Source of the DNA: Acidobacteriota bacterium
GTDB taxonomy: Bacteria; Acidobacteriota; Terriglobia; Terriglobales; Acidobacteriaceae
Assembly (NCBI GenBank): GCA_013289875.1
Contig: JABCZC010000021.1
Span: 1-64,000, forward strand
Reading direction: 5' to 3'
Length of the DNA stretch: 64,000 bases
The notes beneath the pieces were generated by a model, which saw only the letters and a list, made by a program, of their open reading frames with translations, searched no databases and had not been told where the DNA came from. This document shows, piece after piece, positions 1-64,000 of the stretch (positions within the stretch are counted from its first letter, which is position 1; each line of letters begins with the position of its first letter). The position numbers were made by a program, and so were the translations under genes.

Positions 1-43
1 GCCGCTTGCTCTGTACTCTTCGTTTTGCTGAAAATCGGCCCAT

Positions 44-463
44 TCACCGTCCGGTACGGCCACGAAATACGTACCCGTCCGCCGCGATATAGCCGGGTCC
101 GGTACCCATGAGAACCGCTGCCAGAGCAAAACAGGCGAGGGGGAACTCGTAGCCTCCTTGACCGATAAGTCCATGATGGAGATGGACCTTGATGATGGCC
201 ACAGCCATATCGATGGCAATTCCCAGGGCGGCCAGATGAACAAGCAGGCCGAGGATAAGGAACGCACCTCCGAAAAGCTCAGTGAAAGCTGCCACGTAGC
301 CGAGCCAATAGGGAAGCCCGAGGTGCGCGACATTCTGCGTGAACTGGTACAGTGCGCCGCGTGGAAAGATCTTCTGCGAGCCGTGTACCACCATGATTGC
401 GCCCAGCACCAGGCGCGCAACCAATGCGGCTAATGGCCTGATCCGTTCAAACGAACTGAACAT
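44..463 (-). CDS. DoxX family membrane protein
   Basis: Small integral membrane protein of about 139 residues with four hydrophobic segments and the DoxX-type opening (LVLGAIMVVHGSQKIF) followed by an FTELFGG segment. Family members are quinone-linked or stress-related membrane proteins whose exact roles vary, so no substrate is assigned. A GTG start lies 24 bases upstream, but the ATG at 463 is preceded by AGGGAGA at good spacing and is preferred. It is followed after 26 bases by the stop of the next minus-strand gene's product, so it is the last gene of a minus-strand run (stalk protein, zinc ribbon, hydrolase, DoxX). Confidence 0.85.
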   Translation of the reverse strand: MFSSFERIRPLAALVARLVLGAIMVVHGSQKIFPRGALYQFTQNVAHLGLPYWLGYVAAFTELFGGAFLILGLLVHLAALGIAIDMAVAIIKVHLHHGLIGQGGYEFPLACFALAAVLMGTGPGYIAADGYVFRGRTGR

Positions 464-489
464 TCCGATTCTCCCTTGCAGATTCACTG

Positions 490-1323
490 CTACGGCAATA
501 CTTCGTCAAAGAAACGTCGCAGTGTTGGCTCGTAGCCGCCTTGCCTCAATTCAAAATACTCTTTCGGAAAGGCCGCCAGTTGATAAAGCTCTTCGGTTCT
601 CGATTTTGTGCCGCTTCGGTCGAGGAAAAGCTTGGGCACGGCAATATTTTTCAGCGTCTCAGCTGGATCGAAGCGCTCCGTGATCAGCCACCCAGGAAGT
701 ATCCGGGATCGGGCATCGGAGCCGATGACCTGCTGCGCCGGCTCGCCTGGCCCGTCGAGAATCACGCCGGCCGGAGTGCGCCTCGCCGCCAGCTCCGCCG
801 CCAGGCTCGCGCCTACTCCAGCTCCATAGACCACGATAGACTTTGCCTCGAAATGCCGGGTGTCCGCGAGGTATGTCCAGGCGGCTTCGGTATCCTCGGT
901 CATGCGCCTTTCGCGCGGAGTGGGCCCGGCGCTGCGACCGAAGCCACGGTAGTCAAAGGCAAAGAGGTTGATGCCGAGCGAATGCAGCGTGGCAAGGTCG
1001 TCGACACAATCGGACAATGATCCCGTGCCGCCGTGCAGGTAGAGCAGCACGCTCTTGCTCCAGCGCGCGTCGGTCTCTGCCGGAATCCACCAGCCGTCGA
1101 GTTGCGCCGAGCCGGTCTCGGTGTAGTCGAAGCGGACGTCGCCGAACTTCAGTCCCAGCGAGGCAGGTATTGCTGTGATGGTTCTGGCTGGATGCAGCAC
1201 CAATTGCCACTGGCCCTGGTAGAAGAGCAGACAGAGCGTAGCGTAGGCGCAGAGGGCCGCGACGGCGAGCGTGATCAGGAGCGCCCAGGCAAGCCAGCGT
1301 CCGCCGATGACGGGGGGAGGCAT
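490..1323 (-). CDS. Alpha/beta-hydrolase-fold protein, membrane anchored, catalytic residues missing
   Basis: An N-terminal hydrophobic anchor (WALLITLAVAALCAYATLCLL) is followed by an alpha/beta hydrolase core of the serine-aminopeptidase-like type: oxyanion strand YLHGGTG, then DYRGFGRS. The nucleophile elbow that is normally GxSxG reads GAGVGAS, with glycine in place of serine. The segment that normally carries the catalytic histidine (GGH) reads GGYE. The fold is clear but a classical Ser-His-Asp triad is not, so this is probably a non-catalytic homologue. The start is uncertain: an in-frame TTG at 1416 would add 31 basic residues and overlap the upstream gene. The ATG at 1323 has no strong ribosome binding site. 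Confidence 0.75.
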   Translation of the reverse strand: MPPPVIGGRWLAWALLITLAVAALCAYATLCLLFYQGQWQLVLHPARTITAIPASLGLKFGDVRFDYTETGSAQLDGWWIPAETDARWSKSVLLYLHGGTGSLSDCVDDLATLHSLGINLFAFDYRGFGRSAGPTPRERRMTEDTEAAWTYLADTRHFEAKSIVVYGAGVGASLAAELAARRTPAGVILDGPGEPAQQVIGSDARSRILPGWLITERFDPAETLKNIAVPKLFLDRSGTKSRTEELYQLAAFPKEYFELRQGGYEPTLRRFFDEVLP

Positions 1324-1384
1324 CTTGTGCAGGGCGTGAGGAGCCGATCGTGACAGTTTGCCGGTGGGTTTCGGCTGGTGCTTT

Positions 1385-1552
1385 TTAGCCAAAGGCGAGC
1401 TCGTCGGCAGATTCAAGCGGTGTTCCGCAGATGCGGCAGATGACCGCCGAGCAGTCTCCGCAGACCAGGGGGTCGTCGACTACCCGGGCGCAGGTGGGGC
1501 ACCATAGGCTTGCATCGGCAGGCTTCGCTGGTGGTGGAGTTTCGTTGGGCAT
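1385..1552 (-). CDS. Small zinc-ribbon protein
   Basis: About 55 residues from the ATG at 1552. It has paired cysteine knuckles (WCPTC, VCGDC, ICRIC), which is a double zinc-ribbon-like arrangement. No enzymatic domain is present. An in-frame GTG at 1633 would add 27 residues and overlap the stop of the upstream gene by about ten bases. The added residues look like non-conserved sequence, so the shorter form is preferred with modest confidence. It lies between a secreted stalk-domain protein and the degenerate hydrolase. Function is unknown; zinc binding is inferred from the cysteines only. Confidence 0.6.
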   Translation of the reverse strand: MPNETPPPAKPADASLWCPTCARVVDDPLVCGDCSAVICRICGTPLESADELAFG

Positions 1553-1623
1553 CACTGTGAAAAGCGTAACAGGGAACGGGGCGGCGGCGAAGGGATGGAG
1601 CCCAGGGTAGCGGTCAGCGGAAT

Positions 1624-2322
1624 CTAATGACACGACCCCGCATCCTGAAATCTGCCCGACGCAGCCATCGAAGCCAGGGCGCGGCCGCAGGCCAGAATCT
1701 TCTGGTCAAGAGGATCGTTCTGGAGCGCATCTGGAGCAATGTAGTTCATGTTTTTCCGCGCACTGAGCATTTTGTCACTCAAGCTCTGCATGTTGTTGAA
1801 CTCGTTGTACAGCAATTGAAAGCCTTGCCGATCGTCATCGGTTGACACCGCAGCCGATGCCAGGCTGATGCTTGTCGCAGCCGGGCCGCTATAACGATTG
1901 ATCCAGGTATCTCCGGGTGGAAATCCATATTGGACGGCGCTCTCCAGCGCACTACGCCATTCCCTGATCTCAGCCATTGCCTCGATACCGGCGTTCAGGA
2001 AACCTCGCGAGAATCCGGCAGAAGGTGGTGGTGGTGACGCAGCCTGTCTTGAGGGTGGAACCGTCATGCGTGCGCCGCGGCCGGGGGTTGGCAGCGTGAG
2101 CAGGATTTGATTCCCGTTAAAGCTGACAGACCCGTTCGTGATGCGCGCCAATGATTCGACATCTACGTAGGACCGGCCGCTTACCTGAATGACAGGAGCC
2201 TCTCCAGAATGCCCGTTCACAGTGAGTGTCGCGCTTTGCTGCGTGTTCTGCGACTGAGCCGGCGCCGGCACTGTGAGAACCGCACCGAACATCAAAATTG
2301 CAACGAATGACCTGACTCGCAT
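1624..2322 (-). CDS. Secreted protein with a stalk-like (copper amine oxidase N-terminal type) domain
   Basis: 232 residues. A clear Sec signal peptide (FVAILMFGAVLTVPAPAQS) is followed at about residues 33-85 by a beta-rich segment with the pattern VNG...VIQVSGRSYVDVESLARITNGSVSFNGNQ. This resembles the stalk domain named after the N-terminus of copper amine oxidases. The rest is alpha-helical with no recognised catalytic motif (WRSALESAVQYGFPPGD, LYNEFNNMQSLSDKML). It is probably exported and structural or ligand-binding. The ATG at 2322 gives the intact signal peptide. It is the first gene of the minus-strand run. Confidence 0.65.
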   Translation of the reverse strand: MRVRSFVAILMFGAVLTVPAPAQSQNTQQSATLTVNGHSGEAPVIQVSGRSYVDVESLARITNGSVSFNGNQILLTLPTPGRGARMTVPPSRQAASPPPPSAGFSRGFLNAGIEAMAEIREWRSALESAVQYGFPPGDTWINRYSGPAATSISLASAAVSTDDDRQGFQLLYNEFNNMQSLSDKMLSARKNMNYIAPDALQNDPLDQKILACGRALASMAASGRFQDAGSCH

Positions 2323-2521
2323 AAGCCCGCTCCCGAGAGGTATTTCCAGTTTCGCTATGGGAACCGAGACAGAATGGATGAGATAAGTGCCTGGTTACCA
2401 TCGGCACGACAGAGTCTATACCACATCCCTACCGAAGAGTTTCGGCGATTTTTTCGCACGAAGACCGCGAATCAGGGAAATTGTCAAAGGCTTACCGATT
2501 CAAACTGAGCGATTACCAGGG

Positions 2522-2833
2522 CTAATCCAGCTTCACAAGCACGTCGTCGCCCTCGATCCTGTGCTCGTAGATTGGAACTCTGGCCCGCGGCTCGTGTTCT
2601 GCAACGCCCGTCTTCAGATCGAAGGCCCACGCATGCCACGGGCAGACGATCTTGCCGTTTTCGATGATGCCTTCGCCGAGCGGGCCGCCGTTGTGCGGGC
2701 AGAGGTTGTTCATCACGGTGACCTCGCCATTCAGACGAGCAATGCAGAGCTGATATTCGCCGCATTCGACTTCGCGCGCCTCGCCCTCGGTGGGCAGCTC
2801 AGCCTTGCTCAGGATGCGCACAAATTCGGGCAT
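2522..2833 (-). CDS. Rieske [2Fe-2S] ferredoxin, NirD/assimilatory type
   Basis: 103 residues with the two Rieske cluster boxes, CPHNGGP (Cys-x-His) and CPWHAW (Cys-x-x-His), spaced as in small soluble Rieske ferredoxins. There is no transmembrane helix, so it should be a cytoplasmic electron carrier. Such proteins serve as subunits or electron donors for oxygenases and nitrite reductases, and no partner enzyme is in the window. The ATG at 2833 is preceded by AAGGGGAT. It lies 23 bases downstream of tpiA on the same strand, so it is probably the last gene of the glycolytic transcript. Confidence 0.88.
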   Translation of the reverse strand: MPEFVRILSKAELPTEGEAREVECGEYQLCIARLNGEVTVMNNLCPHNGGPLGEGIIENGKIVCPWHAWAFDLKTGVAEHEPRARVPIYEHRIEGDDVLVKLD

Positions 2834-2856
2834 CGCAAATCCCCTTCGTTCGGCGG

Positions 2857-3609
2857 CTAGTAGTCCACAATCTTCGAAAACGACAGCGGGTCGAGGCTCG
2901 CCCCGCCCACCAGCGCGCCGTCAATCTCCGGCTGATTGGCCAATGCCGATGCGTTGTCCGGCTTGACGCTGCCGCCGTAGAGGATGCGGATGGCATCTGC
3001 TGCCTTGCGCCCCAACAAGCGCGCCACCTGGCTGCGGATATGGAAGTGAGCCAGGCCGGCCATCTCTGGCGTTGCCGTGCGGCCGGTGCCGATCGCCCAT
3101 ACCGGCTCGTAAGCCATCACGAAGCTCTCGGCGCTCTCCGGAACCACGCCCTTGAGCGCGATCTGGCATTGGCGCAGAAGGACCTCTTCGGTCTTGCCAG
3201 CTTCCCGCTCGTCAAGGGTTTCGCCGATGCAGATAATCGGCGTCAGATTGTTCTTCACCGCCGAGAGAATCTTCTGGTTAACCATCTCATCGGTCTCGCT
3301 GAAGTACTGGCGCCGCTCCGAGTGGCCGATGATGACGTGCGTCGCGCCAACGGCCTTCAACATCAGCGGAGACGTCTCGCCGGTATAGGCGCCTTCCTCG
3401 GCCCAATGCATGTTCTGGCCACCGACGGCGATGCCGGAATCCTTGACCGCCGCTACCACAGCTGCGAGCGAGATGGCGGAAGGGCAGAGCACGATCTCGG
3501 CGCGCGTCTGCTCGGCTACCAGGGGCAGAAACTTCTTGACGAACTCCTCTGCCTGCGCGGGAGTCTTGTACATCTTCCAGTTTGCTGCGATGAGTGGCTT
3601 GCGTGACAT
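2857..3609 (-). CDS. tpiA: Triosephosphate isomerase
   Basis: 250 residues, the normal length for TIM. It interconverts dihydroxyacetone phosphate and glyceraldehyde 3-phosphate in the cytoplasm. Diagnostic motifs are complete: the AANWKM lysine near the N-terminus, the GHSERR histidine, YEPVWAIGTG with the catalytic glutamate and loop 6, and the phosphate-binding YGGSVKPDN. It is placed downstream of pgk on the minus strand, with AAGGACG upstream of the ATG. It belongs to the gapA-pgk-tpiA cluster of lower glycolysis. Confidence 0.98.
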   Translation of the reverse strand: MSRKPLIAANWKMYKTPAQAEEFVKKFLPLVAEQTRAEIVLCPSAISLAAVVAAVKDSGIAVGGQNMHWAEEGAYTGETSPLMLKAVGATHVIIGHSERRQYFSETDEMVNQKILSAVKNNLTPIICIGETLDEREAGKTEEVLLRQCQIALKGVVPESAESFVMAYEPVWAIGTGRTATPEMAGLAHFHIRSQVARLLGRKAADAIRILYGGSVKPDNASALANQPEIDGALVGGASLDPLSFSKIVDY

Positions 3610-3669
3610 TCAGGCGTCCTTTGAATTCTCGACTATGTTGAGGATGCTTTAGCTCTACGAAGATCGATT

Positions 3670-4884
3670 CTACTTATCCGTCAGCGCCTCAACTCCCGGC
3701 AGCTTCTTGCCCTCAAGAAACTCCAGGCTCGCACCGCCGCCGGTCGAAATGTGTGTGATCTTCTCCGCCACTCCAGCCTTCTTTACGGCTGAAACCGAAT
3801 CGCCGCCGCCGACAATGGAAACAGCATCCTGATTCGCGGCGACGGCCTTGGCGATTTTGTTTGTGCCCACGGCAAAGGCCGGCATCTCGAAGACGCCCAT
3901 CGGCCCGTTCCACACGATGGTCGAGGCATCTGCGATCTCTTTCGAGAACAGCTCGACCGTCTTCGGTCCAATATCGAGCGCCATCCACTCAGCGGGGAAT
4001 GGCCCGTCACCCGAGAATATCTGCGTTTTTGCGTCCGCGGCGAACTTGTCGGCGAGCACGTGATCGATGGGCAACAGGAAGCGCACACCTTTTGCTTCAG
4101 CCTTGGCCAGGGCGTGTTTCGCGACGTCGATCTTGTCGGCTTCGAGCAGTGACTTGCCTGTGTCCTGCCCCTTCGCTTTGAGAAATGTGTAGGCCATGCC
4201 ACCGCCGATGAGCAGCGCATCCACTTTTGAGAGCAGGTGATCGATGACCTCTATTTTGTCCGATACTTTTGCGCCGCCAAGAATGGCCACGAAAGGCTTG
4301 GCCGGCTCCTCGAGAGCCTTCCCAAGGTACTTCAGTTCTTTCTCCATCAGTAGGCCGGCGACCGACTTTTTTACAAAATGCGTGATGCCCTCGGTGGACG
4401 CGTGCGCTCGATGCGCGCTGCCGAAGGCGTCGTTGACGTAGATCTCGCACAGTGAGGCAAGCTGGGCTGCGAAGATCGGATCGTTGGCCTCCTCGCCCGC
4501 ATGAAAGCGCAGATTCTCAAGCAGCAGCACCTGGCCCGATTCGAGCTGGCGGGAAAGCTCGGTCGCCAGCTCGCCGACGCTATTGGGCGAAAACGCGACG
4601 TTCACCTGCTCGCCCAGATGGTGGTCAAGCAGCATCCGCAGCCTGTCGACCAGGGGGCGCATGCTGTATTTCGGACTCGGTTTGCCCTTGGGCCGTCCCA
4701 GATGCGATGCCAGGATCAGCTTGGCCTTATGGCGCAGCGCATACTCCAGTGTGGGCAGCGTTTCGCGGATGCGCGTGTCATCCATTATCTCGGATCCGTC
4801 ATCGCTCAGCGGAACGTTGAAATCCACACGCATGAAGACGTGCTTATGCGCAAGGTCGAGATCGCGAATCGATAATTTGGTCAT
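3670..4884 (-). CDS. pgk: Phosphoglycerate kinase
   Basis: 404 residues, full length for bacterial PGK. It transfers the acyl phosphate of 1,3-bisphosphoglycerate to ADP. It shows the N-domain substrate motifs RVDFNVPL and SHLGRPKG, and the C-domain nucleotide motifs [20 protein letters not shown] and GGGDS. The order gapA, ridA-like, pgk, tpiA on one strand with short gaps suggests co-transcription. Nothing looks truncated. Confidence 0.98.
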
Positions 4885-4928
4885 GATTTTTCCGTTATCT
4901 TTCCTGCTGCTTACTTCTGGTCACTCTG

Positions 4929-5306
4929 CTACTTCAGGTCACCGATGACTGCGTCGGCCTCGATTTCCACGCGCCATGCCGCATTGAGTAACTTGGCGAC
5001 GACGACCATGGTTGCCGCAGGCCGGATTGCGCTAAAGATTTCGCCATGCGCCCGGCCGACCGCTTCCCAATCTTCCTCATGGGTCAGGTACATGCGTGTC
5101 CGCACCACATCTTCCATCCGGGCTCCGGCCTGTTCGAGCGCAGTGCGGATGATTTCCAGTGTATGCCGGGTTTGCGTTGCTGCATCGGCTTCATCGGCGC
5201 CAACGGGGCCAGTGCCGGAGACATGGACGGCGTTGCCTACACGCACCGCGCGTGAAAAGCCGATGATGGGCTCGAAGGGCGACGATCCAGAGATATTTTG
5301 ACGCAT
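4929..5306 (-). CDS. RidA/YjgF-family protein lacking the usual catalytic arginine
   Basis: About 125 residues from the ATG at 5306, the usual family length. An upstream in-frame ATG at 5378 would add 24 non-conserved residues. The chorismate-mutase-like trimer fold is recognisable (VHVSGTGPVGAD, TRMYLTHEEDWEAVGRAHGEIF, WRVEIEADAVIG). Archetypal RidA deaminates reactive enamines and imines using an arginine in a P-A-R motif. Here the equivalent stretch is RPAATMVVV, so the arginine is absent and imine deaminase activity is not assured. It sits between gapA and pgk, so it is expressed with glycolysis if the cluster is an operon. Confidence 0.85.
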   Translation of the reverse strand: MRQNISGSSPFEPIIGFSRAVRVGNAVHVSGTGPVGADEADAATQTRHTLEIIRTALEQAGARMEDVVRTRMYLTHEEDWEAVGRAHGEIFSAIRPAATMVVVAKLLNAAWRVEIEADAVIGDLK

Positions 5307-5410
5307 TGCCGGGGGAAATGCTCCGCGTGTTTCTTGAGGCGAATTCAGGATACAGGTGCGCGGATTCGGTTGTTCCATGCGCGAACCGAATCCGCGTTAA
5401 ATCGTAACTC

Positions 5411-6451
<1,041 letters not shown>

Positions 6452-6510
6452 TCAGTGGAGTCTCGCTGATTTGGGGGACCAGCCGCGAGCGGGCAAAGGC
6501 CACAAACCCC

Positions 6511-6538
6511 CATTTAGCGATGCTAGCACTGTAGTCAA
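6511..6538 (-). promoter_or_regulatory. gapA: Candidate sigma-70-type promoter for gapA
   Basis: On the minus strand a TTGACT hexamer (6538-6533) is followed after 16 bases by TAAATG (6516-6511), about 100 bases ahead of the gapA ATG. The -35 match is good and the -10 match is weak. The surrounding stretch from 6540 to 6590 is unusually AT-rich for this genome. Inferred from sequence only. Confidence 0.35.
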
Positions 6539-6677
6539 TACCACGGCATAAGATTTTTCTATAGACAGATTTTAAATTTTTTCGGCAGTCTGCAAACTGC
6601 GGTTCACAGTATTCAGAGTGGTTCGGAATCGGTCCTGCACATTGCGGCGTGTCGATGTCTGTGTTACATCCTGAGTT

Positions 6678-7505
6678 ATGCGCGAATGGATGCGCGAAAA
6701 AATGAGACGACGTCCCAAGCGTGGACCGAACGATTCGGAATCCACAGGAAAGATTGGCCAGGAAATACCTGCGAATCAGCCGGCTCCTCTGCGCCCTTCT
6801 TACGGAGCTGCACCCGCCGAAGAACCTTCATCGCCGGCGGACAGCACAACCATGGAGCCACCATTCGTAACAGCTCCGACCTTAGAAGCACCACAACTCT
6901 CCCCCGAGATCACTGCTGCTGTGGGCGTTCCGGAAGAGCCGGGCAAGCTGGAAGTAGAAACCCAACCGGAACTGCAATCGACTCCGCCGCCGGAACCGCA
7001 AGCCGCTGGTCAGCCTCATGGGCCAAAGGGCTTTGTGGTGCTCACCATCGGCCTGCCCGGATCGGGCAAGACCACGTGGTTCAAGCGCCGCGGGGTAACG
7101 CCGCTGTCTTCGGATATGCTGCGCAACATACTGTTCGACGACATCACCGAGCAGCGCTACCAGGGACTTGTTTTTTCCACCCTGCGCTCGCTGCTGCGCG
7201 CGCGGTTGATCGCCAAGATGCCATGGAACTACGTGGACGCAACCAACCTCTCACCCCACGAACGGCGCCAGTGGATCAAGATGGCGAAGAGTTTCGGCTA
7301 CGATGTGCAGGCCGTCTTCTTCGACGTTCCGCTGGAAATCTGCCTGGAGCGCAACCGCCGTCGTGAACGAACCGTGAACGATGAGGTCATGCACAAGATG
7401 GCCGAACGGCTTCGTCCGCCGAACTTCAAGGAAGGCTTCTCGAAGATCACTGTCGTGCGCGTCAAGAGTCCCGGCGCTCCCGACGCGCCTGCCGAGGGCG
7501 AATAA
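6678..7505 (+). CDS. P-loop kinase/ATPase, polynucleotide-kinase-like, with long disordered N-terminus
   Basis: 275 residues. The first 115 or so are low-complexity, rich in Pro, Glu and Ala after a very basic start, and probably disordered. A compact AAA/zeta-like kinase domain follows: Walker A GLPGSGKTTWFKRRG, then a DM-containing strand (PLSSDMLRNILFDD), YVDATNLSPHERR, and a lid arginine cluster LERNRRRERTV. This pattern matches the T4 polynucleotide-kinase-like P-loop family, which phosphorylates nucleic acids or small substrates. The true substrate cannot be read. It lies 61 bases upstream of the osmoprotectant importer on the same strand. Confidence 0.75.
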   Translation: MREWMREKMRRRPKRGPNDSESTGKIGQEIPANQPAPLRPSYGAAPAEEPSSPADSTTMEPPFVTAPTLEAPQLSPEITAAVGVPEEPGKLEVETQPELQSTPPPEPQAAGQPHGPKGFVVLTIGLPGSGKTTWFKRRGVTPLSSDMLRNILFDDITEQRYQGLVFSTLRSLLRARLIAKMPWNYVDATNLSPHERRQWIKMAKSFGYDVQAVFFDVPLEICLERNRRRERTVNDEVMHKMAERLRPPNFKEGFSKITVVRVKSPGAPDAPAEGE

Positions 7506-7566
7506 CGTTCCTGCAACAGTAACAGATGGCCGGGCGAGCGTGCCCGGCTTTCTTCTTTGCCCACAG

Positions 7567-8331
7567 ATGCCGCCAGCCATTGAATTCCGCGATGTGAGCT
7601 TCACGACCCCGCAAGGCCGGGCTCTGCTCGATCGCATCTCGTTTGCCGTCGAGGAGGGAACCTCGATCGCGCTCCTGGGTCGCAGCGGATCGGGTAAGAC
7701 CACGCTGCTGCGAACGGTAAACCGCATGGTCGAGCCAACCAGCGGAGATGTCCTGGTCAACGGCAGGAGCGTGCGCGACCTCGATCTGATCGAGCTGCGG
7801 CGCGGTATCGGCTACGTCATTCAGGAGACCGGTCTTTTTCCTCACCTCACCGTCGAGCGCAACGCGGCAATGGTGCCGGAAATTTCCGGCAAGCCGCGCC
7901 ACGCCAGCCGCAAGCATGGGCATGAACTTCTATCCGCCGTCGGCCTTGACCCCGCGACCTTCGCCAAACGCTACCCTCATCAGCTCTCGGGAGGGCAGCG
8001 CCAGCGCGTTGGCCTGGCCCGCGCTCTCGCCGCGCAGCCGCCGATTCTTCTGATGGACGAGCCCTTCGGCGCGCTCGATCCGTTGACCCGCGCCGAAATG
8101 CAGGATATGCTGCGCGCTCTGCTGAAGCGCCTCGAGAAGACAGTTTTGCTCGTGACGCACGACCTCGATGAGGCGCTCTATCTCTCCGTGCGCATCGTGC
8201 TGCTTGACCAGGGTCATGTGATCGCAAACGTTGCCGCCAGTGAATTTCTCACATCGACGCAGCCTGAGGTTGAGGAATACGTACGCGCCTGCCGCCGCGG
8301 CGAGATGGCGCACGAGGGAGATGTGCCGTGA
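7567..8331 (+). CDS. Osmoprotectant (quaternary amine) ABC transporter ATP-binding protein, OpuCA-like
   Basis: 254 residues from the ATG at 7567. The longer open frame upstream overlaps the previous gene and is not conserved. Walker A GRSGSGKTTLL, Q-loop YVIQETGLFPHLTV, signature LSGGQRQRVGLARAL, Walker B ILLMDEPFGALDP and the H-loop VTHD are intact. The ETGLFPHLTV Q-loop and following segment are typical of the glycine betaine/proline ATPases. Its stop overlaps the GTG start of the permease by 4 bases, so the subunits are translationally coupled. No C-terminal CBS domains are present, unlike longer OpuCA proteins. Confidence 0.9.
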   Translation: MPPAIEFRDVSFTTPQGRALLDRISFAVEEGTSIALLGRSGSGKTTLLRTVNRMVEPTSGDVLVNGRSVRDLDLIELRRGIGYVIQETGLFPHLTVERNAAMVPEISGKPRHASRKHGHELLSAVGLDPATFAKRYPHQLSGGQRQRVGLARALAAQPPILLMDEPFGALDPLTRAEMQDMLRALLKRLEKTVLLVTHDLDEALYLSVRIVLLDQGHVIANVAASEFLTSTQPEVEEYVRACRRGEMAHEGDVP

Positions 8332-8963
8332 GCTCGCAGTTCTTGTCTCAGTACGGCGGCCAGATTTTCCAGCTCACACTCGAACATCTGTGGCTCACCG
8401 GCGCTGCCATGCTCTTCGCTACCGCGATCAGCATCCCTCTCGGAGTCTGGCTGACGCGCGCGCCCCGGTTTGCAGAGCCGGTGATCGCCGTCGCCAACAT
8501 TCTCCAGACCATTCCCTCGCTTGCTCTGTTCGGCCTGCTCCTGCCTTTGCCCTGGCTTGGAGAGCGCGCCGCCCGCATCGCCATCGTCGCGCTGACTGCC
8601 TATGCATTGTTGCCCATTCTGCGTAATACCTACGCCGGCATTCGCGGCATCGATCCGTCTGTGATCGAGGTGGCGCACGCGCTGGGCCTCACCGGAACGC
8701 AGCGTCTCTTCAAAGTTGAGCTACCGCTCGCTGCATCATTCATCTTCGCCGGACTCCGCACCGCAACCGTTACCTGCGTGGGCGTCGCCACCATCGCTGC
8801 AGCCGTCGGTGCGGGAGGACTGGGCGAGCTCATCTTTCGCGGCGTTGCGTCGGTGGACAACCGGCTTGTTCTTGCCGGAGCGATTCCCGCTGCGCTGCTA
8901 GCCCTCATCGCCGATGGAGTCCTGGGCATCTTTGAACGCTGGCTGCGGGTAAAGGGCAAATGA
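8328..8963 (+). CDS. Osmoprotectant ABC transporter permease, OpuCB/OpuCD-like
   Basis: 211 residues, GTG start overlapping the ATPase stop. It has five to six hydrophobic segments and the binding-protein-dependent permease EAA loop (EVAHALGLTGTQRLFKVELPLA). The length and the motif IRGIDPSVIEVA fit the OpuC/YehW/OsmW permease family for glycine betaine, choline or related solutes. Only one permease gene is present, so a homodimer is expected. Its stop overlaps the ATG of the binding protein by 4 bases. Confidence 0.92.
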   Translation: MSSQFLSQYGGQIFQLTLEHLWLTGAAMLFATAISIPLGVWLTRAPRFAEPVIAVANILQTIPSLALFGLLLPLPWLGERAARIAIVALTAYALLPILRNTYAGIRGIDPSVIEVAHALGLTGTQRLFKVELPLAASFIFAGLRTATVTCVGVATIAAAVGAGGLGELIFRGVASVDNRLVLAGAIPAALLALIADGVLGIFERWLRVKGK

Positions 8964-9844
8964 TACGGCGGCTAATTGCCACCGTCGCGGTGACATGTTG
9001 TCTCCTCCTCACTTCCTGCGGGCCGCCTCGCCCCGACGAACCGGTCATCGGAACCAAAAACTTCACCGAGCAGGTCGTTCTCGGGGAGCTTCTTGCCCAG
9101 GAGATTGAGGCGAAATCTCATCTCAAGGTCGAGCGGCGCTTTTATCTCGCCGGCAGTTACATTTGCCAGCAGGCGATGGTCTCGGGCCGCATCGACGCTT
9201 ACGTCGAGTACACCGGCACCGCGCTCACCGCCATTCTCAAACAGCCCCTCGATCGGAATCCACAGTCTGTCCTCGACAAGGTACGCCGCCTTTACGCCTC
9301 GCGCTACGGCATCACCGTGGCGGCTCCGCTTGGCTTCGAAAACACGTTCGCCATGATCATTCGCGGAGACGATGCGCGCCGTCTGCATCTTCAAACTCTC
9401 TCTCAGGCCGCGCAGTATACACCTCAGTGGCGTCTCGGGGTCGGATACGAATTCGAGCAGCGCCCCGACGGACTTCCCGGACTGAGCACTACCTATGGCC
9501 TCAAATTCGACGAGCCCCCGCGCAGGATGGACCTGGGCCTGCTGTATCGGGCGATCAGCTCGAATCAGGTGGATATGATTGCGGGAAACTCGACGGACGG
9601 CCCCATCCAGGCGTTTGGCCTCACGGTGCTGGAAGACGACAAGCATTATTTTCCGCCTTATCAGGCCGTGCCGTTGGTGCGCGATGACGCGCTGCGGCGC
9701 TGGCCACAGATGAGGACAGCGCTCGATGCCCTTGCCGGCAGAATCACCGCCGACGATATGCGCGCGATGAACGAGGCTGTCGACGGAGAGCATCATGACC
9801 CGGCCGTGGTCGTGCGAGAATTTCGTCAGAAGAAGGGACTCTAA
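8960..9844 (+). CDS. Osmoprotectant substrate-binding lipoprotein, OpuCC/OsmX-like
   Basis: 294 residues. The N-terminus is a lipoprotein signal with lipobox LLTSC, so the mature protein would be lipid-anchored at the membrane. The opening IGTKNFTEQVVLGELLAQ and the VEYTGTAL segment are characteristic of the QAT-family glycine betaine/choline binding proteins. The ATG overlaps the permease stop by 4 bases, completing an ATPase-permease-binding protein importer. Ligand specificity is inferred from family only. Confidence 0.92.
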   Translation: MIRRLIATVAVTCCLLLTSCGPPRPDEPVIGTKNFTEQVVLGELLAQEIEAKSHLKVERRFYLAGSYICQQAMVSGRIDAYVEYTGTALTAILKQPLDRNPQSVLDKVRRLYASRYGITVAAPLGFENTFAMIIRGDDARRLHLQTLSQAAQYTPQWRLGVGYEFEQRPDGLPGLSTTYGLKFDEPPRRMDLGLLYRAISSNQVDMIAGNSTDGPIQAFGLTVLEDDKHYFPPYQAVPLVRDDALRRWPQMRTALDALAGRITADDMRAMNEAVDGEHHDPAVVVREFRQKKGL

Positions 9845-9846
9845 CC

Positions 9847-10398
9847 ATGACCATGCAAGCCGCTGCCCAGCCCGAGCCATGGCTGCGCGGAACCTATGCA
9901 GATGTTCCGGCTGTGCTTCGCGCCATCCTGCACGCTTTCGATCTTGCGCGCGAAGATGTAGTCCTGTGGGTAGAAGGGCTTACCGAGCCGGAGCTTCACG
10001 CCTCTCCCAGCGGACTCACGCCGATTGCCTTCCATATGCGCCACATCGCGCGCAGTCTCGACCGCCTGCTAACGTACGTGGAGGGCAAACAACTCAGCGC
10101 TGAACAGATTACGGCGGCCAGGACCGAGCTCGATCCCGGCATATCACGCGAGGAGCTATTAGCCGAGTTTCACGAGGGCCTAGACTACGCTGTTCGGCGC
10201 GTTCGTGCTTTCGCTATGGCCGATCTCGAACAGCCTCGCGGAGTCGGTAAGAAGCAGCTTCCCACGAGCGTCGGAGGCCTCCTCGTACATCTCGCCGATC
10301 ACACGCAGCGGCACACTGGCCAGGTTGTCACTACGGCGAAGCTGCTGAAGGCTGCGCGTGTCGATACACCGTCCGGCGGAGTGCACGGTCTGAGCTAG
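9847..10398 (+). CDS. DinB-family protein
   Basis: 183 residues with the four-helix DinB/YfiT-like fold. Metal-binding histidines are visible in FHMRHIARSLDRLL and in HLADHTQRHTGQ. Family members are metal-dependent thiol-linked transferases or isomerases, or uncharacterised. The start is 2 bases after the binding-protein stop, so it is very likely co-transcribed with the importer, though no functional link to osmoprotection is known. Confidence 0.82.
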   Translation: MTMQAAAQPEPWLRGTYADVPAVLRAILHAFDLAREDVVLWVEGLTEPELHASPSGLTPIAFHMRHIARSLDRLLTYVEGKQLSAEQITAARTELDPGISREELLAEFHEGLDYAVRRVRAFAMADLEQPRGVGKKQLPTSVGGLLVHLADHTQRHTGQVVTTAKLLKAARVDTPSGGVHGLS

Positions 10399-10413
10399 AG
10401 GGCTGTTAACAGG

Positions 10414-11604
10414 TTAGAGGCGGCGCACGATCAGAATGGTCTGGTCGTCAACCTGTTTCCCGAAGGCCTGGGCCGCGCCCAGAATTTGTCCCGCCAAATC
10501 GGCCAGCGGAGCCTGCGTATTCGCGGCGATGACGCTCTTCAGCCGTTCCAGACCAAACTCTTCCTCGCTCTTGTTGCCTACCTCGAGAATGCCGTCTGTC
10601 GCGACGATCAGCAGATCGCCCGTCAGCAGCTCCATCCTTCTGCCGTCGAACGCGGGTACGGCCAGTAACCCCAGCGGGAACTGCTCTTCCTCCATGTGGG
10701 AAATGTCGGCGCGCTGCGCGTGCCAATGCAGGACGGGCGGGCTTGCGGCCAGGGCGTAGTACACGCTGCCGTCGACGCACAGTCGGAAGCCGGTGAAGGT
10801 CGCATACATGTGCGGTTCCTTCACCTCGGGCAGCACACTGTTGAGCCGGTCGAGCAGCAGCGGCAGGGTTCGATCGGGCCGAACCTCGCTTGCCTCGAGC
10901 AGGGCAGTGCGAACAGCAGTCTTCAGCATTCCCATGAGGATTCCGGCCTGCAGCCCGTGGCCGGCAATGTCGGCGAGGTACGCGATGGCATCGCCATTGG
11001 GAAGGAGTCGGAGCGCGTCGACAAGGTCGCCCCCAACTTTCTCGCTCGGTTTCGATATGCCATAGATCTCGAAACGCGGCGTGCGGAGCGATACCGGGGG
11101 AACCAGCGTCTTTTGGATACCGTGGGCCAGTTCCAGTTCATTACGGATTTTGAATGCTTCCTTACCCTCGCCGCGAATGAAAAGGATGAAGAAGACGTAG
11201 GAAAGCACGATCGAGACCATCATCCCTATCGCGCTTATGCGTATTCCTAAAGCGGCGGTCGCGGGCGCGGCCGGAAAGTGAATCGAAAGTATCCTGTCCA
11301 ACCAGCCGAGGAACAGCGGGCTGAGAATCTGAATCGGAATGAGCAAGAGGATCCAGCCAAAGGATCTGCGAGACAGAATCAGTATCCACACGCATGCGAT
11401 GACACCGCTGATGAGAACGTTCGGGACCAGGATGGAGTAGGGGTAGACTCCTCCAGCAATGATGTCGTCAAAATAGCCGAAGGTAGAGAAGAGCACGAAA
11501 ACGGCTATGATCAGTGGTCGCAGTCGGGCAAGCGGGACGGAGCGGAAGTGCTTCCATCCTTCGGGCGATCGCTTATACCACGGAATCTGGTAGGCCGTAC
11601 TCAT
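10414..11604 (-). CDS. PP2C-type (SpoIIE/RsbU) protein phosphatase with N-terminal membrane domain
   Basis: 396 residues from the ATG at 11604; a further ATG 21 bases upstream is possible. Residues 20-150 form about four transmembrane helices with short loops. After a linker, the SpoIIE domain starts near residue 170 (ELAHGIQKTLVPP, GGDLVDALRLLPNGDAIAYLADIAGHGLQAGILMGMLK) and ends TILIVRRL. The metal-binding Asp residues in GGDLVD and DIAGHG, and the later TDGILE and DDQT, are present. Such enzymes dephosphorylate anti-anti-sigma factors in partner-switching cascades. No anti-sigma partner is encoded nearby. It is convergent with the DinB gene. Confidence 0.88.
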   Translation of the reverse strand: MSTAYQIPWYKRSPEGWKHFRSVPLARLRPLIIAVFVLFSTFGYFDDIIAGGVYPYSILVPNVLISGVIACVWILILSRRSFGWILLLIPIQILSPLFLGWLDRILSIHFPAAPATAALGIRISAIGMMVSIVLSYVFFILFIRGEGKEAFKIRNELELAHGIQKTLVPPVSLRTPRFEIYGISKPSEKVGGDLVDALRLLPNGDAIAYLADIAGHGLQAGILMGMLKTAVRTALLEASEVRPDRTLPLLLDRLNSVLPEVKEPHMYATFTGFRLCVDGSVYYALAASPPVLHWHAQRADISHMEEEQFPLGLLAVPAFDGRRMELLTGDLLIVATDGILEVGNKSEEEFGLERLKSVIAANTQAPLADLAGQILGAAQAFGKQVDDQTILIVRRL

Positions 11605-11673
11605 GCTAACGAGGGTACAAGGCAAGGTGCGGCGCAGCCAGGATTTCTTTCCGCCCGCGCTGCGCAGGCATCT

Positions 11674-13938
11674 TTACAGGAACAGCGGAGCCAGCACCAG
11701 AGTCACCGTTGCCAGCAACTTGATGAGCACGTGCAACGACGGCCCGGCAGTGTCCTTGAACGGATCGCCCACCGTATCGCCGACGACCGCGGCTTTGTGG
11801 GCCTCAGAGCGCTTGCCGCCGTGTGCGCCGGTTTCGATCAGCTTCTTGGCGTTGTCCCACGCGCCCCCGCCGTTATTCATCAGCATGGCCAGCAGCACGC
11901 CGCTGATCGTGCCGACCATCAATAGTGCCGCGACTGCCTCCGCGCCGCTCAGATTGACTGGCACGCCATTGATCATTGGCCAGTTGTGCAGCGCTCCGGG
12001 ATAGAATTCTGCTCCGAAGTGGCGGAAGATCAAGCCAACTGTCAGCGGCATGGCTACGGCAAGAATGCCGGGCAGCACCATTTCCTTCAGCGCCGCACCA
12101 GTTACGATGCGCACGCAGCGCCCGTAGTCGGGCAACGATGTGCCTTCCATGATCCCCGGATTGTCACGGAACTGCTCGTGCACATCCTGAATGACCGTCT
12201 GCGCCGCACGTCCTACGGCTTTAATCGCCATCGACGAGAAGAGGTACGTGAGCATCGCGCCTAACAGCGCGCCCACGAACACCGGCACAGAGGCGAGGTT
12301 TACGTTCGAGAAGGTCCAGCCCTCGGGTAGAGTTCCACCGGCCGCCGTTACTCGCTGGTGGACGATGTCGTGAACCGTCGCCAGGTACGCCGAGAACAGC
12401 AGAAAAGCCGCGAGCGACGCCGATCCAATTGCGTAGCCTTTGGTGAGAGCCTTGGTGGTATTGCCGGCTGCGTCCAGCTTGTCGGTTTTCACGCGAACAC
12501 TGTGCGGCTGGTCGCTCATTTCGATAATGCCGCCTGCGTTGTCGGTGATTGGCCCGAAGGTATCCATCGCCAGAATGTAGGCCGCAGACGACAGCATGCC
12601 CATGGTGGCGATCGCCGTTCCGTAGATACCCTTGGCATAGCTGGAAATCGTCGTGATGTCCGCCAGGCCCTTGGTGCCGAAGTAGTAGCTCAGGAGCAGC
12701 GCCGCGCTGATCACGACGACAGGGAGTGCCGGGGTTTCCATGCCGACCGCCAGCCCCTGGATGATATTCGTTGCCGGTCCGGTTGTTGAAGCCTGCGCGA
12801 TGCTCAACACTGGACGGAAGCGCGTCTCCGTGTAGTACTCCGTGATGCGCACAAAGAGGAACGACGTGATGATGCCACAGATGCCGCTGCCCAGCAGCCA
12901 CCAGCGGGCGCCCAGCATGAAGTAAATGGCCACGGCGAAGCCGACCAGCGCCAGCAGGGAAGTAACGTAGTAGCCCTTGTTGAGGGCGTGCATCGGGTCT
13001 TCGTCTTCGCGGCTGTGCACAACGCTCACGCCCACAATGCTCGCGATGAGGTTGATGGCCTGCACGATCAGCGGAAACAGAATTCCCTTGAGCCCGAAGA
13101 CGGGATAGAGCGCCGCGCCCAGAATCATCGCCCCGACATTTTCCGCCGCCGTCGATTCGAAAATGTCCGCCCCACGGCCCGCGCAATCGCCGACATTGTC
13201 GCCGACAAGGTCCGCAATTACCGCCGGGTTGCGCGGATCGTCTTCGGGAATGCCTGCCTCGACCTTGCCGACCAGGTCCGCGCCCACATCCGCGGCTTTG
13301 GTATAGATGCCGCCGCCCAGCTGCGCGAAGAGCGCTACCAGCGACGCGCCGAATCCGAAACCCACCAGCTGGTAGGGAACCTGTTGCGGATTATGCACTC
13401 CGCCAAATGCAAGAAACAGCAAGCCCACGCCGATCAACGACAGTCCCACAACCACGAGACCCGTCACCGCCCCGCCGCGCAGGGCGATCTTGAGCGCGTC
13501 GCCCATGCTCGTGCGAGCCGCTGCCGCTGTCCGGATATTCGCGCGGATCGAAACCCACATGCCCGTTTGACCAGCCAGCGCCGAACATGCCGCGCCAATC
13601 AGAAAGCTGACGACTACCTTGTTCGCATAAGGAGCAGTGAAAGGCGAGAGGCGGTATCCGATATAAAGAACCACGGCCAGCGCAATCGCGATCATCGCGA
13701 TCGTGCCGTACTGCCGCTTCATAAAGGCTTCGGCGCCCTCCCGGATGGCGTTGGAAATGCGCTGCATTTCCGGCGTGCCTGTATCTGAAGCGAGTACGGA
13801 GCGGGCAAAGAAAAGGGCGGCCAACAGGCCAATGATGCCGGTCGCAAGTGCGATCCAGAGATAAAGATTGTCATTGCCTGCCGGAGCGCCGCCTTCGACC
13901 TGCCATGCCGCGAACGCTACGGGAACAAAAAACGCCAT
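11674..13938 (-). CDS. hppA: Membrane-bound proton-pumping pyrophosphatase, K+-independent type
   Basis: 754 residues with about 16 transmembrane helices. It couples PPi hydrolysis to proton export. The acidic PPi/Mg site DVGADLVGKVE, the DNVGDCAG region and the C-terminal DTVGDPFKDTAGPS are intact. In the subclass-determining motif the sequence is GNTTKALTKGYAIGSA, with lysine at residue 496 and threonine at 499. In this family K+-dependent enzymes carry alanine at the first site and K+-independent H+-pumps carry lysine, so a K+-independent H+-PPase is predicted. A GGAGG box precedes the ATG. See the PPi-type phosphofructokinase at 19.9 kb. Confidence 0.97.
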   Translation of the reverse strand: MAFFVPVAFAAWQVEGGAPAGNDNLYLWIALATGIIGLLAALFFARSVLASDTGTPEMQRISNAIREGAEAFMKRQYGTIAMIAIALAVVLYIGYRLSPFTAPYANKVVVSFLIGAACSALAGQTGMWVSIRANIRTAAAARTSMGDALKIALRGGAVTGLVVVGLSLIGVGLLFLAFGGVHNPQQVPYQLVGFGFGASLVALFAQLGGGIYTKAADVGADLVGKVEAGIPEDDPRNPAVIADLVGDNVGDCAGRGADIFESTAAENVGAMILGAALYPVFGLKGILFPLIVQAINLIASIVGVSVVHSREDEDPMHALNKGYYVTSLLALVGFAVAIYFMLGARWWLLGSGICGIITSFLFVRITEYYTETRFRPVLSIAQASTTGPATNIIQGLAVGMETPALPVVVISAALLLSYYFGTKGLADITTISSYAKGIYGTAIATMGMLSSAAYILAMDTFGPITDNAGGIIEMSDQPHSVRVKTDKLDAAGNTTKALTKGYAIGSASLAAFLLFSAYLATVHDIVHQRVTAAGGTLPEGWTFSNVNLASVPVFVGALLGAMLTYLFSSMAIKAVGRAAQTVIQDVHEQFRDNPGIMEGTSLPDYGRCVRIVTGAALKEMVLPGILAVAMPLTVGLIFRHFGAEFYPGALHNWPMINGVPVNLSGAEAVAALLMVGTISGVLLAMLMNNGGGAWDNAKKLIETGAHGGKRSEAHKAAVVGDTVGDPFKDTAGPSLHVLIKLLATVTLVLAPLFL

Positions 13939-14021
13939 TCAAAAGCCTCCAAGAGCTACAAAATCCCTCTGCTGCACGACTGACCACTTGAGCATAGGAA
14001 CGCTAAGTCTTTAACTTCCGA

Positions 14022-14046
14022 TGAGCCGCCAATCAAACGCGGCTCA
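14022..14046 (-). promoter_or_regulatory. Inverted repeat upstream of hppA
   Basis: TGAGCCGC (14022-14029) and GCGGCTCA (14039-14046) form a perfect 8-bp stem with a 9-base loop, 84 bases ahead of the hppA start. It could be a leader-RNA hairpin or an operator. It is not followed by a T-run on either strand, so a terminator is unlikely. Confidence 0.4.
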
Positions 14047-14189
14047 CTCGCAACTGGTGTAAACATGGACCGCACACCGGTGAGGCGCGCGAACTTATTC
14101 AAAACGCGTCATTAAAGCATGCTGTCGAAACGCTGGTCAATGCGGTTCTGGGTTGGGAGTACAACGCTGCTAACACTGATATACGCATC

Positions 14190-14230
14190 CTTACCCTTGA
14201 GGTCCTGCCAAAAGCAGGATACTGGGTAAG
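14190..14230. other. Two-part hairpin in intergenic DNA
   Basis: CTTACCC (14190-14196) pairs with GGGTAAG (14224-14230), and inside it TCCTGC (14203-14208) pairs with GCAGGA (14214-14219) around a CAAAA loop. The arms are separated by a small asymmetric internal loop. It lies just downstream of the membrane protein gene on the minus strand and may be its transcript end, but no U-tract is visible. Confidence 0.4.
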
Positions 14231-14308
14231 AAAGCTGAGTCTACGGCATGGCGAGCACATGCGGCAACTGAGTCAATGGCTGGATGCAGAGTTTCAACAG
14301 CCAAACCT

Positions 14309-14692
14309 TTAGGTTGCCGGCACCGGCCGCTCGCTCCCGAGGCGCGACCCGATCCATACCGCCAGGGGATAGAGGAGGAGCAATCCAATTCCGAACCAGT
14401 GCGGAACCGTCTTCCACAGCAGCGCCTGGGCCACAACGCCGATCGCCGAGCCCAGGACGATCAGGCCAAGCGTCGCGCCTCGGCGGTGAGTGGTCGCGAT
14501 CATGGCGCACACATACCCGCCCAGAATGGAGTAAAGAAAGTCCATCCCGAGGGTGACGGCAAAGTAATACATCGGGGGCTGCGCCATTTGCTTCCATCCC
14601 GGAACAAGCCGGGCGAACAACATGTCGGTGAATGCGACCAATGCACCAATTGCCAAATATCCAGCGATCACTCCTACAACTGCGCGCCCCAT
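14309..14692 (-). CDS. Small four-helix membrane protein of unknown function
   Basis: 126 residues from the ATG at 14692, which has an excellent GGAGGAG box. The longer form starting at 14728 is less likely. There are four hydrophobic segments (VVGVIAGYLAIGALVAF, YYFAVTLGMDFLYSILGGYVCAMI, LGLIVLGSAIGVVAQALL, GIGLLLLYPLAVWIG) and no catalytic motifs. The family is not recognised. It stands alone, with intergenic DNA on both sides. Confidence 0.65.
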   Translation of the reverse strand: MGRAVVGVIAGYLAIGALVAFTDMLFARLVPGWKQMAQPPMYYFAVTLGMDFLYSILGGYVCAMIATTHRRGATLGLIVLGSAIGVVAQALLWKTVPHWFGIGLLLLYPLAVWIGSRLGSERPVPAT

Positions 14693-14855
14693 ATCTCCTC
14701 CGTCTATTGGAATTTCAATGTAGCCCACCGCCCCCTCGGATGTCTGTAAATTCCTTTTGTCCGGCGGCGGCTATTGCTTCAACATTCCAAGCATGTACAA
14801 TCTGGAGTCCCTTCGGGTAAGAAGGGATGGATACAATCAATTTGTGAGGTAGTGA

Positions 14856-17060
14856 ATGGCCCGAAGTGCGGTCTCCGTCGCGGAACAGAGCAAGACGAAA
14901 ACGGTGTCCGGTCTGGTTCCAGATTCGATCCCGGACCTGACTCCGGAGCGCCTCACGGAAATCTACCGTTTCATGTATCTCTCGCGCCGGACCGACGACC
15001 GCGAGATCATGCTCAAGCGCCAGCAGAAGATATTCTTTCAGATCTCAGGCGCCGGTCATGAGGCCCTTCTTGTCGCCGCCGGCCTGGTGTTGAAGCCCGG
15101 CTACGACTGGTTCTTCCCCTACTATCGAGACCGCGCCCTCTGCCTCGCGCTCGGCGCGACCGTCGAAGATCTGCTTCTCCAGGCCGTGGGAGCCGCGGCC
15201 GACCCGGCCAGCGGGGGACGCCAGATGCCGTCACACTGGAGCAGTCCCGCTCTGCACATCGTCTCGCAGTCCTCCGCGACGTCGACTCAATGCCTGCACG
15301 CCGTTGGTTGTGCCGAGGCAGGCAGGTACTTCGCGCGCCATCCCGAAGCAGCCGAGAAGCATGAGGGGGACTACCGCGCCTGGCGCGATGTCGAGTTCCA
15401 CGGCGATGAGGTCGTCTATGTCTCCGTCGGTGAAGGGTCCACATCGCAGGGAGAGTTCTGGGAATCGCTCAATACCGCTTCGAACGAAAAGCTTCCGGTC
15501 ATTTTCGTGGTGGAAGACAATGGCTACGCCATCTCTGTGCCCGTGGAGGTCAACACCCCCGGCGGTAACATATCGAGGCTTGTCGCCAATTTTCCCGACT
15601 TTCACTTCGCCGAAATCGATGGCACCGACCCCATCGCTTCCTACCGCGCCTTTGAAGACGCAGCCGCACACTGCCGCAGCGGCAAAGGGCCGGCCTTTAT
15701 CCACGGCCACGTCATCCGCCCCTATTCGCATTCTCTTTCCGATGACGACCGCCTCTACCGGCCGGAGAGCGAGCGGAACGCCGATGCGCTGCGCGATCCG
15801 TTGTCGAAGATGCAGATGCACCTGCTTCGCGAAGGAATCCTGGACGCCGATGGCATCACGCGCCTCGAAAAACAGGTGGATGAGGAAGTCCGCCAAGCCG
15901 CCGAGCGTGCGCTTCGTTCGCCGCTACCTCTACCCGACAAAGCGGAGATCCTCAAGCACGTTTACTCTGAGCATTACGACCCCACGCGCCCCCAGTTGCA
16001 GACTGCTCCTGCCAAGACCCCGGACAGCCAGGAGCGCACCATGGCCGACCTCATCAACGCCTGCCTGAAGGACGAAATGCGCCGCGATCCGCGCATCGTC
16101 GTTTTCGGCGAAGACGTCGCCGACTGTTCGCGCGAGGAATATCTGGAGCAGGAACTGGTCAAAGGCAAGGGTGGCGTCTTCAAGCTCACCTATGGCCTGC
16201 AATGTGAATTCGGAGGCGATCGGGTCTTCAACTCGCCGCTGGCCGAGGCGAACATTGTCGGCCGCGCTGTAGGCATGGCCACGCGGGGCCTCAAGCCAGT
16301 CGTCGAGATTCAGTTTCTCGACTACATCTGGCCCGCCATTCACCAGATGCGCAACGAACTTGCCCTGCTGCGCTGGCGCTCCAATGGAACCTGGGCCTGC
16401 CCTGCCGTCATTCGCGTCGCCACGGGTGGTTATCTCACCGGCGGCTCCGTTTACCACTCGCAGAACGGTGAGAGCATCTTCACCCACACTCCGGGAGTCC
16501 GCGTCGTCTTCCCGTCGAACGCTCTCGACGCTAATGGTCTCCTGCGCATGGCCATCCGCTGCGATGACCCAGTGCTCTTCCTGGAACACAAGCGCCTCTA
16601 CCGGGAAACGTACGGCCGCGCGCCCTATCCCGGCCCCGACTACATGATCCCCTTCGGCAAGGCCGCCAAGGTACGAGAAGGATCTGATGTCACCCTCATC
16701 ACCTATGGCGCGCTGGTGCCGCGCGCCCTGCAGGCCGCGCAGAAAGCCCACCGTGAGGACGGTATAGAGACGGAGATCCTTGATCTGCGCACCCTCAGTC
16801 CCTACGACTGGGAGGCCATCGCCGAATCCGTGCGCAAGACCAGCCGCGTGATTGTCGCGCATGAAGACATGCTCAGCTGGGGATACGGCGCGGAAATCGC
16901 CGCCCGTATCGCGGACGAGCTCTTCCACGATCTCGACGCACCCGTCAAGCGCATCGCTTCGATGGATACTTTCGTCGCTTACCAGCCCATCCTCGAAGAC
17001 GTGATCCTGCCGCAGCCGGATGATATCTACCAGGGCATCGTGGAGCTGACAAACTTTTAG
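14856..17060 (+). CDS. Fused alpha-beta E1 component of a branched-chain/pyruvate-type 2-oxo acid dehydrogenase
   Basis: 734 residues that join the two E1 subunits in one chain. Residues 30-370 are E1-alpha: [30 protein letters not shown], and the thiamine diphosphate motif [15 protein letters not shown] ending in [10 protein letters not shown]. After a linker rich in Pro and Thr, residues 395-734 are E1-beta: [34 protein letters not shown] and [14 protein letters not shown]1 decarboxylates the 2-oxo acid and acylates E2 lipoamide. Alpha-beta fused forms are known for 2-oxoisovalerate-type E1. No E2 or E3 gene is adjacent. A GAGG box precedes the ATG. The exact oxo acid cannot be read. Confidence 0.93.
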
Positions 17061-17071
17061 GCGATTGAGCC

Positions 17072-17476
17072 ATGCCCGTACCGCATATCTGGCACGAATT
17101 CTTTCGCTACATCGCTCCGTTCCAGCATCTTTTCTATTTCGCCTTTGGTGGAGTCGCGATCGCCCTGCGCCGCTACTGGCAAAAGATCCGCGAGAACCGT
17201 GCCGCGGGATGGCCAAGCGTCAATGGAGTGGTCCAGACCACGACCGTGCGCACGCAGAACGGCAGCTGGGTCGAGGTGCAGTATCGCTTCTACGCCCTGC
17301 AGGAATATCGATACGGCAAATACCGGCGTCATTTCCGGAAGAAAGCGCAGGCCGAGGAGTTCGCCGAGGCTATTCGCGGCCGCAGCCTGCAGGTCCGCTA
17401 TCGCGAAGACAACCCGAATGTCTCCGTCATTATGGAGCGCGAGCTGGAGCTGGCAGGCATTCTGCAGCCGCGATAG
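17072..17476 (+). CDS. DUF3592-like membrane-associated protein
   Basis: 134 residues. One hydrophobic segment near the N-terminus (FQHLFYFAFGGVAIAL) is followed by a soluble beta-rich domain: WPSVNGVVQTTTVRT, VEVQYRFYALQEYRYGKYRRHF, LQVRYREDNPNVSVI. This strand order (W-P-x-x-x-G-x-V, then Y-x-Y, then V-x-Y-x-P-x-N-P-x-x-S) is the usual DUF3592 pattern, here without the C-terminal membrane helix. It starts 11 bases after the E1 gene and may be co-transcribed. Function unknown. Confidence 0.6.
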   Translation: MPVPHIWHEFFRYIAPFQHLFYFAFGGVAIALRRYWQKIRENRAAGWPSVNGVVQTTTVRTQNGSWVEVQYRFYALQEYRYGKYRRHFRKKAQAEEFAEAIRGRSLQVRYREDNPNVSVIMERELELAGILQPR

Positions 17477-17634
17477 CGGGACGGCTCACGAAATCTGATC
17501 GCTTGACTTATTCCGCCACGCGACTAACAATGATCCGCCGGCGCGTTCCTCCCGCTCTTTTCCGCCGGCGAATTCCGTAAAGCAGCCCGAGATACAACAG
17601 CAGCTGCTTGCAGCTTCTCCCGTGGAGGCATGCC

Positions 17635-19209
17635 TTGAAAGATCAGTCGCCATCTGGAATCACAACCACCCGCCGCCGCTTCCTCGCCATGGCTGCGGCA
17701 ACTGTGGCCGTTTCCGCGAGTCCCTTCCGCTCAGTTCTGGGCCAGGCCCCGGCCAAATACCTGCGCCGGAATATATCCGCCCCAGGCTTTCCCGCACAGG
17801 TGCTTAAAAGCTATGGAAACGCGATCAGCGCGATGCTGAAATTGCCTCCCTCCGACCCGCGCAACTGGTACCGGAATGCGTTCATCCATACGCTCGATTG
17901 CCCCCACGGAAACTGGTGGTTCCCGGTCTGGCACCGCGGCTATCTGGGATGGTTTGAGCGCGCCTGCCGCGATCTCTCCGCCGATCCCAACTTTGCGCTG
18001 CCGTTCTGGGACTGGACTGCACAGCCGCGCGTCCCGCGTCAGCTCTTCCAAGGCGTCCTAAATCCCGCAGACCCCGCCTACGTCAGCAGCTACAACGCCT
18101 TTTTTGCTCAATTATCCGATCCAATGAGCGCACTCTGGAAGTCCTTCTCGGCCGATCAACTGAAAGTTTTGTCTCTGCGCGGTTACACCTCAATGAGCGA
18201 TGTATGGACGCAGGTGCAGAACGACCCGATGTTCTGCCCGCCTCCGCCGGTGCGCGTTTTGACCTCAGCCCACCCCGGCTTTGACGCGCCGACCAAGAAG
18301 GCCGTCTCCCTCGACACCATCCAAAAGGCCCTGGCGCCCAAAGACTACGTCAGCTTCGGCAGCGACATGGCGCCGTTTCACTCGAAGTCCGCCGGCTTCG
18401 GCATCCTCGAAGGGCAGCCGCACAACAACGTGCACAACTGCGTCGGCGGATTGATGGAGGACATGCTCTCGCCGATCGACCCCATCTTCTTCATGCATCA
18501 CTCGAACATCGACCGCCTTTGGGACGTCTGGACGCGCAAGCAGCAGAAGCTCAATCTGCCGACGCTACCCGCCGGAGCCGATCTGCAGTCCTGGACCAGC
18601 GAGCCATTTCTTTTCTTCCACGACGAAAAGGGCAACCCCGTCTCGCAGACCACCGCCGGCGATTACGCTGCTATCGGCCAGTTCGATTACTCCTACCAGA
18701 GCGGCTCCGGCGAAGACGTCGTCACCACCGCCACTCCGCAGCCGAACGCCGCGCCCGCTCAAAGCTTCCAAGGAGGCCTCACCAGTCGCGCATTGGCCCT
18801 CGGAACTCCTGCCCAGGGGCAAGTTTCTGTGCCTGAATCGGTGCTCCAGGCGGCCGCACAGGGCTCGGCCGTCTTCGCGCGCGTCACCATTCAGAGCCCG
18901 CCCAGCGTGCACGGCGTCAGCTTCAATGTCTTCGTGAACCCGCCTGACGGAGCCTCCGGCCTCACTCCGGAAAGCCCTTATTACGCGGCCACGATTGAAT
19001 TTTTCGGAGCGCATCATCATAACGAGCCTTCCACCTTCACGGTGCCTATCTCCGATGCATTGAAGACCCTGGCCGCGAAGCATATGCTCAAACCAAACGA
19101 GCCTCTCCGGATCGTTGTCGTACCGGAGACAACCCCTGGGCTGGCGCCCAGAGTCGGCCAGGCGCCTTTCGCAAGCAGCCTGGGCGGCGTCTCCGTGGGC
19201 ACGTTTTAG
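17635..19209 (+). CDS. Tat-exported tyrosinase (type-3 copper polyphenol oxidase)
   Basis: 524 codons from a TTG at 17635 with a GGAGG box 6 bases upstream. An earlier TTG at 17608 lacks one, and the ATG at 17630 is out of frame. Residues 13-35 are a Tat signal (TTTRRRFLAM then a hydrophobic run). Copper A ligands are the histidines of FIHTLDCPHG (85, 91) and VWHRGYL (100). Copper B ligands are in HNNVHNC (263, 267) and FFMHHSNIDRLW (288/289). A C-terminal beta domain (about 400-510) resembles the shielding domain of plant-type PPOs. It oxidises phenols to quinones, probably outside the cytoplasm. The next gene follows after 10 bases. Confidence 0.92.
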   Translation: MKDQSPSGITTTRRRFLAMAAATVAVSASPFRSVLGQAPAKYLRRNISAPGFPAQVLKSYGNAISAMLKLPPSDPRNWYRNAFIHTLDCPHGNWWFPVWHRGYLGWFERACRDLSADPNFALPFWDWTAQPRVPRQLFQGVLNPADPAYVSSYNAFFAQLSDPMSALWKSFSADQLKVLSLRGYTSMSDVWTQVQNDPMFCPPPPVRVLTSAHPGFDAPTKKAVSLDTIQKALAPKDYVSFGSDMAPFHSKSAGFGILEGQPHNNVHNCVGGLMEDMLSPIDPIFFMHHSNIDRLWDVWTRKQQKLNLPTLPAGADLQSWTSEPFLFFHDEKGNPVSQTTAGDYAAIGQFDYSYQSGSGEDVVTTATPQPNAAPAQSFQGGLTSRALALGTPAQGQVSVPESVLQAAAQGSAVFARVTIQSPPSVHGVSFNVFVNPPDGASGLTPESPYYAATIEFFGAHHHNEPSTFTVPISDALKTLAAKHMLKPNEPLRIVVVPETTPGLAPRVGQAPFASSLGGVSVGTF

Positions 19210-19219
19210 TCGAGCTGTT

Positions 19220-19651
19220 ATGCGGCATTTGCGGAAGACGAAACTTCACAGCGTACGGTGGATCGTGCTCGCCCTGTTGATCGGCTGTTGCGTAAACTCC
19301 TGGGCAAGCAGCAGGAGCCAGGCCTACAATCTGCCGCTCCCCAGGACAACCGGAACGCCCGAAGAGCTGGTAGCGCGCGTCAGCGTGGGGCCGCTCAAGC
19401 GGGATCTTCGCATCATCGTGCGTATCCGAAACGGCGAGATCGCCGGAACCATCTCCCCCTATGGTGCTCAGGCGCGGCAGGGTCCTGCCGTCTACACCAT
19501 TCCGATTCCGGCGAGTGCAGCTCAAGGAGACGACGTCCTACTGCTGGTCGAGGTGGAACAGAAAGGCGCCGAAACGCGCCCACCCACCGCGCAGGAAGTC
19601 CAAGGCATCAAGCTGGCTTACGTTCCTGTCACACAATCTGAGACGAAATAG
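19220..19651 (+). CDS. Small secreted protein, possible stand-alone copy of the tyrosinase C-terminal domain
   Basis: 143 residues from the ATG at 19220. The N-terminal hydrophobic stretch WIVLALLIGCCVNSWASS looks like a Sec signal. The mature part has the strand pattern LVARVSVGPLKRDLRIIVRI ... GPAVYTIPIPASA ... DDVLLLVEVE. The tyrosinase upstream ends with VFARVTIQSP ... FNVFV ... STFTVPISDAL ... LRIVVV, which matches in order and spacing. I infer a free-standing relative of that domain, possibly a maturation or inhibitory partner. No named family is recognised. It is co-transcribed with the tyrosinase. Confidence 0.65.
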   Translation: MRHLRKTKLHSVRWIVLALLIGCCVNSWASSRSQAYNLPLPRTTGTPEELVARVSVGPLKRDLRIIVRIRNGEIAGTISPYGAQARQGPAVYTIPIPASAAQGDDVLLLVEVEQKGAETRPPTAQEVQGIKLAYVPVTQSETK

Positions 19652-19878
19652 CTGCTTACATTAATTGCTAAGTCGAAAACAACGTCCTCAGTGCTGCGCC
19701 ATCCATTTTGCAACCGCAAGCCGCACCATTATCATCACAGCGGAGCACTTTACAGCATTTCGGAATTAAAGTGCCCGTCGGAAATCGCGCTGGGTCGCCG
19801 CTCCCTACTGGTCGCGTCGACTTCAAGGCGTGCGTTCCGGATGGGGCAATTCTGAAATGCGATCAGGAGAGCAATCAA

Positions 19879-20913
19879 ATGCGAGTAGGTCTGTTAACGG
19901 GCGGCGGAGACTGCCCTGGTCTGAACGCCGTGATCCATGCGGTGGTGAAAAAGGGAATTAACCACTACGGCGACGAGTTCGTCGGCTTTCTTGAAGGCTG
20001 GCGCGGGGTGCTGGACAACGCCACCATTCCGTTGACGCTCGAAAGAGTGGACGGCATTTTGACGCTTGGCGGCACCATCCTGCGCACTTCGCGAACCAAC
20101 GTGCGCAAGATCGAAGGCGGCATCGAGAAGTGCGTCGCCAACCTCAAGGCCAACAAGCTCGACGCGCTCATTGCCATCGGCGGCGACGACACGCAGTCGG
20201 TGACAAATGCGCTCATCGAGGCCGGCGTGCCCGGCGTCGGCGTACCCAAGACCATTGACAACGACCTCAATGGGACCGACGTCTGCTTCGGCTTCGATAC
20301 CGCGGTAAGCATTGCCACCGAGGCGGTTGACCGCTTGCACACCACCGCCGAGGCCCACAATCGCGTCATCGTCTGCGAGGTGATGGGTCGCGACGCCGGC
20401 TGGATCGCCCTCACCGCGGGCGTGGCCGGAAATGCGCACGTCGTCCTGGTGCCTGAGAAGCCCATCGACCTGGATCACGTCTGCGCGCTGCTCAAGTACA
20501 ACCACGCCCACGGCAAGAAGTACGGCATCGTAGTAGTGGCGGAGGGCGCGAAGCTTCCCGACTCCGCTCAGGCCACAGTTGGCGGCAAGGTCGACTCATT
20601 CGGACATGCGCGCTTGAGCGGCATCGGCCAGGCGCTGGCTGAAGAGATCGAGAAGCGGACCGGCTACGAAACGCGCTCCGTCAATCTTGGCCACACGCAG
20701 CGCGGAGGCACTCCCTCCGCCTATGACCGCATGCTGGCCACGCGCTACGGCCTGGCCGCCATCGACCTGGCGCATCACGGCCAGTTCGGCCGCCTGGTTG
20801 TTCTGCATGGAACCAAAATCGAGAGCATTCCGCTGGCCGAGGCGATCTCGACAAACCGCACCGTGGACGACAGCTTCCTCGAGATCCTGAGCGGTCTGGA
20901 GCCAAAGCTGTAA
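19879..20913 (+). CDS. 6-phosphofructokinase, predicted pyrophosphate-dependent
   Basis: 344 residues from the ATG at 19879, with AGGAGA upstream; the longer open frame is non-coding leader. Typical motifs are GLLTGGGDCPGLNAVI, the catalytic PKTIDND and the fructose-6-phosphate site MGRDAGWIA. The phosphoryl-donor site reads GGDDT with aspartate at residue 104, and PKTIDND puts lysine at 124. In this family Gly104/Gly124 marks ATP enzymes, and Asp104 with Lys124 marks PPi-dependent enzymes. It would therefore phosphorylate fructose 6-phosphate reversibly with PPi. It is followed by a strong hairpin terminator. Confidence 0.93.
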   Translation: MRVGLLTGGGDCPGLNAVIHAVVKKGINHYGDEFVGFLEGWRGVLDNATIPLTLERVDGILTLGGTILRTSRTNVRKIEGGIEKCVANLKANKLDALIAIGGDDTQSVTNALIEAGVPGVGVPKTIDNDLNGTDVCFGFDTAVSIATEAVDRLHTTAEAHNRVIVCEVMGRDAGWIALTAGVAGNAHVVLVPEKPIDLDHVCALLKYNHAHGKKYGIVVVAEGAKLPDSAQATVGGKVDSFGHARLSGIGQALAEEIEKRTGYETRSVNLGHTQRGGTPSAYDRMLATRYGLAAIDLAHHGQFGRLVVLHGTKIESIPLAEAISTNRTVDDSFLEILSGLEPKL

Positions 20914-20942
20914 GACAATCTGTAACAGCAATTCGATGTATA

Positions 20943-20971
20943 AAGCAGCCGGCCAACCTGTCCGGCTGCTT
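20943..20971 (+). terminator. Hairpin terminator downstream of the phosphofructokinase
   Basis: AAGCAGCCGG (20943-20952) and CCGGCTGCTT (20962-20971) form a perfect 10-bp stem with a 9-base loop, 30 bases after the stop codon. The downstream U-tract is weak (TTCTGC), so termination may be partly factor-dependent. Confidence 0.75.
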
Positions 20972-21130
20972 CTGCATAGGAGTGAGTCATTAGAAACGAA
21001 TCAAGGCGGCTAACACACAACCTCTTGTGTCCGTGAAAGAGTGCCACTCTACCGATACGAATTTTCGCGGTATCTCAGCAAAACTCGTGCGACAAAAAGC
21101 TGAATCTTCCCATAAACTTACTAAAACTCC

Positions 21131-21160
21131 TTGAACAAGGTGGTCAAAACACGGTATAAG
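21131..21160 (+). promoter_or_regulatory. Candidate promoter for the HTH gene
   Basis: TTGAAC (21131-21136) and TATAAG (21155-21160) are separated by 18 bases and lie about 60 bases ahead of the ATG at 21221. Both hexamers are close to consensus. Confidence 0.5.
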
Positions 21161-21220
21161 CAGGTCGCTGGCCTAAATTTCCGCTGTTCTGAAGTCTAAA
21201 ACGAAAAGACGGAGCGCCCT

Positions 21221-21514
21221 ATGAAATCCTCCACCGTACGCGTGAGCGAGATTCGGGAAGTAATGGACATCCGGCAGGCTTCGAACTATCTCGGCATTAG
21301 TCCGGACACCTTGTACAAATATGCCTCGGAAGCCTTCATTCCGGCATTTAAGCTGGGCAACCGCTGGCGCTTCAAGAAATCCCGTCTTGACGAATGGATG
21401 GATCAGCAATCGGGGATCTCCGCGCAGCCCGAGCCGGCACCAAAGGCCGTGCGTCCCCGCCAAAAGAAGCCAGTGCGAGGCACGCGCGCTGGATCCCGCC
21501 GCGTTGCAATGTAG
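21221..21514 (+). CDS. Helix-turn-helix DNA-binding protein, excisionase/MerR-like
   Basis: 97 residues. Residues 15-65 form a winged-HTH of the Xis/HTH_17 type: MDIRQASNYLGISPDTLYKYASEAFIPAFKLGNRWRFKKSRLDEWM. The tail is rich in Lys, Arg and Pro (PRQKKPVRGTRAGSRR) and probably contacts DNA non-specifically. Despite the family name there is no integrase or recombination gene nearby, so a small transcription factor or nucleoid-type protein is more likely than an excisionase. Confidence 0.8.
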   Translation: MKSSTVRVSEIREVMDIRQASNYLGISPDTLYKYASEAFIPAFKLGNRWRFKKSRLDEWMDQQSGISAQPEPAPKAVRPRQKKPVRGTRAGSRRVAM

Positions 21515-21657
21515 AGAATCTCCTGATTGCGTTCCAAGCGGCCCATCTTCTAGCCTCCGTTCCTACTCTCGGTATGAGCTCGCACGTTTCCGGGCTTCTA
21601 TCACAGCGGGTGATTTTCGCCGCAGCCGCAGTTAGTCTGGATAGGGAGGCAGATGCA

Positions 21658-22266
21658 TTGAGCGCTGGTCCGGAGAGCATGCTGGCTTTGAAAAACGACC
21701 CGACACTGATCCCGCAGTTCTCTGTGCGTAACCGGATATCGCGCGTCTTGTGGAGCATATGTTACGTGCTGCTCTACCGGACTTCGCCCCGGCCTTTTCA
21801 TGCGTGGAGAGCCATGCTGCTGCGAGCGTTTGGCGCAAAGATCGGTCCAGCGTGCCATTTCTATCCCAAAGGCAAGATATGGTCGCCGTGGAATCTCACC
21901 TGCGAGGACCGCGTAACCCTGGCCGACGATGCGGAACTGTACAACCCGGCTCCGCTCTTTCTGGGGTCGCACGCGATTGTCTCGCAGGGGGCATATATCT
22001 GCGGAGCAACCCACTTGTACAACGAGGCCTCATTCCGGTTGGTCTCTTTCCCCATGCGGCTGGGTGCTCATTCGTGGATCTGCGCGCGCGCTGCCGTGAA
22101 TCCCGGCGTGAATGTAGGTGAGGGAGCGATTCTGGCGCTCGGCTCGATCGCCACGAAGGACTTGGACCCCTTCGGAATCTACGCGGGCGTGCCCGCACGC
22201 AAGGTCAAGGAGAGATCGCGCGCCGCCGTCCCTGGCGGCCACGGAGAAGCCCATCCTGCCCTCTGA
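21658..22266 (+). CDS. Hexapeptide-repeat acetyltransferase, WcaF/CysE-like
   Basis: About 202 residues. Motifs of the WcaF-type O-acetyltransferases are present: FHAWRAMLLRAFGAKIGPACHFYPKGKIWSPWNL, then left-handed beta-helix hexapeptides (ADDAELYN, GSHAIVSQGAYICGATHLYN, GAHSWICARAAVNPGVNVGEGAILALGSIATKDLDP, YAGVPARKVKE). The enzyme acetylates a sugar hydroxyl from acetyl-CoA, typically in exopolysaccharide synthesis. Start choice: TTG at 21658 has AGGGAGG 8 bases upstream, while the ATG at 21679 has a box too close. No glycosyltransferase genes are adjacent. Confidence 0.82.
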   Translation: MSAGPESMLALKNDPTLIPQFSVRNRISRVLWSICYVLLYRTSPRPFHAWRAMLLRAFGAKIGPACHFYPKGKIWSPWNLTCEDRVTLADDAELYNPAPLFLGSHAIVSQGAYICGATHLYNEASFRLVSFPMRLGAHSWICARAAVNPGVNVGEGAILALGSIATKDLDPFGIYAGVPARKVKERSRAAVPGGHGEAHPAL

Positions 22267-22311
22267 TGCCACACCTCCCCAACGGCGAAAAGACGATAGG
22301 ATAGCCTTGCG

Positions 22312-23397
22312 ATGAATGAAGCATCTCGTCTGCGCGCGTTACGCGGCAGAATGACAAGTGAAGAAGTAGAAGCGCTCCTGGTTACGCATCTTTCCGATGT
22401 CCGGTATCTATGCGGTTTCACCGGATCAAACGCCGTGCTCGCCATCACCGCCTACAAAGCCGTGCTGTTCACCGACGGCCGTTACACGACGCAGGCCCGG
22501 CAGGAAACGCAGGCAGCGCGAATGTCTATCTCGAAAAGATCCGTGCTCAAGGATGCGTGCATACTGCTCGAATCCTCCGCGAAGCACGTGAGCTACGATC
22601 CCGAGCACACGACTGTTTCTGACCTATCAGCGATGCGGTCGGCAATCAGCTCCGGTAAGCGGCGTGGATTCTTCTCTCCGCTCAAGGGCCCCATTGTCTC
22701 CGAGCTGCGCATGGTCAAGGACGCCGACGAACTGAGGCGCATGACAGCGGCGGCCAGCCTTGGAAATCGCGTCTTCAACGCCACGTTGCCTCACATCCAG
22801 TCACGCATACCCGAGAGCGAAATTGCCGCCTCCCTCGAATTCTTCGCGCGCAGCATGGGAGCCGAAGGCATGTCGTTTGAAACCATCGTGGCTTCCGGAT
22901 CGCGGTCGGCGTTGCCGCATGGCCGGGCCTCAAACCACAAGACGCCCCGCAACGGCTTCGTGACATTAGACTTCGGTGTTATCCTCAATGGTTATTGCTC
23001 GGATATGACGCGCACCGTGTACGTTGGCAGACCGAGCGCAACCGAACGCTCCGCTTATGACGCGGTGCTCGAGGCACAGCAAGCGGCGGTGGCAGCCGTT
23101 AAGCCCGGCGCAACATGCGGCGAGGTGGATGAAGCAGCCCGCGGCACGTTGCGCAAGGCAGGATTGGCAAAATATTTTACGCATTCGACCGGCCACGGCG
23201 TCGGTCTGGAGATTCATGAGAGTCCACGGATTGCCGCTGGACAAACGCTGGAGTTAAAGCCGGGTATGGTCGTCACTATCGAGCCCGGAATCTATCTGGC
23301 AGGGAAGTTTGGAATTCGCATCGAAGATATGGTCGCGGTTACGGATGACGGCAACAAAGTGTTGACGCCGGTAACGCGGACACTCATCGAATTGTAA
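22312..23397 (+). CDS. Xaa-Pro peptidase (M24 family)
   Basis: 361 residues: an N-terminal creatinase-like domain (RLRALRGRMTSEEVEALLVTHLSDVRYLCGFTGSNAV) and a C-terminal pita-bread metallopeptidase domain. The two-metal ligands are in TLDFGVILNGYCSDMTRTVYVG (two Asp), HSTGHGVGLEIHE (His), TIEPGIYL (Glu) and GIRIEDMVAVT (Glu). It cleaves residues ahead of proline in the cytoplasm. It lies 36 bases upstream of accB; a peptidase next to accBC is a common arrangement, usually with efp between them, which is missing here. Confidence 0.93.
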   Translation: MNEASRLRALRGRMTSEEVEALLVTHLSDVRYLCGFTGSNAVLAITAYKAVLFTDGRYTTQARQETQAARMSISKRSVLKDACILLESSAKHVSYDPEHTTVSDLSAMRSAISSGKRRGFFSPLKGPIVSELRMVKDADELRRMTAAASLGNRVFNATLPHIQSRIPESEIAASLEFFARSMGAEGMSFETIVASGSRSALPHGRASNHKTPRNGFVTLDFGVILNGYCSDMTRTVYVGRPSATERSAYDAVLEAQQAAVAAVKPGATCGEVDEAARGTLRKAGLAKYFTHSTGHGVGLEIHESPRIAAGQTLELKPGMVVTIEPGIYLAGKFGIRIEDMVAVTDDGNKVLTPVTRTLIEL

Positions 23398-23433
23398 GAC
23401 TGGAAACGCAATGGTCAAACGAGAGCGCAAGAG

Positions 23434-23958
23434 ATGAATTCGGAAGACATGAAAGAGCTGAAGGAACTGATCGAGTTCCTCAAAGAAAACAAGATCGGTG
23501 AGTTTGATCTGGAGCGCGGCGACCTTAAGGTGCGCATCAAATTCGCGCAAGAAGGCGGCGGAACTGACCTCGCCGGCATTGCACGACTGTTGGCTGCACA
23601 AGCCGCAGGAGCGCCTCATGCGCCGACCGTCCTGCCCGAGATCTACGCGGGCGCGTCGCCCACAACTGCTGTTGCGCCATCTGCGCAGCCCAAGGCCGAA
23701 GCCGACGACGAACCCTCGCTGCATATCGTCAAATCACCCATCGTCGGCACTTTCTACGAGTCGCCCTCGCCCGGCGCTCCGGCTTTTGTGAAGATCGGAG
23801 ACGAAGTCGAGAACGGACAGATTCTCTGCATCATCGAAGCCATGAAGCTGATGAACGAGATCGAATGCGACGCAGCAGGCGTGATCGCCAAGCGATTTGT
23901 CCAGAGCGGGCAGCCGGTCGAGTATGGCCAGGCTCTCTTTGCCGTGCGTCCCCGTTAG
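23434..23958 (+). CDS. accB: Biotin carboxyl carrier protein of acetyl-CoA carboxylase
   Basis: 174 residues. The N-terminal helix (MKELKELIEFLKENKIGEFDLERGDLKVRI) is followed by an Ala/Pro-rich linker and the biotinyl domain SPIVGTFYESPSPGAPAFVKIGD...IIEAMKLMNEIE, with the biotinylated lysine in EAMKL. It carries carboxybiotin between biotin carboxylase and the transferase for malonyl-CoA synthesis. It is followed by accC after 12 bases. Confidence 0.97.
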   Translation: MNSEDMKELKELIEFLKENKIGEFDLERGDLKVRIKFAQEGGGTDLAGIARLLAAQAAGAPHAPTVLPEIYAGASPTTAVAPSAQPKAEADDEPSLHIVKSPIVGTFYESPSPGAPAFVKIGDEVENGQILCIIEAMKLMNEIECDAAGVIAKRFVQSGQPVEYGQALFAVRPR

Positions 23959-23970
23959 GTTGACCGGAAT

Positions 23971-25329
23971 ATGTTTCGAAAAGTACTGATCGCCAATCGT
24001 GGCGAAATCGCGCTACGTGTGATCTGCGCCTGCAGGGAACTGGGCGTTCGCACCGTGGCCGTTTACAGCGAGGCCGACCGGCATTCCCTGCACGTGCGCT
24101 TTGCTGACGAAGCGATCTGCATCGGTCCGCCGCGCTCGGCCGAGAGCTACCTGAACGTTCCCGCCGTGATCAGCGCTGCTGAAATCGCCGACGTCGACGC
24201 GATCCATCCAGGCTACGGCCTTCTGAGCGAGAACGCGAACTTCGCCGAAGTCTGCCGCGCGTCGAACATCAAGTTCATCGGGCCGCCTCCTGAAGTCACT
24301 CGCCTGATGGGCGAGAAGGAGAAAGCGCGCCAGGCGATGAAGCGCGCCAAGGTTCCCATTCTGCCCGGCTCCGAGGGCGTTATCCAATCGGAAGACGAGG
24401 CTCTCGATTGGGCAAAGTCCGTGGGGTATCCCATTATCCTCAAGGCCTCCGCCGGTGGAGGCGGCCGCGGCATGCGCGTCGTCCGTTCGGCGCAGGAGCT
24501 GCCCGCGCTTTACCAGGCCGCGCACATTGAGGCAGCGAATGCCTTCGGCAACGGCGATCTCTATATGGAGAAGTTCATTGAGCGCCCGCGCCACATCGAG
24601 TTTCAGGTGCTCGCCGACCAGCACGGCAGCGTCATCTCTCTCGGCGAACGCGAATGCTCCATCCAGCGCCGGCATCAGAAGCTCATCGAGGAGGCGCCAT
24701 CGCTCCAGGTCACACAGAAGATGCGCGACGAGATCGCGAAGACCCTCAAGCGCTCGCTCGAAAATGTCGGTTATCAGAACGCCGGCACCGTCGAGTTCCT
24801 CATGGACGAGGACGGCAAGCTCTACTTCATCGAAATGAACACGCGCATTCAGGTTGAGCATCCCGTCACCGAAATGGTCACCGGCATCGACCTGGTCAAG
24901 GCCCAATTGCGCATCGCCTGCGGAGAAAGGCTTTCCAGCATTCTGCCTCATCCCATCCCGATTCGCGGCCACGCTATCGAATGCCGCGTGAACGCCGAGC
25001 ATCCTGAAAAATTCACGCCTTCAGCAGGGAAGATCACTGTCTTCAACGTGCCCGGCGGCAACGGAATCCGCGTGGACACGGCACAGTACGCCGAGGGAAT
25101 CGTGCCTCCTTACTACGACTCGCTCATCGCCAAGCTCATCGCGCACGGCAACGATCGCGAGGAGGCGATGCAGCGCATGAAGCGAGCCCTGGGCATGTTC
25201 GTCGTGGAGGGAATCCACACCACGATCCCGCTGCACAGCCGTATTTTCGAAGACGAAGAGTTCCGCGCCGGCAAGTTCGACACTAAGTTCATGGAGCGCT
25301 TCTTCGAGCGCCAGAAAGCCGCCCAGTAG
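23971..25329 (+). CDS. accC: Biotin carboxylase subunit of acetyl-CoA carboxylase
   Basis: 452 residues, full length. It has the N-terminal [18 protein letters not shown], the ATP-grasp glycine-rich loop [33 protein letters not shown] and [16 protein letters not shown] with the catalytic Arg/Glu residues. It carboxylates biotin on AccB using ATP and bicarbonate. accA and accD are not in the window. The gene order peptidase-accB-accC is a probable operon. Confidence 0.98.
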
Positions 25330-25384
25330 CCGATATGGCCGGGGTGCCATCCTTCGCGTTCTCTCGCGAACGGTGGGCGATCAC

Positions 25385-25397
25385 GCACGAATCGTGC
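25385..25397. promoter_or_regulatory. Short palindrome ahead of the MgtC gene
   Basis: The 13-base sequence GCACGAATCGTGC is an inverted repeat with a single central base, located 38 bases before the mgtC start. A second short inverted repeat (TTCGCG/CGCGAA) lies 30 bases upstream of it. Either could be an operator or part of the accC transcript end; no U-tract follows. Confidence 0.3.
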
Positions 25398-25435
25398 TGA
25401 TGCCTACCGTGTGAAAAAGTCCTATAAATAGTTTC

Positions 25436-26170
25436 ATGACTGGCCAATGGCTCCATTGGTGGACAGATCCCGCTTCTCCCCTCCACCAGGCTTCGTATTC
25501 CCGTCTCCTGTTGGCGCTGATTCTCGGTGCGTGCGTCGGCGCGGAACGCCAGTGGCGGCAGCGCGCTGCAGGATTGCGAACCAACACGCTCGTCTGCTTT
25601 GGAGCCGCTGCCTTTGTCGATCTGGGGTTGAGGGTTGCTCCCGGAACGACGCAGGTAATCGCTTATGTGGTGTCAGGAGTAGGTTTTCTCGGCGCAGGCG
25701 CAATCATGAAAGACGGAGGCAGCGTGCGCGGGTTGAATACCGCCGCCACGCTATGGTGCTCAGCCGCCGTGGGCGCATGTGCTGGCGCGGGTGAAATGGT
25801 CGATGCTGTTTTTGTATCCGTGCTCCTCGTGGCGATTAATTCGGTGCTCCGTCCACTTTCCCGCTATATCGATCGGCGTTCCCTCGCGGTACTGGATACG
25901 AATAAGTTTTTCCGCCTGAGGCTTGTTTGCGATAAAGAGCACCAGACCGAGGCCGAATATCAAGTGACGCGTGCTATTGCCTCCAGATCCCTTGTGCTCC
26001 GTGAGTTACGAGCCGATGTGGTAGAAGACACAGACACCTCGATCGTCCAGGCCATTCTCGAATCAACGATTCACGACTCCAGCATTCTGAAAACGATGGT
26101 CGAAGAACTGCGTGCCCTTCCCTGGGCCCAATCGGTAGAGTGGACCGAGACTGTCGCCGAAGCGGAGTAG
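25436..26170 (+). CDS. MgtC/SapB family membrane protein
   Basis: 244 residues. The conserved MgtC core is clear: RLLLALILGACVGAERQWRQRAAGLRTNTLVCFGAAAFV, then VGFLGAGAIMKDGGSVRGLNTAATLWCSAAVGACAGAGE, with four to five membrane helices, followed by a soluble ACT-like C-terminal half (DKEHQTEAEYQVTRAIA, VQAILEST). MgtC relatives modulate ATP synthase, Mg2+ or phosphate homeostasis. It stands alone after the accBC operon. Confidence 0.9.
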   Translation: MTGQWLHWWTDPASPLHQASYSRLLLALILGACVGAERQWRQRAAGLRTNTLVCFGAAAFVDLGLRVAPGTTQVIAYVVSGVGFLGAGAIMKDGGSVRGLNTAATLWCSAAVGACAGAGEMVDAVFVSVLLVAINSVLRPLSRYIDRRSLAVLDTNKFFRLRLVCDKEHQTEAEYQVTRAIASRSLVLRELRADVVEDTDTSIVQAILESTIHDSSILKTMVEELRALPWAQSVEWTETVAEAE

Positions 26171-26283
26171 GACAGAGTGCGTGAGGGTCGATTACGAGGC
26201 CACTTACTGCGGATCGTCTGTGTGAAATTTGGGACTCGCGGCGAATCTTTAAAGCCTTTGAGTCTGTAACTACCGCCGTACCA

Positions 26284-26330
26284 CATTTCCACATTAAGGA
26301 CATCATTTCCACATCAAAAAATGTGTGGAA
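26284..26330. repeat. Direct repeat CATTTCCACAT x2 with an inverted partner
   Basis: CATTTCCACAT occurs at 26284-26294 and again at 26304-26314, exactly 20 bases apart (two helical turns). TGTGGAA at 26324-26330 is the inverse of the TTCCACA inside each copy, so the second copy can also form a 7-bp stem across an AT-rich loop. The arrangement suggests a dimeric protein-binding site upstream of the candidate RNA. Confidence 0.5.
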
Positions 26331-26369
26331 CCCCCTTGCTTTCTTCGAGATCGGGAGTATGCTTCAAAT

Positions 26370-26650
26370 CAACGGGAGAGAGATCTTCCAGAGGGAGAGA
26401 GTAGACAAGGAGCTGTCAGGAGAACCGGAAACGGGTCTCACGAAGCGTTCGGGAAACCGGGTGCTTTTGGATGGAACTGAGAAAACTCTTGCAACGCTGT
26501 GATTGAGGAGGAGTCTGGGAAACGCGGGTTCACGCCCGTAGGTCCTGAACGACTTCGCAGTGACAAGGCGCTGTGGCTTGGAAGCCGAACCAGGACTTCG
26601 AAAAATCGGAAGAAGGGGCGAGATCCCGCAAGGGAAATCGCCCCTTCGCT
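26370..26650 (+). ncRNA. Candidate structured non-coding RNA, family not identified
   Basis: Consecutive hairpins on the plus strand: GAGAACCG/CGGGTCTC around a GAAA tetraloop at 26420-26439 (one A-G mismatch); AAGCGTTCGG/CCGGGTGCTT around GAAA at 26443-26466 (three G-U pairs); CGGG/CCCG at 26525-26538; an 8-bp stem 26540-26547 with 26591-26598 enclosing a GGCT/AGCC hairpin; and a terminal GCAA-capped stem at 26612-26647. A weak TTGCTT-16-TATGCT promoter lies at 26336-26363. Repeated GNRA loops in otherwise non-coding DNA argue for a folded RNA. It does not carry the RNase P, SRP or tmRNA signatures I know; boundaries are approximate. Confidence 0.45.
26612..26647 (+). terminator. Strong hairpin with GCAA tetraloop
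   Basis: A perfect 10-bp stem GAAGGGGCGA/TCGCCCCTTC is continued inside a GA/AA internal loop by TCCC/GGGA capped by a GCAA tetraloop. It is followed by GCTTTGTT, a poor U-tract. It could end the candidate RNA or the long mgtC transcript. Confidence 0.6.
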
Positions 26651-26776
26651 TTGTTCCGAAGTTTCTCTCGCCTAGGTGCCAAAACCTTGAGGACAGTATC
26701 TGTCCACAGTGATCGCCGGCTTCACATTTCCTCGCGTCCTCCATTGCTATTCTGGTCGCGTCCCAAAGGAGGACTC

Positions 26777-27298
26777 ATGCCCGTCGCCGAAATGACCATT
26801 GCTGAAAAACTACTCCCCGAATTCGATACGGAGTACGCCAACACTCGAAAGTTTCTCGCCCTCGTTCCCGATGACAAGCTGACCTGGAAGCCACACGAAA
26901 AGTCCATGGAGCTGGGCCGGTTGGCCTGGCACATCTCCGACTTCCCGAGCTGGTGTGCCGGCACCCTGAAATCCGACGATCTAAAGTTCACCAGCGGCGA
27001 TGGCGAGAAGATGAAGAATGACTGGGTGGGCAAGACTCGTGAGCAGATGCTGGCCCGTTTTGACGCAGACCTGAAGGATGCTCACGCCGCCCTGCTTGCC
27101 ACCAGTGATGACGCTATGGCGCACAACTGGAAGATGGAGTGGGACGGTCAGGCAATCATTGATGAGCCCCGAATCGATGCCTATCGAAAGTGGGTCATCA
27201 ACCACATGGTTCACCACCGCGCGCAGTTGGGTGTTTATTTCCGCCTCAGCGGGATTCCGGTTCCAGGCTGCTATGGCCCGTCAGCCGACGAGATGTAG
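26777..27298 (+). CDS. DinB-family protein
   Basis: 173 residues from the ATG at 26777, which follows an AAAGGAGG box; the open frame extends further upstream but without conservation. Four-helix DinB fold with metal ligands in LAWHISDFPSWC and INHMVHHRAQLGVYFR. The segment ALVPDDKLTWKPHEKSMELGRLAWH is typical of the subgroup. It is probably a metal-dependent enzyme of unknown substrate. thiE starts 17 bases downstream. Confidence 0.87.
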   Translation: MPVAEMTIAEKLLPEFDTEYANTRKFLALVPDDKLTWKPHEKSMELGRLAWHISDFPSWCAGTLKSDDLKFTSGDGEKMKNDWVGKTREQMLARFDADLKDAHAALLATSDDAMAHNWKMEWDGQAIIDEPRIDAYRKWVINHMVHHRAQLGVYFRLSGIPVPGCYGPSADEM

Positions 27299-27315
27299 TC
27301 GAATAGACTACTTTC

Positions 27316-27963
27316 ATGGCTTTTGGAGGCAAGTTTCCACCTCTGTATCCGATCCTCGACGCGGTTTTCCTGCCGCCTGCTTTTGACCAGCGGCGCGAGG
27401 CCCTGGGTCAGTTGGCTCGGGACCTCGTGGAAGCTGGCGTCCAGATTCTGCAGTACAGGAACAAGCATGGAAGCGAAGCTGAGATCCTACGAGACTCAGA
27501 ATCCCTGCGCGCTGCAGCGCAGCGACGATTAAAGTTGATCCTGAACGATCTCCCACATCTCATAGTGAAAACTAAATTTGATGGCGTGCATGTTGGCCAG
27601 GCGGATGCGTCTCCGCGAGAAGCCCGCGCCGTCTTGGGCATCGAAGCAATCATCGGCATTTCTACCCATAATGAGGAGCAGCTCCGTGCTGCCGAGTTTG
27701 AGCCGGTGGATTACATCGCCATCGGCCCGGTCTTCTCTACATCGTCGAAGCAGAACCCAGATCCGGTCGTCGGTCTTGAAGGTGTGCGCCTGGCGCGCCG
27801 TCTGACGAAGAAGCCGCTTGTCGCGATAGGAGGGATCACGCTCGAAAACGCACCTATGGTCTGGGCTGCCGGCGCCGATTCCGTGGCTGTCATTTCTGCG
27901 ATTTTCTCGGCGGCCGAAGACCCGGCAAAATTAGCCGGAGACTTTCTTCGCATTTTCCGGTAG
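27316..27963 (+). CDS. thiE: Thiamine-phosphate synthase
   Basis: 215 residues, a TIM barrel of normal length. It joins HMP-pyrophosphate and thiazole phosphate to make thiamine monophosphate. It has the substrate-binding QYRNKHGSEAE, LNDLPHLIVKTKFDGVHVGQADASPREAR, GISTHNEEQL, YIAIGPVFSTSSK (pyrophosphate loop) and VAIGGITLENAP. No other thiamine genes and no TPP riboswitch are seen nearby. Confidence 0.93.
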   Translation: MAFGGKFPPLYPILDAVFLPPAFDQRREALGQLARDLVEAGVQILQYRNKHGSEAEILRDSESLRAAAQRRLKLILNDLPHLIVKTKFDGVHVGQADASPREARAVLGIEAIIGISTHNEEQLRAAEFEPVDYIAIGPVFSTSSKQNPDPVVGLEGVRLARRLTKKPLVAIGGITLENAPMVWAAGADSVAVISAIFSAAEDPAKLAGDFLRIFR

Positions 27964-27976
27964 AACAAACTGAAAC

Positions 27977-29530
27977 GTGCCCATCACCAGCCAAACCACT
28001 AACCCCTCTGCCCCGGCGGCGGGCACGCATCTCGTTCAAGGACTCGGCCTCTTCAGCGCGACCGCTATCGTAGTCGGATCGATGATCGGCTCCGGTATTT
28101 TCATCGTGCCAGCCGATATCAGCCGCGGAGTCGGTTCGCCGGCCCTGTTGATCGCGGCATGGCTGGTAACGGCAGCGATGACCATGATTGGAGCCCTGAG
28201 CTACGGTGAGCTGGCCGCCATGATGCCGCGAGCCGGCGGCCAATATGTGTATCTGCGCGAAGCCCTCGGCCCCATGTGGGGCTTTCTTTATGGCTGGACC
28301 CTGTTTCTCGTCATCCAGACGGGCACGATCGCGGCCGTTGCCGTCGCCTTCGGAAAGTTTCTCGGGGTCTTCTTTCCCAGCGTCTCGGCCTCGCACTGGC
28401 TTTGGCACATCGGACATGTCCCGCCTTGGCGTGTGGGACCAATGGTCCTCGGCAATATGGATATTGGCTTGAACACCGCCAACCTGGCCGGCATCGTAAT
28501 TGTGATCTTGCTGACGGCAGTGAACGTTTTCGGTGTCCGGCTGGGCGCTCTCGTCCAAAACATTTTCACGACCGCGAAAGCGGCTGCCCTGGTCGGCCTC
28601 GTGATTCTGGGCTTTTCGCTGGATCGAAATGCCGACGCCATCCACGCGAACTTTGGCGCAAATTTCTGGCAGGGAGCCTCCTTTTCGACGCTCCATGCCG
28701 TGGAAGTCGGCGTGGGCGGTTCGATTGCGATGGTTGGATTGTTTACGATCCTTGCCGTGGTGCAGACCGGATCGCTCTTCTCAGCCGACGCCTGGAACAA
28801 CGTGACCTTCACCGCCGGCGAGGTACGCAATCCGCGGCGGAACCTGCCGTTGTCGTTGGTGATGGGCACCGGGCTGGTGCTCACCCTCTATATTCTCGCG
28901 AACTTTGTCTATCTGATGGCGCTGCCCCTGCACGGTGATCCTCACGGAACGACCATCTTTGCGCGCGGCATTCAGTATGCATCTGAAGATCGTGTGGCGA
29001 CGGCGGTGCTCGAAGAAATTTTCTCCGCGCGTGGAGCTTATCTGATGGCCGCGGCGATCCTCATCTCCACCTTCGGCTGCGTTAACGGACTCACGCTTGC
29101 CGGCGCGCGGGTCTACTACGCAATGAGCAGCGACGGATTGTTCTTCAAAGCTGCAGGCAACCTGCATCCCCGCTACAAAACCCCGGTCGCATCGTTGACC
29201 GTGCAGTCTGTCTGGACCTGCCTGCTGTGTTTATCCGGATCCTATGGTCAGCTGCTCGACTACACTATGTTCGCCGCGTTGTTGTTTTACATTCTTACCA
29301 TCGGCAGTCTGTTCGTCCTGCGCGCGAAGCGTCCCGAAGCCGAAAGGCCATATAGAGCGGTCGGATATCCCGTGCTGCCGGCAATTTATATACTGATGGC
29401 CGCGTGGATATGTGTCGTACTATTGCGTTACAAGCCCCAGTACACGTGGCCGGGATTGTTCATCGTTCTGCTGGGCGTACCGGTTTTTGCCGTGTGGTCT
29501 CGCAGGGGAACCCCACAGCCATCGAATTGA
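27977..29530 (+). CDS. APC-superfamily amino acid permease
   Basis: 517 residues, about 12 membrane helices, GTG start 13 bases after thiE. The first helix has the unwound substrate motif GSMIGSGIFIVPADI, and RAGGQYVYLREALGP is conserved in the amino acid/polyamine/organocation family. It resembles LAT/basic amino acid permeases. Substrate unknown. A second, different permease follows within 30 bases, so the two are likely co-expressed. Confidence 0.9.
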   Translation: MPITSQTTNPSAPAAGTHLVQGLGLFSATAIVVGSMIGSGIFIVPADISRGVGSPALLIAAWLVTAAMTMIGALSYGELAAMMPRAGGQYVYLREALGPMWGFLYGWTLFLVIQTGTIAAVAVAFGKFLGVFFPSVSASHWLWHIGHVPPWRVGPMVLGNMDIGLNTANLAGIVIVILLTAVNVFGVRLGALVQNIFTTAKAAALVGLVILGFSLDRNADAIHANFGANFWQGASFSTLHAVEVGVGGSIAMVGLFTILAVVQTGSLFSADAWNNVTFTAGEVRNPRRNLPLSLVMGTGLVLTLYILANFVYLMALPLHGDPHGTTIFARGIQYASEDRVATAVLEEIFSARGAYLMAAAILISTFGCVNGLTLAGARVYYAMSSDGLFFKAAGNLHPRYKTPVASLTVQSVWTCLLCLSGSYGQLLDYTMFAALLFYILTIGSLFVLRAKRPEAERPYRAVGYPVLPAIYILMAAWICVVLLRYKPQYTWPGLFIVLLGVPVFAVWSRRGTPQPSN

Positions 29531-29557
29531 CTTTTGTTTGGAGGAAGAACCTCATAC

Positions 29558-31102
29558 ATGGCGAACCTTTTAGCGGTTAAGCCGCTCTCTTCACTGAAAC
29601 AGGAAGCCGGCGAAGAAGGCGAGCACACACTCCGGCGGTCTCTGGGGCCAGTTAATCTAATTACGCTGGGCATCGGAGCCATCATTGGCGCTGGTATCTT
29701 CGTCCTTACCGGACAGGCCGCCGCTCTGCACGCCGGGCCGGCCGTTGCGCTCAGTTTCATCATCGCCGGAATAACTTGCGCCTTCGCTGGCCTCTGCTAT
29801 GCCGAGTTTGCCTCCATCATTCCCATCGCCGGGTCGGCCTACACCTACGGCTATGCCACTCTAGGCGAGTTGGTCGCATGGATCATCGGCTGGGACCTGG
29901 TGCTGGAATATGCTTTCGGCGCGGCGACCGTCGCATCCGGATGGTCCGGCTATCTGCTAAGCCTGCTCGAACAGATTGGGCTTACGCCCTCGGCCTCTCT
30001 GGCGCGCTTCACAACAACCCACGGAAACGTCCTGTACCTCTACCATAATCAATGGCAGCCAGGGCCCTCGCTCCCGATGGATGTGGCGACCACCGGCCTG
30101 CCGCAGGTCACCGGAGTCTTCAATATCATCGCCTTTCTCGCGATTCTCGGAATCACGGCAATTTTGGTGATCGGCATCAAGGAGTCGGCCAATCTCAACT
30201 CCGCAATCGTGATGGTGAAGCTCGGAGTGGTTGGTGTCTTCCTCGTGCTGGGAGTCAACTTCCTCGTGCATCATCCGGCCCTGCTCAAAGCGAACTGGCA
30301 CCCATTCATTCCACCCCATCAGGGTCCGGGCGCCTTCGGGATACAGGGCATCGTGGCCGGCGCATCCTCGGTTTTCTTTGCCTACATCGGCTTCGACGCT
30401 GTTTCCACGGCAGCCCAGGAGGCTAAGAACCCGCAGCGCGACATGCCCATCGGCATTCTCGGTTCGCTTGTAGTGTGCACCATTCTGTATATCCTCGTGT
30501 CTCTCACCCTCACCGGTTTGGTCAGCTACCGCGAACTCAATGTTGCGCAGCCGGTCGCGCTCGGAATTGACGTCACTGGTGTCACGTGGGGAAGCCTGCT
30601 GGTGAAGATCGGCGCTGTTTTCGGACTTGGAACCGTCATGCTGGTGATGCTGCTCGGCCAGTCGCGTGTTTTCTTCTCGATGTCCCGCGATGGGCTACTG
30701 CCTAAGTGGGCCAGCGCCATTCATCCAAAGTTCCGCACGCCCTGGATTTCGAACATTGTCGTGGGCACCATCGTCGCGTTTCTGCCAGCGCTGCTGCCCA
30801 TCGACAAGCTGGCTGCACTGGTGAACATGGGTACCTTGCTGGCGTTCAGCATCGTCTGCGCTGGCGTCTGGATTCTTCGCGTACGCCATCCCGATCTGGA
30901 GCGTCCTTTCCGTACGCCGATGGTGCCGGTGGTGCCCATTCTGGGCGTTCTCAGCGCGTTCTACCTGATGGTCAACCTGCCGCTCCTTACCTGGGAGGTG
31001 GTGATCGTCTGGCTGATTGTCGGACTCGTCATTTACTTCACCTACTCCACAAAGCACAGCAAGGTGCAGCAACTGTCCGTGGCCACAACCCGCAGCAGAT
31101 AG
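29558..31102 (+). CDS. APC-superfamily cationic amino acid transporter (CAT-type)
   Basis: 514 residues from the ATG at 29558; a GGAGG box lies 13 bases upstream, a little far. About 12-14 membrane helices. Helix 1 is LGIGAIIGAGIFVLTGQAA and helix 3 region IPIAGSAYTYGYATLGEL. These and SYFAYIGFDAVSTAAQEAKNPQRDMPIGI-like sequence (here FFAYIGFDAVSTAAQEAKNP) are typical of the CAT subfamily. It is followed by a bidirectional hairpin terminator. Confidence 0.9.
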   Translation: MANLLAVKPLSSLKQEAGEEGEHTLRRSLGPVNLITLGIGAIIGAGIFVLTGQAAALHAGPAVALSFIIAGITCAFAGLCYAEFASIIPIAGSAYTYGYATLGELVAWIIGWDLVLEYAFGAATVASGWSGYLLSLLEQIGLTPSASLARFTTTHGNVLYLYHNQWQPGPSLPMDVATTGLPQVTGVFNIIAFLAILGITAILVIGIKESANLNSAIVMVKLGVVGVFLVLGVNFLVHHPALLKANWHPFIPPHQGPGAFGIQGIVAGASSVFFAYIGFDAVSTAAQEAKNPQRDMPIGILGSLVVCTILYILVSLTLTGLVSYRELNVAQPVALGIDVTGVTWGSLLVKIGAVFGLGTVMLVMLLGQSRVFFSMSRDGLLPKWASAIHPKFRTPWISNIVVGTIVAFLPALLPIDKLAALVNMGTLLAFSIVCAGVWILRVRHPDLERPFRTPMVPVVPILGVLSAFYLMVNLPLLTWEVVIVWLIVGLVIYFTYSTKHSKVQQLSVATTRSR

Positions 31103-31119
31103 TCGCGCTGCCAACTATT

Positions 31120-31142
31120 CGGCCTCCTCATGCGGGAGGCCG
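31120..31142. terminator. Bidirectional hairpin terminator
   Basis: CGGCCTCC (31120-31127) pairs perfectly with GGAGGCCG (31135-31142) around a 7-base loop. It lies between the convergent transporter gene and the GNAT gene, 17 bases after the former's stop and 5 bases from the latter's stop, and can serve both strands. Confidence 0.7.
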
Positions 31143-31147
31143 TCGTT

Positions 31148-31753
31148 TCATAGATGCCGCGCCATCCGCGCTTTCAGCCCGGCCTTAATCTCAGGCCACT
31201 CCTCCTGGATAATGCTGTACCAGACGCTATTACGAAAACTGCCGTCGGGCATGATCATGTGATTGCGGAACACACCTTCGGGCTTCGCTCCCAACGCGGC
31301 AATAGCTGTCTGTGACTGCAGGTTCTCGTGGTGGGTCTTGAACGAGACCCTGACCGCGCCCAGCACTTCGAAGGCATGCCTTAGCTGAAGATACTTCGCC
31401 TCCACATTAATCCCCGACCGATGCCATTGGGGCGCGAGCCAGGTCCCGCCGATCTCTAATCCACGATTGTGGGCATCAATGTCCATATACCTGGTTGATC
31501 CGATGATCCTTCCGCCGGATTTGCTCCACGTGACCCACGGCAGCGCTTTGCCAAGTGAGGCCTGGTCCAGAGCCTGCTCCATCCACAAACGCAGATCCGC
31601 CTCCGAGGTCGCGAGCATGGGCATCCACCGCCAGATCTCCGGAGCAAACGCCACTTCGGCCAATGCCGGCAGGTGATCCATGCGCAAAGGCTCCAGCCGG
31701 ACGAAGCTCCCTTCAAGGATTACAGGCTCAACAACCATCGACTCAATCTGCAT
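31148..31753 (-). CDS. GNAT-family N-acetyltransferase, RimJ/RimL-like
   Basis: 201 residues from the ATG at 31753; alternative starts are a GTG at 31756 and an ATG at 31738. Typical RimL-type features: LEGSFVRLEPLRMDHLPAL at the N-terminus, the acetyl-CoA region GGTWLAPQWHRSGINVEAKYLQLRHAFE, and VSFKTHHENLQSQTAIAALGAKPEGVFRNHMIMPDGSFRNSVWYSII at the C-terminus. It acetylates an amine, possibly a protein N-terminus or small molecule. Confidence 0.88.
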   Translation of the reverse strand: MQIESMVVEPVILEGSFVRLEPLRMDHLPALAEVAFAPEIWRWMPMLATSEADLRLWMEQALDQASLGKALPWVTWSKSGGRIIGSTRYMDIDAHNRGLEIGGTWLAPQWHRSGINVEAKYLQLRHAFEVLGAVRVSFKTHHENLQSQTAIAALGAKPEGVFRNHMIMPDGSFRNSVWYSIIQEEWPEIKAGLKARMARHL

Positions 31754-31849
31754 CACAGAAACAGTGTACCCAGGTGAATAGCAGGAACCTGCGCTTCCTG
31801 ATGTGAGAACTCTTCACGAGCGGTTACACTTGGCTCACCCCCTCAAAGC

Positions 31850-34735
31850 ATGCAGACGTTCACCAGATTCGGGCCCTACGAAATTGTCGAGCAGATCGGT
31901 CACGGCGGCATGGGTCTCGTTTACCGTGCGCACGACCTGCGTCTGAATCGCGATGTCGCGCTGAAAGTAATTGCCGACACGTATCTCTCCGCCGGCCCAC
32001 TCATGACCGATTCCCGCGAGCGTTTCTTTCGGGAAGCCCGAGCCTCGTCAGCCCTGAATCATCCCAATATCTGCACGATTTACGACGTCGGCGAGCAGGA
32101 CGGCCGCCCCTACCTCGTGATGGAACTCCTCGAGGGCGAGACGCTCAAGCGTGTCATTCACGGCCATTCCTTGCCTGCCGATCAAGTAGTCGATTACAGC
32201 ATTCAGCTCGCCTCCGCCCTCGTGGACGCTCACGCTCACGGCATCCTGCATCGCGACATCAAGCCGGCCAATCTCTTCATTGCGCGCCGAGGGCAGGGAA
32301 ACGGCACTCTCAAGGTGTTGGACTTCGGCCTGGCCAAGCACTCGTCTGTGCTGGCCGGCTCTTCTGCGGCGAACTCGCTGGGCGATTTAACCAGGGCCGC
32401 TGTGGACGAGAGCCTTACGAGTCCGGGTTCGACGATGGGCACTGTGGCGTACATGGCACCCGAACAGGCTCGCGGAGAGGAACTGGACGCGCGCGCGGAC
32501 CTCTTTTCCTTCGGAGTTGTCATGTATGAGATGGCAACCGGCTCGGCGCCTTTCTTTGGGCAGTCCATGGCGGAAATCTTTGCCGCTCTGCTTACGCGCG
32601 CCCCCGAGTCCATTCGCAAGCGTGTCCCCCAGTTCCCCAAGGAACTGGAGCGAATCATCATGAAGGCGCTGGCCAAAGACAAGGCTCAGCGCTACGTATC
32701 GGCCACCGAATTGTTGGGTGATCTGGAACAGGTGCAGTTCCGGCTCCTGAGCCGCACCGGCGCGAGCATTCCGTCGCAAACTGGCTTCCGGATCATTCAG
32801 CGCCGCAGAAACCCGTGGCCCTGGGTGGCGACGCCGATGGTCATCGCCGCGCTTGTCATTGCTGGATATCTCGGATGGCATCGATGGGACGAACGGAAAG
32901 TGACGCCACTCGCAGAGGCCGATTCCATCATCCTTTCCGAGTTCACGAATCATACCGGCGATCCGGCCTTCGATGTCGCGCTCAAGCAGGCCCTTACCTT
33001 TGAATTGGAGCAGTCGCCATTTCTGAACGTGGTGAGCGAGTCGCATCTGCGCCAGAGCCTGTCGTACCTGGGAAAGTCGCCGGACCAGCCGATCACTCCT
33101 GCCATCGCGCGCGATATTGCCGAGCGCGAGGGCTACAAGGCCGTTATCAACGGAACCATCTCAAATATCGGCAACCAGTATGTGATCACACTCGAAGCAC
33201 AGAACGCCTCAACGGGGGAAGTATTTGCCAGTGGGCAGGGGCAGGCAAACGGCAAAGATCATATTCCCGACGCCCTGCATACCGCGTCGTATTCCTTGCG
33301 GAAACAACTCGGAGAATCGCTGGCCTCGATTCAGAAGCTCGATTTTCCTGTTAACGAGGCAACCACCCCGTCGCTTGATGCTTTCCGCGCCTACGCGATG
33401 GGGCAGAGCCAGCAAGCGCAGGCTAACTTCGCGCAGAGTATCACCTTTTATAAACGCGCCATCGAGCTTGATCCGAACTTTGCCATGGCCTACGCGAATC
33501 TCGGCGTTGCTTATGTAACGCTCGGGAATGAGACTCAGGGCAATGAGGCTATCACTCATGCCTTCCAGCTCTCCGACAAGGTTTCCGAGCGCGAGCGGTT
33601 GTATATCCGGGCCCGGTATTACCTGAATGTGACTGGGGATTTGCCGCAGGCAATCGACACGTTACGTCTTTATCGGGATACCTACCCGAACGATCCTGCT
33701 GTGCCAAGTCAGCTCTCCGTCGCTTATTTCACTCTGGGAGAGTTCGGTCACGCCTACGACCAGGTGAAGCGGACCTTGGAGCTGAATCCAAAAAGCGGAA
33801 CGGCCCGGGTGAATGCCATACTCGCGCTCACGGCGCTCAACCGATTCGACGAAGCGAAAGCTGTATATCAGCAGGCGACGTCGCTGAATCTCGCCGAAGA
33901 TGCTTCGATGCGCGGCACCTGGATTTACACGGCGTATCTAATGGGCGATTGGGCTGCGGTCCAGCAGCAGGTGGAGTGGGCTCGTGGCCAGCCTGACGGC
34001 TTCATTCTCAATTCTCAGATGGCGCTGATTCACGAAAACGAAGGCCAATTCGCCGAAGCCGGGAGAGACTGGCAACGAGCCATTGCGCGAATGACAGATC
34101 AGAAGCTGGTGAACGCCACCGCCACCCTGATCACCCAGCAGACGCTCGACCGCGCCCTTGTCGGCTCGTGCGACGATGCCGTCCCCAACCTCGAGCGCAG
34201 TCTTAAGCTGGACCAGGAGCGCACCATGCAGGGAAGCGCCGCCATCGCCTTCGCGCTGTGCGGCCAGCCGGCCCGTGCGCTGGCTATTCGGCAGGATTTG
34301 GCTCGTGCCTATCCCGAGGACACGATCATCAACCATGTCTTTCTACCGGATATCGATGCTGTCATCGAGCTCGGCAGGAATCGCCCTCAAGATGCTCTTA
34401 CGGTGCTCGCTGCTGCAGCGGACTATGACATCCTGGGCATCGGGTCGTATCTCCGCGGCCTCGCGCACCTGGCGCGCAAAGACGGCGCTTCTGCCGCTGC
34501 CGACTTCAACTTTCCCCTCGCCCACCGCAGCGTTTTCGTACTCTGCCAGGTACAGGGGATGAATGTTGCTTACCCGCTCAGCATGCTCGGGCTGGCGCGC
34601 GCGGAGTCACTTCAGGGCGACCGAGCAAAGGCTCTCCAGCAATTTCAGGCATTCTTCAACTACTGGAAGAACGCCGATCCGGACCTGTCCCCTCTCGTCG
34701 AGGCGCGACGGGAGTTCGCCGCACCCGGACAGTAG
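31850..34735 (+). CDS. Transmembrane Ser/Thr protein kinase with C-terminal TPR repeats
   Basis: 961 residues. The kinase domain (about 8-280) is intact: GHGGMGLVYRAHD, ALKVI lysine, HRDIKPANLF catalytic loop, DFGLAKHSS and APEQARGEE. A single transmembrane helix near residues 322-342 (WVATPMVIAALVIAGYLG) is followed by a periplasmic half with a FlgO/TolB-N-like segment (LSEFTNHTGDPAFDVALKQALTFELEQSPFLNVV) and a long TPR array (YKRAIELDPNFAMAYANLGVAYVTLG). This architecture is expanded in Acidobacteria. It probably senses an envelope signal and phosphorylates cytoplasmic targets. Confidence 0.95.
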   Translation: MQTFTRFGPYEIVEQIGHGGMGLVYRAHDLRLNRDVALKVIADTYLSAGPLMTDSRERFFREARASSALNHPNICTIYDVGEQDGRPYLVMELLEGETLKRVIHGHSLPADQVVDYSIQLASALVDAHAHGILHRDIKPANLFIARRGQGNGTLKVLDFGLAKHSSVLAGSSAANSLGDLTRAAVDESLTSPGSTMGTVAYMAPEQARGEELDARADLFSFGVVMYEMATGSAPFFGQSMAEIFAALLTRAPESIRKRVPQFPKELERIIMKALAKDKAQRYVSATELLGDLEQVQFRLLSRTGASIPSQTGFRIIQRRRNPWPWVATPMVIAALVIAGYLGWHRWDERKVTPLAEADSIILSEFTNHTGDPAFDVALKQALTFELEQSPFLNVVSESHLRQSLSYLGKSPDQPITPAIARDIAEREGYKAVINGTISNIGNQYVITLEAQNASTGEVFASGQGQANGKDHIPDALHTASYSLRKQLGESLASIQKLDFPVNEATTPSLDAFRAYAMGQSQQAQANFAQSITFYKRAIELDPNFAMAYANLGVAYVTLGNETQGNEAITHAFQLSDKVSERERLYIRARYYLNVTGDLPQAIDTLRLYRDTYPNDPAVPSQLSVAYFTLGEFGHAYDQVKRTLELNPKSGTARVNAILALTALNRFDEAKAVYQQATSLNLAEDASMRGTWIYTAYLMGDWAAVQQQVEWARGQPDGFILNSQMALIHENEGQFAEAGRDWQRAIARMTDQKLVNATATLITQQTLDRALVGSCDDAVPNLERSLKLDQERTMQGSAAIAFALCGQPARALAIRQDLARAYPEDTIINHVFLPDIDAVIELGRNRPQDALTVLAAAADYDILGIGSYLRGLAHLARKDGASAAADFNFPLAHRSVFVLCQVQGMNVAYPLSMLGLARAESLQGDRAKALQQFQAFFNYWKNADPDLSPLVEARREFAAPGQ

Positions 34736-34881
34736 AAGCAATTGGAACACAACGTGGACTGTCTCGGTGAAAACGCGTACATTTACGCAGAGAATCGTAG
34801 CGCACCGCGGACTTGAGTCGCGCGCGCCCGCACGTAGATTGACGAACGTAAGAAATAACTTCGGGGGTAGAACAGGGCACA

Positions 34882-36711
34882 GTGAATCTGACACTCATCG
34901 ACTGGCTCATCATGCTTCTGTACTTCGTTTTTGTGCTGGGCATCGGCTTCGCACTCAAGCGATTCATGAAGACGAGTAAGGATTTCTTCCAGGCCGGGCG
35001 TGCCTTGCCCGCCTGGATTTGCGGATTAGCCTTCATCTCCGCCAATCTCGGCGCGCAGGAAGTGATCGGGATGGGCGCTTCGGGGGCGAAGTACGGCATC
35101 GCCACGAGCCACTTCTACTGGATCGGCGCAATCCCTGCAATGATCTTCGTGGGCGTATTCATGATGCCCTTCTATTACGGCTCCAAGGCGCGTTCCGTAC
35201 CCGAGTTTCTGCGGCTGCGCTTCGACGAAAAGACCCGCGCCTACAATGCCTGTTCCTTTGCCGTGATGACCGTATTCTCTTCGGGCATCTCCATGTATGC
35301 CATGGCGCGGCTTATCCAGACGCTGCATGTCTTCGATTCGCTCTTCATCAAGATGAACATGCCCTTGGGCTGGATTTTCCACTTCGCCGTCGTTATTTCG
35401 GCAGTCATTGTGCTCGGCTACATCTTTCTCGGCGGCCTCACCAGCGCAATTTATAACGAAGTGCTGCAGTTCTTCCTCATCGTCGCCGGATTCCTGCCGC
35501 TGGTCTGGGTAGGGCTCAAAAATGTGGGTGGATGGAACGGCCTTAAGGCCTCGCTGCCCAGCGCGTACACACACTCCTGGCAAGGTATGACGAACCCGCA
35601 TAACAATCCGCTGGGGGTGGAGTGGTTCGGGCTTTCGATGGGCCTGGCCTTCGTGCTCTCCTTTGGCTACTGGTGTACCGATTTCCTCGTCATCCAGACC
35701 GCCATGGCATCGGATTCGGAGGAATCGGCGCGGCGTGTTCCTCTTATTGCGGCCATTCCCAAAATGTTCTTTCCGTTCCTCGTCATCCTGCCCGGCCTGA
35801 TCGCGATTGCAACTCCCGCGATCACGCAGCACGCGATGGTACACACGCACGTCGTAGGCACATCGGCCCGCGGGCTCGTCGCCACCGACCTCAACAACTC
35901 GGTCATGATGGGCAAAGGTTTGATCCCGGCAAAGGTCAATCCGGTCACCGGCAAGGTGATGACGGATGAGAAGGGGAATCCGCTCCTTGATTACGATCTG
36001 GCCATCCCCAACATGCTTCTCTACTATTTCCCGACCGGCATTCTCGGTCTCGGACTCACGGCACTGCTGGCCAGCTTTATGTCCGGCATGGCTGGAAATG
36101 TGACCGCGTTCAATACCGTCTGGACCTACGACCTCTACCAGGGCTACATCCACAAGAATGCGAGCGACTCGCACTACCTCAAGATGGGAAGGTGGGCAAC
36201 GGTCGGGGGCATACTGCTTTCGATCGGAGCAGCCTACGCCGCAACGTCGTTCAACAACATCATGGACACGCTGCAGCTAGTCTTCTCCTTCGTCAATGCG
36301 CCTTTGTTCGCGACCTTTTTACTGGGCATGTTCTGGAAGCGCACGACAGGCCATGGAGCGTTCACCGGCTTGATAAGCGGCACCGTGGCCGCCATCCTGC
36401 ACCATGGCCTCACCCTTCCCACCGACGCGCATCCAGGCATCCACGGCGGCTGGATCGCTGTGGTCCATCTTTATCCGAGCCAGATGGCGCAGAACTTCTG
36501 GACCGCGATCTGGGCATTCTCTGTAAACTTCGTCATCACCGTGGTTATCAGCCTTATGACGAAACCACGCCCCGAACCGGAACTCGTCGGCTTGGTCTAC
36601 TCGCTTACCCCGAAACCTGTCGAGCACACCATGGCGTGGTATGCGCGGCCCAAGGTGATCGCAGTCGGCTTGATCGCTATGCTCGTTACACTGAATCTGA
36701 TCTTTAAATAG
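34882..36711 (+). CDS. Sodium:solute symporter (SSS family)
   Basis: 609 residues, about 14 hydrophobic segments, GTG start. It begins LIDWLIMLLYFVFVLGIGFAL and has the family hallmarks RALPAWICGLAFISANLGAQEVIGMGA and GLTALLASFMSGMAGNVTAFNTVWTYDLYQ. It resembles the SGLT-type sugar/solute:Na+ symporters. A long loop around residues 305-365 is unusual and may lie in the periplasm. It sits between two Ser/Thr kinase genes and is followed by a small membrane protein gene after 18 bases. Confidence 0.92.
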   Translation: MNLTLIDWLIMLLYFVFVLGIGFALKRFMKTSKDFFQAGRALPAWICGLAFISANLGAQEVIGMGASGAKYGIATSHFYWIGAIPAMIFVGVFMMPFYYGSKARSVPEFLRLRFDEKTRAYNACSFAVMTVFSSGISMYAMARLIQTLHVFDSLFIKMNMPLGWIFHFAVVISAVIVLGYIFLGGLTSAIYNEVLQFFLIVAGFLPLVWVGLKNVGGWNGLKASLPSAYTHSWQGMTNPHNNPLGVEWFGLSMGLAFVLSFGYWCTDFLVIQTAMASDSEESARRVPLIAAIPKMFFPFLVILPGLIAIATPAITQHAMVHTHVVGTSARGLVATDLNNSVMMGKGLIPAKVNPVTGKVMTDEKGNPLLDYDLAIPNMLLYYFPTGILGLGLTALLASFMSGMAGNVTAFNTVWTYDLYQGYIHKNASDSHYLKMGRWATVGGILLSIGAAYAATSFNNIMDTLQLVFSFVNAPLFATFLLGMFWKRTTGHGAFTGLISGTVAAILHHGLTLPTDAHPGIHGGWIAVVHLYPSQMAQNFWTAIWAFSVNFVITVVISLMTKPRPEPELVGLVYSLTPKPVEHTMAWYARPKVIAVGLIAMLVTLNLIFK

Positions 36712-36729
36712 GCGAGAGGAGACAAACGG

Positions 36730-36990
36730 ATGAATCTCGATCTTCGCGTCCCCATGGGAGCCTTGTTTACCCTTGTCGGCGGCATCATGAGTATCTTTGG
36801 ATTCTTCACTCGCGGCAGCAATATCTATGAGCGCTCCGCCGGTTTGAACATCAACCTGATCTGGGGCGTAGTCATGCTGGTCTTCGGTGTCACGATGTAC
36901 ACACTGGGCCGCAGAGCAGACAAACGGCCGAAACCTCAGTCAGTCGAGGGCACCGCACGGCCTTTGGGGCATGGACACGGCGGCCATTAG
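36730..36990 (+). CDS. Small two-helix membrane protein, possible symporter partner
   Basis: 86 residues with an AGGAGA box. Two hydrophobic segments (MGALFTLVGGIMSIFGFFTRG and LIWGVVMLVFGVTMYTLG) and a His/Gly-rich tail (GHGHGGH). It is 18 bases downstream of the symporter and probably co-transcribed with it. The pairing of a large SSS transporter with a small two-helix protein suggests an accessory subunit, by inference only. Confidence 0.7.
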   Translation: MNLDLRVPMGALFTLVGGIMSIFGFFTRGSNIYERSAGLNINLIWGVVMLVFGVTMYTLGRRADKRPKPQSVEGTARPLGHGHGGH

Positions 36991-37068
36991 AAATCCACAG
37001 CAAACATCAACTCTTCAGCGTTCTTATTAGTTGGTTCCGCGTAACCCTCGTGTAAGAATTCGAGCGGC

Positions 37069-37695
37069 ATGTCGACCGCGAAACCAACCAGCCATAGCGC
37101 CATAACAAAGAAGATGACGTACAGGGCGTGGCTAATGATGCTGATTTGTCTTCCGGTCATTTGCCTGGCTGTCTACTACACCCCGCTCCTTGTATCCCTG
37201 GGCTGGCACGCGATGCATGGCATGGGCGTCAACTACCGCGGACTCCGGATTCAGGTGCCGCTTGGCTGGACCGCCGATGCCGCTCCTCAGAAAGATGACT
37301 TTCCCGCCAGTCCGCAGGGAATCACCTTGGAAAAGCAGCCGGAGACGCTCCACTTCGAATCGCCCGGCCCGGAGACAATGTACTTCAATGTTCTGCTGCC
37401 CGATGCGCGCAGCACTCCATCCCAGCAGGCCGCGCAGTGGGAGAGTCTCTTCCGCCAATCGCATTCGCCTTCCGAGTTCAACATGTCGCGCCTTGCCGAT
37501 CTTTCCGCGGATATGAGCTGCATACAGGCCACTCCGGTTACCATCAACTCGGCCGCTGCGTTGGCCTGCATCTCCATTGAAAACGGATGGGTGGCCGAAT
37601 ACGCAGGCTCACAGGCGCATGTGTCCTTGTTCCTGCAGGTGGCCAGCGCATTGAAGACGAAGCCTCAGGGCCTTCAACAAGTGCCAACCCGTTAA
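37069..37695 (+). CDS. Membrane-anchored or secreted protein of unknown function
   Basis: 208 residues. A hydrophobic segment at about 19-44 (AWLMMLICLPVICLAVYYTPLLV) anchors or exports the protein. The rest has alternating strands: YRGLRIQVPLGWTAD, PETLHFESPGPETMYFNVLLPD, LADLSADMSCIQATPVTINSAAALACISIENGWVAEYAG. The two cysteines there could form a disulphide. No family is recognised. It is 12 bases upstream of the second Ser/Thr kinase, so it may act with it. Confidence 0.65.
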   Translation: MSTAKPTSHSAITKKMTYRAWLMMLICLPVICLAVYYTPLLVSLGWHAMHGMGVNYRGLRIQVPLGWTADAAPQKDDFPASPQGITLEKQPETLHFESPGPETMYFNVLLPDARSTPSQQAAQWESLFRQSHSPSEFNMSRLADLSADMSCIQATPVTINSAAALACISIENGWVAEYAGSQAHVSLFLQVASALKTKPQGLQQVPTR

Positions 37696-37707
37696 ACTGA
37701 AACAAGA

Positions 37708-40155
37708 ATGAAGCATCGCACAATCAAGCACTACGAGTTAGTCCGCCGTTTGGGCACCGGTGGCAGCGGCATAGTCTATCTTGCCACCGACATCCTGTTG
37801 ATGCGTCCCGTCGTGCTCAAAGTGCTGAAGCGAGGCGCGCTCACCGTCGAACAGATGCGCACCACCATTCTGCGCGAGGCCCGCATGGCCTCGGCCATCG
37901 AGCACCCCAATGTCTGCGCCATTTACGAGGTCGGCGAGGAGGGCCAGGAAGCCTTCATCGCCATGCAGTACGTGCCCGGCCAGTCGCTCGACAAACTCAT
38001 CGCCAAGGGACCGGCCAGCCTGCAACTGCTGCTCTCCGTGGGCATCCAGATCGCCGACGGTCTGAGCGCAGCTCATTCCCTCGGCATATTTCATCGCGAC
38101 CTCAAGCCGGCCAACGTCATGCTGACGGATGGCGGCCTCGCCAAAATTCTCGACTTCGGTCTGGCGCGGCGAATCAACCTCGAAGACGCCGAGTTCGACC
38201 CGGCAAAATCCTCCCGGCGCAAGACAGATCCCGCTACAGCCACCTACACCGCGCGTGGAGGCACCATTGCCTACATGGCGCCCGAGCAGTTCGTCACCGG
38301 GCAGAGCAGCGTGCAGAGCGACCTTTGGGCACTGGGCGTTATCTTGTACGAACTGGCCAGCGGACGCCATCCCTTCGCCCGCCCTGACGCGGATGAGTTC
38401 CAAAGCATCCGTGCCATTCAATACCTCGATCCGCAGCCGCTCGAGGTAGCCCCTGAATTGAATTCCGTTATTCTCAAGCTCCTCAGGAAAACTCCGGCGG
38501 AGCGGTACTCGAGCGCGGGCGATGTGCGCGAGGCTCTCAAGACCATTATGAAGACCTCGCAGATCGAGACCGGCATCATTCCCGGCGATGCCGGCGCAAA
38601 TCTGCCCCCTTCGAACGCGGAGAGCGAGAAGCGCACCACCGGCCTGCTCTCCATGCTCGCTGAACGCTTTCGCGAATCGGCGGATACGAAGGAAAAACAG
38701 AACACCATCCTCGTCCTGCCTTTCCAGAATTTTGGACCTTCGGAGGTCGCGCCGCTCTACGGCTTCGCCTTGGCGGACGCCATCGCCGCCCGCCTGGCGC
38801 GCATGTCGTCGCTGGTTGTGCGCCCGTCGAGCGCGCTCATGCACCTGCCGGTAGCTCAGATGGATCCGCTCGCCATTGGCCACAAGCTGCTGGTGGAGTG
38901 GGTACTCACAGGAAATTTCATCCGTTCCGAAAAAGGCTTCGATCTCAACTGGCAACTGCTCAATGTTCCCGGCGAGAGCATCCGCGCCGGCGGAGCGATC
39001 AGCGTGCCGTCGTTCGATCTCATCGCCGTGCAGACAGAAATCTGCGACGAAGTCTTCGCGTCGCTTCAGGGGCTGGGCCAACTCAACCAGCATCCCGAGC
39101 GCGGTAGCGCTCGCATCGAGCCGCTGGCCGAGAAACTGTCCGAGGAGTATCTGCAGGCGCGCGCCATGTTGTCGTCCTTTATGCAGCGCACCGGCAGTCG
39201 CCTCGACCTTGAGCGCGCGCGGGAGCTCTTCGACAACGTGGTCGAGCGGGATCCCACGTTTGCTCCCGCATGGACGGGTTTGGGCATCACGCATCTGCAA
39301 TATCTTCGCCATGGTTTTGGCGGCCACATGCACGTAATGGCGGCTCGCCGCGCCTTTGATCGCGCGCTCGAAATCGATCCCGGCTCGGTAGAAGCGAATC
39401 TGTATCGCGTCTACATGCTCCTGTCTCGCGGTGAAAAGGAGAGCGCGCGTCACGGCATCGAAAATCTTCTCCAGGAGGCCGCGAACGACTGGAATGTCCA
39501 CATGGTGGCCGGCATCACGCTCCGCATGGACGGCATGTACGAGCAGGCGCTCGATCAGTTCAATCGCTCGCTAAGCCTGAATCCTTCCAATGCGCCTGTG
39601 ATCTATAACCACCGCGCCCGCGTCTACCAGTATCAAAACCAGTTGGAGCTGGCCGGCGAAGAGCTCGACAAGGGTCTCACGCTAGAGCCCAAACATCCCC
39701 TGCTGCGGACGTCCTACGCCTACCAGCGGATGCGCCTCGGCGATCTCCGTCAGGCGATCGAAATTCTCGAAGGCGTGATTCGCGACGACGACAGCATGCG
39801 CATCGCCTTTCCAACGCTGGCGATGTGTTACGCCATGGCAGGAGAGCGCGACCGTGCCGCATCGTTCATCGAGGAAGGCTCCATGGCCGCCGCGGAGGCC
39901 GACAGCGAAATGGCTTACCGCCTCGCCACCTATTTCGCCGTGGATGGCGACGAAAGCGAAGCGCTGCACTGGCTGCGGCGGGCAATCTATCTGGGCAATG
40001 AGAATTACCCGTGGTTCGCGAAGAATCCGGCATGGAATCGCCTTCACGGCCACGGCGATTTCGAGCGCATCCTTGAAGACTTGAAGAAAACCTATCGCCG
40101 CAACCAGAAGAACTGGAAGCGGCTCCTCGATCAGGCGCCGCAAAGCTCCTCGTGA
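37708..40155 (+). CDS. Ser/Thr protein kinase with C-terminal TPR repeats, no obvious membrane helix
   Basis: 815 residues. Kinase domain about 8-280: GTGGSGIVYLATD, VVLKVLKRG, HRDLKPANVML, DFGLARR, APEQFVTG and a subdomain VIII/IX pattern. After a low-complexity linker there is a FlgO/TolB-N-like segment (TILVLPFQNFGPSEVAPLYGFALADAIAARLARMS) and then TPR repeats (LELERARELFDNVVERDPTFAPAWTGLG-like, QFNRSLSLNPSNAPVIYNHRARVYQYQ). Unlike the kinase at 31.85 kb it has no clear transmembrane helix, so it should be cytoplasmic. Its gene ends 4 bases from the convergent YjbR-like gene. Confidence 0.93.
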   Translation: MKHRTIKHYELVRRLGTGGSGIVYLATDILLMRPVVLKVLKRGALTVEQMRTTILREARMASAIEHPNVCAIYEVGEEGQEAFIAMQYVPGQSLDKLIAKGPASLQLLLSVGIQIADGLSAAHSLGIFHRDLKPANVMLTDGGLAKILDFGLARRINLEDAEFDPAKSSRRKTDPATATYTARGGTIAYMAPEQFVTGQSSVQSDLWALGVILYELASGRHPFARPDADEFQSIRAIQYLDPQPLEVAPELNSVILKLLRKTPAERYSSAGDVREALKTIMKTSQIETGIIPGDAGANLPPSNAESEKRTTGLLSMLAERFRESADTKEKQNTILVLPFQNFGPSEVAPLYGFALADAIAARLARMSSLVVRPSSALMHLPVAQMDPLAIGHKLLVEWVLTGNFIRSEKGFDLNWQLLNVPGESIRAGGAISVPSFDLIAVQTEICDEVFASLQGLGQLNQHPERGSARIEPLAEKLSEEYLQARAMLSSFMQRTGSRLDLERARELFDNVVERDPTFAPAWTGLGITHLQYLRHGFGGHMHVMAARRAFDRALEIDPGSVEANLYRVYMLLSRGEKESARHGIENLLQEAANDWNVHMVAGITLRMDGMYEQALDQFNRSLSLNPSNAPVIYNHRARVYQYQNQLELAGEELDKGLTLEPKHPLLRTSYAYQRMRLGDLRQAIEILEGVIRDDDSMRIAFPTLAMCYAMAGERDRAASFIEEGSMAAAEADSEMAYRLATYFAVDGDESEALHWLRRAIYLGNENYPWFAKNPAWNRLHGHGDFERILEDLKKTYRRNQKNWKRLLDQAPQSSS

Positions 40156-40159
40156 CTCG

Positions 40160-40507
40160 TTAGTTGTCCTGAACAGGCGTTTGCTGACGAAGGTCCCCCG
40201 GCGCAGCATGTTTCCAGGCCGCGAGCAGAGCCTTCTGCACGATCTTCTTCTTTGCCGCCTTCAGATGCACGTGCGTGGAGCCGTGCTTACCCCAGAATCC
40301 CGGAACAGGCGTGAACGCCACGGCGTCCGACTGCGTGAATTGGAGCTGATCGGGCAGCGCCAGCTTCACCATGCCGAAGCTCTTATCCGGGTACGCGAGC
40401 GTTGCGAAGATTTTCCCGCGCACCCGAAAGTCAGGATGGTTCATATGCTCCGCCTCAACTGCTTCCGGCAGATCGAGGGCTAGGCGTCGAAATTCATTCG
40501 CAGTCAT
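40160..40507 (-). CDS. MmcQ/YjbR-like DNA-binding-fold protein
   Basis: 115 residues from the ATG at 40507; a longer open frame overlaps the upstream gene. It shows the CyaY-like MmcQ/YjbR pattern EFRRLALDLPEAVEAEHMNHPDFRVRGKIFATL and ...HVHLKAAKKKIVQKALLAAWKHAAP. Members are small alpha/beta proteins annotated as DNA-binding, with no firm function. It is 4 bases downstream of the VOC gene and is the third gene of the AraC-VOC-YjbR run. Confidence 0.88.
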   Translation of the reverse strand: MTANEFRRLALDLPEAVEAEHMNHPDFRVRGKIFATLAYPDKSFGMVKLALPDQLQFTQSDAVAFTPVPGFWGKHGSTHVHLKAAKKKIVQKALLAAWKHAAPGDLRQQTPVQDN

Positions 40508-40511
40508 GGCA

Positions 40512-40961
40512 TCACCCGTGTTGCTGTTCCAGCTCTTCCTTCGAAACATCCTTGATGTGCGTCCCGATAAACCATTGAAAGCCAAATGGATCGGCCACGC
40601 CCGCCATCCTGTCGCCATAAAATTGATCGGCCGGCTTGCGCAGACTTTTGGCGCCAGCGGCGATAGCCTTCGCGTAGACGGCGTCACAGTCTTCAACGTA
40701 GATCATCAAGCTCATGGGCGCGCCTCCGTAGTGCTCGACGCTGAGCGCTCCCATTGCCGGATTCTCGTCGGCCATCATGACACAGGAATCGCCAATCTGA
40801 ATCTCGGCGTGACCGATCTTGCCGTCTTTTCCTGCCATACGAAGGCGTTCGGTTGCGCCGAATGCTTTGGCGTAGAATGCGATCGCATCGGCAGAGCTCT
40901 TGAAATACAGATACGGCTGCACGCTGTGGTAGCCGTCGGGGATAGCTTTTACTTCAGACAT
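40512..40961 (-). CDS. VOC-family protein, PhnB-like
   Basis: 149 residues with the PhnB/glyoxalase-like pattern: IPDGYHSVQPYLYFKSSADAIAFYAKAFGATERLRM, HAEIQIGDSCVMMADENPAMGAL, VYAKAIAAGAKSLRKPADQFYGDRMAGVADPFGFQWFIGTH. It is a metal-binding beta-alpha-beta-beta-beta scaffold; the reaction is not determined. It lies downstream of an AraC regulator on the same strand. Confidence 0.9.
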   Translation of the reverse strand: MSEVKAIPDGYHSVQPYLYFKSSADAIAFYAKAFGATERLRMAGKDGKIGHAEIQIGDSCVMMADENPAMGALSVEHYGGAPMSLMIYVEDCDAVYAKAIAAGAKSLRKPADQFYGDRMAGVADPFGFQWFIGTHIKDVSKEELEQQHG

Positions 40962-41038
40962 GAAATTTCTCCTCTATGACAGCAAGTGTGACGCGCAACG
41001 ACGAATCTGGATTGTAAAAATCTGACCTCCGTCGTCAG

Positions 41039-41857
41039 TCAGACGAGCGGTACATGATTCAGATGTTCCGTGGCGCGAGCTGCGTATACCGTCGGCGTAA
41101 ATCCGGAAAAGCTCTGAAAGTCGTGGATGAAATGCGCCTGGTCGTAATACCCGCAACCGATCGCAACATCCGCCCAGTCAATGCTGGGTGCGCGATGAAC
41201 CTGGCGCAGCACCCGCTGAAATCTTTGCACGCGGCTGAAAGATTTCGGCGTAAGTCCAACCTGGTCATGGAACAATTGCGCGAACCTGCGATGGCTCAAT
41301 CCAATCCGGTCGAGCACGGACGCAACCGTGATCCGATGGGGACGTGCGCAGAAATGGTGCAGCGCAAAGCTCACCCCCGGATGCAGCTCGAAAGGCCGTA
41401 CCGCCTGGCGCATCAGGAAGCTTCGCGTCAGCTCGAACATGCTCTCCGTGTCAGGAGATGCAAGCAGCCGCTCGCGAAGCTCGTGAACCGACTCGCGCCA
41501 CAGGCACTCCAGCGAGAGATCGCAGTCTGCCACTTCGGAAGCAGGTGCGCGAAAGAAGGGGAACGACCCGCCCGGCTGAAATTCGATGCCAAAGACGCGG
41601 TCTTCCTGCTCGGTGTCGATGACAAAAGGCCGCGAGCGTGGCCCCGACAGAACCGCGAGGCCGAATGACTCACTGCGGTTCAGATCGCATGGGTCGTAGA
41701 TGCGAATCGGTTCATCGCGCAAGTTGATGATGATGGCGGGCTCGCCATTGGGCATCAACTGCTCTTTCGCGTGCGTCTGCGGAGCGCCTTCCCAATACCA
41801 GAAGCACTTCACAAACTGCGCAAGGGGCGCTGACGGCGCGTAAAGGCGATGAGTCAT
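41039..41857 (-). CDS. AraC-family transcriptional regulator
   Basis: 272 residues. The N-terminal half is a beta-rich sensor domain (MTHRLYAPSAPLAQFVKCFWYWEG, EPAIIINLRDEPIRIYD). The C-terminal 100 residues carry two helix-turn-helix motifs: VASVLDRIGLSHRRFAQLFHDQVGLTPKSFSRVQRFQRVLRQV and WADVAIGCGYYDQAHFIHDFQSFSGFTPTVY. The second motif is the AraC signature. It probably controls the downstream VOC and YjbR-like genes. Confidence 0.92.
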   Translation of the reverse strand: MTHRLYAPSAPLAQFVKCFWYWEGAPQTHAKEQLMPNGEPAIIINLRDEPIRIYDPCDLNRSESFGLAVLSGPRSRPFVIDTEQEDRVFGIEFQPGGSFPFFRAPASEVADCDLSLECLWRESVHELRERLLASPDTESMFELTRSFLMRQAVRPFELHPGVSFALHHFCARPHRITVASVLDRIGLSHRRFAQLFHDQVGLTPKSFSRVQRFQRVLRQVHRAPSIDWADVAIGCGYYDQAHFIHDFQSFSGFTPTVYAARATEHLNHVPLV

Positions 41858-41936
41858 GGCACGCCGCTCATTTTACTCTGGTGCAGTAAAAGCGGGTCAC
41901 TCGAAGCTCTCGGAGTCATTGGCGGTGCAAGGAGAA

Positions 41937-41974
41937 CCCGTCTGAACTATTCCATTGGGCCTGGTTCAGACGGG
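41937..41974 (-). terminator. Hairpin terminator downstream of the pullulanase gene
   Basis: A perfect 11-bp stem CCCGTCTGAAC (41937-41947) and GTTCAGACGGG (41964-41974) encloses a 16-base loop. It starts 19 bases after the pullulanase stop codon on the minus strand. The following T-tract is short (TTCTCC), but the position and perfect stem support a terminator. Confidence 0.75.
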
Positions 41975-41992
41975 CTGGTTGCGTTCGTGGAG

Positions 41993-44900
41993 CTACTCCT
42001 TTTCCGACACAAATACTGCGGTTGTCAGCGCGGGGACGGTGACGCTTCCCGCTTTGGAGTCGTAGGTGGATTGGCGGGTGGCTGGGTCGCTGGAGTTTTG
42101 CTGGACCGGGTGCAGGGACAGTTTGAGACCCTGCAGGCGTCCGTCGGTGAAGGTGGTTTGAGAGTTGGCGGCGTTGAAGACCACGACGACGTGTTTGTAG
42201 ATGCCATAGTTGCCGCCGTTGGCGTCGAGCTTCATAACGATGAGGCCGGGCGTCTGGCTTTGTCCGGTGTTGAGGAAGGTGAGGTTCTGCTGGACCTCAG
42301 TGAATGTCGGCATGCGGAAGAGGCCGGAGCTGTAGCGGATCTGCAAGAGCTCACGGAAGGCTTCGCCGCTGTAGGCGATGTTGGCGGGTTGCGGTGTGTA
42401 GGCGGAGTTTGAGAGCAGCGGTGTCATGATGGGCCACTGGCCCTGGTTCTGGCTGGCGATGGGCAGGCCGATGCCCCAGTTGGCGGTCTTGCCGCTCCAG
42501 TCGATCTTGTTGAACCAGTCTCCGGAGTTGTAGCTGTTCTGGTCCATGTCTTTCGAGCGGAGCAGGTCGTCTGCGGCCTGGAAGAAGGGAATGCCTTCGC
42601 CGAGAGTAACGAGGGACATGCCCATGACCTGGCGGCGAGCGCGCGTGGCGATGGGGTCGTTGAAGGAAGCCTTCAACTGCACGGCGTCGAAGAGGTCCTC
42701 GTTGTCGTGGACGGAGCAGTAGTTGACGGCTTCGATGGGGGACTTGGTGTACCCGGTGGGCTGGCCGTTGTAGTTGACTTCGGCTCCGGTAACGGTGGCT
42801 CCGGTCGAGTCGGTGAAGGTGTAGTCGCGCAGGTTGCCGGTGAGGCCGACGAGGATCCAGTCGGTGTATTGGCCGAGTTGGGCCTGCGGACTGGGTGTCG
42901 GCGGGTTAGCGTTGGTGTAGTCACTGGAATCGGTGAAGAGTCCGGTGGCGAAGCCCTGCACGCGTTCGTCGGTGAAGGGGCTGCCGCCGCGGATGCCGTC
43001 ACGGATGCGGTCGTTAAAGGTGCCGATGCCAAAGCCGTAGAGGTTGACCTGCGAGGCGTTGGGGCCGATCTGGTTATTTTCGGTGTCTCCGAAGTTGAAG
43101 CCTTCTCCGTAGAGATAGATCTTCGATCCGTCGACGCCGTCTTTGTCAGGCGTGAGGGCGCGGAGGGCCTTCTGGATATCGGTCATGTTGTAGGTGAACA
43201 TGAAGCTCATGATGTCGAAGCGGAAACCATCGATCTTGTACTGGGTCGCGTTGAGGACGAGTGAGTCGATGATTAGCTTCTCCATCATTTTGTGTTCGGC
43301 TGCGGTGTCGGGACAGCAGGAGCCTTCTTCGAGATTGCCGTTCGCGTCGAGACGGTGGTAGTAGTTCGGGACCACTTCGTCGAGATTGGAGTTAGGGCCT
43401 TCGCCGCTGGCGTTGGTGTGGTTGAAGACAACGTCCTGTACGACGCGCAGCCCGGCGTTGTGGAGGCCTTCGACCATGATGCGGTATTCACGGACGCGGG
43501 TGTTGGGATTGATCGCGTAGCTGCCCTCGGGGGTCATGTAGTGGACGGGGTCGTAGCCCCAGTTATAGGCCGGGCTAGTCTGGCTGGCGGTCACGGCTGC
43601 CTGCTGCTGCGTGCCGTCGGGCGGATACTGCAAGAGGCCGGTGGGGATGATCCAGGTGGATTTGTCTTCGTTCACGCTGGCGAAGTGGAAAGAGGGAAGG
43701 ATGTGGACGGCTACCAGTCCACTCTGGGAAAGCGAGCGAAGGTGCTTCATGCCGTTTGAATACTGATCGCTGAAAGCTTCGTATAAGCCCTGGTGCGCAG
43801 CGGGGACGGTGGGATCATTCACGCTGAAGTCGCGGACGTGCAGTTCGTAGACGCTCATGTCGCTGAAGCTCCGCAGAGGGGGTGAAAAGCTTTCATCCCA
43901 GCCGGAGGGCTTGGTTTCGTCGGAGTCGAGGTCAGTGATGCGGCTCTTGGTGCCGTTGAGAGCGATGTCGATGGAGTAGGGGTCGCTGGTGAGGTTGGTG
44001 TCGACTGCGGAATCGGAAGGAACCCAGACCTTGACGCTATATAGGTAATACTTGTCGCGCCAGTTGGGATTGCCGCGCGCGACCCAGACACCGTTGTGGT
44101 TGTGCATGGGGATGACGGCGGCGGGTGAGGTGTCGGAGGCGTTGTTGAAGAGCTGGAGCGAGACACTCTGCGCGGTGGGGGCCCAGACTTTCACCTTGAT
44201 TGCGCAGTTCTCATCGTCTGCCCAGTCGTGCCAGCCGTGCTGGTCGTCATGATGGAAGACGACGCCCAGCTTTCCTGGGTAGTAATAGATATCGTCGAGG
44301 GCTCCGGCGAACTGCAGGCCGGTGGCGTAAGTGATTGTCCCGCTCGAGTTCACTGCAGAAAAGGCGAGCTGACCCTTAAGAGCGGTCTCGATCTCGGAGA
44401 GCTGAATATCAGGCGGAATCGTAAGAACGGTGTAGCCGCTCAATTGGGGATAACGGTATAGCTCGTCCGCAGTGAGGCTGCCGCCGAGCGTCAGAGGAAT
44501 GTTCGTACCGCCGGTAATGCCGGTGGGAGTGACGGAGAGACCTCCGGTGAGGCTGTAGGAGAGGGCGTAGGTGTCGCCGCTTTGGGCGAATTGCGGCTGG
44601 ATGGCTACGCGCTGGCGATCGAGCCAGTAGGCCTGCTCAACGTTGAGAAGGGCGGCGAGGATCTTGGCGGGGGTGGGCACGGATGTGTACACCGTGGCAC
44701 TGCCGGAAATCACCCAGGCCTGGAGGTACGTATTCACGTTGAGATACATGTTGGGCCCGGGATCCTTTACTCCAGTCGAAGTGTTGTGGACGATGAATCC
44801 AATCTGCTGCGCGTTGGCGATCAGAGCGATATCAAAGTACGCGCCATAGGAGTCGTATTGGGTGACGAAGGTGAGGCCGTCGTTGTAGTCGCCGGTGTAT

Positions 44901-45448
44901 TCGGCCGTGTCTTCGAAGGCGTAGACGGACCAGTTGGAGTAGTTTCCGTCGGGGCGGTAGTAGTGAATGCGGGCGTATCCAGGGAGCAGGGCGTTGGGAT
45001 TGCTGAGGTTGATGGGTTTGTCGTACAGCTTGCCGATTCCGGAGTAAGCCCAATATTCGTTGCCCATGGTGGAGGGGTCGACAAACTCGTTGGGGCCGGG
45101 ATCTTTCTGGTCGCCGCCGGGGGCGGTGGGGTTATGAATGATGAGGCCGACGTTCTGCGCGCCGGAGGTGACGCCGACGTCGAAATAGGCGCCGTAGCCG
45201 TCGGTTCCGGTGACCTGCACGGGGCCGCCGTTGTAGTCGCCGGTGTTTTCCGTGGTGTCGTAGAAGGCATAGACGGTCCATCCGCTGTAGTTGCCGTCAG
45301 GGCGGTGGTAGTGGATGCGAATGTCACCGGACGGGATGGGCGGATCAGACTGCGCGAGGGCTGAGGAAAATGCGAGGAATGCGAGGAGAAGCATGAGCAG
45401 GGCAGCCGCGGCTCTGCGCAGAAGGCAATAGGCGAGATTGAGTCTCAT
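41993..45448 (-). CDS. pulA: Secreted type I pullulanase with two CBM41 domains
   Basis: 1151 residues. A Sec signal peptide (AAAALLMLLLAFLAFSSALAQS) is followed by two tandem CBM41 starch-binding modules at about 42-140 and 155-260 (IRIHYHRPDGNYSGWTVYAF and ARIHYYRPDGNYSNWSVYAF). A CBM48-like region and the GH13 barrel follow. Catalytic motifs are visible: the nucleophile Asp in YKIDGFRFDIMSF, the acid Glu in YLYGEGFNFG and the third Asp in CSVHDNEDLF. It hydrolyses alpha-1,6 links in pullulan, glycogen or amylopectin outside the cell. CAGGAGAT precedes the ATG. Confidence 0.95.
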   Translation of the reverse strand: MRLNLAYCLLRRAAAALLMLLLAFLAFSSALAQSDPPIPSGDIRIHYHRPDGNYSGWTVYAFYDTTENTGDYNGGPVQVTGTDGYGAYFDVGVTSGAQNVGLIIHNPTAPGGDQKDPGPNEFVDPSTMGNEYWAYSGIGKLYDKPINLSNPNALLPGYARIHYYRPDGNYSNWSVYAFEDTAEYTGDYNDGLTFVTQYDSYGAYFDIALIANAQQIGFIVHNTSTGVKDPGPNMYLNVNTYLQAWVISGSATVYTSVPTPAKILAALLNVEQAYWLDRQRVAIQPQFAQSGDTYALSYSLTGGLSVTPTGITGGTNIPLTLGGSLTADELYRYPQLSGYTVLTIPPDIQLSEIETALKGQLAFSAVNSSGTITYATGLQFAGALDDIYYYPGKLGVVFHHDDQHGWHDWADDENCAIKVKVWAPTAQSVSLQLFNNASDTSPAAVIPMHNHNGVWVARGNPNWRDKYYLYSVKVWVPSDSAVDTNLTSDPYSIDIALNGTKSRITDLDSDETKPSGWDESFSPPLRSFSDMSVYELHVRDFSVNDPTVPAAHQGLYEAFSDQYSNGMKHLRSLSQSGLVAVHILPSFHFASVNEDKSTWIIPTGLLQYPPDGTQQQAAVTASQTSPAYNWGYDPVHYMTPEGSYAINPNTRVREYRIMVEGLHNAGLRVVQDVVFNHTNASGEGPNSNLDEVVPNYYHRLDANGNLEEGSCCPDTAAEHKMMEKLIIDSLVLNATQYKIDGFRFDIMSFMFTYNMTDIQKALRALTPDKDGVDGSKIYLYGEGFNFGDTENNQIGPNASQVNLYGFGIGTFNDRIRDGIRGGSPFTDERVQGFATGLFTDSSDYTNANPPTPSPQAQLGQYTDWILVGLTGNLRDYTFTDSTGATVTGAEVNYNGQPTGYTKSPIEAVNYCSVHDNEDLFDAVQLKASFNDPIATRARRQVMGMSLVTLGEGIPFFQAADDLLRSKDMDQNSYNSGDWFNKIDWSGKTANWGIGLPIASQNQGQWPIMTPLLSNSAYTPQPANIAYSGEAFRELLQIRYSSGLFRMPTFTEVQQNLTFLNTGQSQTPGLIVMKLDANGGNYGIYKHVVVVFNAANSQTTFTDGRLQGLKLSLHPVQQNSSDPATRQSTYDSKAGSVTVPALTTAVFVSEKE

Positions 45449-45702
45449 TCTGGAAATCTCCTGAAGATGTATTCGCGCGGTCGTTCGGCGCTGGCCAGGG
45501 TCACTGCTTTTCAGCGGCGCTCACATTATTCGGAGAAGAGGTGAGGTGTCAAGCTGCCGGGTAACGGTCGCCGTCAAGCTGGGGCAATGCCTGTTAACTG
45601 AGTCAATTCTCGCTGCCGCAAAGGGGAAAAATCCTGCTTAGGCGGCCGTAAACTCGGCTGAGCCAGAGAGTGAGCTGGTCACGTCTATCCTGGGGGATTG
45701 TG

Positions 45703-46701
45703 ATGAAGCTTTTGATCTTTGCTGTTTTTGTTGTGTCTGCGCTTGGCAGTCTGAGCGCGCAGAAGGCTGTGTGGCAGCCATCGCCGGGACATACGCAGGT
45801 GTCAATATGGCCGGGGGCGGCGCCCGATCCGCAGCCTGTCGCGGGGCCGGAGTTCGTGGAGACTGATCCGAAGTTCCTGATTGCCGGGAAGCCGGTGGCG
45901 GGGATTAGCAACGTGACGCGGCCCACGATGACGGTCTACTCTCCCGAGGGGGAGAATACGGGCGCTGCGGTCGTCGTGTTTCCGGGCGGAGGCTATCAGG
46001 GGCTGGCCATCGATCTTGAAGGCACGGAGGTCTGTGACTGGCTCACACCGAGGGGGATCACGTGCGTGCTGTTGAAATACCGCGTGACGGATGTGGGCCC
46101 GTATCCCAAGTCGGGGCCCTATCCCGAATCACCGATGGCGCTCGAGGATGCGCAGAGGACGATCGGGCTGGTGCGCTTGCACGCGGCGGAGTGGCATATC
46201 GACCCGCACAAGATTGGCGTGCTGGGGTTTTCGGCGGGCGGGCACCTGGTGGCGGCGATCAGCAACCACTTTCAGGAGCGGCTGTATGTGGCAGTCGATG
46301 CGGCCGACAAAGAGAGCTGCCGCCCGGACTTTGCGGTGGCGATTTATCCGGGGCATCTGTCGCTGTCCGCGGCGGAATGGGATGCGAAGCAAGGCACGAA
46401 GAAGTTTGCGATCCACTTTCCAGTGGGCACGGATAAGAACCTGGGGTTGAATCCGGATATCCATGTGACCAAAGAGACGCCGCCTACGTTTTTGCTGCAG
46501 AACGAGGATGATCACGTGGACAGCGTGTACGACTCGCTGGCTTATTACATTGCGCTGGTGAAGGCCGAGGTTCCGGCGGAGATCCATGCGTACGCGCTGG
46601 GCGGACATGCGTTCGGGCTGCGGCGCACGAAGCTTGCGGTAACGGCATGGCCGGAACTGGTGGAGGCGTGGCTGGGGTCGATCGGGATGGTTCACGATTG
46701 A
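45703..46701 (+). CDS. Secreted alpha/beta-hydrolase esterase (BD-FAE/acetyl-esterase type)
   Basis: 332 residues from the ATG at 45703, preceded by GGGGGA. A Sec signal MKLLIFAVFVVSALGSLSAQ is followed by an esterase domain. It has the oxyanion loop FPGGGYQG, the nucleophile elbow GFSAGGHL with catalytic serine, an acidic loop NEDDHVDSVYDS and the histidine in LGGHAFGLR. It is related to polysaccharide-deacetylating esterases such as acetylxylan esterase, so it may act on plant or microbial glycans. It is divergent from the secreted pullulanase. Confidence 0.9.
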   Translation: MKLLIFAVFVVSALGSLSAQKAVWQPSPGHTQVSIWPGAAPDPQPVAGPEFVETDPKFLIAGKPVAGISNVTRPTMTVYSPEGENTGAAVVVFPGGGYQGLAIDLEGTEVCDWLTPRGITCVLLKYRVTDVGPYPKSGPYPESPMALEDAQRTIGLVRLHAAEWHIDPHKIGVLGFSAGGHLVAAISNHFQERLYVAVDAADKESCRPDFAVAIYPGHLSLSAAEWDAKQGTKKFAIHFPVGTDKNLGLNPDIHVTKETPPTFLLQNEDDHVDSVYDSLAYYIALVKAEVPAEIHAYALGGHAFGLRRTKLAVTAWPELVEAWLGSIGMVHD

Positions 46702-46713
46702 AGTCAGGGATAC

Positions 46714-47385
46714 CTACATCGCTTCTTTCAGTCCCCAGCGGACCAGGAGGCTGTTCATCGGGTAGGACGTGAAGTAGCCGATGATCATGCCGATCTGCAT
46801 CATGAACCAATAGAGCGGCTGGGTGGGCTCCAGGTGCGGATTCGGGAAGAGAACGAAATAAGTCAACGCCATCCAGCCGAATAATCCAACCTCGAAGGCC
46901 AGGATGGAGAGAGTGTCTGCTTTGAGAGCGGCGATGAGAGCCTCTCCGGCCGAAAGATTGCGCATGGGTTTGATGGTGAAGTATTGGAAGGCGATTCCGA
47001 GCAGCCATGCGAGAAAGAGGTCGGCGGCAAATGAGGCGTAGAGCATTGAGCCGAAGAGCGTGAGTCCGAGGGCGAAGAGGGAGAATTCGGCGATGATATC
47101 TCCGAGGGTGCAGCCGGCTCCGCAATGGCTGGTGGCGACGGCGGTTTGCTGCCAGGTGGGGTTGCGGGCCATCGCGTCGTGGTCCATGTCGGACATAGTG
47201 TCGTGACTGGCGTTCTTTCCGAGGCTGAAGTAAGCCCAGAGGGCGAAGACGCTGAGGTAGAGGGCCGTGATCGGCCAGACGAGATTCATGATCCACATCT
47301 TCTGCGGATGCCGGACCTCATCAACGGCGATCGTGACGGCGCAGACGACGGCTACAAGGATGGATACCCAGGCTATGGTTTCCAT
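46714..47385 (-). CDS. DUF4396 membrane protein
   Basis: 223 residues from the ATG at 47385 (GAGGTCGAA upstream; a longer start at 47418 is possible). About seven hydrophobic segments. The cysteine-containing SHCGAGCTLGDIIAEFSLF and MWIMNLVWPITALYLSVFALWAYF are typical of DUF4396. Function unknown. It is convergent with the esterase, with only 12 bases between the stops. Confidence 0.85.
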   Translation of the reverse strand: METIAWVSILVAVVCAVTIAVDEVRHPQKMWIMNLVWPITALYLSVFALWAYFSLGKNASHDTMSDMDHDAMARNPTWQQTAVATSHCGAGCTLGDIIAEFSLFALGLTLFGSMLYASFAADLFLAWLLGIAFQYFTIKPMRNLSAGEALIAALKADTLSILAFEVGLFGWMALTYFVLFPNPHLEPTQPLYWFMMQIGMIIGYFTSYPMNSLLVRWGLKEAM

Positions 47386-47609
47386 TTCGACCTCAGTTTG
47401 CGGCGATTTAAACTCCACTTCCGAAATCCTAAAGCTTCGACTTCGTTCAGTCAGACAGGAAGTTAGAAATTGAACGAATAATCGATCCGCGTCTTGAGGT
47501 TCGCAACGTAGAGGAGACGCGCTTATTGTTCAGGGGCAGCACAAGGTGGTAGATTGCCACTTCAGTAAGATTTTTTTCGACGCACTCCCTGACCCAGAAG
47601 ACGGTTCCC

Positions 47610-48008
47610 GTGGTTATAGAACCCAGAGTTGTTTATGAGTTCGGGCCATTTCGGGTTGATCCCGACAAGCAGGTCTTGCTGCGAGAAGACCAACGGGTAG
47701 CAATTACGCCCTGGCGTATGCGGGGCACGAAGCGCGAGCGCATGCGCTGACCGGCGATTTGGCCAAGAGGTTCCCTGAAGACACGCTCGTGCAGTTCACT
47801 TACCTGCCAACACTGCGTGCGAAGCTTGCGGTCAACAAGGGAAATGCTTCTGAGGCGATTGAAAGTCTCAGAGCCGCCACCCCTTATGAGCTGGGACAGA
47901 CGACATCCAGTAGTTACGGTTGGACCGGCTTATATCCCGTTTTTGTCCGAGCAGACGGGCATTGCCGACTTTGCCACTTTCAGGCTTGTGCGAGATTCTT
48001 GAACTCGT
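47610..48008 (+). pseudogene. Remnant of a winged-helix/TPR transcriptional regulator, internally deleted
   Basis: From the GTG at 47610 the frame reads YEFGPFRVDPDKQVLLREDQ, the start of the CadC-like winged-helix domain of acidobacterial TPR regulators, and stops at 47748. From about 47699 a second frame reads NYALAYAGHEARAHALTGDL, KRFPEDTLVQFTYLPTLRAK and AIESLRAATPYELGQT, which is the TPR tail of the same family or of the kinase-TPR proteins. The middle, about 1.5-2 kb, is missing and the halves overlap out of frame, so one deletion joined head and tail. The C-terminal end after FVRAD has also diverged. Confidence 0.75.
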
Positions 48009-48203
48009 GAACGAATGGCGTCACCGCGCCGCTTCCGTCGATGCTTTCCAGGGCTTGCGAGGGAAATAGCCTCACGCGGTGATTCAAATTGGCTGGCCAC
48101 TGCCTGGCACCGACACAGCCTGCATCTTCAAGCAGTGCACAGTGGTTGATGTGTATTACTTTCCTTGCGCGGCGGCGAAGATCGAGTATACCTTCGGGGT
48201 GAT

Positions 48204-49838
48204 ATGGCCGGAGCCGAGGAAATCTCGCGAGAGGAACTGACCGCGTTACTGGACCTGGCGGGAGAGTTGTCAACCCAGGTAGATCACCGAAAGGTGGTCA
48301 CCGCCGTTCTGGAGCGCGCGTGCGCTTCCACCAATTCTCCTGAAGGTTCGCTCCTGCTCTACGACCCGATCCGCAGGGGATTGTACTTTGCCGCGGCTCG
48401 CGGTCCGAAGGGCAACGAATTACTGCAAAAGTTTGGCGAGCACTCCAATCAGAGGATCCCCCTCGAAGGCAGCAAGGCGGGCCAGGCGTTTCGGTCCGGA
48501 GAGATCACCGTATCTTCCAACGTTCAGGAAGATGCGGACCACTTCAAGAGCGTCGATGACCAGATCAAGAATGTAACGGTGTCCGTGATTTCCGTACCGC
48601 TGCAGATTGCGGGTTCGATGGTTGGGGTACTGCAGCTGCTGAACAAGATGGACGCGAACGGCCAGTACTGCCCCTATGATGAACATGATTTTGCCCTGCT
48701 GCAGTACCTGGGAAGGATTGCCGCGGCGGCCATCAACAGTGTCCGGCTGCTTCAACGGCTTGTGGCGCAAAGCGGTTTGTATGCACGCAATGGCGTATCC
48801 CAATACCTTGAAGTCATCGATCAGCCCGCGCGCCCCGAACGCCTGACAGCCCTGTTTGCGGATATGCGCGGATTTACTCAGCTCTGCCAAACCCAATCTG
48901 ACGCCACGCGCACGCAGGAGATCCTGAACGACTTTCTCGGGATGCTGGCCAATCAGGTCCTGCGTCGCGGCGGAATCGTGAACAAGTTCGTCGGAGACGC
49001 GATCTTTGCTATCTTTCAGGGCGACAAAGCGGCGGCGGCGGCAGTTCGCTGCGCCTTTGACATGCTGGAGCGCTTCGATAGCCTGAGGCATCGCTGGATG
49101 AACGAGTGCAATGAGGATGTCAGCTTCATGGATATCGGCATCGGGATTGCCACCGGGACAGCCGCTCTAGGCAGCTTCGGCAGCGCTGAAGTGAAAGACT
49201 TCACGGCGATCGGCACGATCGTCAATCTCGCTTCGGCCTTCGAGTTCGCCGCGCGCAACGGCCGGCGTGTGCTCGTGGATAAGGCTACCTGGACGGGTTC
49301 ACAGGATATTGTTCTGGAGGCCGAGGGACCTCTACCCTTCGATCTTGGAAAGCCCGATCAGAACGTCAAAATCAGATATCAGCACTATTGGCTGAAGCGT
49401 CTTACGCCGGATCGGCCGGTGCGTGTGTTTCTTAGCCACAATCATAATGACCGGGAGTATGTGGAGTCGCAAATCCGGGAACCTTTGGCGGTCCGAAACG
49501 TCGAGACCTGGTACGCGGAACAGGACATCATTCCCGGAGAAGAATACGTTCGCCGTATTGAGGACGGCCTGCTCAAATGCGACTGGATGCTGGTGATCCT
49601 GACGACAAACGCCGCGACCGACTGGGTGCGGGCAGAGGTGAATACTGCGTTGAAGGACCCGCGGTTCCTGGGCCGGGTTGTGCCGGTGAGAGTGGACGAG
49701 ACTCTGCCTTCTCAGATTGGCTCGACCTTGGGCCCGCTGGAGGCGCTGGATGTTCGTAGCTCTGCAGACCCCGGAGAGACGATCTATCAGTTCCTGGTGG
49801 AACGCGAGCGCCAGCTTCGCGCCGGGGCGGCCAGTTAG
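48204..49838 (+). CDS. GAF - class III nucleotide cyclase - TIR fusion protein
   Basis: 544 residues from the ATG at 48204 with GGGGTGAT upstream. Residues 15-175 are a GAF sensor (LLLYDPIRRGLYFAAARG, SVPLQIAGSMVGVLQLLNK). A class III cyclase domain (about 210-385) has metal aspartates D220 (ALFADMRGF) and D265 (NKFVGDAI), adenine-type K261 and D332. Of the transition-state pair, Asn341 is present but the usual arginine four residues later is Ala345. Residues 405-544 are a TIR domain (RVFLSHNHND) with the NADase-type Glu478 in DWVRAEV. Probably cytoplasmic; GAF ligand unknown. Confidence 0.93.
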   Translation: MAGAEEISREELTALLDLAGELSTQVDHRKVVTAVLERACASTNSPEGSLLLYDPIRRGLYFAAARGPKGNELLQKFGEHSNQRIPLEGSKAGQAFRSGEITVSSNVQEDADHFKSVDDQIKNVTVSVISVPLQIAGSMVGVLQLLNKMDANGQYCPYDEHDFALLQYLGRIAAAAINSVRLLQRLVAQSGLYARNGVSQYLEVIDQPARPERLTALFADMRGFTQLCQTQSDATRTQEILNDFLGMLANQVLRRGGIVNKFVGDAIFAIFQGDKAAAAAVRCAFDMLERFDSLRHRWMNECNEDVSFMDIGIGIATGTAALGSFGSAEVKDFTAIGTIVNLASAFEFAARNGRRVLVDKATWTGSQDIVLEAEGPLPFDLGKPDQNVKIRYQHYWLKRLTPDRPVRVFLSHNHNDREYVESQIREPLAVRNVETWYAEQDIIPGEEYVRRIEDGLLKCDWMLVILTTNAATDWVRAEVNTALKDPRFLGRVVPVRVDETLPSQIGSTLGPLEALDVRSSADPGETIYQFLVERERQLRAGAAS

Positions 49839-49849
49839 TACGAGCTCCA

Positions 49850-52312
49850 CTACTCCGAGCGGAGCGCTTCCACTGCGTTCACCCGGGCGGCGCGCGCTGC
49901 AGGCACAGCCGACGCGATCACCGCAGCCGCCAGGATCAGCAAGGCGGATGCGGCAAAAGAGAGTGCTCCCGGTAGATGCACTTCTCCGACGTATTTGCCG
50001 ATGATGCGAGCGAAAATGAAGCCGAGCACCAGACCCGCGGCCACTCCGATGCTCGCGATCACCAGACCCTCGGTAAGAACATTGGTCAGGATGTTGCGCG
50101 GCTGCGCGCCGAGAGCCATACGGATTCCGAATTCGCGCGTGCGTCCGCTCACTGAGAATGCAAGCACGCCGGCGACGCCCACCACGGAAATCAACAGCGC
50201 CACCGCCGCGAATCCGCCAAACACGACAGCGTTCAGGCGGTCGGGGGTGAGAACCTCAGCGCGAATATCCTGGAGCGTGCTGGCTTTCTCTACGGGCTGG
50301 TCTGCCGCCATCTCGTGAATCGTGCGGGTGATGGCGGGAACCAGCGTGTAAGGATCATGCTTGGCGCGCACGAAAAGGCGGCCATGCCAGCCTTCCTGCT
50401 CCGTCGGCTGATACACCGTCATCGCCGGAGACGGGATGATGTTTTCATCGTCGAAATCAGGCACGACGCCGACGATCCGCCGCGGCTCGTAGCTGATGCC
50501 GATAAACTTCATCACGCCGTCCGTCCAGTGCAATTCGCGGCCGATCGCTTCCTGGCCTGGAAAGAGCGTCTGCGCAACGCTCTGACTGATGATCACGACT
50601 CGTTCAGAACCCTCCTTGTCGGTGTCTCTGAAATCGCGGCCCTGGACGATCGGCATGCCCACCGTGCCAAAGAATCCGGGAGATATGGAGCGAAAGTGGG
50701 CGCGCAAATCATCCTGACCATTCTTGCGAGTCGCCCCCTGCACTGCGAAGGCAAAGCTAATGTCCAGCCCCTGCTCGTCGCGCCAGGGAACGCTGAAGCC
50801 TTCGGACACATGCTCGACTCCAGGCAGCGTGCTGACCCGGTTCTTCACATCGCGATAGAAATCGCGCACCTGCTCGGGGGTTCGCCCGTACGAAATCACG
50901 GGCAGATTCAAGGCGAGAACCTTCGCGGTCTCGAATGGCGGCTGCGTCGACTCGAGCACATAGAGAGTCCTCATGAGCACGCCGGCTCCGGCAAGCAGCA
51001 GGAAAGAGGCCGTGATCTGCATGACCGCGAAGATGCGAAGACGTCGAGCGCTTCTTCCTGTCACGCGCACTTCATTGGTGGTTAATCCCAGGCCCCGTGA
51101 AGTATCCGCCGCGGGCAGACGTGGAATGTACGCCAGGAAGACAGAGGCCACCAGTGCCAGCACAATTCCAAACCACACCAGGGTGAAGTCGAGTTTGAGC
51201 CCGTCAGCGCGTACGGAAAAGCGCGACGCATAGCGGCCCAGCACGGCCACCATCGGAGCAGCGATGAGCAAGGCTGCCAAGACTCCGCTTCCGCAGAGAA
51301 CGATGCTTTCCGCCAGCAGCGAGCGGCGAAGGACCGCTGCGCTCGCTCCCAGCGCTGAACGAACGGCGAGTTCCGGTTCGCGGCGCACGGTTCGCGCCAG
51401 CACAAGATTGGCGACATTCGAGCACGCGATGACGAAGAGCAGGCCCGAGGCCGCGAAAAGCACCCAGAGGATGGTGTTCGCGCGCGAATTGATCTGGTCG
51501 TGCATGCGCGTCACACTGATCTGGTAGCGGTCGGCGGCCTTGTACACGTCCGGATGCGCCTGCACGATTGCCGCGTATGCGGTGTTGAGCTCCGCTCGCG
51601 CGGCTTCAAGAGTCGCACCAGGAGCGAGGCGTGCAAACACCTCTGTCATGCGATGCTCGCGCCCCGTCACCATGGTGGCGGATAGATGATGCGGGCTAGT
51701 CACGACATTGGCGATGATCTCAGTCGCCACCGGATACGGCACAGTCGGTTCCAGCACCCCGACGATCGTCGCGTTGCGGGGACCTCCATAGCTCTCCAGG
51801 CGCACTGTCTTTCCAAGTACGCTGGTGTCGGAGTGCAGCGACGCGCTCCAGAACTTGTAGGTGAGCACAATCGCGCCAGGGGCATTCGGTCCATCGTCGG
51901 TGGGAGTCAAGAGGCGTCCAATCACAGGACGCAGCCCCATCACCTCGAAGTAGTTGCCGTCGACGACTCCAGCGGGGATCTCGCGCGGCGTGCCGAGGCC
52001 AACGATGGTGAAGTCGATGGGTGAAATGGTTCCCAGCTCTTTGATTGTCTTCAGACTTTTGCCGAGGTCCTGGATCTCCGGGATCGAGAAGGCCGCGTTT
52101 GCCTGGCCGATGCCGGGTGCGCTCTGGCGCAGGTAAAGCAGCCTGTCTTCATCGCGATTCGTGAGCGGGCGCAGGAGCACGGCGCGCACCACGCTGAAGA
52201 TCGCCGCATTCGCGCCGATACCCAGAGCCAGCGTAAGAGCTACGGTGATCCACAACGCGCGAACTCGCGATAAGGAACGAGCGGCAATTTTCAAATCACG
52301 CAGGAATGACAT
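49850..52312 (-). CDS. FtsX/MacB-type ABC permease, ADOP family
   Basis: 820 residues from the ATG at 52312, preceded by GGAGGAGG; the longer open frame is not conserved. A membrane helix near residue 20 (RALWITVALTLALGIGANAAIF) is followed by a MacB-like periplasmic domain, FtsX-type helices, a second periplasmic domain, and C-terminal FtsX helices. The pattern of two permease halves in one chain without an ATPase is that of the acidobacterial duplicated orphan permeases. It lacks an adjacent ATP-binding subunit. Divergent from the MarR gene. Confidence 0.9.
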   Translation of the reverse strand: MSFLRDLKIAARSLSRVRALWITVALTLALGIGANAAIFSVVRAVLLRPLTNRDEDRLLYLRQSAPGIGQANAAFSIPEIQDLGKSLKTIKELGTISPIDFTIVGLGTPREIPAGVVDGNYFEVMGLRPVIGRLLTPTDDGPNAPGAIVLTYKFWSASLHSDTSVLGKTVRLESYGGPRNATIVGVLEPTVPYPVATEIIANVVTSPHHLSATMVTGREHRMTEVFARLAPGATLEAARAELNTAYAAIVQAHPDVYKAADRYQISVTRMHDQINSRANTILWVLFAASGLLFVIACSNVANLVLARTVRREPELAVRSALGASAAVLRRSLLAESIVLCGSGVLAALLIAAPMVAVLGRYASRFSVRADGLKLDFTLVWFGIVLALVASVFLAYIPRLPAADTSRGLGLTTNEVRVTGRSARRLRIFAVMQITASFLLLAGAGVLMRTLYVLESTQPPFETAKVLALNLPVISYGRTPEQVRDFYRDVKNRVSTLPGVEHVSEGFSVPWRDEQGLDISFAFAVQGATRKNGQDDLRAHFRSISPGFFGTVGMPIVQGRDFRDTDKEGSERVVIISQSVAQTLFPGQEAIGRELHWTDGVMKFIGISYEPRRIVGVVPDFDDENIIPSPAMTVYQPTEQEGWHGRLFVRAKHDPYTLVPAITRTIHEMAADQPVEKASTLQDIRAEVLTPDRLNAVVFGGFAAVALLISVVGVAGVLAFSVSGRTREFGIRMALGAQPRNILTNVLTEGLVIASIGVAAGLVLGFIFARIIGKYVGEVHLPGALSFAASALLILAAAVIASAVPAARAARVNAVEALRSE

Positions 52313-52694
52313 GTGGGTCCTCCTCCATATGGTCTTCAGGGGGGCCGGTTGCCCCGCCTTCACTATAACGACGAACGGCTGGACCGGAATTCGACAAATC
52401 ATGCAGGAAATATTGGTTCTTCCCGCGCTTTAAGAATTCGTGGGGGAGCATCTTGTCAGGCGGATTTCCTCCATCAGTTGGGCGTGCAATCCTGCTCTTA
52501 ACATGCACATTCTCAGCCACGCCATCTCAAAACGTAAGCCATTGATTTGCCGCTAAATACACGTTCACGAGAGTGTTCTGTCGAAGGCGCTTTCTGTGCG
52601 GAATCAAAGATTATTGTCCGAAAACGAACACGCGACAACACCTCATGCTCCGGAATTGCTTGACAATTCATGTTGATATCAACATATTGGAACC
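52313..52694. other. Divergent intergenic region of about 380 bases
   Basis: Separates the ADOP permease and the MarR gene. It holds the permease ribosome binding site and the MarR promoter-operator at 52660-52688. No coding sequence is seen in the rest (52330-52655), and no clear permease promoter was found. Confidence 0.6.
52660..52688 (+). promoter_or_regulatory. Promoter with embedded operator ahead of the MarR gene
   Basis: TTGACA at 52660-52665 is followed after 17 bases by CATATT at 52683-52688 (4 of 6 to the -10 consensus). Between them lies the 16-base perfect palindrome ATGTTGATATCAACAT (52670-52685). A repressor bound there would block polymerase. Transcription from this promoter should start near 52695, the ATG itself, so the mRNA would be leaderless. 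Confidence 0.75.
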
Positions 52695-53144
52695 ATGTCA
52701 AGAGCCACAATTGTGCCTTTTGAGATAACCATTCGAGTTCGCGATTGCTGCCTCTGTCTGCCCGTACAGCGGGCTGCACGGGCGCTAGCACGGCGTTTCG
52801 ACGAGGCATTGCGGCCACTCGGCCTGACAAACGGCCAGTTTTCTCTGCTGATGTCGCTGAATCGTCCGGAGCCTCCGGACATGGCGTCGGTGGCGTCGCT
52901 GCTTGCCATGGACCGCACCACCCTGACTGCCGCGGTGAAGCCGCTGGAGCGCCGCGGTCTGCTTAAGGTGACTGCAGACGGGTCTGACCGGCGGGTTCAC
53001 CGGCTGAAGCTCACGCCCGAAGGCATGACTCTGCTGGCTTCAGCCGTGCCGGTCTGGGAGCGTACCAGCGCGGAGGTTGAAGCACTTCTGCCCGACTGCA
53101 ACCCCGCTGCCCTCAGGGCCAACCTTCGCGCTATCTCCCGCTGA
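52695..53144 (+). CDS. MarR-family transcriptional regulator
   Basis: 149 residues. The MarR core is clear: ARALARRFDEALRPLGLTNGQFSLLMSLNRPEPPDMASVASLLAMDRTTLTAAVKPLERRGLLKVTADGSDRRVHRLKLTPEG, which is a winged helix with the beta-wing DGSDRR. Two close cysteines (RDCCLCLPV) at the N-terminus may serve redox or ligand sensing. It is probably autoregulated through the palindrome directly ahead and may control the divergent permease. Confidence 0.92.
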   Translation: MSRATIVPFEITIRVRDCCLCLPVQRAARALARRFDEALRPLGLTNGQFSLLMSLNRPEPPDMASVASLLAMDRTTLTAAVKPLERRGLLKVTADGSDRRVHRLKLTPEGMTLLASAVPVWERTSAEVEALLPDCNPAALRANLRAISR

Positions 53145-53206
53145 TTGGGGTGGTGGGATGAAATACCACCTTTACCCATAATCAGTCCGCTGCACCGCCA
53201 GCCAAT

Positions 53207-53869
53207 TTAGTCGGCTGGGGCAGCAAAGAGAATGAGATTTCGGTCGGGATCCAACACGATGAAGTTTCTGGCACCCCAGGGCTCCTTCTTCAATGTTTGA
53301 GCAAAGCGCACTCCAACTGCCTGGTAACTCAAAAAAAGCTGCTTGATCTCGTCTGCACTGGCGACGGTGATCGAGGCGGAGAGCAGGCCTTCTCGTTCCC
53401 GAACATCACCCGCGAACACGGGCTCGCCGACCACCCTCAAATTAAGCCTCGCCTGGTCGCGGGTGACCTGCCCGTAATAGGGCGGATCGCCATAGACGAA
53501 GGCGACCGTGAACCCAAGCTTATCGGTATAGAAATCGCAAGATGTTTGGATGTCGGCAACGAACAATTGTGCTTCGGTTGAATTGAGGACAGGGCGTTGT
53601 ACAGTCTGTCCGGCTTCATGGGCCATTGATTCCTGAGTCACGGCATGGGCTCCTGATTTGAGCGCCTGCCATCCTTCGAAACCCCTCTCGCGCGCCACAA
53701 GGTCCTGTGCGTCGGCGAGCTTGAAGTTTGCGTCCAGTACCTGCTCGTCGCTGAGATGGCTAAACCGGGGCAAGCCTGCCCTGATTCTGGCTGCGACCGG
53801 ATAATACCGTTCGCGGTGCCAACGCAGATATTGTTTCGCTTGCTTCTTGAGGTTTTCGATGTTCGGCAT
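53207..53869 (-). CDS. VOC domain protein with an ankyrin-protein-like N-terminal domain
   Basis: 220 residues from the ATG at 53869; a GTG at 53887 is an alternative. Residues 1-70 (NIENLKKQAKQYLRWHRERYYPVAARIRAGLPRF ... LADAQDLVARERGFEGWQALK) resemble the N-terminal segment that usually precedes ankyrin repeats in similar bacterial proteins. Residues 100-220 are a glyoxalase/bleomycin-resistance fold (AQLFVADIQTSCDFYTDKLGFTVAFVYGDPPYYGQV, NFIVLDPDRNLILFA). Convergent with the MarR gene. Confidence 0.8.
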   Translation of the reverse strand: MPNIENLKKQAKQYLRWHRERYYPVAARIRAGLPRFSHLSDEQVLDANFKLADAQDLVARERGFEGWQALKSGAHAVTQESMAHEAGQTVQRPVLNSTEAQLFVADIQTSCDFYTDKLGFTVAFVYGDPPYYGQVTRDQARLNLRVVGEPVFAGDVREREGLLSASITVASADEIKQLFLSYQAVGVRFAQTLKKEPWGARNFIVLDPDRNLILFAAPAD

Positions 53870-54191
53870 CGGCGCAGCAATACTCACTTATCGTAGGTGG
53901 GCGTTGCCCTTTCGATCTGCACCGATGCGCCCTACGCAGCCAGGAAAAGAGTGCCTCGGCCGGGCGGAGTTGTCAACGGTCGCCCTTTTTCGGCAGTGTC
54001 CTAATTTGAGGAGGCTGTCTCTTTGCTGGCTGCTTTTCATGAAGTCCCTGTGCTTAGTTTTTCCTGTCATGGGCTACCTTTCCTTTCGTAGGATGCCCTT
54101 TACACGAATCCCCAAAGGCGGTAACAATGACTGCTGTTCGAACGCGGATTGATATTTGGTAGAGTGACTGCCGCAAGTCCTGGGAAGATCC
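53870..54191. other. Intergenic region of about 320 bases, nothing recognised
   Basis: Separates two divergent genes. No coding sequence, tRNA or clear promoter was found. The bases 54150-54191 hold the ribosome binding site GGAAG of the isochorismatase-like gene. Confidence 0.45.
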
Positions 54192-54788
54192 ATGTCAATT
54201 GCATTTCCCATTGATCCCGACCACACTGCTGTCCTCAACCTGGATTGCCAAGCGGGCATCGTTTCCATCTATATCAAGGGGGATAAAGACGCTTTCCTTG
54301 CGCGCGCTGCCAGCGTCCTGAATCACGCACGCGTTTCCCGCATGACCGTCATCCACGTTAAAGTCGGCTTTCGCTCCAGTCTTCCCGAAGTGAGTTCCCG
54401 CAATCCACTATTTGGCGCAATCAAGGCTTCTCCGCAACATCAGAGTCTGTTTCAAGAGCCCTTAGGGGCCATCCATCCGGCGCTTGCTCCCACGGAAAAC
54501 GAAGTCGTCATCACCAAGCGCCGTATCAGCGCCTTCACCGGTACCGACCTGTCCATGATTCTCCGCGTCAACAATATCGATACACTCGTCCTGTTCGGCA
54601 TCGCCACCAGTGGCGTCGTCCTCTCCACCCTTCTCGAGGCCAGTGACTTCGATTTTCGACTCGCAGTGATCAAGGACTGCTGCGCCGATCTCGACGCCGA
54701 TCTGAATGCGACTCTCCTCGAGAAGCTTTTCCCTTCGCGTGCCACTGTCCTGTCCGCCGCCGACTTCATCAAACCCATTCAGAACTAG
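54192..54788 (+). CDS. Isochorismatase-fold protein lacking the catalytic cysteine
   Basis: 198 residues. The cysteine-hydrolase fold is clear, with the Asp of LNLDCQAGIV and the Lys of VVITKRRISAFTGTDL. The position where the nucleophilic cysteine normally stands (GIATxxCV) reads GIATSGVVLST, so the nucleophile is missing. Isochorismatases such as PhzD and EntB also lack it and use water, so this protein may act on a vinyl-ether substrate, or be inactive. Single gene, convergent with the ABC exporter. Confidence 0.85.
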   Translation: MSIAFPIDPDHTAVLNLDCQAGIVSIYIKGDKDAFLARAASVLNHARVSRMTVIHVKVGFRSSLPEVSSRNPLFGAIKASPQHQSLFQEPLGAIHPALAPTENEVVITKRRISAFTGTDLSMILRVNNIDTLVLFGIATSGVVLSTLLEASDFDFRLAVIKDCCADLDADLNATLLEKLFPSRATVLSAADFIKPIQN

Positions 54789-54802
54789 ATAGCCTGTCCA
54801 AA

Positions 54803-56572
54803 TCAACGTGCGACGGCCAGTTCTTCTTCGAGGCGCTGCTTTTCATACAGGTCGGCATAGTAGCCGTTTCTCTCGATCAGTTCTTCGTGCGTTCCCAGTT
54901 CGGCGATTCGTCCCGCCACCAGCACGGCGATGCGGTCGGCATTGCGCACGGTAGACACGCGGTGTGAGATCAGAATCGTCGTCCGCCCTTGCATGCGTTG
55001 TCGTAGCTCTTCGAGGATGCGCTCTTCGGTGTAAGTGTCGACGCTGGCCAGGGCATCGTCGAGGATGAGGATGCGCGGATTGCGAACCAGTGCACGGGCG
55101 AGGGCGGCGCGCTGTTTTTGACCGCCAGAGAGAGTGAGTCCGCGTTCGCCGACCAGGGTTTCGAAGCCGTGGGGGAATTCCTCAAACTCCTGACGAATGT
55201 GCGCTCCTTCGGCTGCGCTCAACATCTCTTCACGGCTTGCATGATCGGCTCCGAAGAGAATGTTTTCGCGAACCGTTTCGCTGAAGAGGAATGTCTCCTG
55301 CGGAACGAAGCCAATGTTGGCGCGCAGGCGGTCGAGCGGGTATTCGCGCACGGGATGGCCGTCGATGAGCACGGTTCCAGATGGGGCGTCGTAGAGGCGA
55401 GGAATGAGATTGACGAGGGTGGTTTTTCCCGCGCCGGTAGGGCCTACGAGCGCGAGGCTGGAACCCGAAGGGATTTTCAGAGAGATATCACGGAGGACTT
55501 CGGCAGCTTGGGTTCCGTCGGCGTTCGCGTAGCTGAATGAGAGGTTGCGGAATTCAATGTCGCCGTAGATTTCGCTGTTCGCAGCAAGGTCAGGGGCAGC
55601 CTCACGGTCGTCGATTGACGGCTGTTCGGCCAAGAGTTCATGGATGCGGGTCACCGAGGCGGTTCCGCGTTCGAAGAGATTGACGACCCAGCCGAGCGCG
55701 ATGATAGGCCAGGTGAGCATGACCAGGTAGGTGCTGAAGGCGGTGAAGTTGCCAACCGTAATGCGATGCGCCAGCACCTGACGTCCGCCTACGAGAAGAA
55801 CGATGACCATCGCCAGTCCGAGGATGAATTCGAGCGTGGGCCAGAGCATTCCCATCAGTTGCACGAGGCGGAGGCCGCGGCGAATGTACTCCCGATTCGA
55901 TTGCTCAAAGGCCTTGACCTGCGCCTCTTCCTGCGCAAAGGCGCGAATGAGGCGGGCGGCGGAAAAGTTTTCCTGCGCCTGGGCCGAGATGTCGGAGAAC
56001 ATGGCTTGAATCCGCTCAAAGCGCTCATGGATTTTGCGTCCCATGACCTGTACCAGGATGCTGGCCAGCGGGAGCGGGACGAGTGCGGCCAGAGTGAGCA
56101 GGGGACTGATGCGGAGCAGAAAGTAGAGAGCGAAGACGGAGAAGAGCAGCGTATTCGCGCTGTACATGATACCCGGCCCCAGAAGCATGCGGACGGCGTT
56201 GAGGTCGTTGGTCATACGCGCCATGATGTCGCCGGTGCGGCGCTGCTGGTAGTATTCAGCGGGCTGCTTCTCCAGCTGGCGGAAGAGGTCATTGCGCAGA
56301 TCGAATTCGATGTCCCGCGAGATGCCGATGAGAATCCACCGCGTGTAGAAGAGAAAGACGCCCTTCGCAACGGCGATGGCCACAAGCACGCAGGCGTAGA
56401 TCAGAATCTTTCTCCGCGTAACACCGTGGTTGAGATCGTCGATCGCGATACCGATGATGTGCGGAAAGAAGACCCAGACTGCGCTGCTGAGGATGGCCAC
56501 GATGCCCCCCCAGAGATAGGCGCGGGTGTAGCGGCGCATATAGGGCAAAAGCGGCTTCAGGCGTTGGAACAT
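54803..56572 (-). CDS. ABC-type exporter, MsbA-like half transporter
   Basis: 589 residues from the ATG at 56572; longer frames run into the upstream gene. Six transmembrane helices (about 20-300) and an ATPase domain: Walker A GPTGAGKTTLV, Q-loop FVPQETFLFSETV, signature LSGGQKQRAALARAL, Walker B RILILDDALASVD and the H-loop ISHRVST. The residue after the Walker B Asp is Asp, not the usual Glu; this substitution marks the weak site in heterodimeric exporters. It lies 22 bases downstream of lptFG, which suggests a lipid A or LPS role. Confidence 0.9.
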   Translation of the reverse strand: MFQRLKPLLPYMRRYTRAYLWGGIVAILSSAVWVFFPHIIGIAIDDLNHGVTRRKILIYACVLVAIAVAKGVFLFYTRWILIGISRDIEFDLRNDLFRQLEKQPAEYYQQRRTGDIMARMTNDLNAVRMLLGPGIMYSANTLLFSVFALYFLLRISPLLTLAALVPLPLASILVQVMGRKIHERFERIQAMFSDISAQAQENFSAARLIRAFAQEEAQVKAFEQSNREYIRRGLRLVQLMGMLWPTLEFILGLAMVIVLLVGGRQVLAHRITVGNFTAFSTYLVMLTWPIIALGWVVNLFERGTASVTRIHELLAEQPSIDDREAAPDLAANSEIYGDIEFRNLSFSYANADGTQAAEVLRDISLKIPSGSSLALVGPTGAGKTTLVNLIPRLYDAPSGTVLIDGHPVREYPLDRLRANIGFVPQETFLFSETVRENILFGADHASREEMLSAAEGAHIRQEFEEFPHGFETLVGERGLTLSGGQKQRAALARALVRNPRILILDDALASVDTYTEERILEELRQRMQGRTTILISHRVSTVRNADRIAVLVAGRIAELGTHEELIERNGYYADLYEKQRLEEELAVAR

Positions 56573-56594
56573 GAATAACTCGATTCCGTTCTCA

Positions 56595-58913
56595 CTATGT
56601 CGATGTGCGCAGCAGAAGATATCCCCCTGCGAGGCCGAAAAGTACGTCGGGCGACCATGCCGCAAGAAACGCAGGAAGCAGGTTCACGTTGCCCATGGCT
56701 TCGAATGTGCCCGCGACGACGAAATAAGTGATGGCAACACCGATGGCTACGGCGATTCCGGCCAGCGATCCTCGCTTGCCCATGGAAAGCGCGAAGGGAA
56801 CGGCCAGGATAGCCATAATCAATGTTATGACGGGATTCGCCAGCTTGCGATTGAGCTGGACGCGCAGGCGTATGGTGTCGAAACCGCTCTGGCTCAGGTC
56901 GTGGATATATGTCTTCAACTCGTCGAAACTCATCTCCGATGAAAGTAGGGCTTCCTTCTTGAAGTATTGGGGATGCTCGTGAATCTCGGGGAAGGTGCTC
57001 ACGTCGAAGGGGCGATAGCTGCTGATCTCGGGGCCGTCGAAGGTGCGCTCCCATCCGTGCTCGAAGACCCACTCGTGCAGCTGCGGCTCCCAATGGGCGC
57101 CGGATGCGAAGATACGCCGCGAAATGGAGAAGCTGTCGGGATTGAACTCAAAGACGGTGACGTTGCCGAATGCGTTCTGAGTGGCGTCGAAGAACTCGTA
57201 GTAGAAGATACGTCCGGGCTTGTCGGGCTCCTGTAGTCCGAAGATCCATTTCTGTCCCGGATGCTCAAATGTCTGCGGCGGCTTGCCTTTGATCACGTTG
57301 CGCAGCGCCTCCTGCCGCCGATTGGCTGTGGGCAGATAGAGCTGATCGAAGACGAACAATGCGACGGCCAGGACTGAGGCAATGATCAGAACCGGGAGAA
57401 CGATACGATACAGACTGATCCCGGTGGCCTTCATGGCCGTAAGCTCGCTCGAACGATTCAACATGCCAAAGACCACAAGCACCGAGATCAGCACGCTGAG
57501 CGGGGTGATGGTGTAGATCATGCTCGGGGTCAGATTGGCCAGGTAAGCGGCCACTGTCACCAGGGGTGTGCGATTGCGGATAATGTCGCCGAGCAATTCG
57601 AAGCAGGTGAAGACCAGCATCAGCACGACAAAGGTGATAAGGACCATGGCGAAGGTCGTTACGAATTCCTTGAGGACGTACTCGTCAAGGATGAGTGGAA
57701 AGCGTCCGCGCGTATGCCGCGGCTTGGCCGGACGCCGCTCGCTGCGCGTTCCGGGCACGTCTTCTTTTGCCGGCTCTTTGAACCAGTTTCCGATCGAGGT
57801 CAGCGCGGCAAGTGCGGCCCCTCCGGTCGACATCTGCCGGAGCAAAATCACGCCGCATGTTGCAAACAGCATATTGGCCAGCCACACTCCCACAACCGCA
57901 GGGACCTTGTTTTGCCGGGCCAGAGCTGTGCCGGTCGAGGAGAGAAAGTAGTAAACGAAGACCAGAATAATGGTGAGTACAAATCCGGCGCTCTTGCCGC
58001 CTCGCTGGGAGGAAATGCCCAAGGGAACGCCCACCAGCATCAGCACGAGACAGGCCGCAGGATACGCGAATCGCTTATACAACTCGATCAGGTACCACTG
58101 GCCGCCCGGCATGTGCGATCTTGCTAGCAAATCCTGGTTGGACATCGCCAGAATGGGTGACTCGTTGCGGCCTGGGCGCATGTCTTCCTGCGTGGAAAGC
58201 GTGAGCGGCAGGTCGGTCTGCGAAAAGGTCGAGACGTTGTACTGATCGGGCTGATTGGCGACGGTCTGGTGTTCGGTTCCATTGCGCATGCGCATAATGG
58301 CCGTCTGATCGGTGCCGTTAACGACGGTGGCGCTGGCGCCGGTGGTGATCTTCGGGGCTTCAGGGTCGGATAAATCCGCGAGAAATATCTCGCGCCAATT
58401 GGCCGCGCCCGAGGCTGGGCGGACATCCTGCACGTAGAGCACGTAGTTCTTGAAGTCTTCGTAGAAAACGCCCCGCTGCACTTCATAAGATGCCTGCGCG
58501 TTCAACAATTCGGCCTCAAGCCGCAGGGTTGTTCTCGAGGCTCTGGGTGCGATGTAGAGGGTGTTCGCCATGCCGACGCCCCACCCTATGATGGAAACGA
58601 TCGCCACGATGCCGACAAAGCTCCATACGCCGATGCCGGCCGCGCGCATGGCGGTGATTTCGCTGTCTGCCGCCAGCCGGCTCAGTCCAAGCAGAATGCC
58701 GACGAGCACCGCCATGGGAATGGTGACGGTGAACATGTTGGGCAGCGTAAGGAGGAAGATTTCGACGACCGTGCCCAGAGAGGCGCTGTTGCGAACCACC
58801 AATTCCAGAAGGTGCGGAAGGTCGCGCATGAACAATACGAAGGTGAATAGCGCGCCGCCGATGAAGGCGTGCGAAAGCACCTCTTTCAGGATGTATCGCG
58901 TCAGGATGCGCAC
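56595..58913 (-). CDS. Fused LptF-LptG LPS export permease
   Basis: 772 residues, twice the length of LptF or LptG. The first half (1-385) is LptF-like: MRILTRYILKEVLSHAFIGG, IPMAVLVGILLGLSRLAADSEITAMRAAGIG. After a charged linker rich in Arg and Pro the second half (410-772) is LptG-like: ILDEYVLKEFVTTFAMV, ITPLSVLISVLVVFGMLNRSSELTAMKATGISLYR. Each half has six helices and a beta-jellyroll. Together with LptB it would extract LPS from the inner membrane and feed LptA. No lptB, lptA or lptC is in the window. GTG start. Confidence 0.93.
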   Translation of the reverse strand: MRILTRYILKEVLSHAFIGGALFTFVLFMRDLPHLLELVVRNSASLGTVVEIFLLTLPNMFTVTIPMAVLVGILLGLSRLAADSEITAMRAAGIGVWSFVGIVAIVSIIGWGVGMANTLYIAPRASRTTLRLEAELLNAQASYEVQRGVFYEDFKNYVLYVQDVRPASGAANWREIFLADLSDPEAPKITTGASATVVNGTDQTAIMRMRNGTEHQTVANQPDQYNVSTFSQTDLPLTLSTQEDMRPGRNESPILAMSNQDLLARSHMPGGQWYLIELYKRFAYPAACLVLMLVGVPLGISSQRGGKSAGFVLTIILVFVYYFLSSTGTALARQNKVPAVVGVWLANMLFATCGVILLRQMSTGGAALAALTSIGNWFKEPAKEDVPGTRSERRPAKPRHTRGRFPLILDEYVLKEFVTTFAMVLITFVVLMLVFTCFELLGDIIRNRTPLVTVAAYLANLTPSMIYTITPLSVLISVLVVFGMLNRSSELTAMKATGISLYRIVLPVLIIASVLAVALFVFDQLYLPTANRRQEALRNVIKGKPPQTFEHPGQKWIFGLQEPDKPGRIFYYEFFDATQNAFGNVTVFEFNPDSFSISRRIFASGAHWEPQLHEWVFEHGWERTFDGPEISSYRPFDVSTFPEIHEHPQYFKKEALLSSEMSFDELKTYIHDLSQSGFDTIRLRVQLNRKLANPVITLIMAILAVPFALSMGKRGSLAGIAVAIGVAITYFVVAGTFEAMGNVNLLPAFLAAWSPDVLFGLAGGYLLLRTST

Positions 58914-58932
58914 AAATGAGCCTGAATCGATT

Positions 58933-61218
58933 TTATCGCGGCGTGAAGCGCTTGAGTCGGAGACTATTCGCGAGCACGCTCACGGAGCTGAGAGCCATGG
59001 CGGCGCTGGCAACCGCCGGGTTCAGCAGCAGTCCGGTGAAGGGATAGAGCACTCCGGCTGCGATCGGGATGCCCAGCAGGTTGTAGCCGAGGGCCCAGCC
59101 CAGGTTCTGGCGCATGACACCTAAAGTGTGGCGGGCGAGGGTAAGCGCGGTCACGATTTGTGCAGGGTCGCCGCGCAGCAGGATGGCGTCTCCAGCCTCA
59201 CGGGCGAGATCGGCGCCGGTTCCGATGGCCAGGCCTGCGTCAGCTTGGGCGAGCGAGGCTGCATCGTTGATGCCGTCGCCGACCATTGCAACGGAACGGC
59301 CATCCGCCTGCAGCGCGCGGATGCGAGCCAGTTTGTCTTCGGGAAGCAGCTCGGCATGCACGTCGTCGATTCCGGCCGCTTGAGCGATCTGGTCTGCGGC
59401 AGCGCGGCTGTCACCGGTGAGCATGGCTACGCGCAGACCCATCCGGCGAAGAGCACGAACGGAATCGACTGCGCCGGGCCTGAGCGTGTCTTCTGCCGCG
59501 AGGTACCCGGCGAGATGGCCATCGACGGCGATGTAAAGGAGGGTCGCGCCCGGGAGAGATGGCGCTTCGACGGGAGGAGCAATATGCAGTTCGTCCAGCA
59601 GCGCACGATTTCCGGCAGCGATGGTGCGGCCATTGACGCTTCCCGTCACGCCCTTGCCAGGGATGGCCTGAACGGAATTCGCGGGGGCTGTTGTGATCCC
59701 TCGGGTGGTTGCATAGTCCATCACGGCGCGCGCCAGCGGATGCTCCGACCGCTGTTCGAGCGACGCGCCCAGAGCAATCAGGTCAGTTTCGCCGATGCCG
59801 ATTGCGTGAATCGAGGTAATGCGAGGCTGGCCTTCGGTGAGCGTGCCGGTCTTGTCCAAAACAACGGTGTCCACCCGGGCCAGACGTTCGACGCTCTCGC
59901 CGCCTTTGAAGAGTATGCCGAGCTGAGCCGCGCGCCCAATAGAAACCGTGAGAGCAGCCGGAACCGCAAGCCCCATCGCGCAAGGACAGGCAATCACCAG
60001 TACCGCAACAGCAACAGCAAAGCCCCGGCTCATGCCGCCAGAGTGGTCGGCCAGCGCCCAGACTGCGAAGGTAATTGCCGCCAGCGCAAGAACGACAGGC
60101 ACGAAGATCCCGCTGACGCGGTCCGCGAGCTGCTGCATAAGAGCCTTGGAGGATTGCGCCTCCTGCATAAGGCGGAGCATTTGCCCGAGCACGCTGTCAG
60201 CGCCGATGGAAGTGGCCCTGTATTCGAGCGCTCCGTCGTAATTAAGGGAGCCGCCGATGATGCGATCGCCAACGCGGCGCGCCACAGGAACCGACTCGCC
60301 TGTGATGAGTGATTCGTCCACGCTACTGGTGCCGGAGACAACGATTCCGTCGACGGGAATGCGCTCTCCGGGACGGACTACAACGATCTCGCTGGGGATG
60401 AGAGAGGCGATGGGCGCCTCGACTTCAACGCCATCGCGGAGCACATGAGCCGACTGCGGCTGCAGCTTGGCGAAAGCATGCAGTGCGTCGAGCGTCCGCC
60501 GCTTCGCACGCGCATCGAGCCAGTTGCCCAGGAGAAGGAAACCGAGAATCAGCAAGACGGAGTCGTAATAGACGTCTGGATTGAGACCGTGCTGGCGGAA
60601 GAATCCAGGAAAGAACGTCGCTGCCGTGGAATATGCAAAGGCCGCGCCGGTGCCGAGCGCTACCAGCGTGTTCATGTTGGTGGCGCGGTGCAGCATCGCC
60701 TGCCATGCGCGTTTGTAGATGGCTCCGCCTGCCCAGAACATTCCCAGGAGCGTGATTGCCAGCATGGTGTATTCGAGGATTGGTGCGGGAATCCGATAGA
60801 GCGCCGGCAGGGCCTGCATCAGCAGGCGATCCAGTGTATTTGGAACGCCATGCATGATCGGCCCGTGCATCAGGGGCATGGACAGAAGCATGGTCGCCAC
60901 GCCGCCGCCGATTGCTGCGATGGCCTTGAATCGGAGTGGACGCTCCTGTTCGGGGCCGCCGTGGTCGTGCTCTTGTTCTTGGGATCGCGTGGCGGGTAGG
61001 GAAGCGTCGTATCCGGCGTCACGGACTGCCTCGACCAAAGAGTCAAGTTTTGTGACCGCGGGCTGATAAACGACGCGTGCCGAGTGCGTCATGAGGTTCA
61101 CGCTTGCTTCCGCAACCCCATCGGTTTCGCGCAGCGCTTTCTCGACGTGTACCTGGCAAGCGGCACAGGTCATACCCTCGACATCGAGGGTGACCGTTTG
61201 TGGGGTGGTCTCGGTCAA
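58933..61218 (-). CDS. copA: Copper-transporting P1B-type ATPase
   Basis: 761 residues from a TTG at 61218, with GGAG 6 bases upstream and overlapping the copZ stop by 4 bases. The 86 codons further upstream are the copZ region out of frame. N-terminal metal-binding domain [15 protein letters not shown], transmembrane metal motif [10 protein letters not shown], phosphorylation site [15 protein letters not shown], and [20 protein letters not shown]. It exports Cu+ from the cytoplasm. Directly downstream of the chaperone and close to a two-component system. Confidence 0.96.
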
Positions 61219-61415
61219 TGCTGCTCCGCGAGGGCGGTGTATCCAACTTTGGCGATCGCCGCAAGCAGTTGCGCAGGATCTTCCGACTGCACGCGAGCTC
61301 CACCGATGCGGACTTCTTCTACCACGGTGTTGGGAACGCGCTGCAGAGCCTGAGTAACGCGCCCGATGCAGGCGCCGCAGTGCATGCCGTCTATCTGTAA
61401 TGTGATTTCGCTCAT
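61215..61415 (-). CDS. copZ: Copper chaperone (HMA domain)
   Basis: 66 residues, one ferredoxin-like heavy-metal-associated domain with the CxxC motif in [18 protein letters not shown]. It would bind Cu+ and hand it to CopA. Its TGA overlaps the TTG of copA by 4 bases, giving translational coupling. Confidence 0.93.
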
Positions 61416-61429
61416 GAATAACTCTATCT

Positions 61430-61462
61430 ATTATCGATGCTTGTGCGAGGGAATCGATGCAA
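61430..61462 (-). promoter_or_regulatory. Direct repeat ATCGATGC x2 ahead of copZ
   Basis: ATCGATGC occurs at 61433-61440 and 61453-61460, exactly 20 bases apart, between the response regulator stop and the copZ start. A GATAAT-like -10 (minus strand 61435-61430) overlaps the near copy, and a TTGCAT is at 61462-61457 with a long 21-base spacer. The arrangement could be a binding site for the adjacent response regulator. Confidence 0.4.
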
Positions 61463-61472
61463 TCGCGACTCA

Positions 61473-62198
61473 TCAATCGCCCGATGCAAGAAAGCGATAG
61501 CCTATGCCGCGGACCGTTTTCAGATACCGCGGTTCCGAAGGCTCGTCCTCGATGTATCGCCTCAAGCGGACGATGAAGTTGTCGATCGCGCGCGTGTCCG
61601 TATCCTCACGCACGCGCCACACCTGCTCCAGCAGCTCTTTCCGTGAGATGATACGTCCCTGGTTGCGTACCAGGTACCGCAGCAGGTCAACCTCCATCAA
61701 TGTGAGCCGGATGGTCCGTCCCAGCGCCGTGACTTCCAGATTTTCGAAGTCGATCCTGCGCCCGGCAAACTCGAATGCGCGAAGGTCGTCCTTCGCATCC
61801 GAGTTTGCGTCCTCCGGCCGATGCCACTTCAGGCGGCGCAGCAGCCCGTTCAGCCGCGCCAGCAGAATTGAGAGATCGAAAGGTTTCGGCAGATAATCAT
61901 CGGCTCCCGCCCCGAAACCCTCCAGCACATCTTCCGGTCGGCCACGTGCAGTCAACATTAGAACCGGCACATAGTTCTGTCCGGCGCGCAGTTCCGTCAC
62001 CACCTCAAAGCCACTCTTGCCGGGCAGCATCACGTCGAGCAGAATTGCGTCGAAGGGTTCTCTCGCAAGCCGCGCCAATGCACCTTCGCCGTCGCCCTCG
62101 ATCGCAGCCTCGTAACCCTCGGCCTGCAGATTGAAGAGTAGCCCCTGGGCGAGATGCGCCTCGTCTTCGACGATGAGAATACGCAGCGCAGTGCTCAT
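61473..62198 (-). CDS. OmpR-family response regulator
   Basis: 241 residues. Receiver domain with acidic pocket ([11 protein letters not shown]), phosphorylatable Asp in [14 protein letters not shown], and the Lys in YLPKPFD. The C-terminal winged helix ([67 protein letters not shown]) binds DNA. Its ATG overlaps the kinase stop by 4 bases. Downstream are copZ and copA, so a metal-responsive role is plausible but unproven. Confidence 0.95.
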
Positions 62199-63133
62199 TC
62201 CGCTTTCTGCTCCTGTTCTTTCAAGGCCGGCCGCAGCACGCGCGGCAACTGCACGCTCACGGTCGCGCCACGTCCCTCACCGGGACTTTCGGCAAACGCG
62301 TCGCCTCCGTGCTGCCGGGCAATGCTGCGCACGATAAACAATCCCAGGCCGGTGCCCTTAGTCTTGAGAACGTTACGCGCGGGTACACGGTAGAAGCGCT
62401 TGAAGATCCGCTTGAGCTGCGAGGCGGGAATGCCGATGCCCCGGTCTGTGACCGTGAGCACGACCCACGCTTCATTCCTGACCGACAGATTCACCCGTAT
62501 CTCCACCGTTTTTGGAGAGTACTTCACCGAATTGTTCAGCAGGTTCAGCACTACGCTTTCGAGTTCCTCGCGATTGCCCCGCACCATCATAGGCGTTGAC
62601 AGGTCGGCTTGCTCGAAGACAATGGCTCCCTCGTCGAGGTGATGCCGCGCTCGCGTCCGGTCGATGCACTGGATCACGAGCCCCTGCATGTCCACAGGGC
62701 GTCTTACCTGGTTTCGCGTCCGTTGTCCCAGCTCTCCGGCCTTGAGAACCTGCTCGACGGTGGCGAGCAGCCATTCGGTGTCCTGGAGCATCATTCCGTA
62801 GAATTCGCGCCGTTTCGCTTCCGGCAGATCGCGCCGCTGCAAGGTTTCGAGATAGAGCCGTATGGACGTGATCGGCGTTTTCAGCTCATGCGTCACAGCG
62901 TTCAGAAAGCTGTCGTGCCGTTCGTTGCGTCTTACCTCCCGCACCAAAAAAATAGTGTTGAGCACTACGCCGGCGATGAGCAGCGCGAAGAAGGGGATGC
63001 CGATAAGCATCGGCGCCAAGCGTCGCCAGTTGAGGATGATCCAGCCCACGTTAAGAGCCACAGCGGCCCCCAGCATGCATGCTCCGAGGAGGATGAAGAG
63101 GATGGTGTTGCGTTTTCGCCCGCTGATTCTCAT
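62195..63133 (-). CDS. Membrane sensor histidine kinase
   Basis: 312 residues from the ATG at 63133; a TTG at 63157 is an alternative. Two transmembrane helices at about 8-32 and 42-64 enclose only a few residues, so periplasmic sensing must be by the membrane domain. The HisKA phosphoacceptor is in FLNAVTHELKTPITSIRLYLE and the ATP-binding domain shows NLLNNSVKYSPK, VTDRGIGIP and GTGLGLFIVRSI. It pairs with the overlapping response regulator. Confidence 0.94.
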   Translation of the reverse strand: MRISGRKRNTILFILLGACMLGAAVALNVGWIILNWRRLAPMLIGIPFFALLIAGVVLNTIFLVREVRRNERHDSFLNAVTHELKTPITSIRLYLETLQRRDLPEAKRREFYGMMLQDTEWLLATVEQVLKAGELGQRTRNQVRRPVDMQGLVIQCIDRTRARHHLDEGAIVFEQADLSTPMMVRGNREELESVVLNLLNNSVKYSPKTVEIRVNLSVRNEAWVVLTVTDRGIGIPASQLKRIFKRFYRVPARNVLKTKGTGLGLFIVRSIARQHGGDAFAESPGEGRGATVSVQLPRVLRPALKEQEQKAE

Positions 63134-63158
63134 GGGTGCAATCGACACGCCGCGCAAT

Positions 63159-63196
63159 AAAAATCGCCCGCTCGGAAAAGTGTACCGGGCGGGCGA
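63159..63196 (-). terminator. Rho-independent terminator of the desaturase gene
   Basis: On the minus strand a 12-bp stem (arms at 63185-63196 and 63164-63175, with one G-U pair) encloses a 9-base loop and is followed directly by five T (63163-63159). It lies 25 bases after the desaturase stop and separates that gene from the histidine kinase. Confidence 0.85.
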
Positions 63197-63220
63197 CGGA
63201 ATTGTTTGCGGCGGGAGCTT

Positions 63221-64000
63221 CTAAGCTACTCCTGCCGGCTTCGGATCCTTTGGATCGAACTGGGCAATCTTGACGTCCCAGGCCAGGCCGAGTTTCTTGA
63301 GCAGCCAGATGCCGTAGTAGTTCGGATCTATCTCGTACCATTTCAGGCCGTGGCGCGCGGAAACAGGATGCGCGTGGTGATTGTTGTGCCAGCCCTCACC
63401 GCCCGTGAGCAGCGCAACCCACCAGCTGTTGCGCGAATGATCGCGGGTTTCAAAGCGGCGCGATCCCCACATGTGCGTCGCGGAATTCACCAGCCAGGTG
63501 GCGTGCAGGCCAAGGGTCACGCGCAGGAAGATTCCCCACATCACGCAGGACCAGCCGCCGATCGCAAGCAGGATAAGCCCGACGACCACCAGCGGAATCC
63601 AGTGATATTTGCTGAGCCAGACGTGGAACTTGTCGCGAGCAAGATCGGGAGCGTAGCGCGAAAGCATGGCGGTCTCATCGTGCATGGAGACGCCGCACAT
63701 GATCCAGCCCATATGCGCCCACCATCCGCCTTCGGTCGGCGTATGCGGGTCGCCTTCGTGATCGGAAAGCTGGTGATGCACCCGATGGGTCGCTACCCAG
63801 AAGATCGGTCCACCCTCAAGCGAAAGCGTCGCGCCGATGGCCATGATGTACTCGACCCACTTGGGAGTCTTGTAGCCGCGATGCGTCAGCAGGCGGTGGT
63901 AGCACATGCCGATGCCGAGGTTCGAGGCCCATACCCAGAGGATGATGGAGCAGATCAGAGCCTTCCAGCTGAACATGAAGAGCGCGGCGACCGCGCCAAT
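63221..64000 (-). CDS. Acyl-CoA/acyl-lipid delta-9-type fatty acid desaturase, 5' end outside window
   Basis: At least 260 residues visible; the reading frame stays open to base 64000, so the N-terminus is missing (the ATG at 63976 is internal). All three histidine boxes of membrane desaturases are present: HRLLTHRGYK (HxxxxH), HRVHH and HNNHH. Several hydrophobic segments are visible. It inserts a double bond into fatty acyl chains, adjusting membrane fluidity. It ends with a classical terminator. Confidence 0.93.
   Translation of the reverse strand: MGAVAALFMFSWKALICSIILWVWASNLGIGMCYHRLLTHRGYKTPKWVEYIMAIGATLSLEGGPIFWVATHRVHHQLSDHEGDPHTPTEGGWWAHMGWIMCGVSMHDETAMLSRYAPDLARDKFHVWLSKYHWIPLVVVGLILLAIGGWSCVMWGIFLRVTLGLHATWLVNSATHMWGSRRFETRDHSRNSWWVALLTGGEGWHNNHHAHPVSARHGLKWYEIDPNYYGIWLLKKLGLAWDVKIAQFDPKDPKPAGVA

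What the first reader, a model, noticed from the sequence alone, without database searches (positions are those of the whole stretch)
48204..49838. GAF-nucleotide cyclase-TIR in one polypeptide, with a defective transition-state pair and an intact TIR glutamate
Seen: a 544-residue chain with a GAF sensor, a class III cyclase with both metal Asp (220, 265) and adenine-type Lys261/Asp332, and a TIR domain with Glu478 in the NADase position. The cyclase lacks the Arg four residues after Asn341 (Ala345). Known: class III cyclases use Asn and Arg to stabilise the transition state, and many bacterial TIR domains use this Glu to cleave NAD+ or make cyclic ADP-ribose isomers. Inferred: the cyclase-fold domain may now be a nucleotide sensor or a weak cyclase that controls the TIR domain, giving a GAF-to-TIR signalling or cell-death device in one gene. 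No separate effector or defence genes flank it.
Basis: partly seen in the sequence, partly recalled or inferred. Interest (0 to 1): 0.78.

Follow-up and report, generated by a model that had tools for sequence, protein, structure and literature searches.

The report
GAF, Arg-less cyclase and TIR fusion
This soil-bacterium gene makes one protein that joins a small-molecule sensor, a nucleotide-cyclase domain missing one catalytic arginine, and a TIR domain of the kind that can destroy NAD+; relatives in three phyla all lack the same arginine, so the protein looks like a self-contained nucleotide-sensing switch for a possible cell-death or signalling enzyme rather than a broken gene.

Summary
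In detail: window 48204-49838 (+) encodes a 544-aa GAF / class III cyclase / TIR_2 protein with D220, K261, D265, D332, N341, A345 and E478 as stated. The missing Arg is not a one-off defect. I found 11 further genomes with the same GAF-cyclase core, in Acidobacteriota, Gammaproteobacteria and Thermodesulfobacteriota. All 12 lack the transition-state Arg (10 Ala, 1 His, 1 Asn); all 59 other cyclases compared keep it. The Arg-less set is one clade (100/99) with a single loss. The metal Asp pair and Lys261 are kept in all; Asn is also lost in two. The TIR Glu is kept in all 11 TIR-bearing members. Close relatives show purifying selection on the cyclase domain (dN/dS about 0.06-0.08). One lineage carries another TIR subtype on the same core; the deepest member has no TIR. 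No gene neighbour recurs. The GAF is closest to cAMP/cGMP-binding GAFs. Best reading: a cyclic-nucleotide-type GAF plus a nucleotide-binding, catalytically weakened cyclase dimer gates a TIR NADase in one polypeptide. A slow active cyclase whose product feeds back on the GAF remains a live rival. Biochemistry is untested.

The parts
48204..49838 (+). GAF - class III cyclase (transition-state Arg absent) - TIR protein, 544 aa
   Evidence: translation; Pfam; AlphaFold2 mean pLDDT 79, pTM 0.47
48282..48734 (+). GAF domain (residues 27-177)
   Evidence: PF13185 1.3e-12; family GAF profile best matches 1ykd CyaB2 4.5e-22, 5w10 Lcd1 8.8e-19, 1mc0 PDE2A 2e-18
48837..49292 (+). class III nucleotide cyclase domain (residues 212-363)
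   Evidence: PF00211 2.6e-11; 3r5g CyaB 2.2e-21; Foldseek 3r5g TMt 0.83
48861..48863 (+). metal-binding Asp220 codon
   Evidence: D in all 70 aligned cyclases
48984..48986 (+). adenine-type Lys261 codon
48996..48998 (+). second metal Asp265 codon
49197..49199 (+). adenine-type Asp332 codon (Glu in L093 and L112)
49224..49226 (+). transition-state Asn341 codon (Ile in L093, Val in L112)
49236..49238 (+). Ala345 codon where other class III cyclases have the transition-state Arg
   Evidence: one-clade loss
49254..49256 (+). Arg351 codon, family-specific basic residue 6 positions after 345; candidate compensating Arg
49425..49763 (+). TIR domain (residues 408-520)
   Evidence: PF13676 1.4e-19; family profile matches AbTIR NAD+ hydrolase 8g83 at 2.1e-15
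49635..49637 (+). TIR Glu478 codon (WVRAE), the NADase-type Glu
   Evidence: aligned with the W..E of 3h16 and AbTIR; kept in every TIR-bearing member

Best explanation
A single-polypeptide ligand-gated TIR enzyme. The GAF domain (cAMP/cGMP-binding type) and a homodimeric cyclase-fold domain form the input module. The cyclase fold probably still binds metal and NTP through D220, D265 and K261, but has lost the Arg that stabilises the transition state, so it works as a nucleotide-occupancy sensor and dimer relay (at most a very slow cyclase). A change in cyclic nucleotide or NTP state rearranges the dimer and brings the C-terminal TIR domains together, which then cleave NAD+ through E478. The consequence would be NAD+ depletion or an ADP-ribose-type signal. 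Shown: domain order, residues, family-wide Arg loss by a single event, purifying selection, TIR Glu retention, modular TIR exchange. Inferred: ligand of the GAF, nucleotide binding by the cyclase fold, NADase activity, gating, biological role.
For: Arg absent in 12/12 members and present in 59/59 other cyclases. One clade 100/99, one change, with columns 341 and 345 left out of the tree. Members were found by a DNA motif around D220-Q229 and by profiles, not by the Arg site. Metal Asps and Lys261 invariant; Asn also lost in two members, as expected if turnover is relaxed but binding is kept. dN/dS 0.06-0.08 in the cyclase domain among three close symbiont sequences, and the cyclase is the best conserved domain between P0001 and the Bryobacterales homologue (67% against 52% GAF and 57% TIR). 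TIR Glu kept in all 11 TIR-bearing members. TIR profile matches AbTIR NAD+ hydrolase. GAF profile matches CyaB2, Lcd1 and PDE2A, which are cAMP/cGMP-binding GAFs (Lcd1 is cAMP-activated, PMC8846402). Precedents: FimX degenerate GGDEF senses GTP (PMC8846402); inactive cNMP cyclase domains in bacterial conflict systems proposed to bind nucleotide or regulate (PMC7159879); PycTIR activated by cyclic-nucleotide-driven oligomerisation (PMC11224242).
Against: No biochemistry. Asn341 is retained in 10 of 12, which a pure sensor would not need. Arg351 is gained in the family and might substitute. Ma1120 is an active cyclase without the canonical Asn (PMC4215837), so atypical transition-state pairs can still be active. 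P0001 has Ile at GAF position 121 where the cAMP/cGMP GAFs and most members have Thr.
Confidence: 0.52

Rival explanations
1. One-polypeptide Pycsar-like loop: the cyclase is still active (slow, or helped by Arg351), makes a cyclic nucleotide, and the GAF of the same protein binds it and switches on the TIR.
For: Metal Asps, Lys261 and mostly Asp332/Asn341 kept; GAF of the cyclic-nucleotide-binding type; a basic residue at 351 gained in the same clade in which Arg345 was lost; all 11 scanned members hit PADLOC PycC cyclase profiles (but those profiles probably match class III cyclases in general).
Against: Arg345 absent in all members and Asn also lost in two; position 351 sits nearly two helical turns further on, probably too far from the phosphate (inference; no coordinates could be measured).
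Confidence: 0.22
2. The TIR is a protein-interaction or assembly module, not an enzyme; the output is dimer or filament assembly or binding to a partner.
For: Many TIR domains act as scaffolds (general knowledge); the TIR subtype changes between lineages, and one member has no TIR.
Against: The catalytic-position Glu is kept in both TIR subtypes and in all 11 members; closest solved relatives include NAD+ hydrolase AbTIR.
Confidence: 0.14
3. The TIR makes a cyclic ADP-ribose type messenger for an effector encoded elsewhere, Thoeris-like, rather than depleting NAD+.
For: The TIR region matches ThsB and SAVED-TIR profiles.
Against: No effector gene lies next to the window gene or next to homologues whose flanks are held, whereas Thoeris genes are adjacent.
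Confidence: 0.1
4. Decaying relic with no function.
For: In one Terriglobia genome the gene is split at contig ends by what looks like an insertion with a 9-bp target duplication; patchy distribution.
Against: dN/dS 0.03-0.09 over the whole gene between close relatives; intact frames in three phyla; TIR Glu and metal Asps never lost.
Confidence: 0.02

Closest known systems
CyaB1/CyaB2-type GAF-regulated class III adenylate cyclases (Anabaena; 1ykd GAF structure)
   Same: cAMP-binding-type GAF in front of a class III cyclase; the family GAF profile hits 1ykd best
   Different: single GAF, catalytic Arg lost, TIR added at the C terminus
Pycsar (PycC cyclase + PycTIR)
   Same: class III cyclase fold and a TIR effector coupled through nucleotide sensing
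   Different: one gene instead of two; GAF instead of the CRP-like CNBD of PycTIR; cyclase lacks Arg; no adjacent effector gene
Degenerate GGDEF domains acting as GTP sensors (FimX)
   Same: cyclase-fold domain inferred to have become an allosteric NTP sensor for a C-terminal enzyme
   Different: class III cyclase and TIR instead of GGDEF and EAL
Lcd1 (GAF-GGDEF, Leptospira)
   Same: cAMP-type GAF controlling a cyclase-fold domain in one chain
   Different: Lcd1 is an active diguanylate cyclase and has no TIR
Thoeris ThsB, SAVED-TIR and other bacterial TIR effectors, AbTIR
   Same: TIR fold with the catalytic-position Glu
   Different: different regulatory domains; no match over the whole protein

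Membership tests
Class III nucleotide cyclase (catalytically competent) | two metal-binding Asp | tested here: met
   D220, D265; invariant in all aligned rows
Class III nucleotide cyclase (catalytically competent) | substrate-base Lys and Asp (adenine type) | tested here: met
   K261, D332; D332 is Glu in two members
Class III nucleotide cyclase (catalytically competent) | transition-state Asn-Arg pair | tested here: not met
   N341 present, Arg replaced by Ala/His/Asn in 12 of 12 members
Class III nucleotide cyclase (catalytically competent) | cyclic nucleotide formation | not testable with these tools
   needs an assay
Cyclic-nucleotide-binding GAF (CyaB2/PDE/Lcd1 type) | sequence and fold similarity to cNMP-bound GAFs | tested here: met
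   1ykd 4.5e-22, 5w10 8.8e-19, 1mc0 2e-18; Foldseek 5w10 TMt 0.81
Cyclic-nucleotide-binding GAF (CyaB2/PDE/Lcd1 type) | VDxxT...T and NK...F/Y...DE ligand-site motifs | tested here: inconclusive
   VD, NK, Y and D kept, but P0001 has Ile in place of the first Thr, and the final Glu is not kept in other members
TIR NAD+ glycohydrolase | TIR fold with Glu after the Trp/Phe motif | tested here: met
   E478 in WVRAE; Glu in all 11 TIR members
TIR NAD+ glycohydrolase | NAD+ cleavage | not testable with these tools
   needs an assay
Pycsar | PycC pyrimidine cyclase next to a PycTIR or PycTM effector gene | tested here: not met
   no effector gene flanks the window gene or any homologue whose flanks are held
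Thoeris | ThsA next to ThsB TIR | tested here: not met
   only the TIR region matches ThsB profiles

The most novel reading that the evidence does not exclude
A self-contained nucleotide-signalling switch: one protein carries a cyclic-nucleotide receptor (GAF), a repurposed cyclase dimer that reads nucleotide occupancy (or makes its own second messenger slowly), and the TIR NADase it controls. The GAF plus Arg-less cyclase is a sensor module that has been joined to at least two different TIR types.
Probability: 0.4. Interest if true: 0.8.

Novelty: new variant of a known kind. Interest (0 to 1): 0.62.

Why it matters
Known class III deviants such as Ma1120 and Rv1900c lose the Asn and keep the Arg. 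A clade that did the reverse once, kept it across three phyla and coupled the domain to a TIR offers a clean natural test of whether a class III cyclase fold can become a nucleotide sensor, and a new way of gating bacterial TIR enzymes in one gene. It also warns that a PycC profile hit need not mean an active pyrimidine cyclase.

Tried and rejected
A genome-contig scan with P0001 alone found nothing. Viral scans with A2 and A3 found no relative, and with A5 only one ordinary cyclase that keeps its Arg. The plasmid search gave only generic cyclases covering at most 55% of the query among the rows listed, none with 80% coverage. Considered and rejected: a one-off defect (family-wide loss); a relic (purifying selection); membership of Pycsar or Thoeris (no partner genes); a conserved operon (neighbours differ in the genomes whose flanks are held). 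Geometry of a compensating Arg could not be measured because model coordinates are not exposed; Foldseek gave only scores. Literature searches found no paper describing GAF-cyclase-TIR; subscription papers are mostly not held. Locus handles could not be used as centres of genome searches until they were turned into genome handles.

Full report
What is there. Window 48204-49838 (+) is one intact ORF of 544 aa. Pfam gives GAF_2 27-177, Guanylate_cyc 212-363 and TIR_2 408-520, all above the curated cut-offs. Against solved cyclases CyaB (3r5g, 2.2e-21) and CyaC (1wc1, 1.5e-18) the cyclase domain aligns over nearly its whole length, with A345 opposite the Arg. AlphaFold2 with the family alignment folds all three domains (mean pLDDT 79; pTM 0.47, so inter-domain placement is not reliable), and Foldseek matches 3r5g (TMt 0.83), CyaC and the Lcd1 GAF-cAMP structure 5w10 (TMt 0.81).

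Family. No orthologue was found in eight genomes of the same genus or in 28 others of the same family. A phylum scan found one full-length homologue (L036/P0002, 44% over GAF-cyclase). A class scan added two. A degenerate DNA motif for DMRG[FY]xxLCQ, conserved between those four and unrelated to the Arg site, was scanned across 84,980 species genomes; it recovered the known ones and added members in Bryobacterales, Ca. Thiodiazotropha, a Ctena symbiont, a Geobacteraceae and a Desulfobulbaceae genome. Two more came from the order of Thiodiazotropha. In all there are 12 genomes in three phyla; 11 carry a TIR, and the Desulfobulbaceae member stops right after the cyclase tail, about 210 bases before a contig end. 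The family is sparse: 3 of 399 genomes of the class, 3 of 200 of the order of the Bryobacterales member, 1 of 195 of the class of the Geobacteraceae member, 1 of 145 of the class of the Desulfobulbaceae member (12 hits, of which the 11 weaker ones keep the Arg), and 5 of 210 of the Thiodiazotropha order. These samples overlap in part.

The missing arginine. Position 345 is Ala in 10, His in one and Asn in one of the 12. In 59 other cyclases from the same and related genomes, including paralogues in the same genomes, it is Arg in all 59. A maximum-likelihood tree of the domain with columns 341 and 345 removed puts the 11 members tested in one clade (100/99), so one loss is enough. The program warns of long branches between this clade and its apparent sister, so the sister group is uncertain. 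Both metal Asps and Lys261 are invariant in the family. Two members have also lost the Asn (Ile, Val) and have Glu for Asp332. Family-specific changes include Asp to Asn at 260, and Arg351 (R in 10, K in one of the aligned members), which is rarely Arg elsewhere. Arg351 is the best candidate I see for compensation.

Selection. Among three close symbiont sequences dN/dS is 0.06-0.08 in the cyclase domain and 0.03-0.09 over the gene (few changes, so rough). Between P0001 and the Bryobacterales homologue the cyclase is the most conserved domain, 67% against 52% GAF and 57% TIR. The Arg-less domain is therefore being kept for a function.

TIR. The catalytic-position Glu is present in all 11 TIR members. 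P0002 and P0007 carry another TIR subtype: 19-28% identity to the other TIRs, while their GAF and cyclase domains are about 41-54% identical to the same partners. The core has therefore been joined to at least two kinds of TIR. A family profile hits AbTIR NAD+ hydrolase at 2.1e-15.

GAF. A family GAF profile hits CyaB2 (1ykd), Lcd1 (5w10) and PDE2A (1mc0) best; these bind cAMP or cGMP (Lcd1: PMC8846402; CyaB2 and PDE2A from general knowledge). The ligand-site motif is largely but not fully kept in P0001, so binding is a lead, not a result.

Context. No defence or effector gene flanks the window gene, and no neighbour recurs around the homologues whose flanks are held. It is a stand-alone gene. 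PADLOC's PycC and ThsB hits cover single domains only and reflect generic homology.

Mechanism. I favour a ligand-gated TIR enzyme in which GAF and the Arg-less cyclase dimer are the input. Precedents for the logic are FimX, in which a degenerate GGDEF senses GTP (PMC8846402), the catalytically inactive cNMP cyclases noted in bacterial conflict systems (PMC7159879), and PycTIR activation by cyclic-nucleotide-driven oligomerisation (PMC11224242). The main rival is a slow active cyclase whose product acts on its own GAF. Known atypical class III cyclases lose the Asn and keep the Arg (Ma1120, Rv1900c and relatives; PMC4215837, PMC4886424), the opposite of this family.

Limits. Sampling was capped; 12 genomes is a lower bound. 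No paper on this architecture was found in the open-access library, but subscription papers are mostly missing. No activity, ligand or phenotype was tested.

Noticed in passing
L070:10820-10934 and L071 3' end (Terriglobia MAG, G701): The homologous gene is split between two contig ends with a shared 9-bp CTTCGCCAC and a near-terminal inverted repeat CTTTCTGTAAATT on both sides, which looks like an insertion-sequence interruption of the cyclase domain.
   Followed up: partly
L076:6185-7384: Desulfobulbaceae GAF-cyclase member without TIR but also without the Arg; it branches first within the Arg-less clade, so Arg loss may predate the TIR fusion (or the TIR was lost).
   Followed up: partly
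L093:1579-3285 and L036:979-2709: Same GAF-cyclase core with a different TIR subtype and a longer linker: evidence of effector exchange.
   Followed up: yes
L112 (G942): Most eroded member: Asn to Val, Arg to Ala, Asp332 to Glu, yet metal Asps, Lys and TIR Glu are kept.
   Followed up: partly
window genome G000: C54, C20, C39, C133: Weaker TIR matches at three places and one distant class III cyclase (in a 1131-aa frame) elsewhere in the same genome.
   Followed up: no
window 41993-45448 (-): 1151-aa pullulanase-type alpha-1,6-glucosidase with two pullulanase-associated domains.
   Followed up: no
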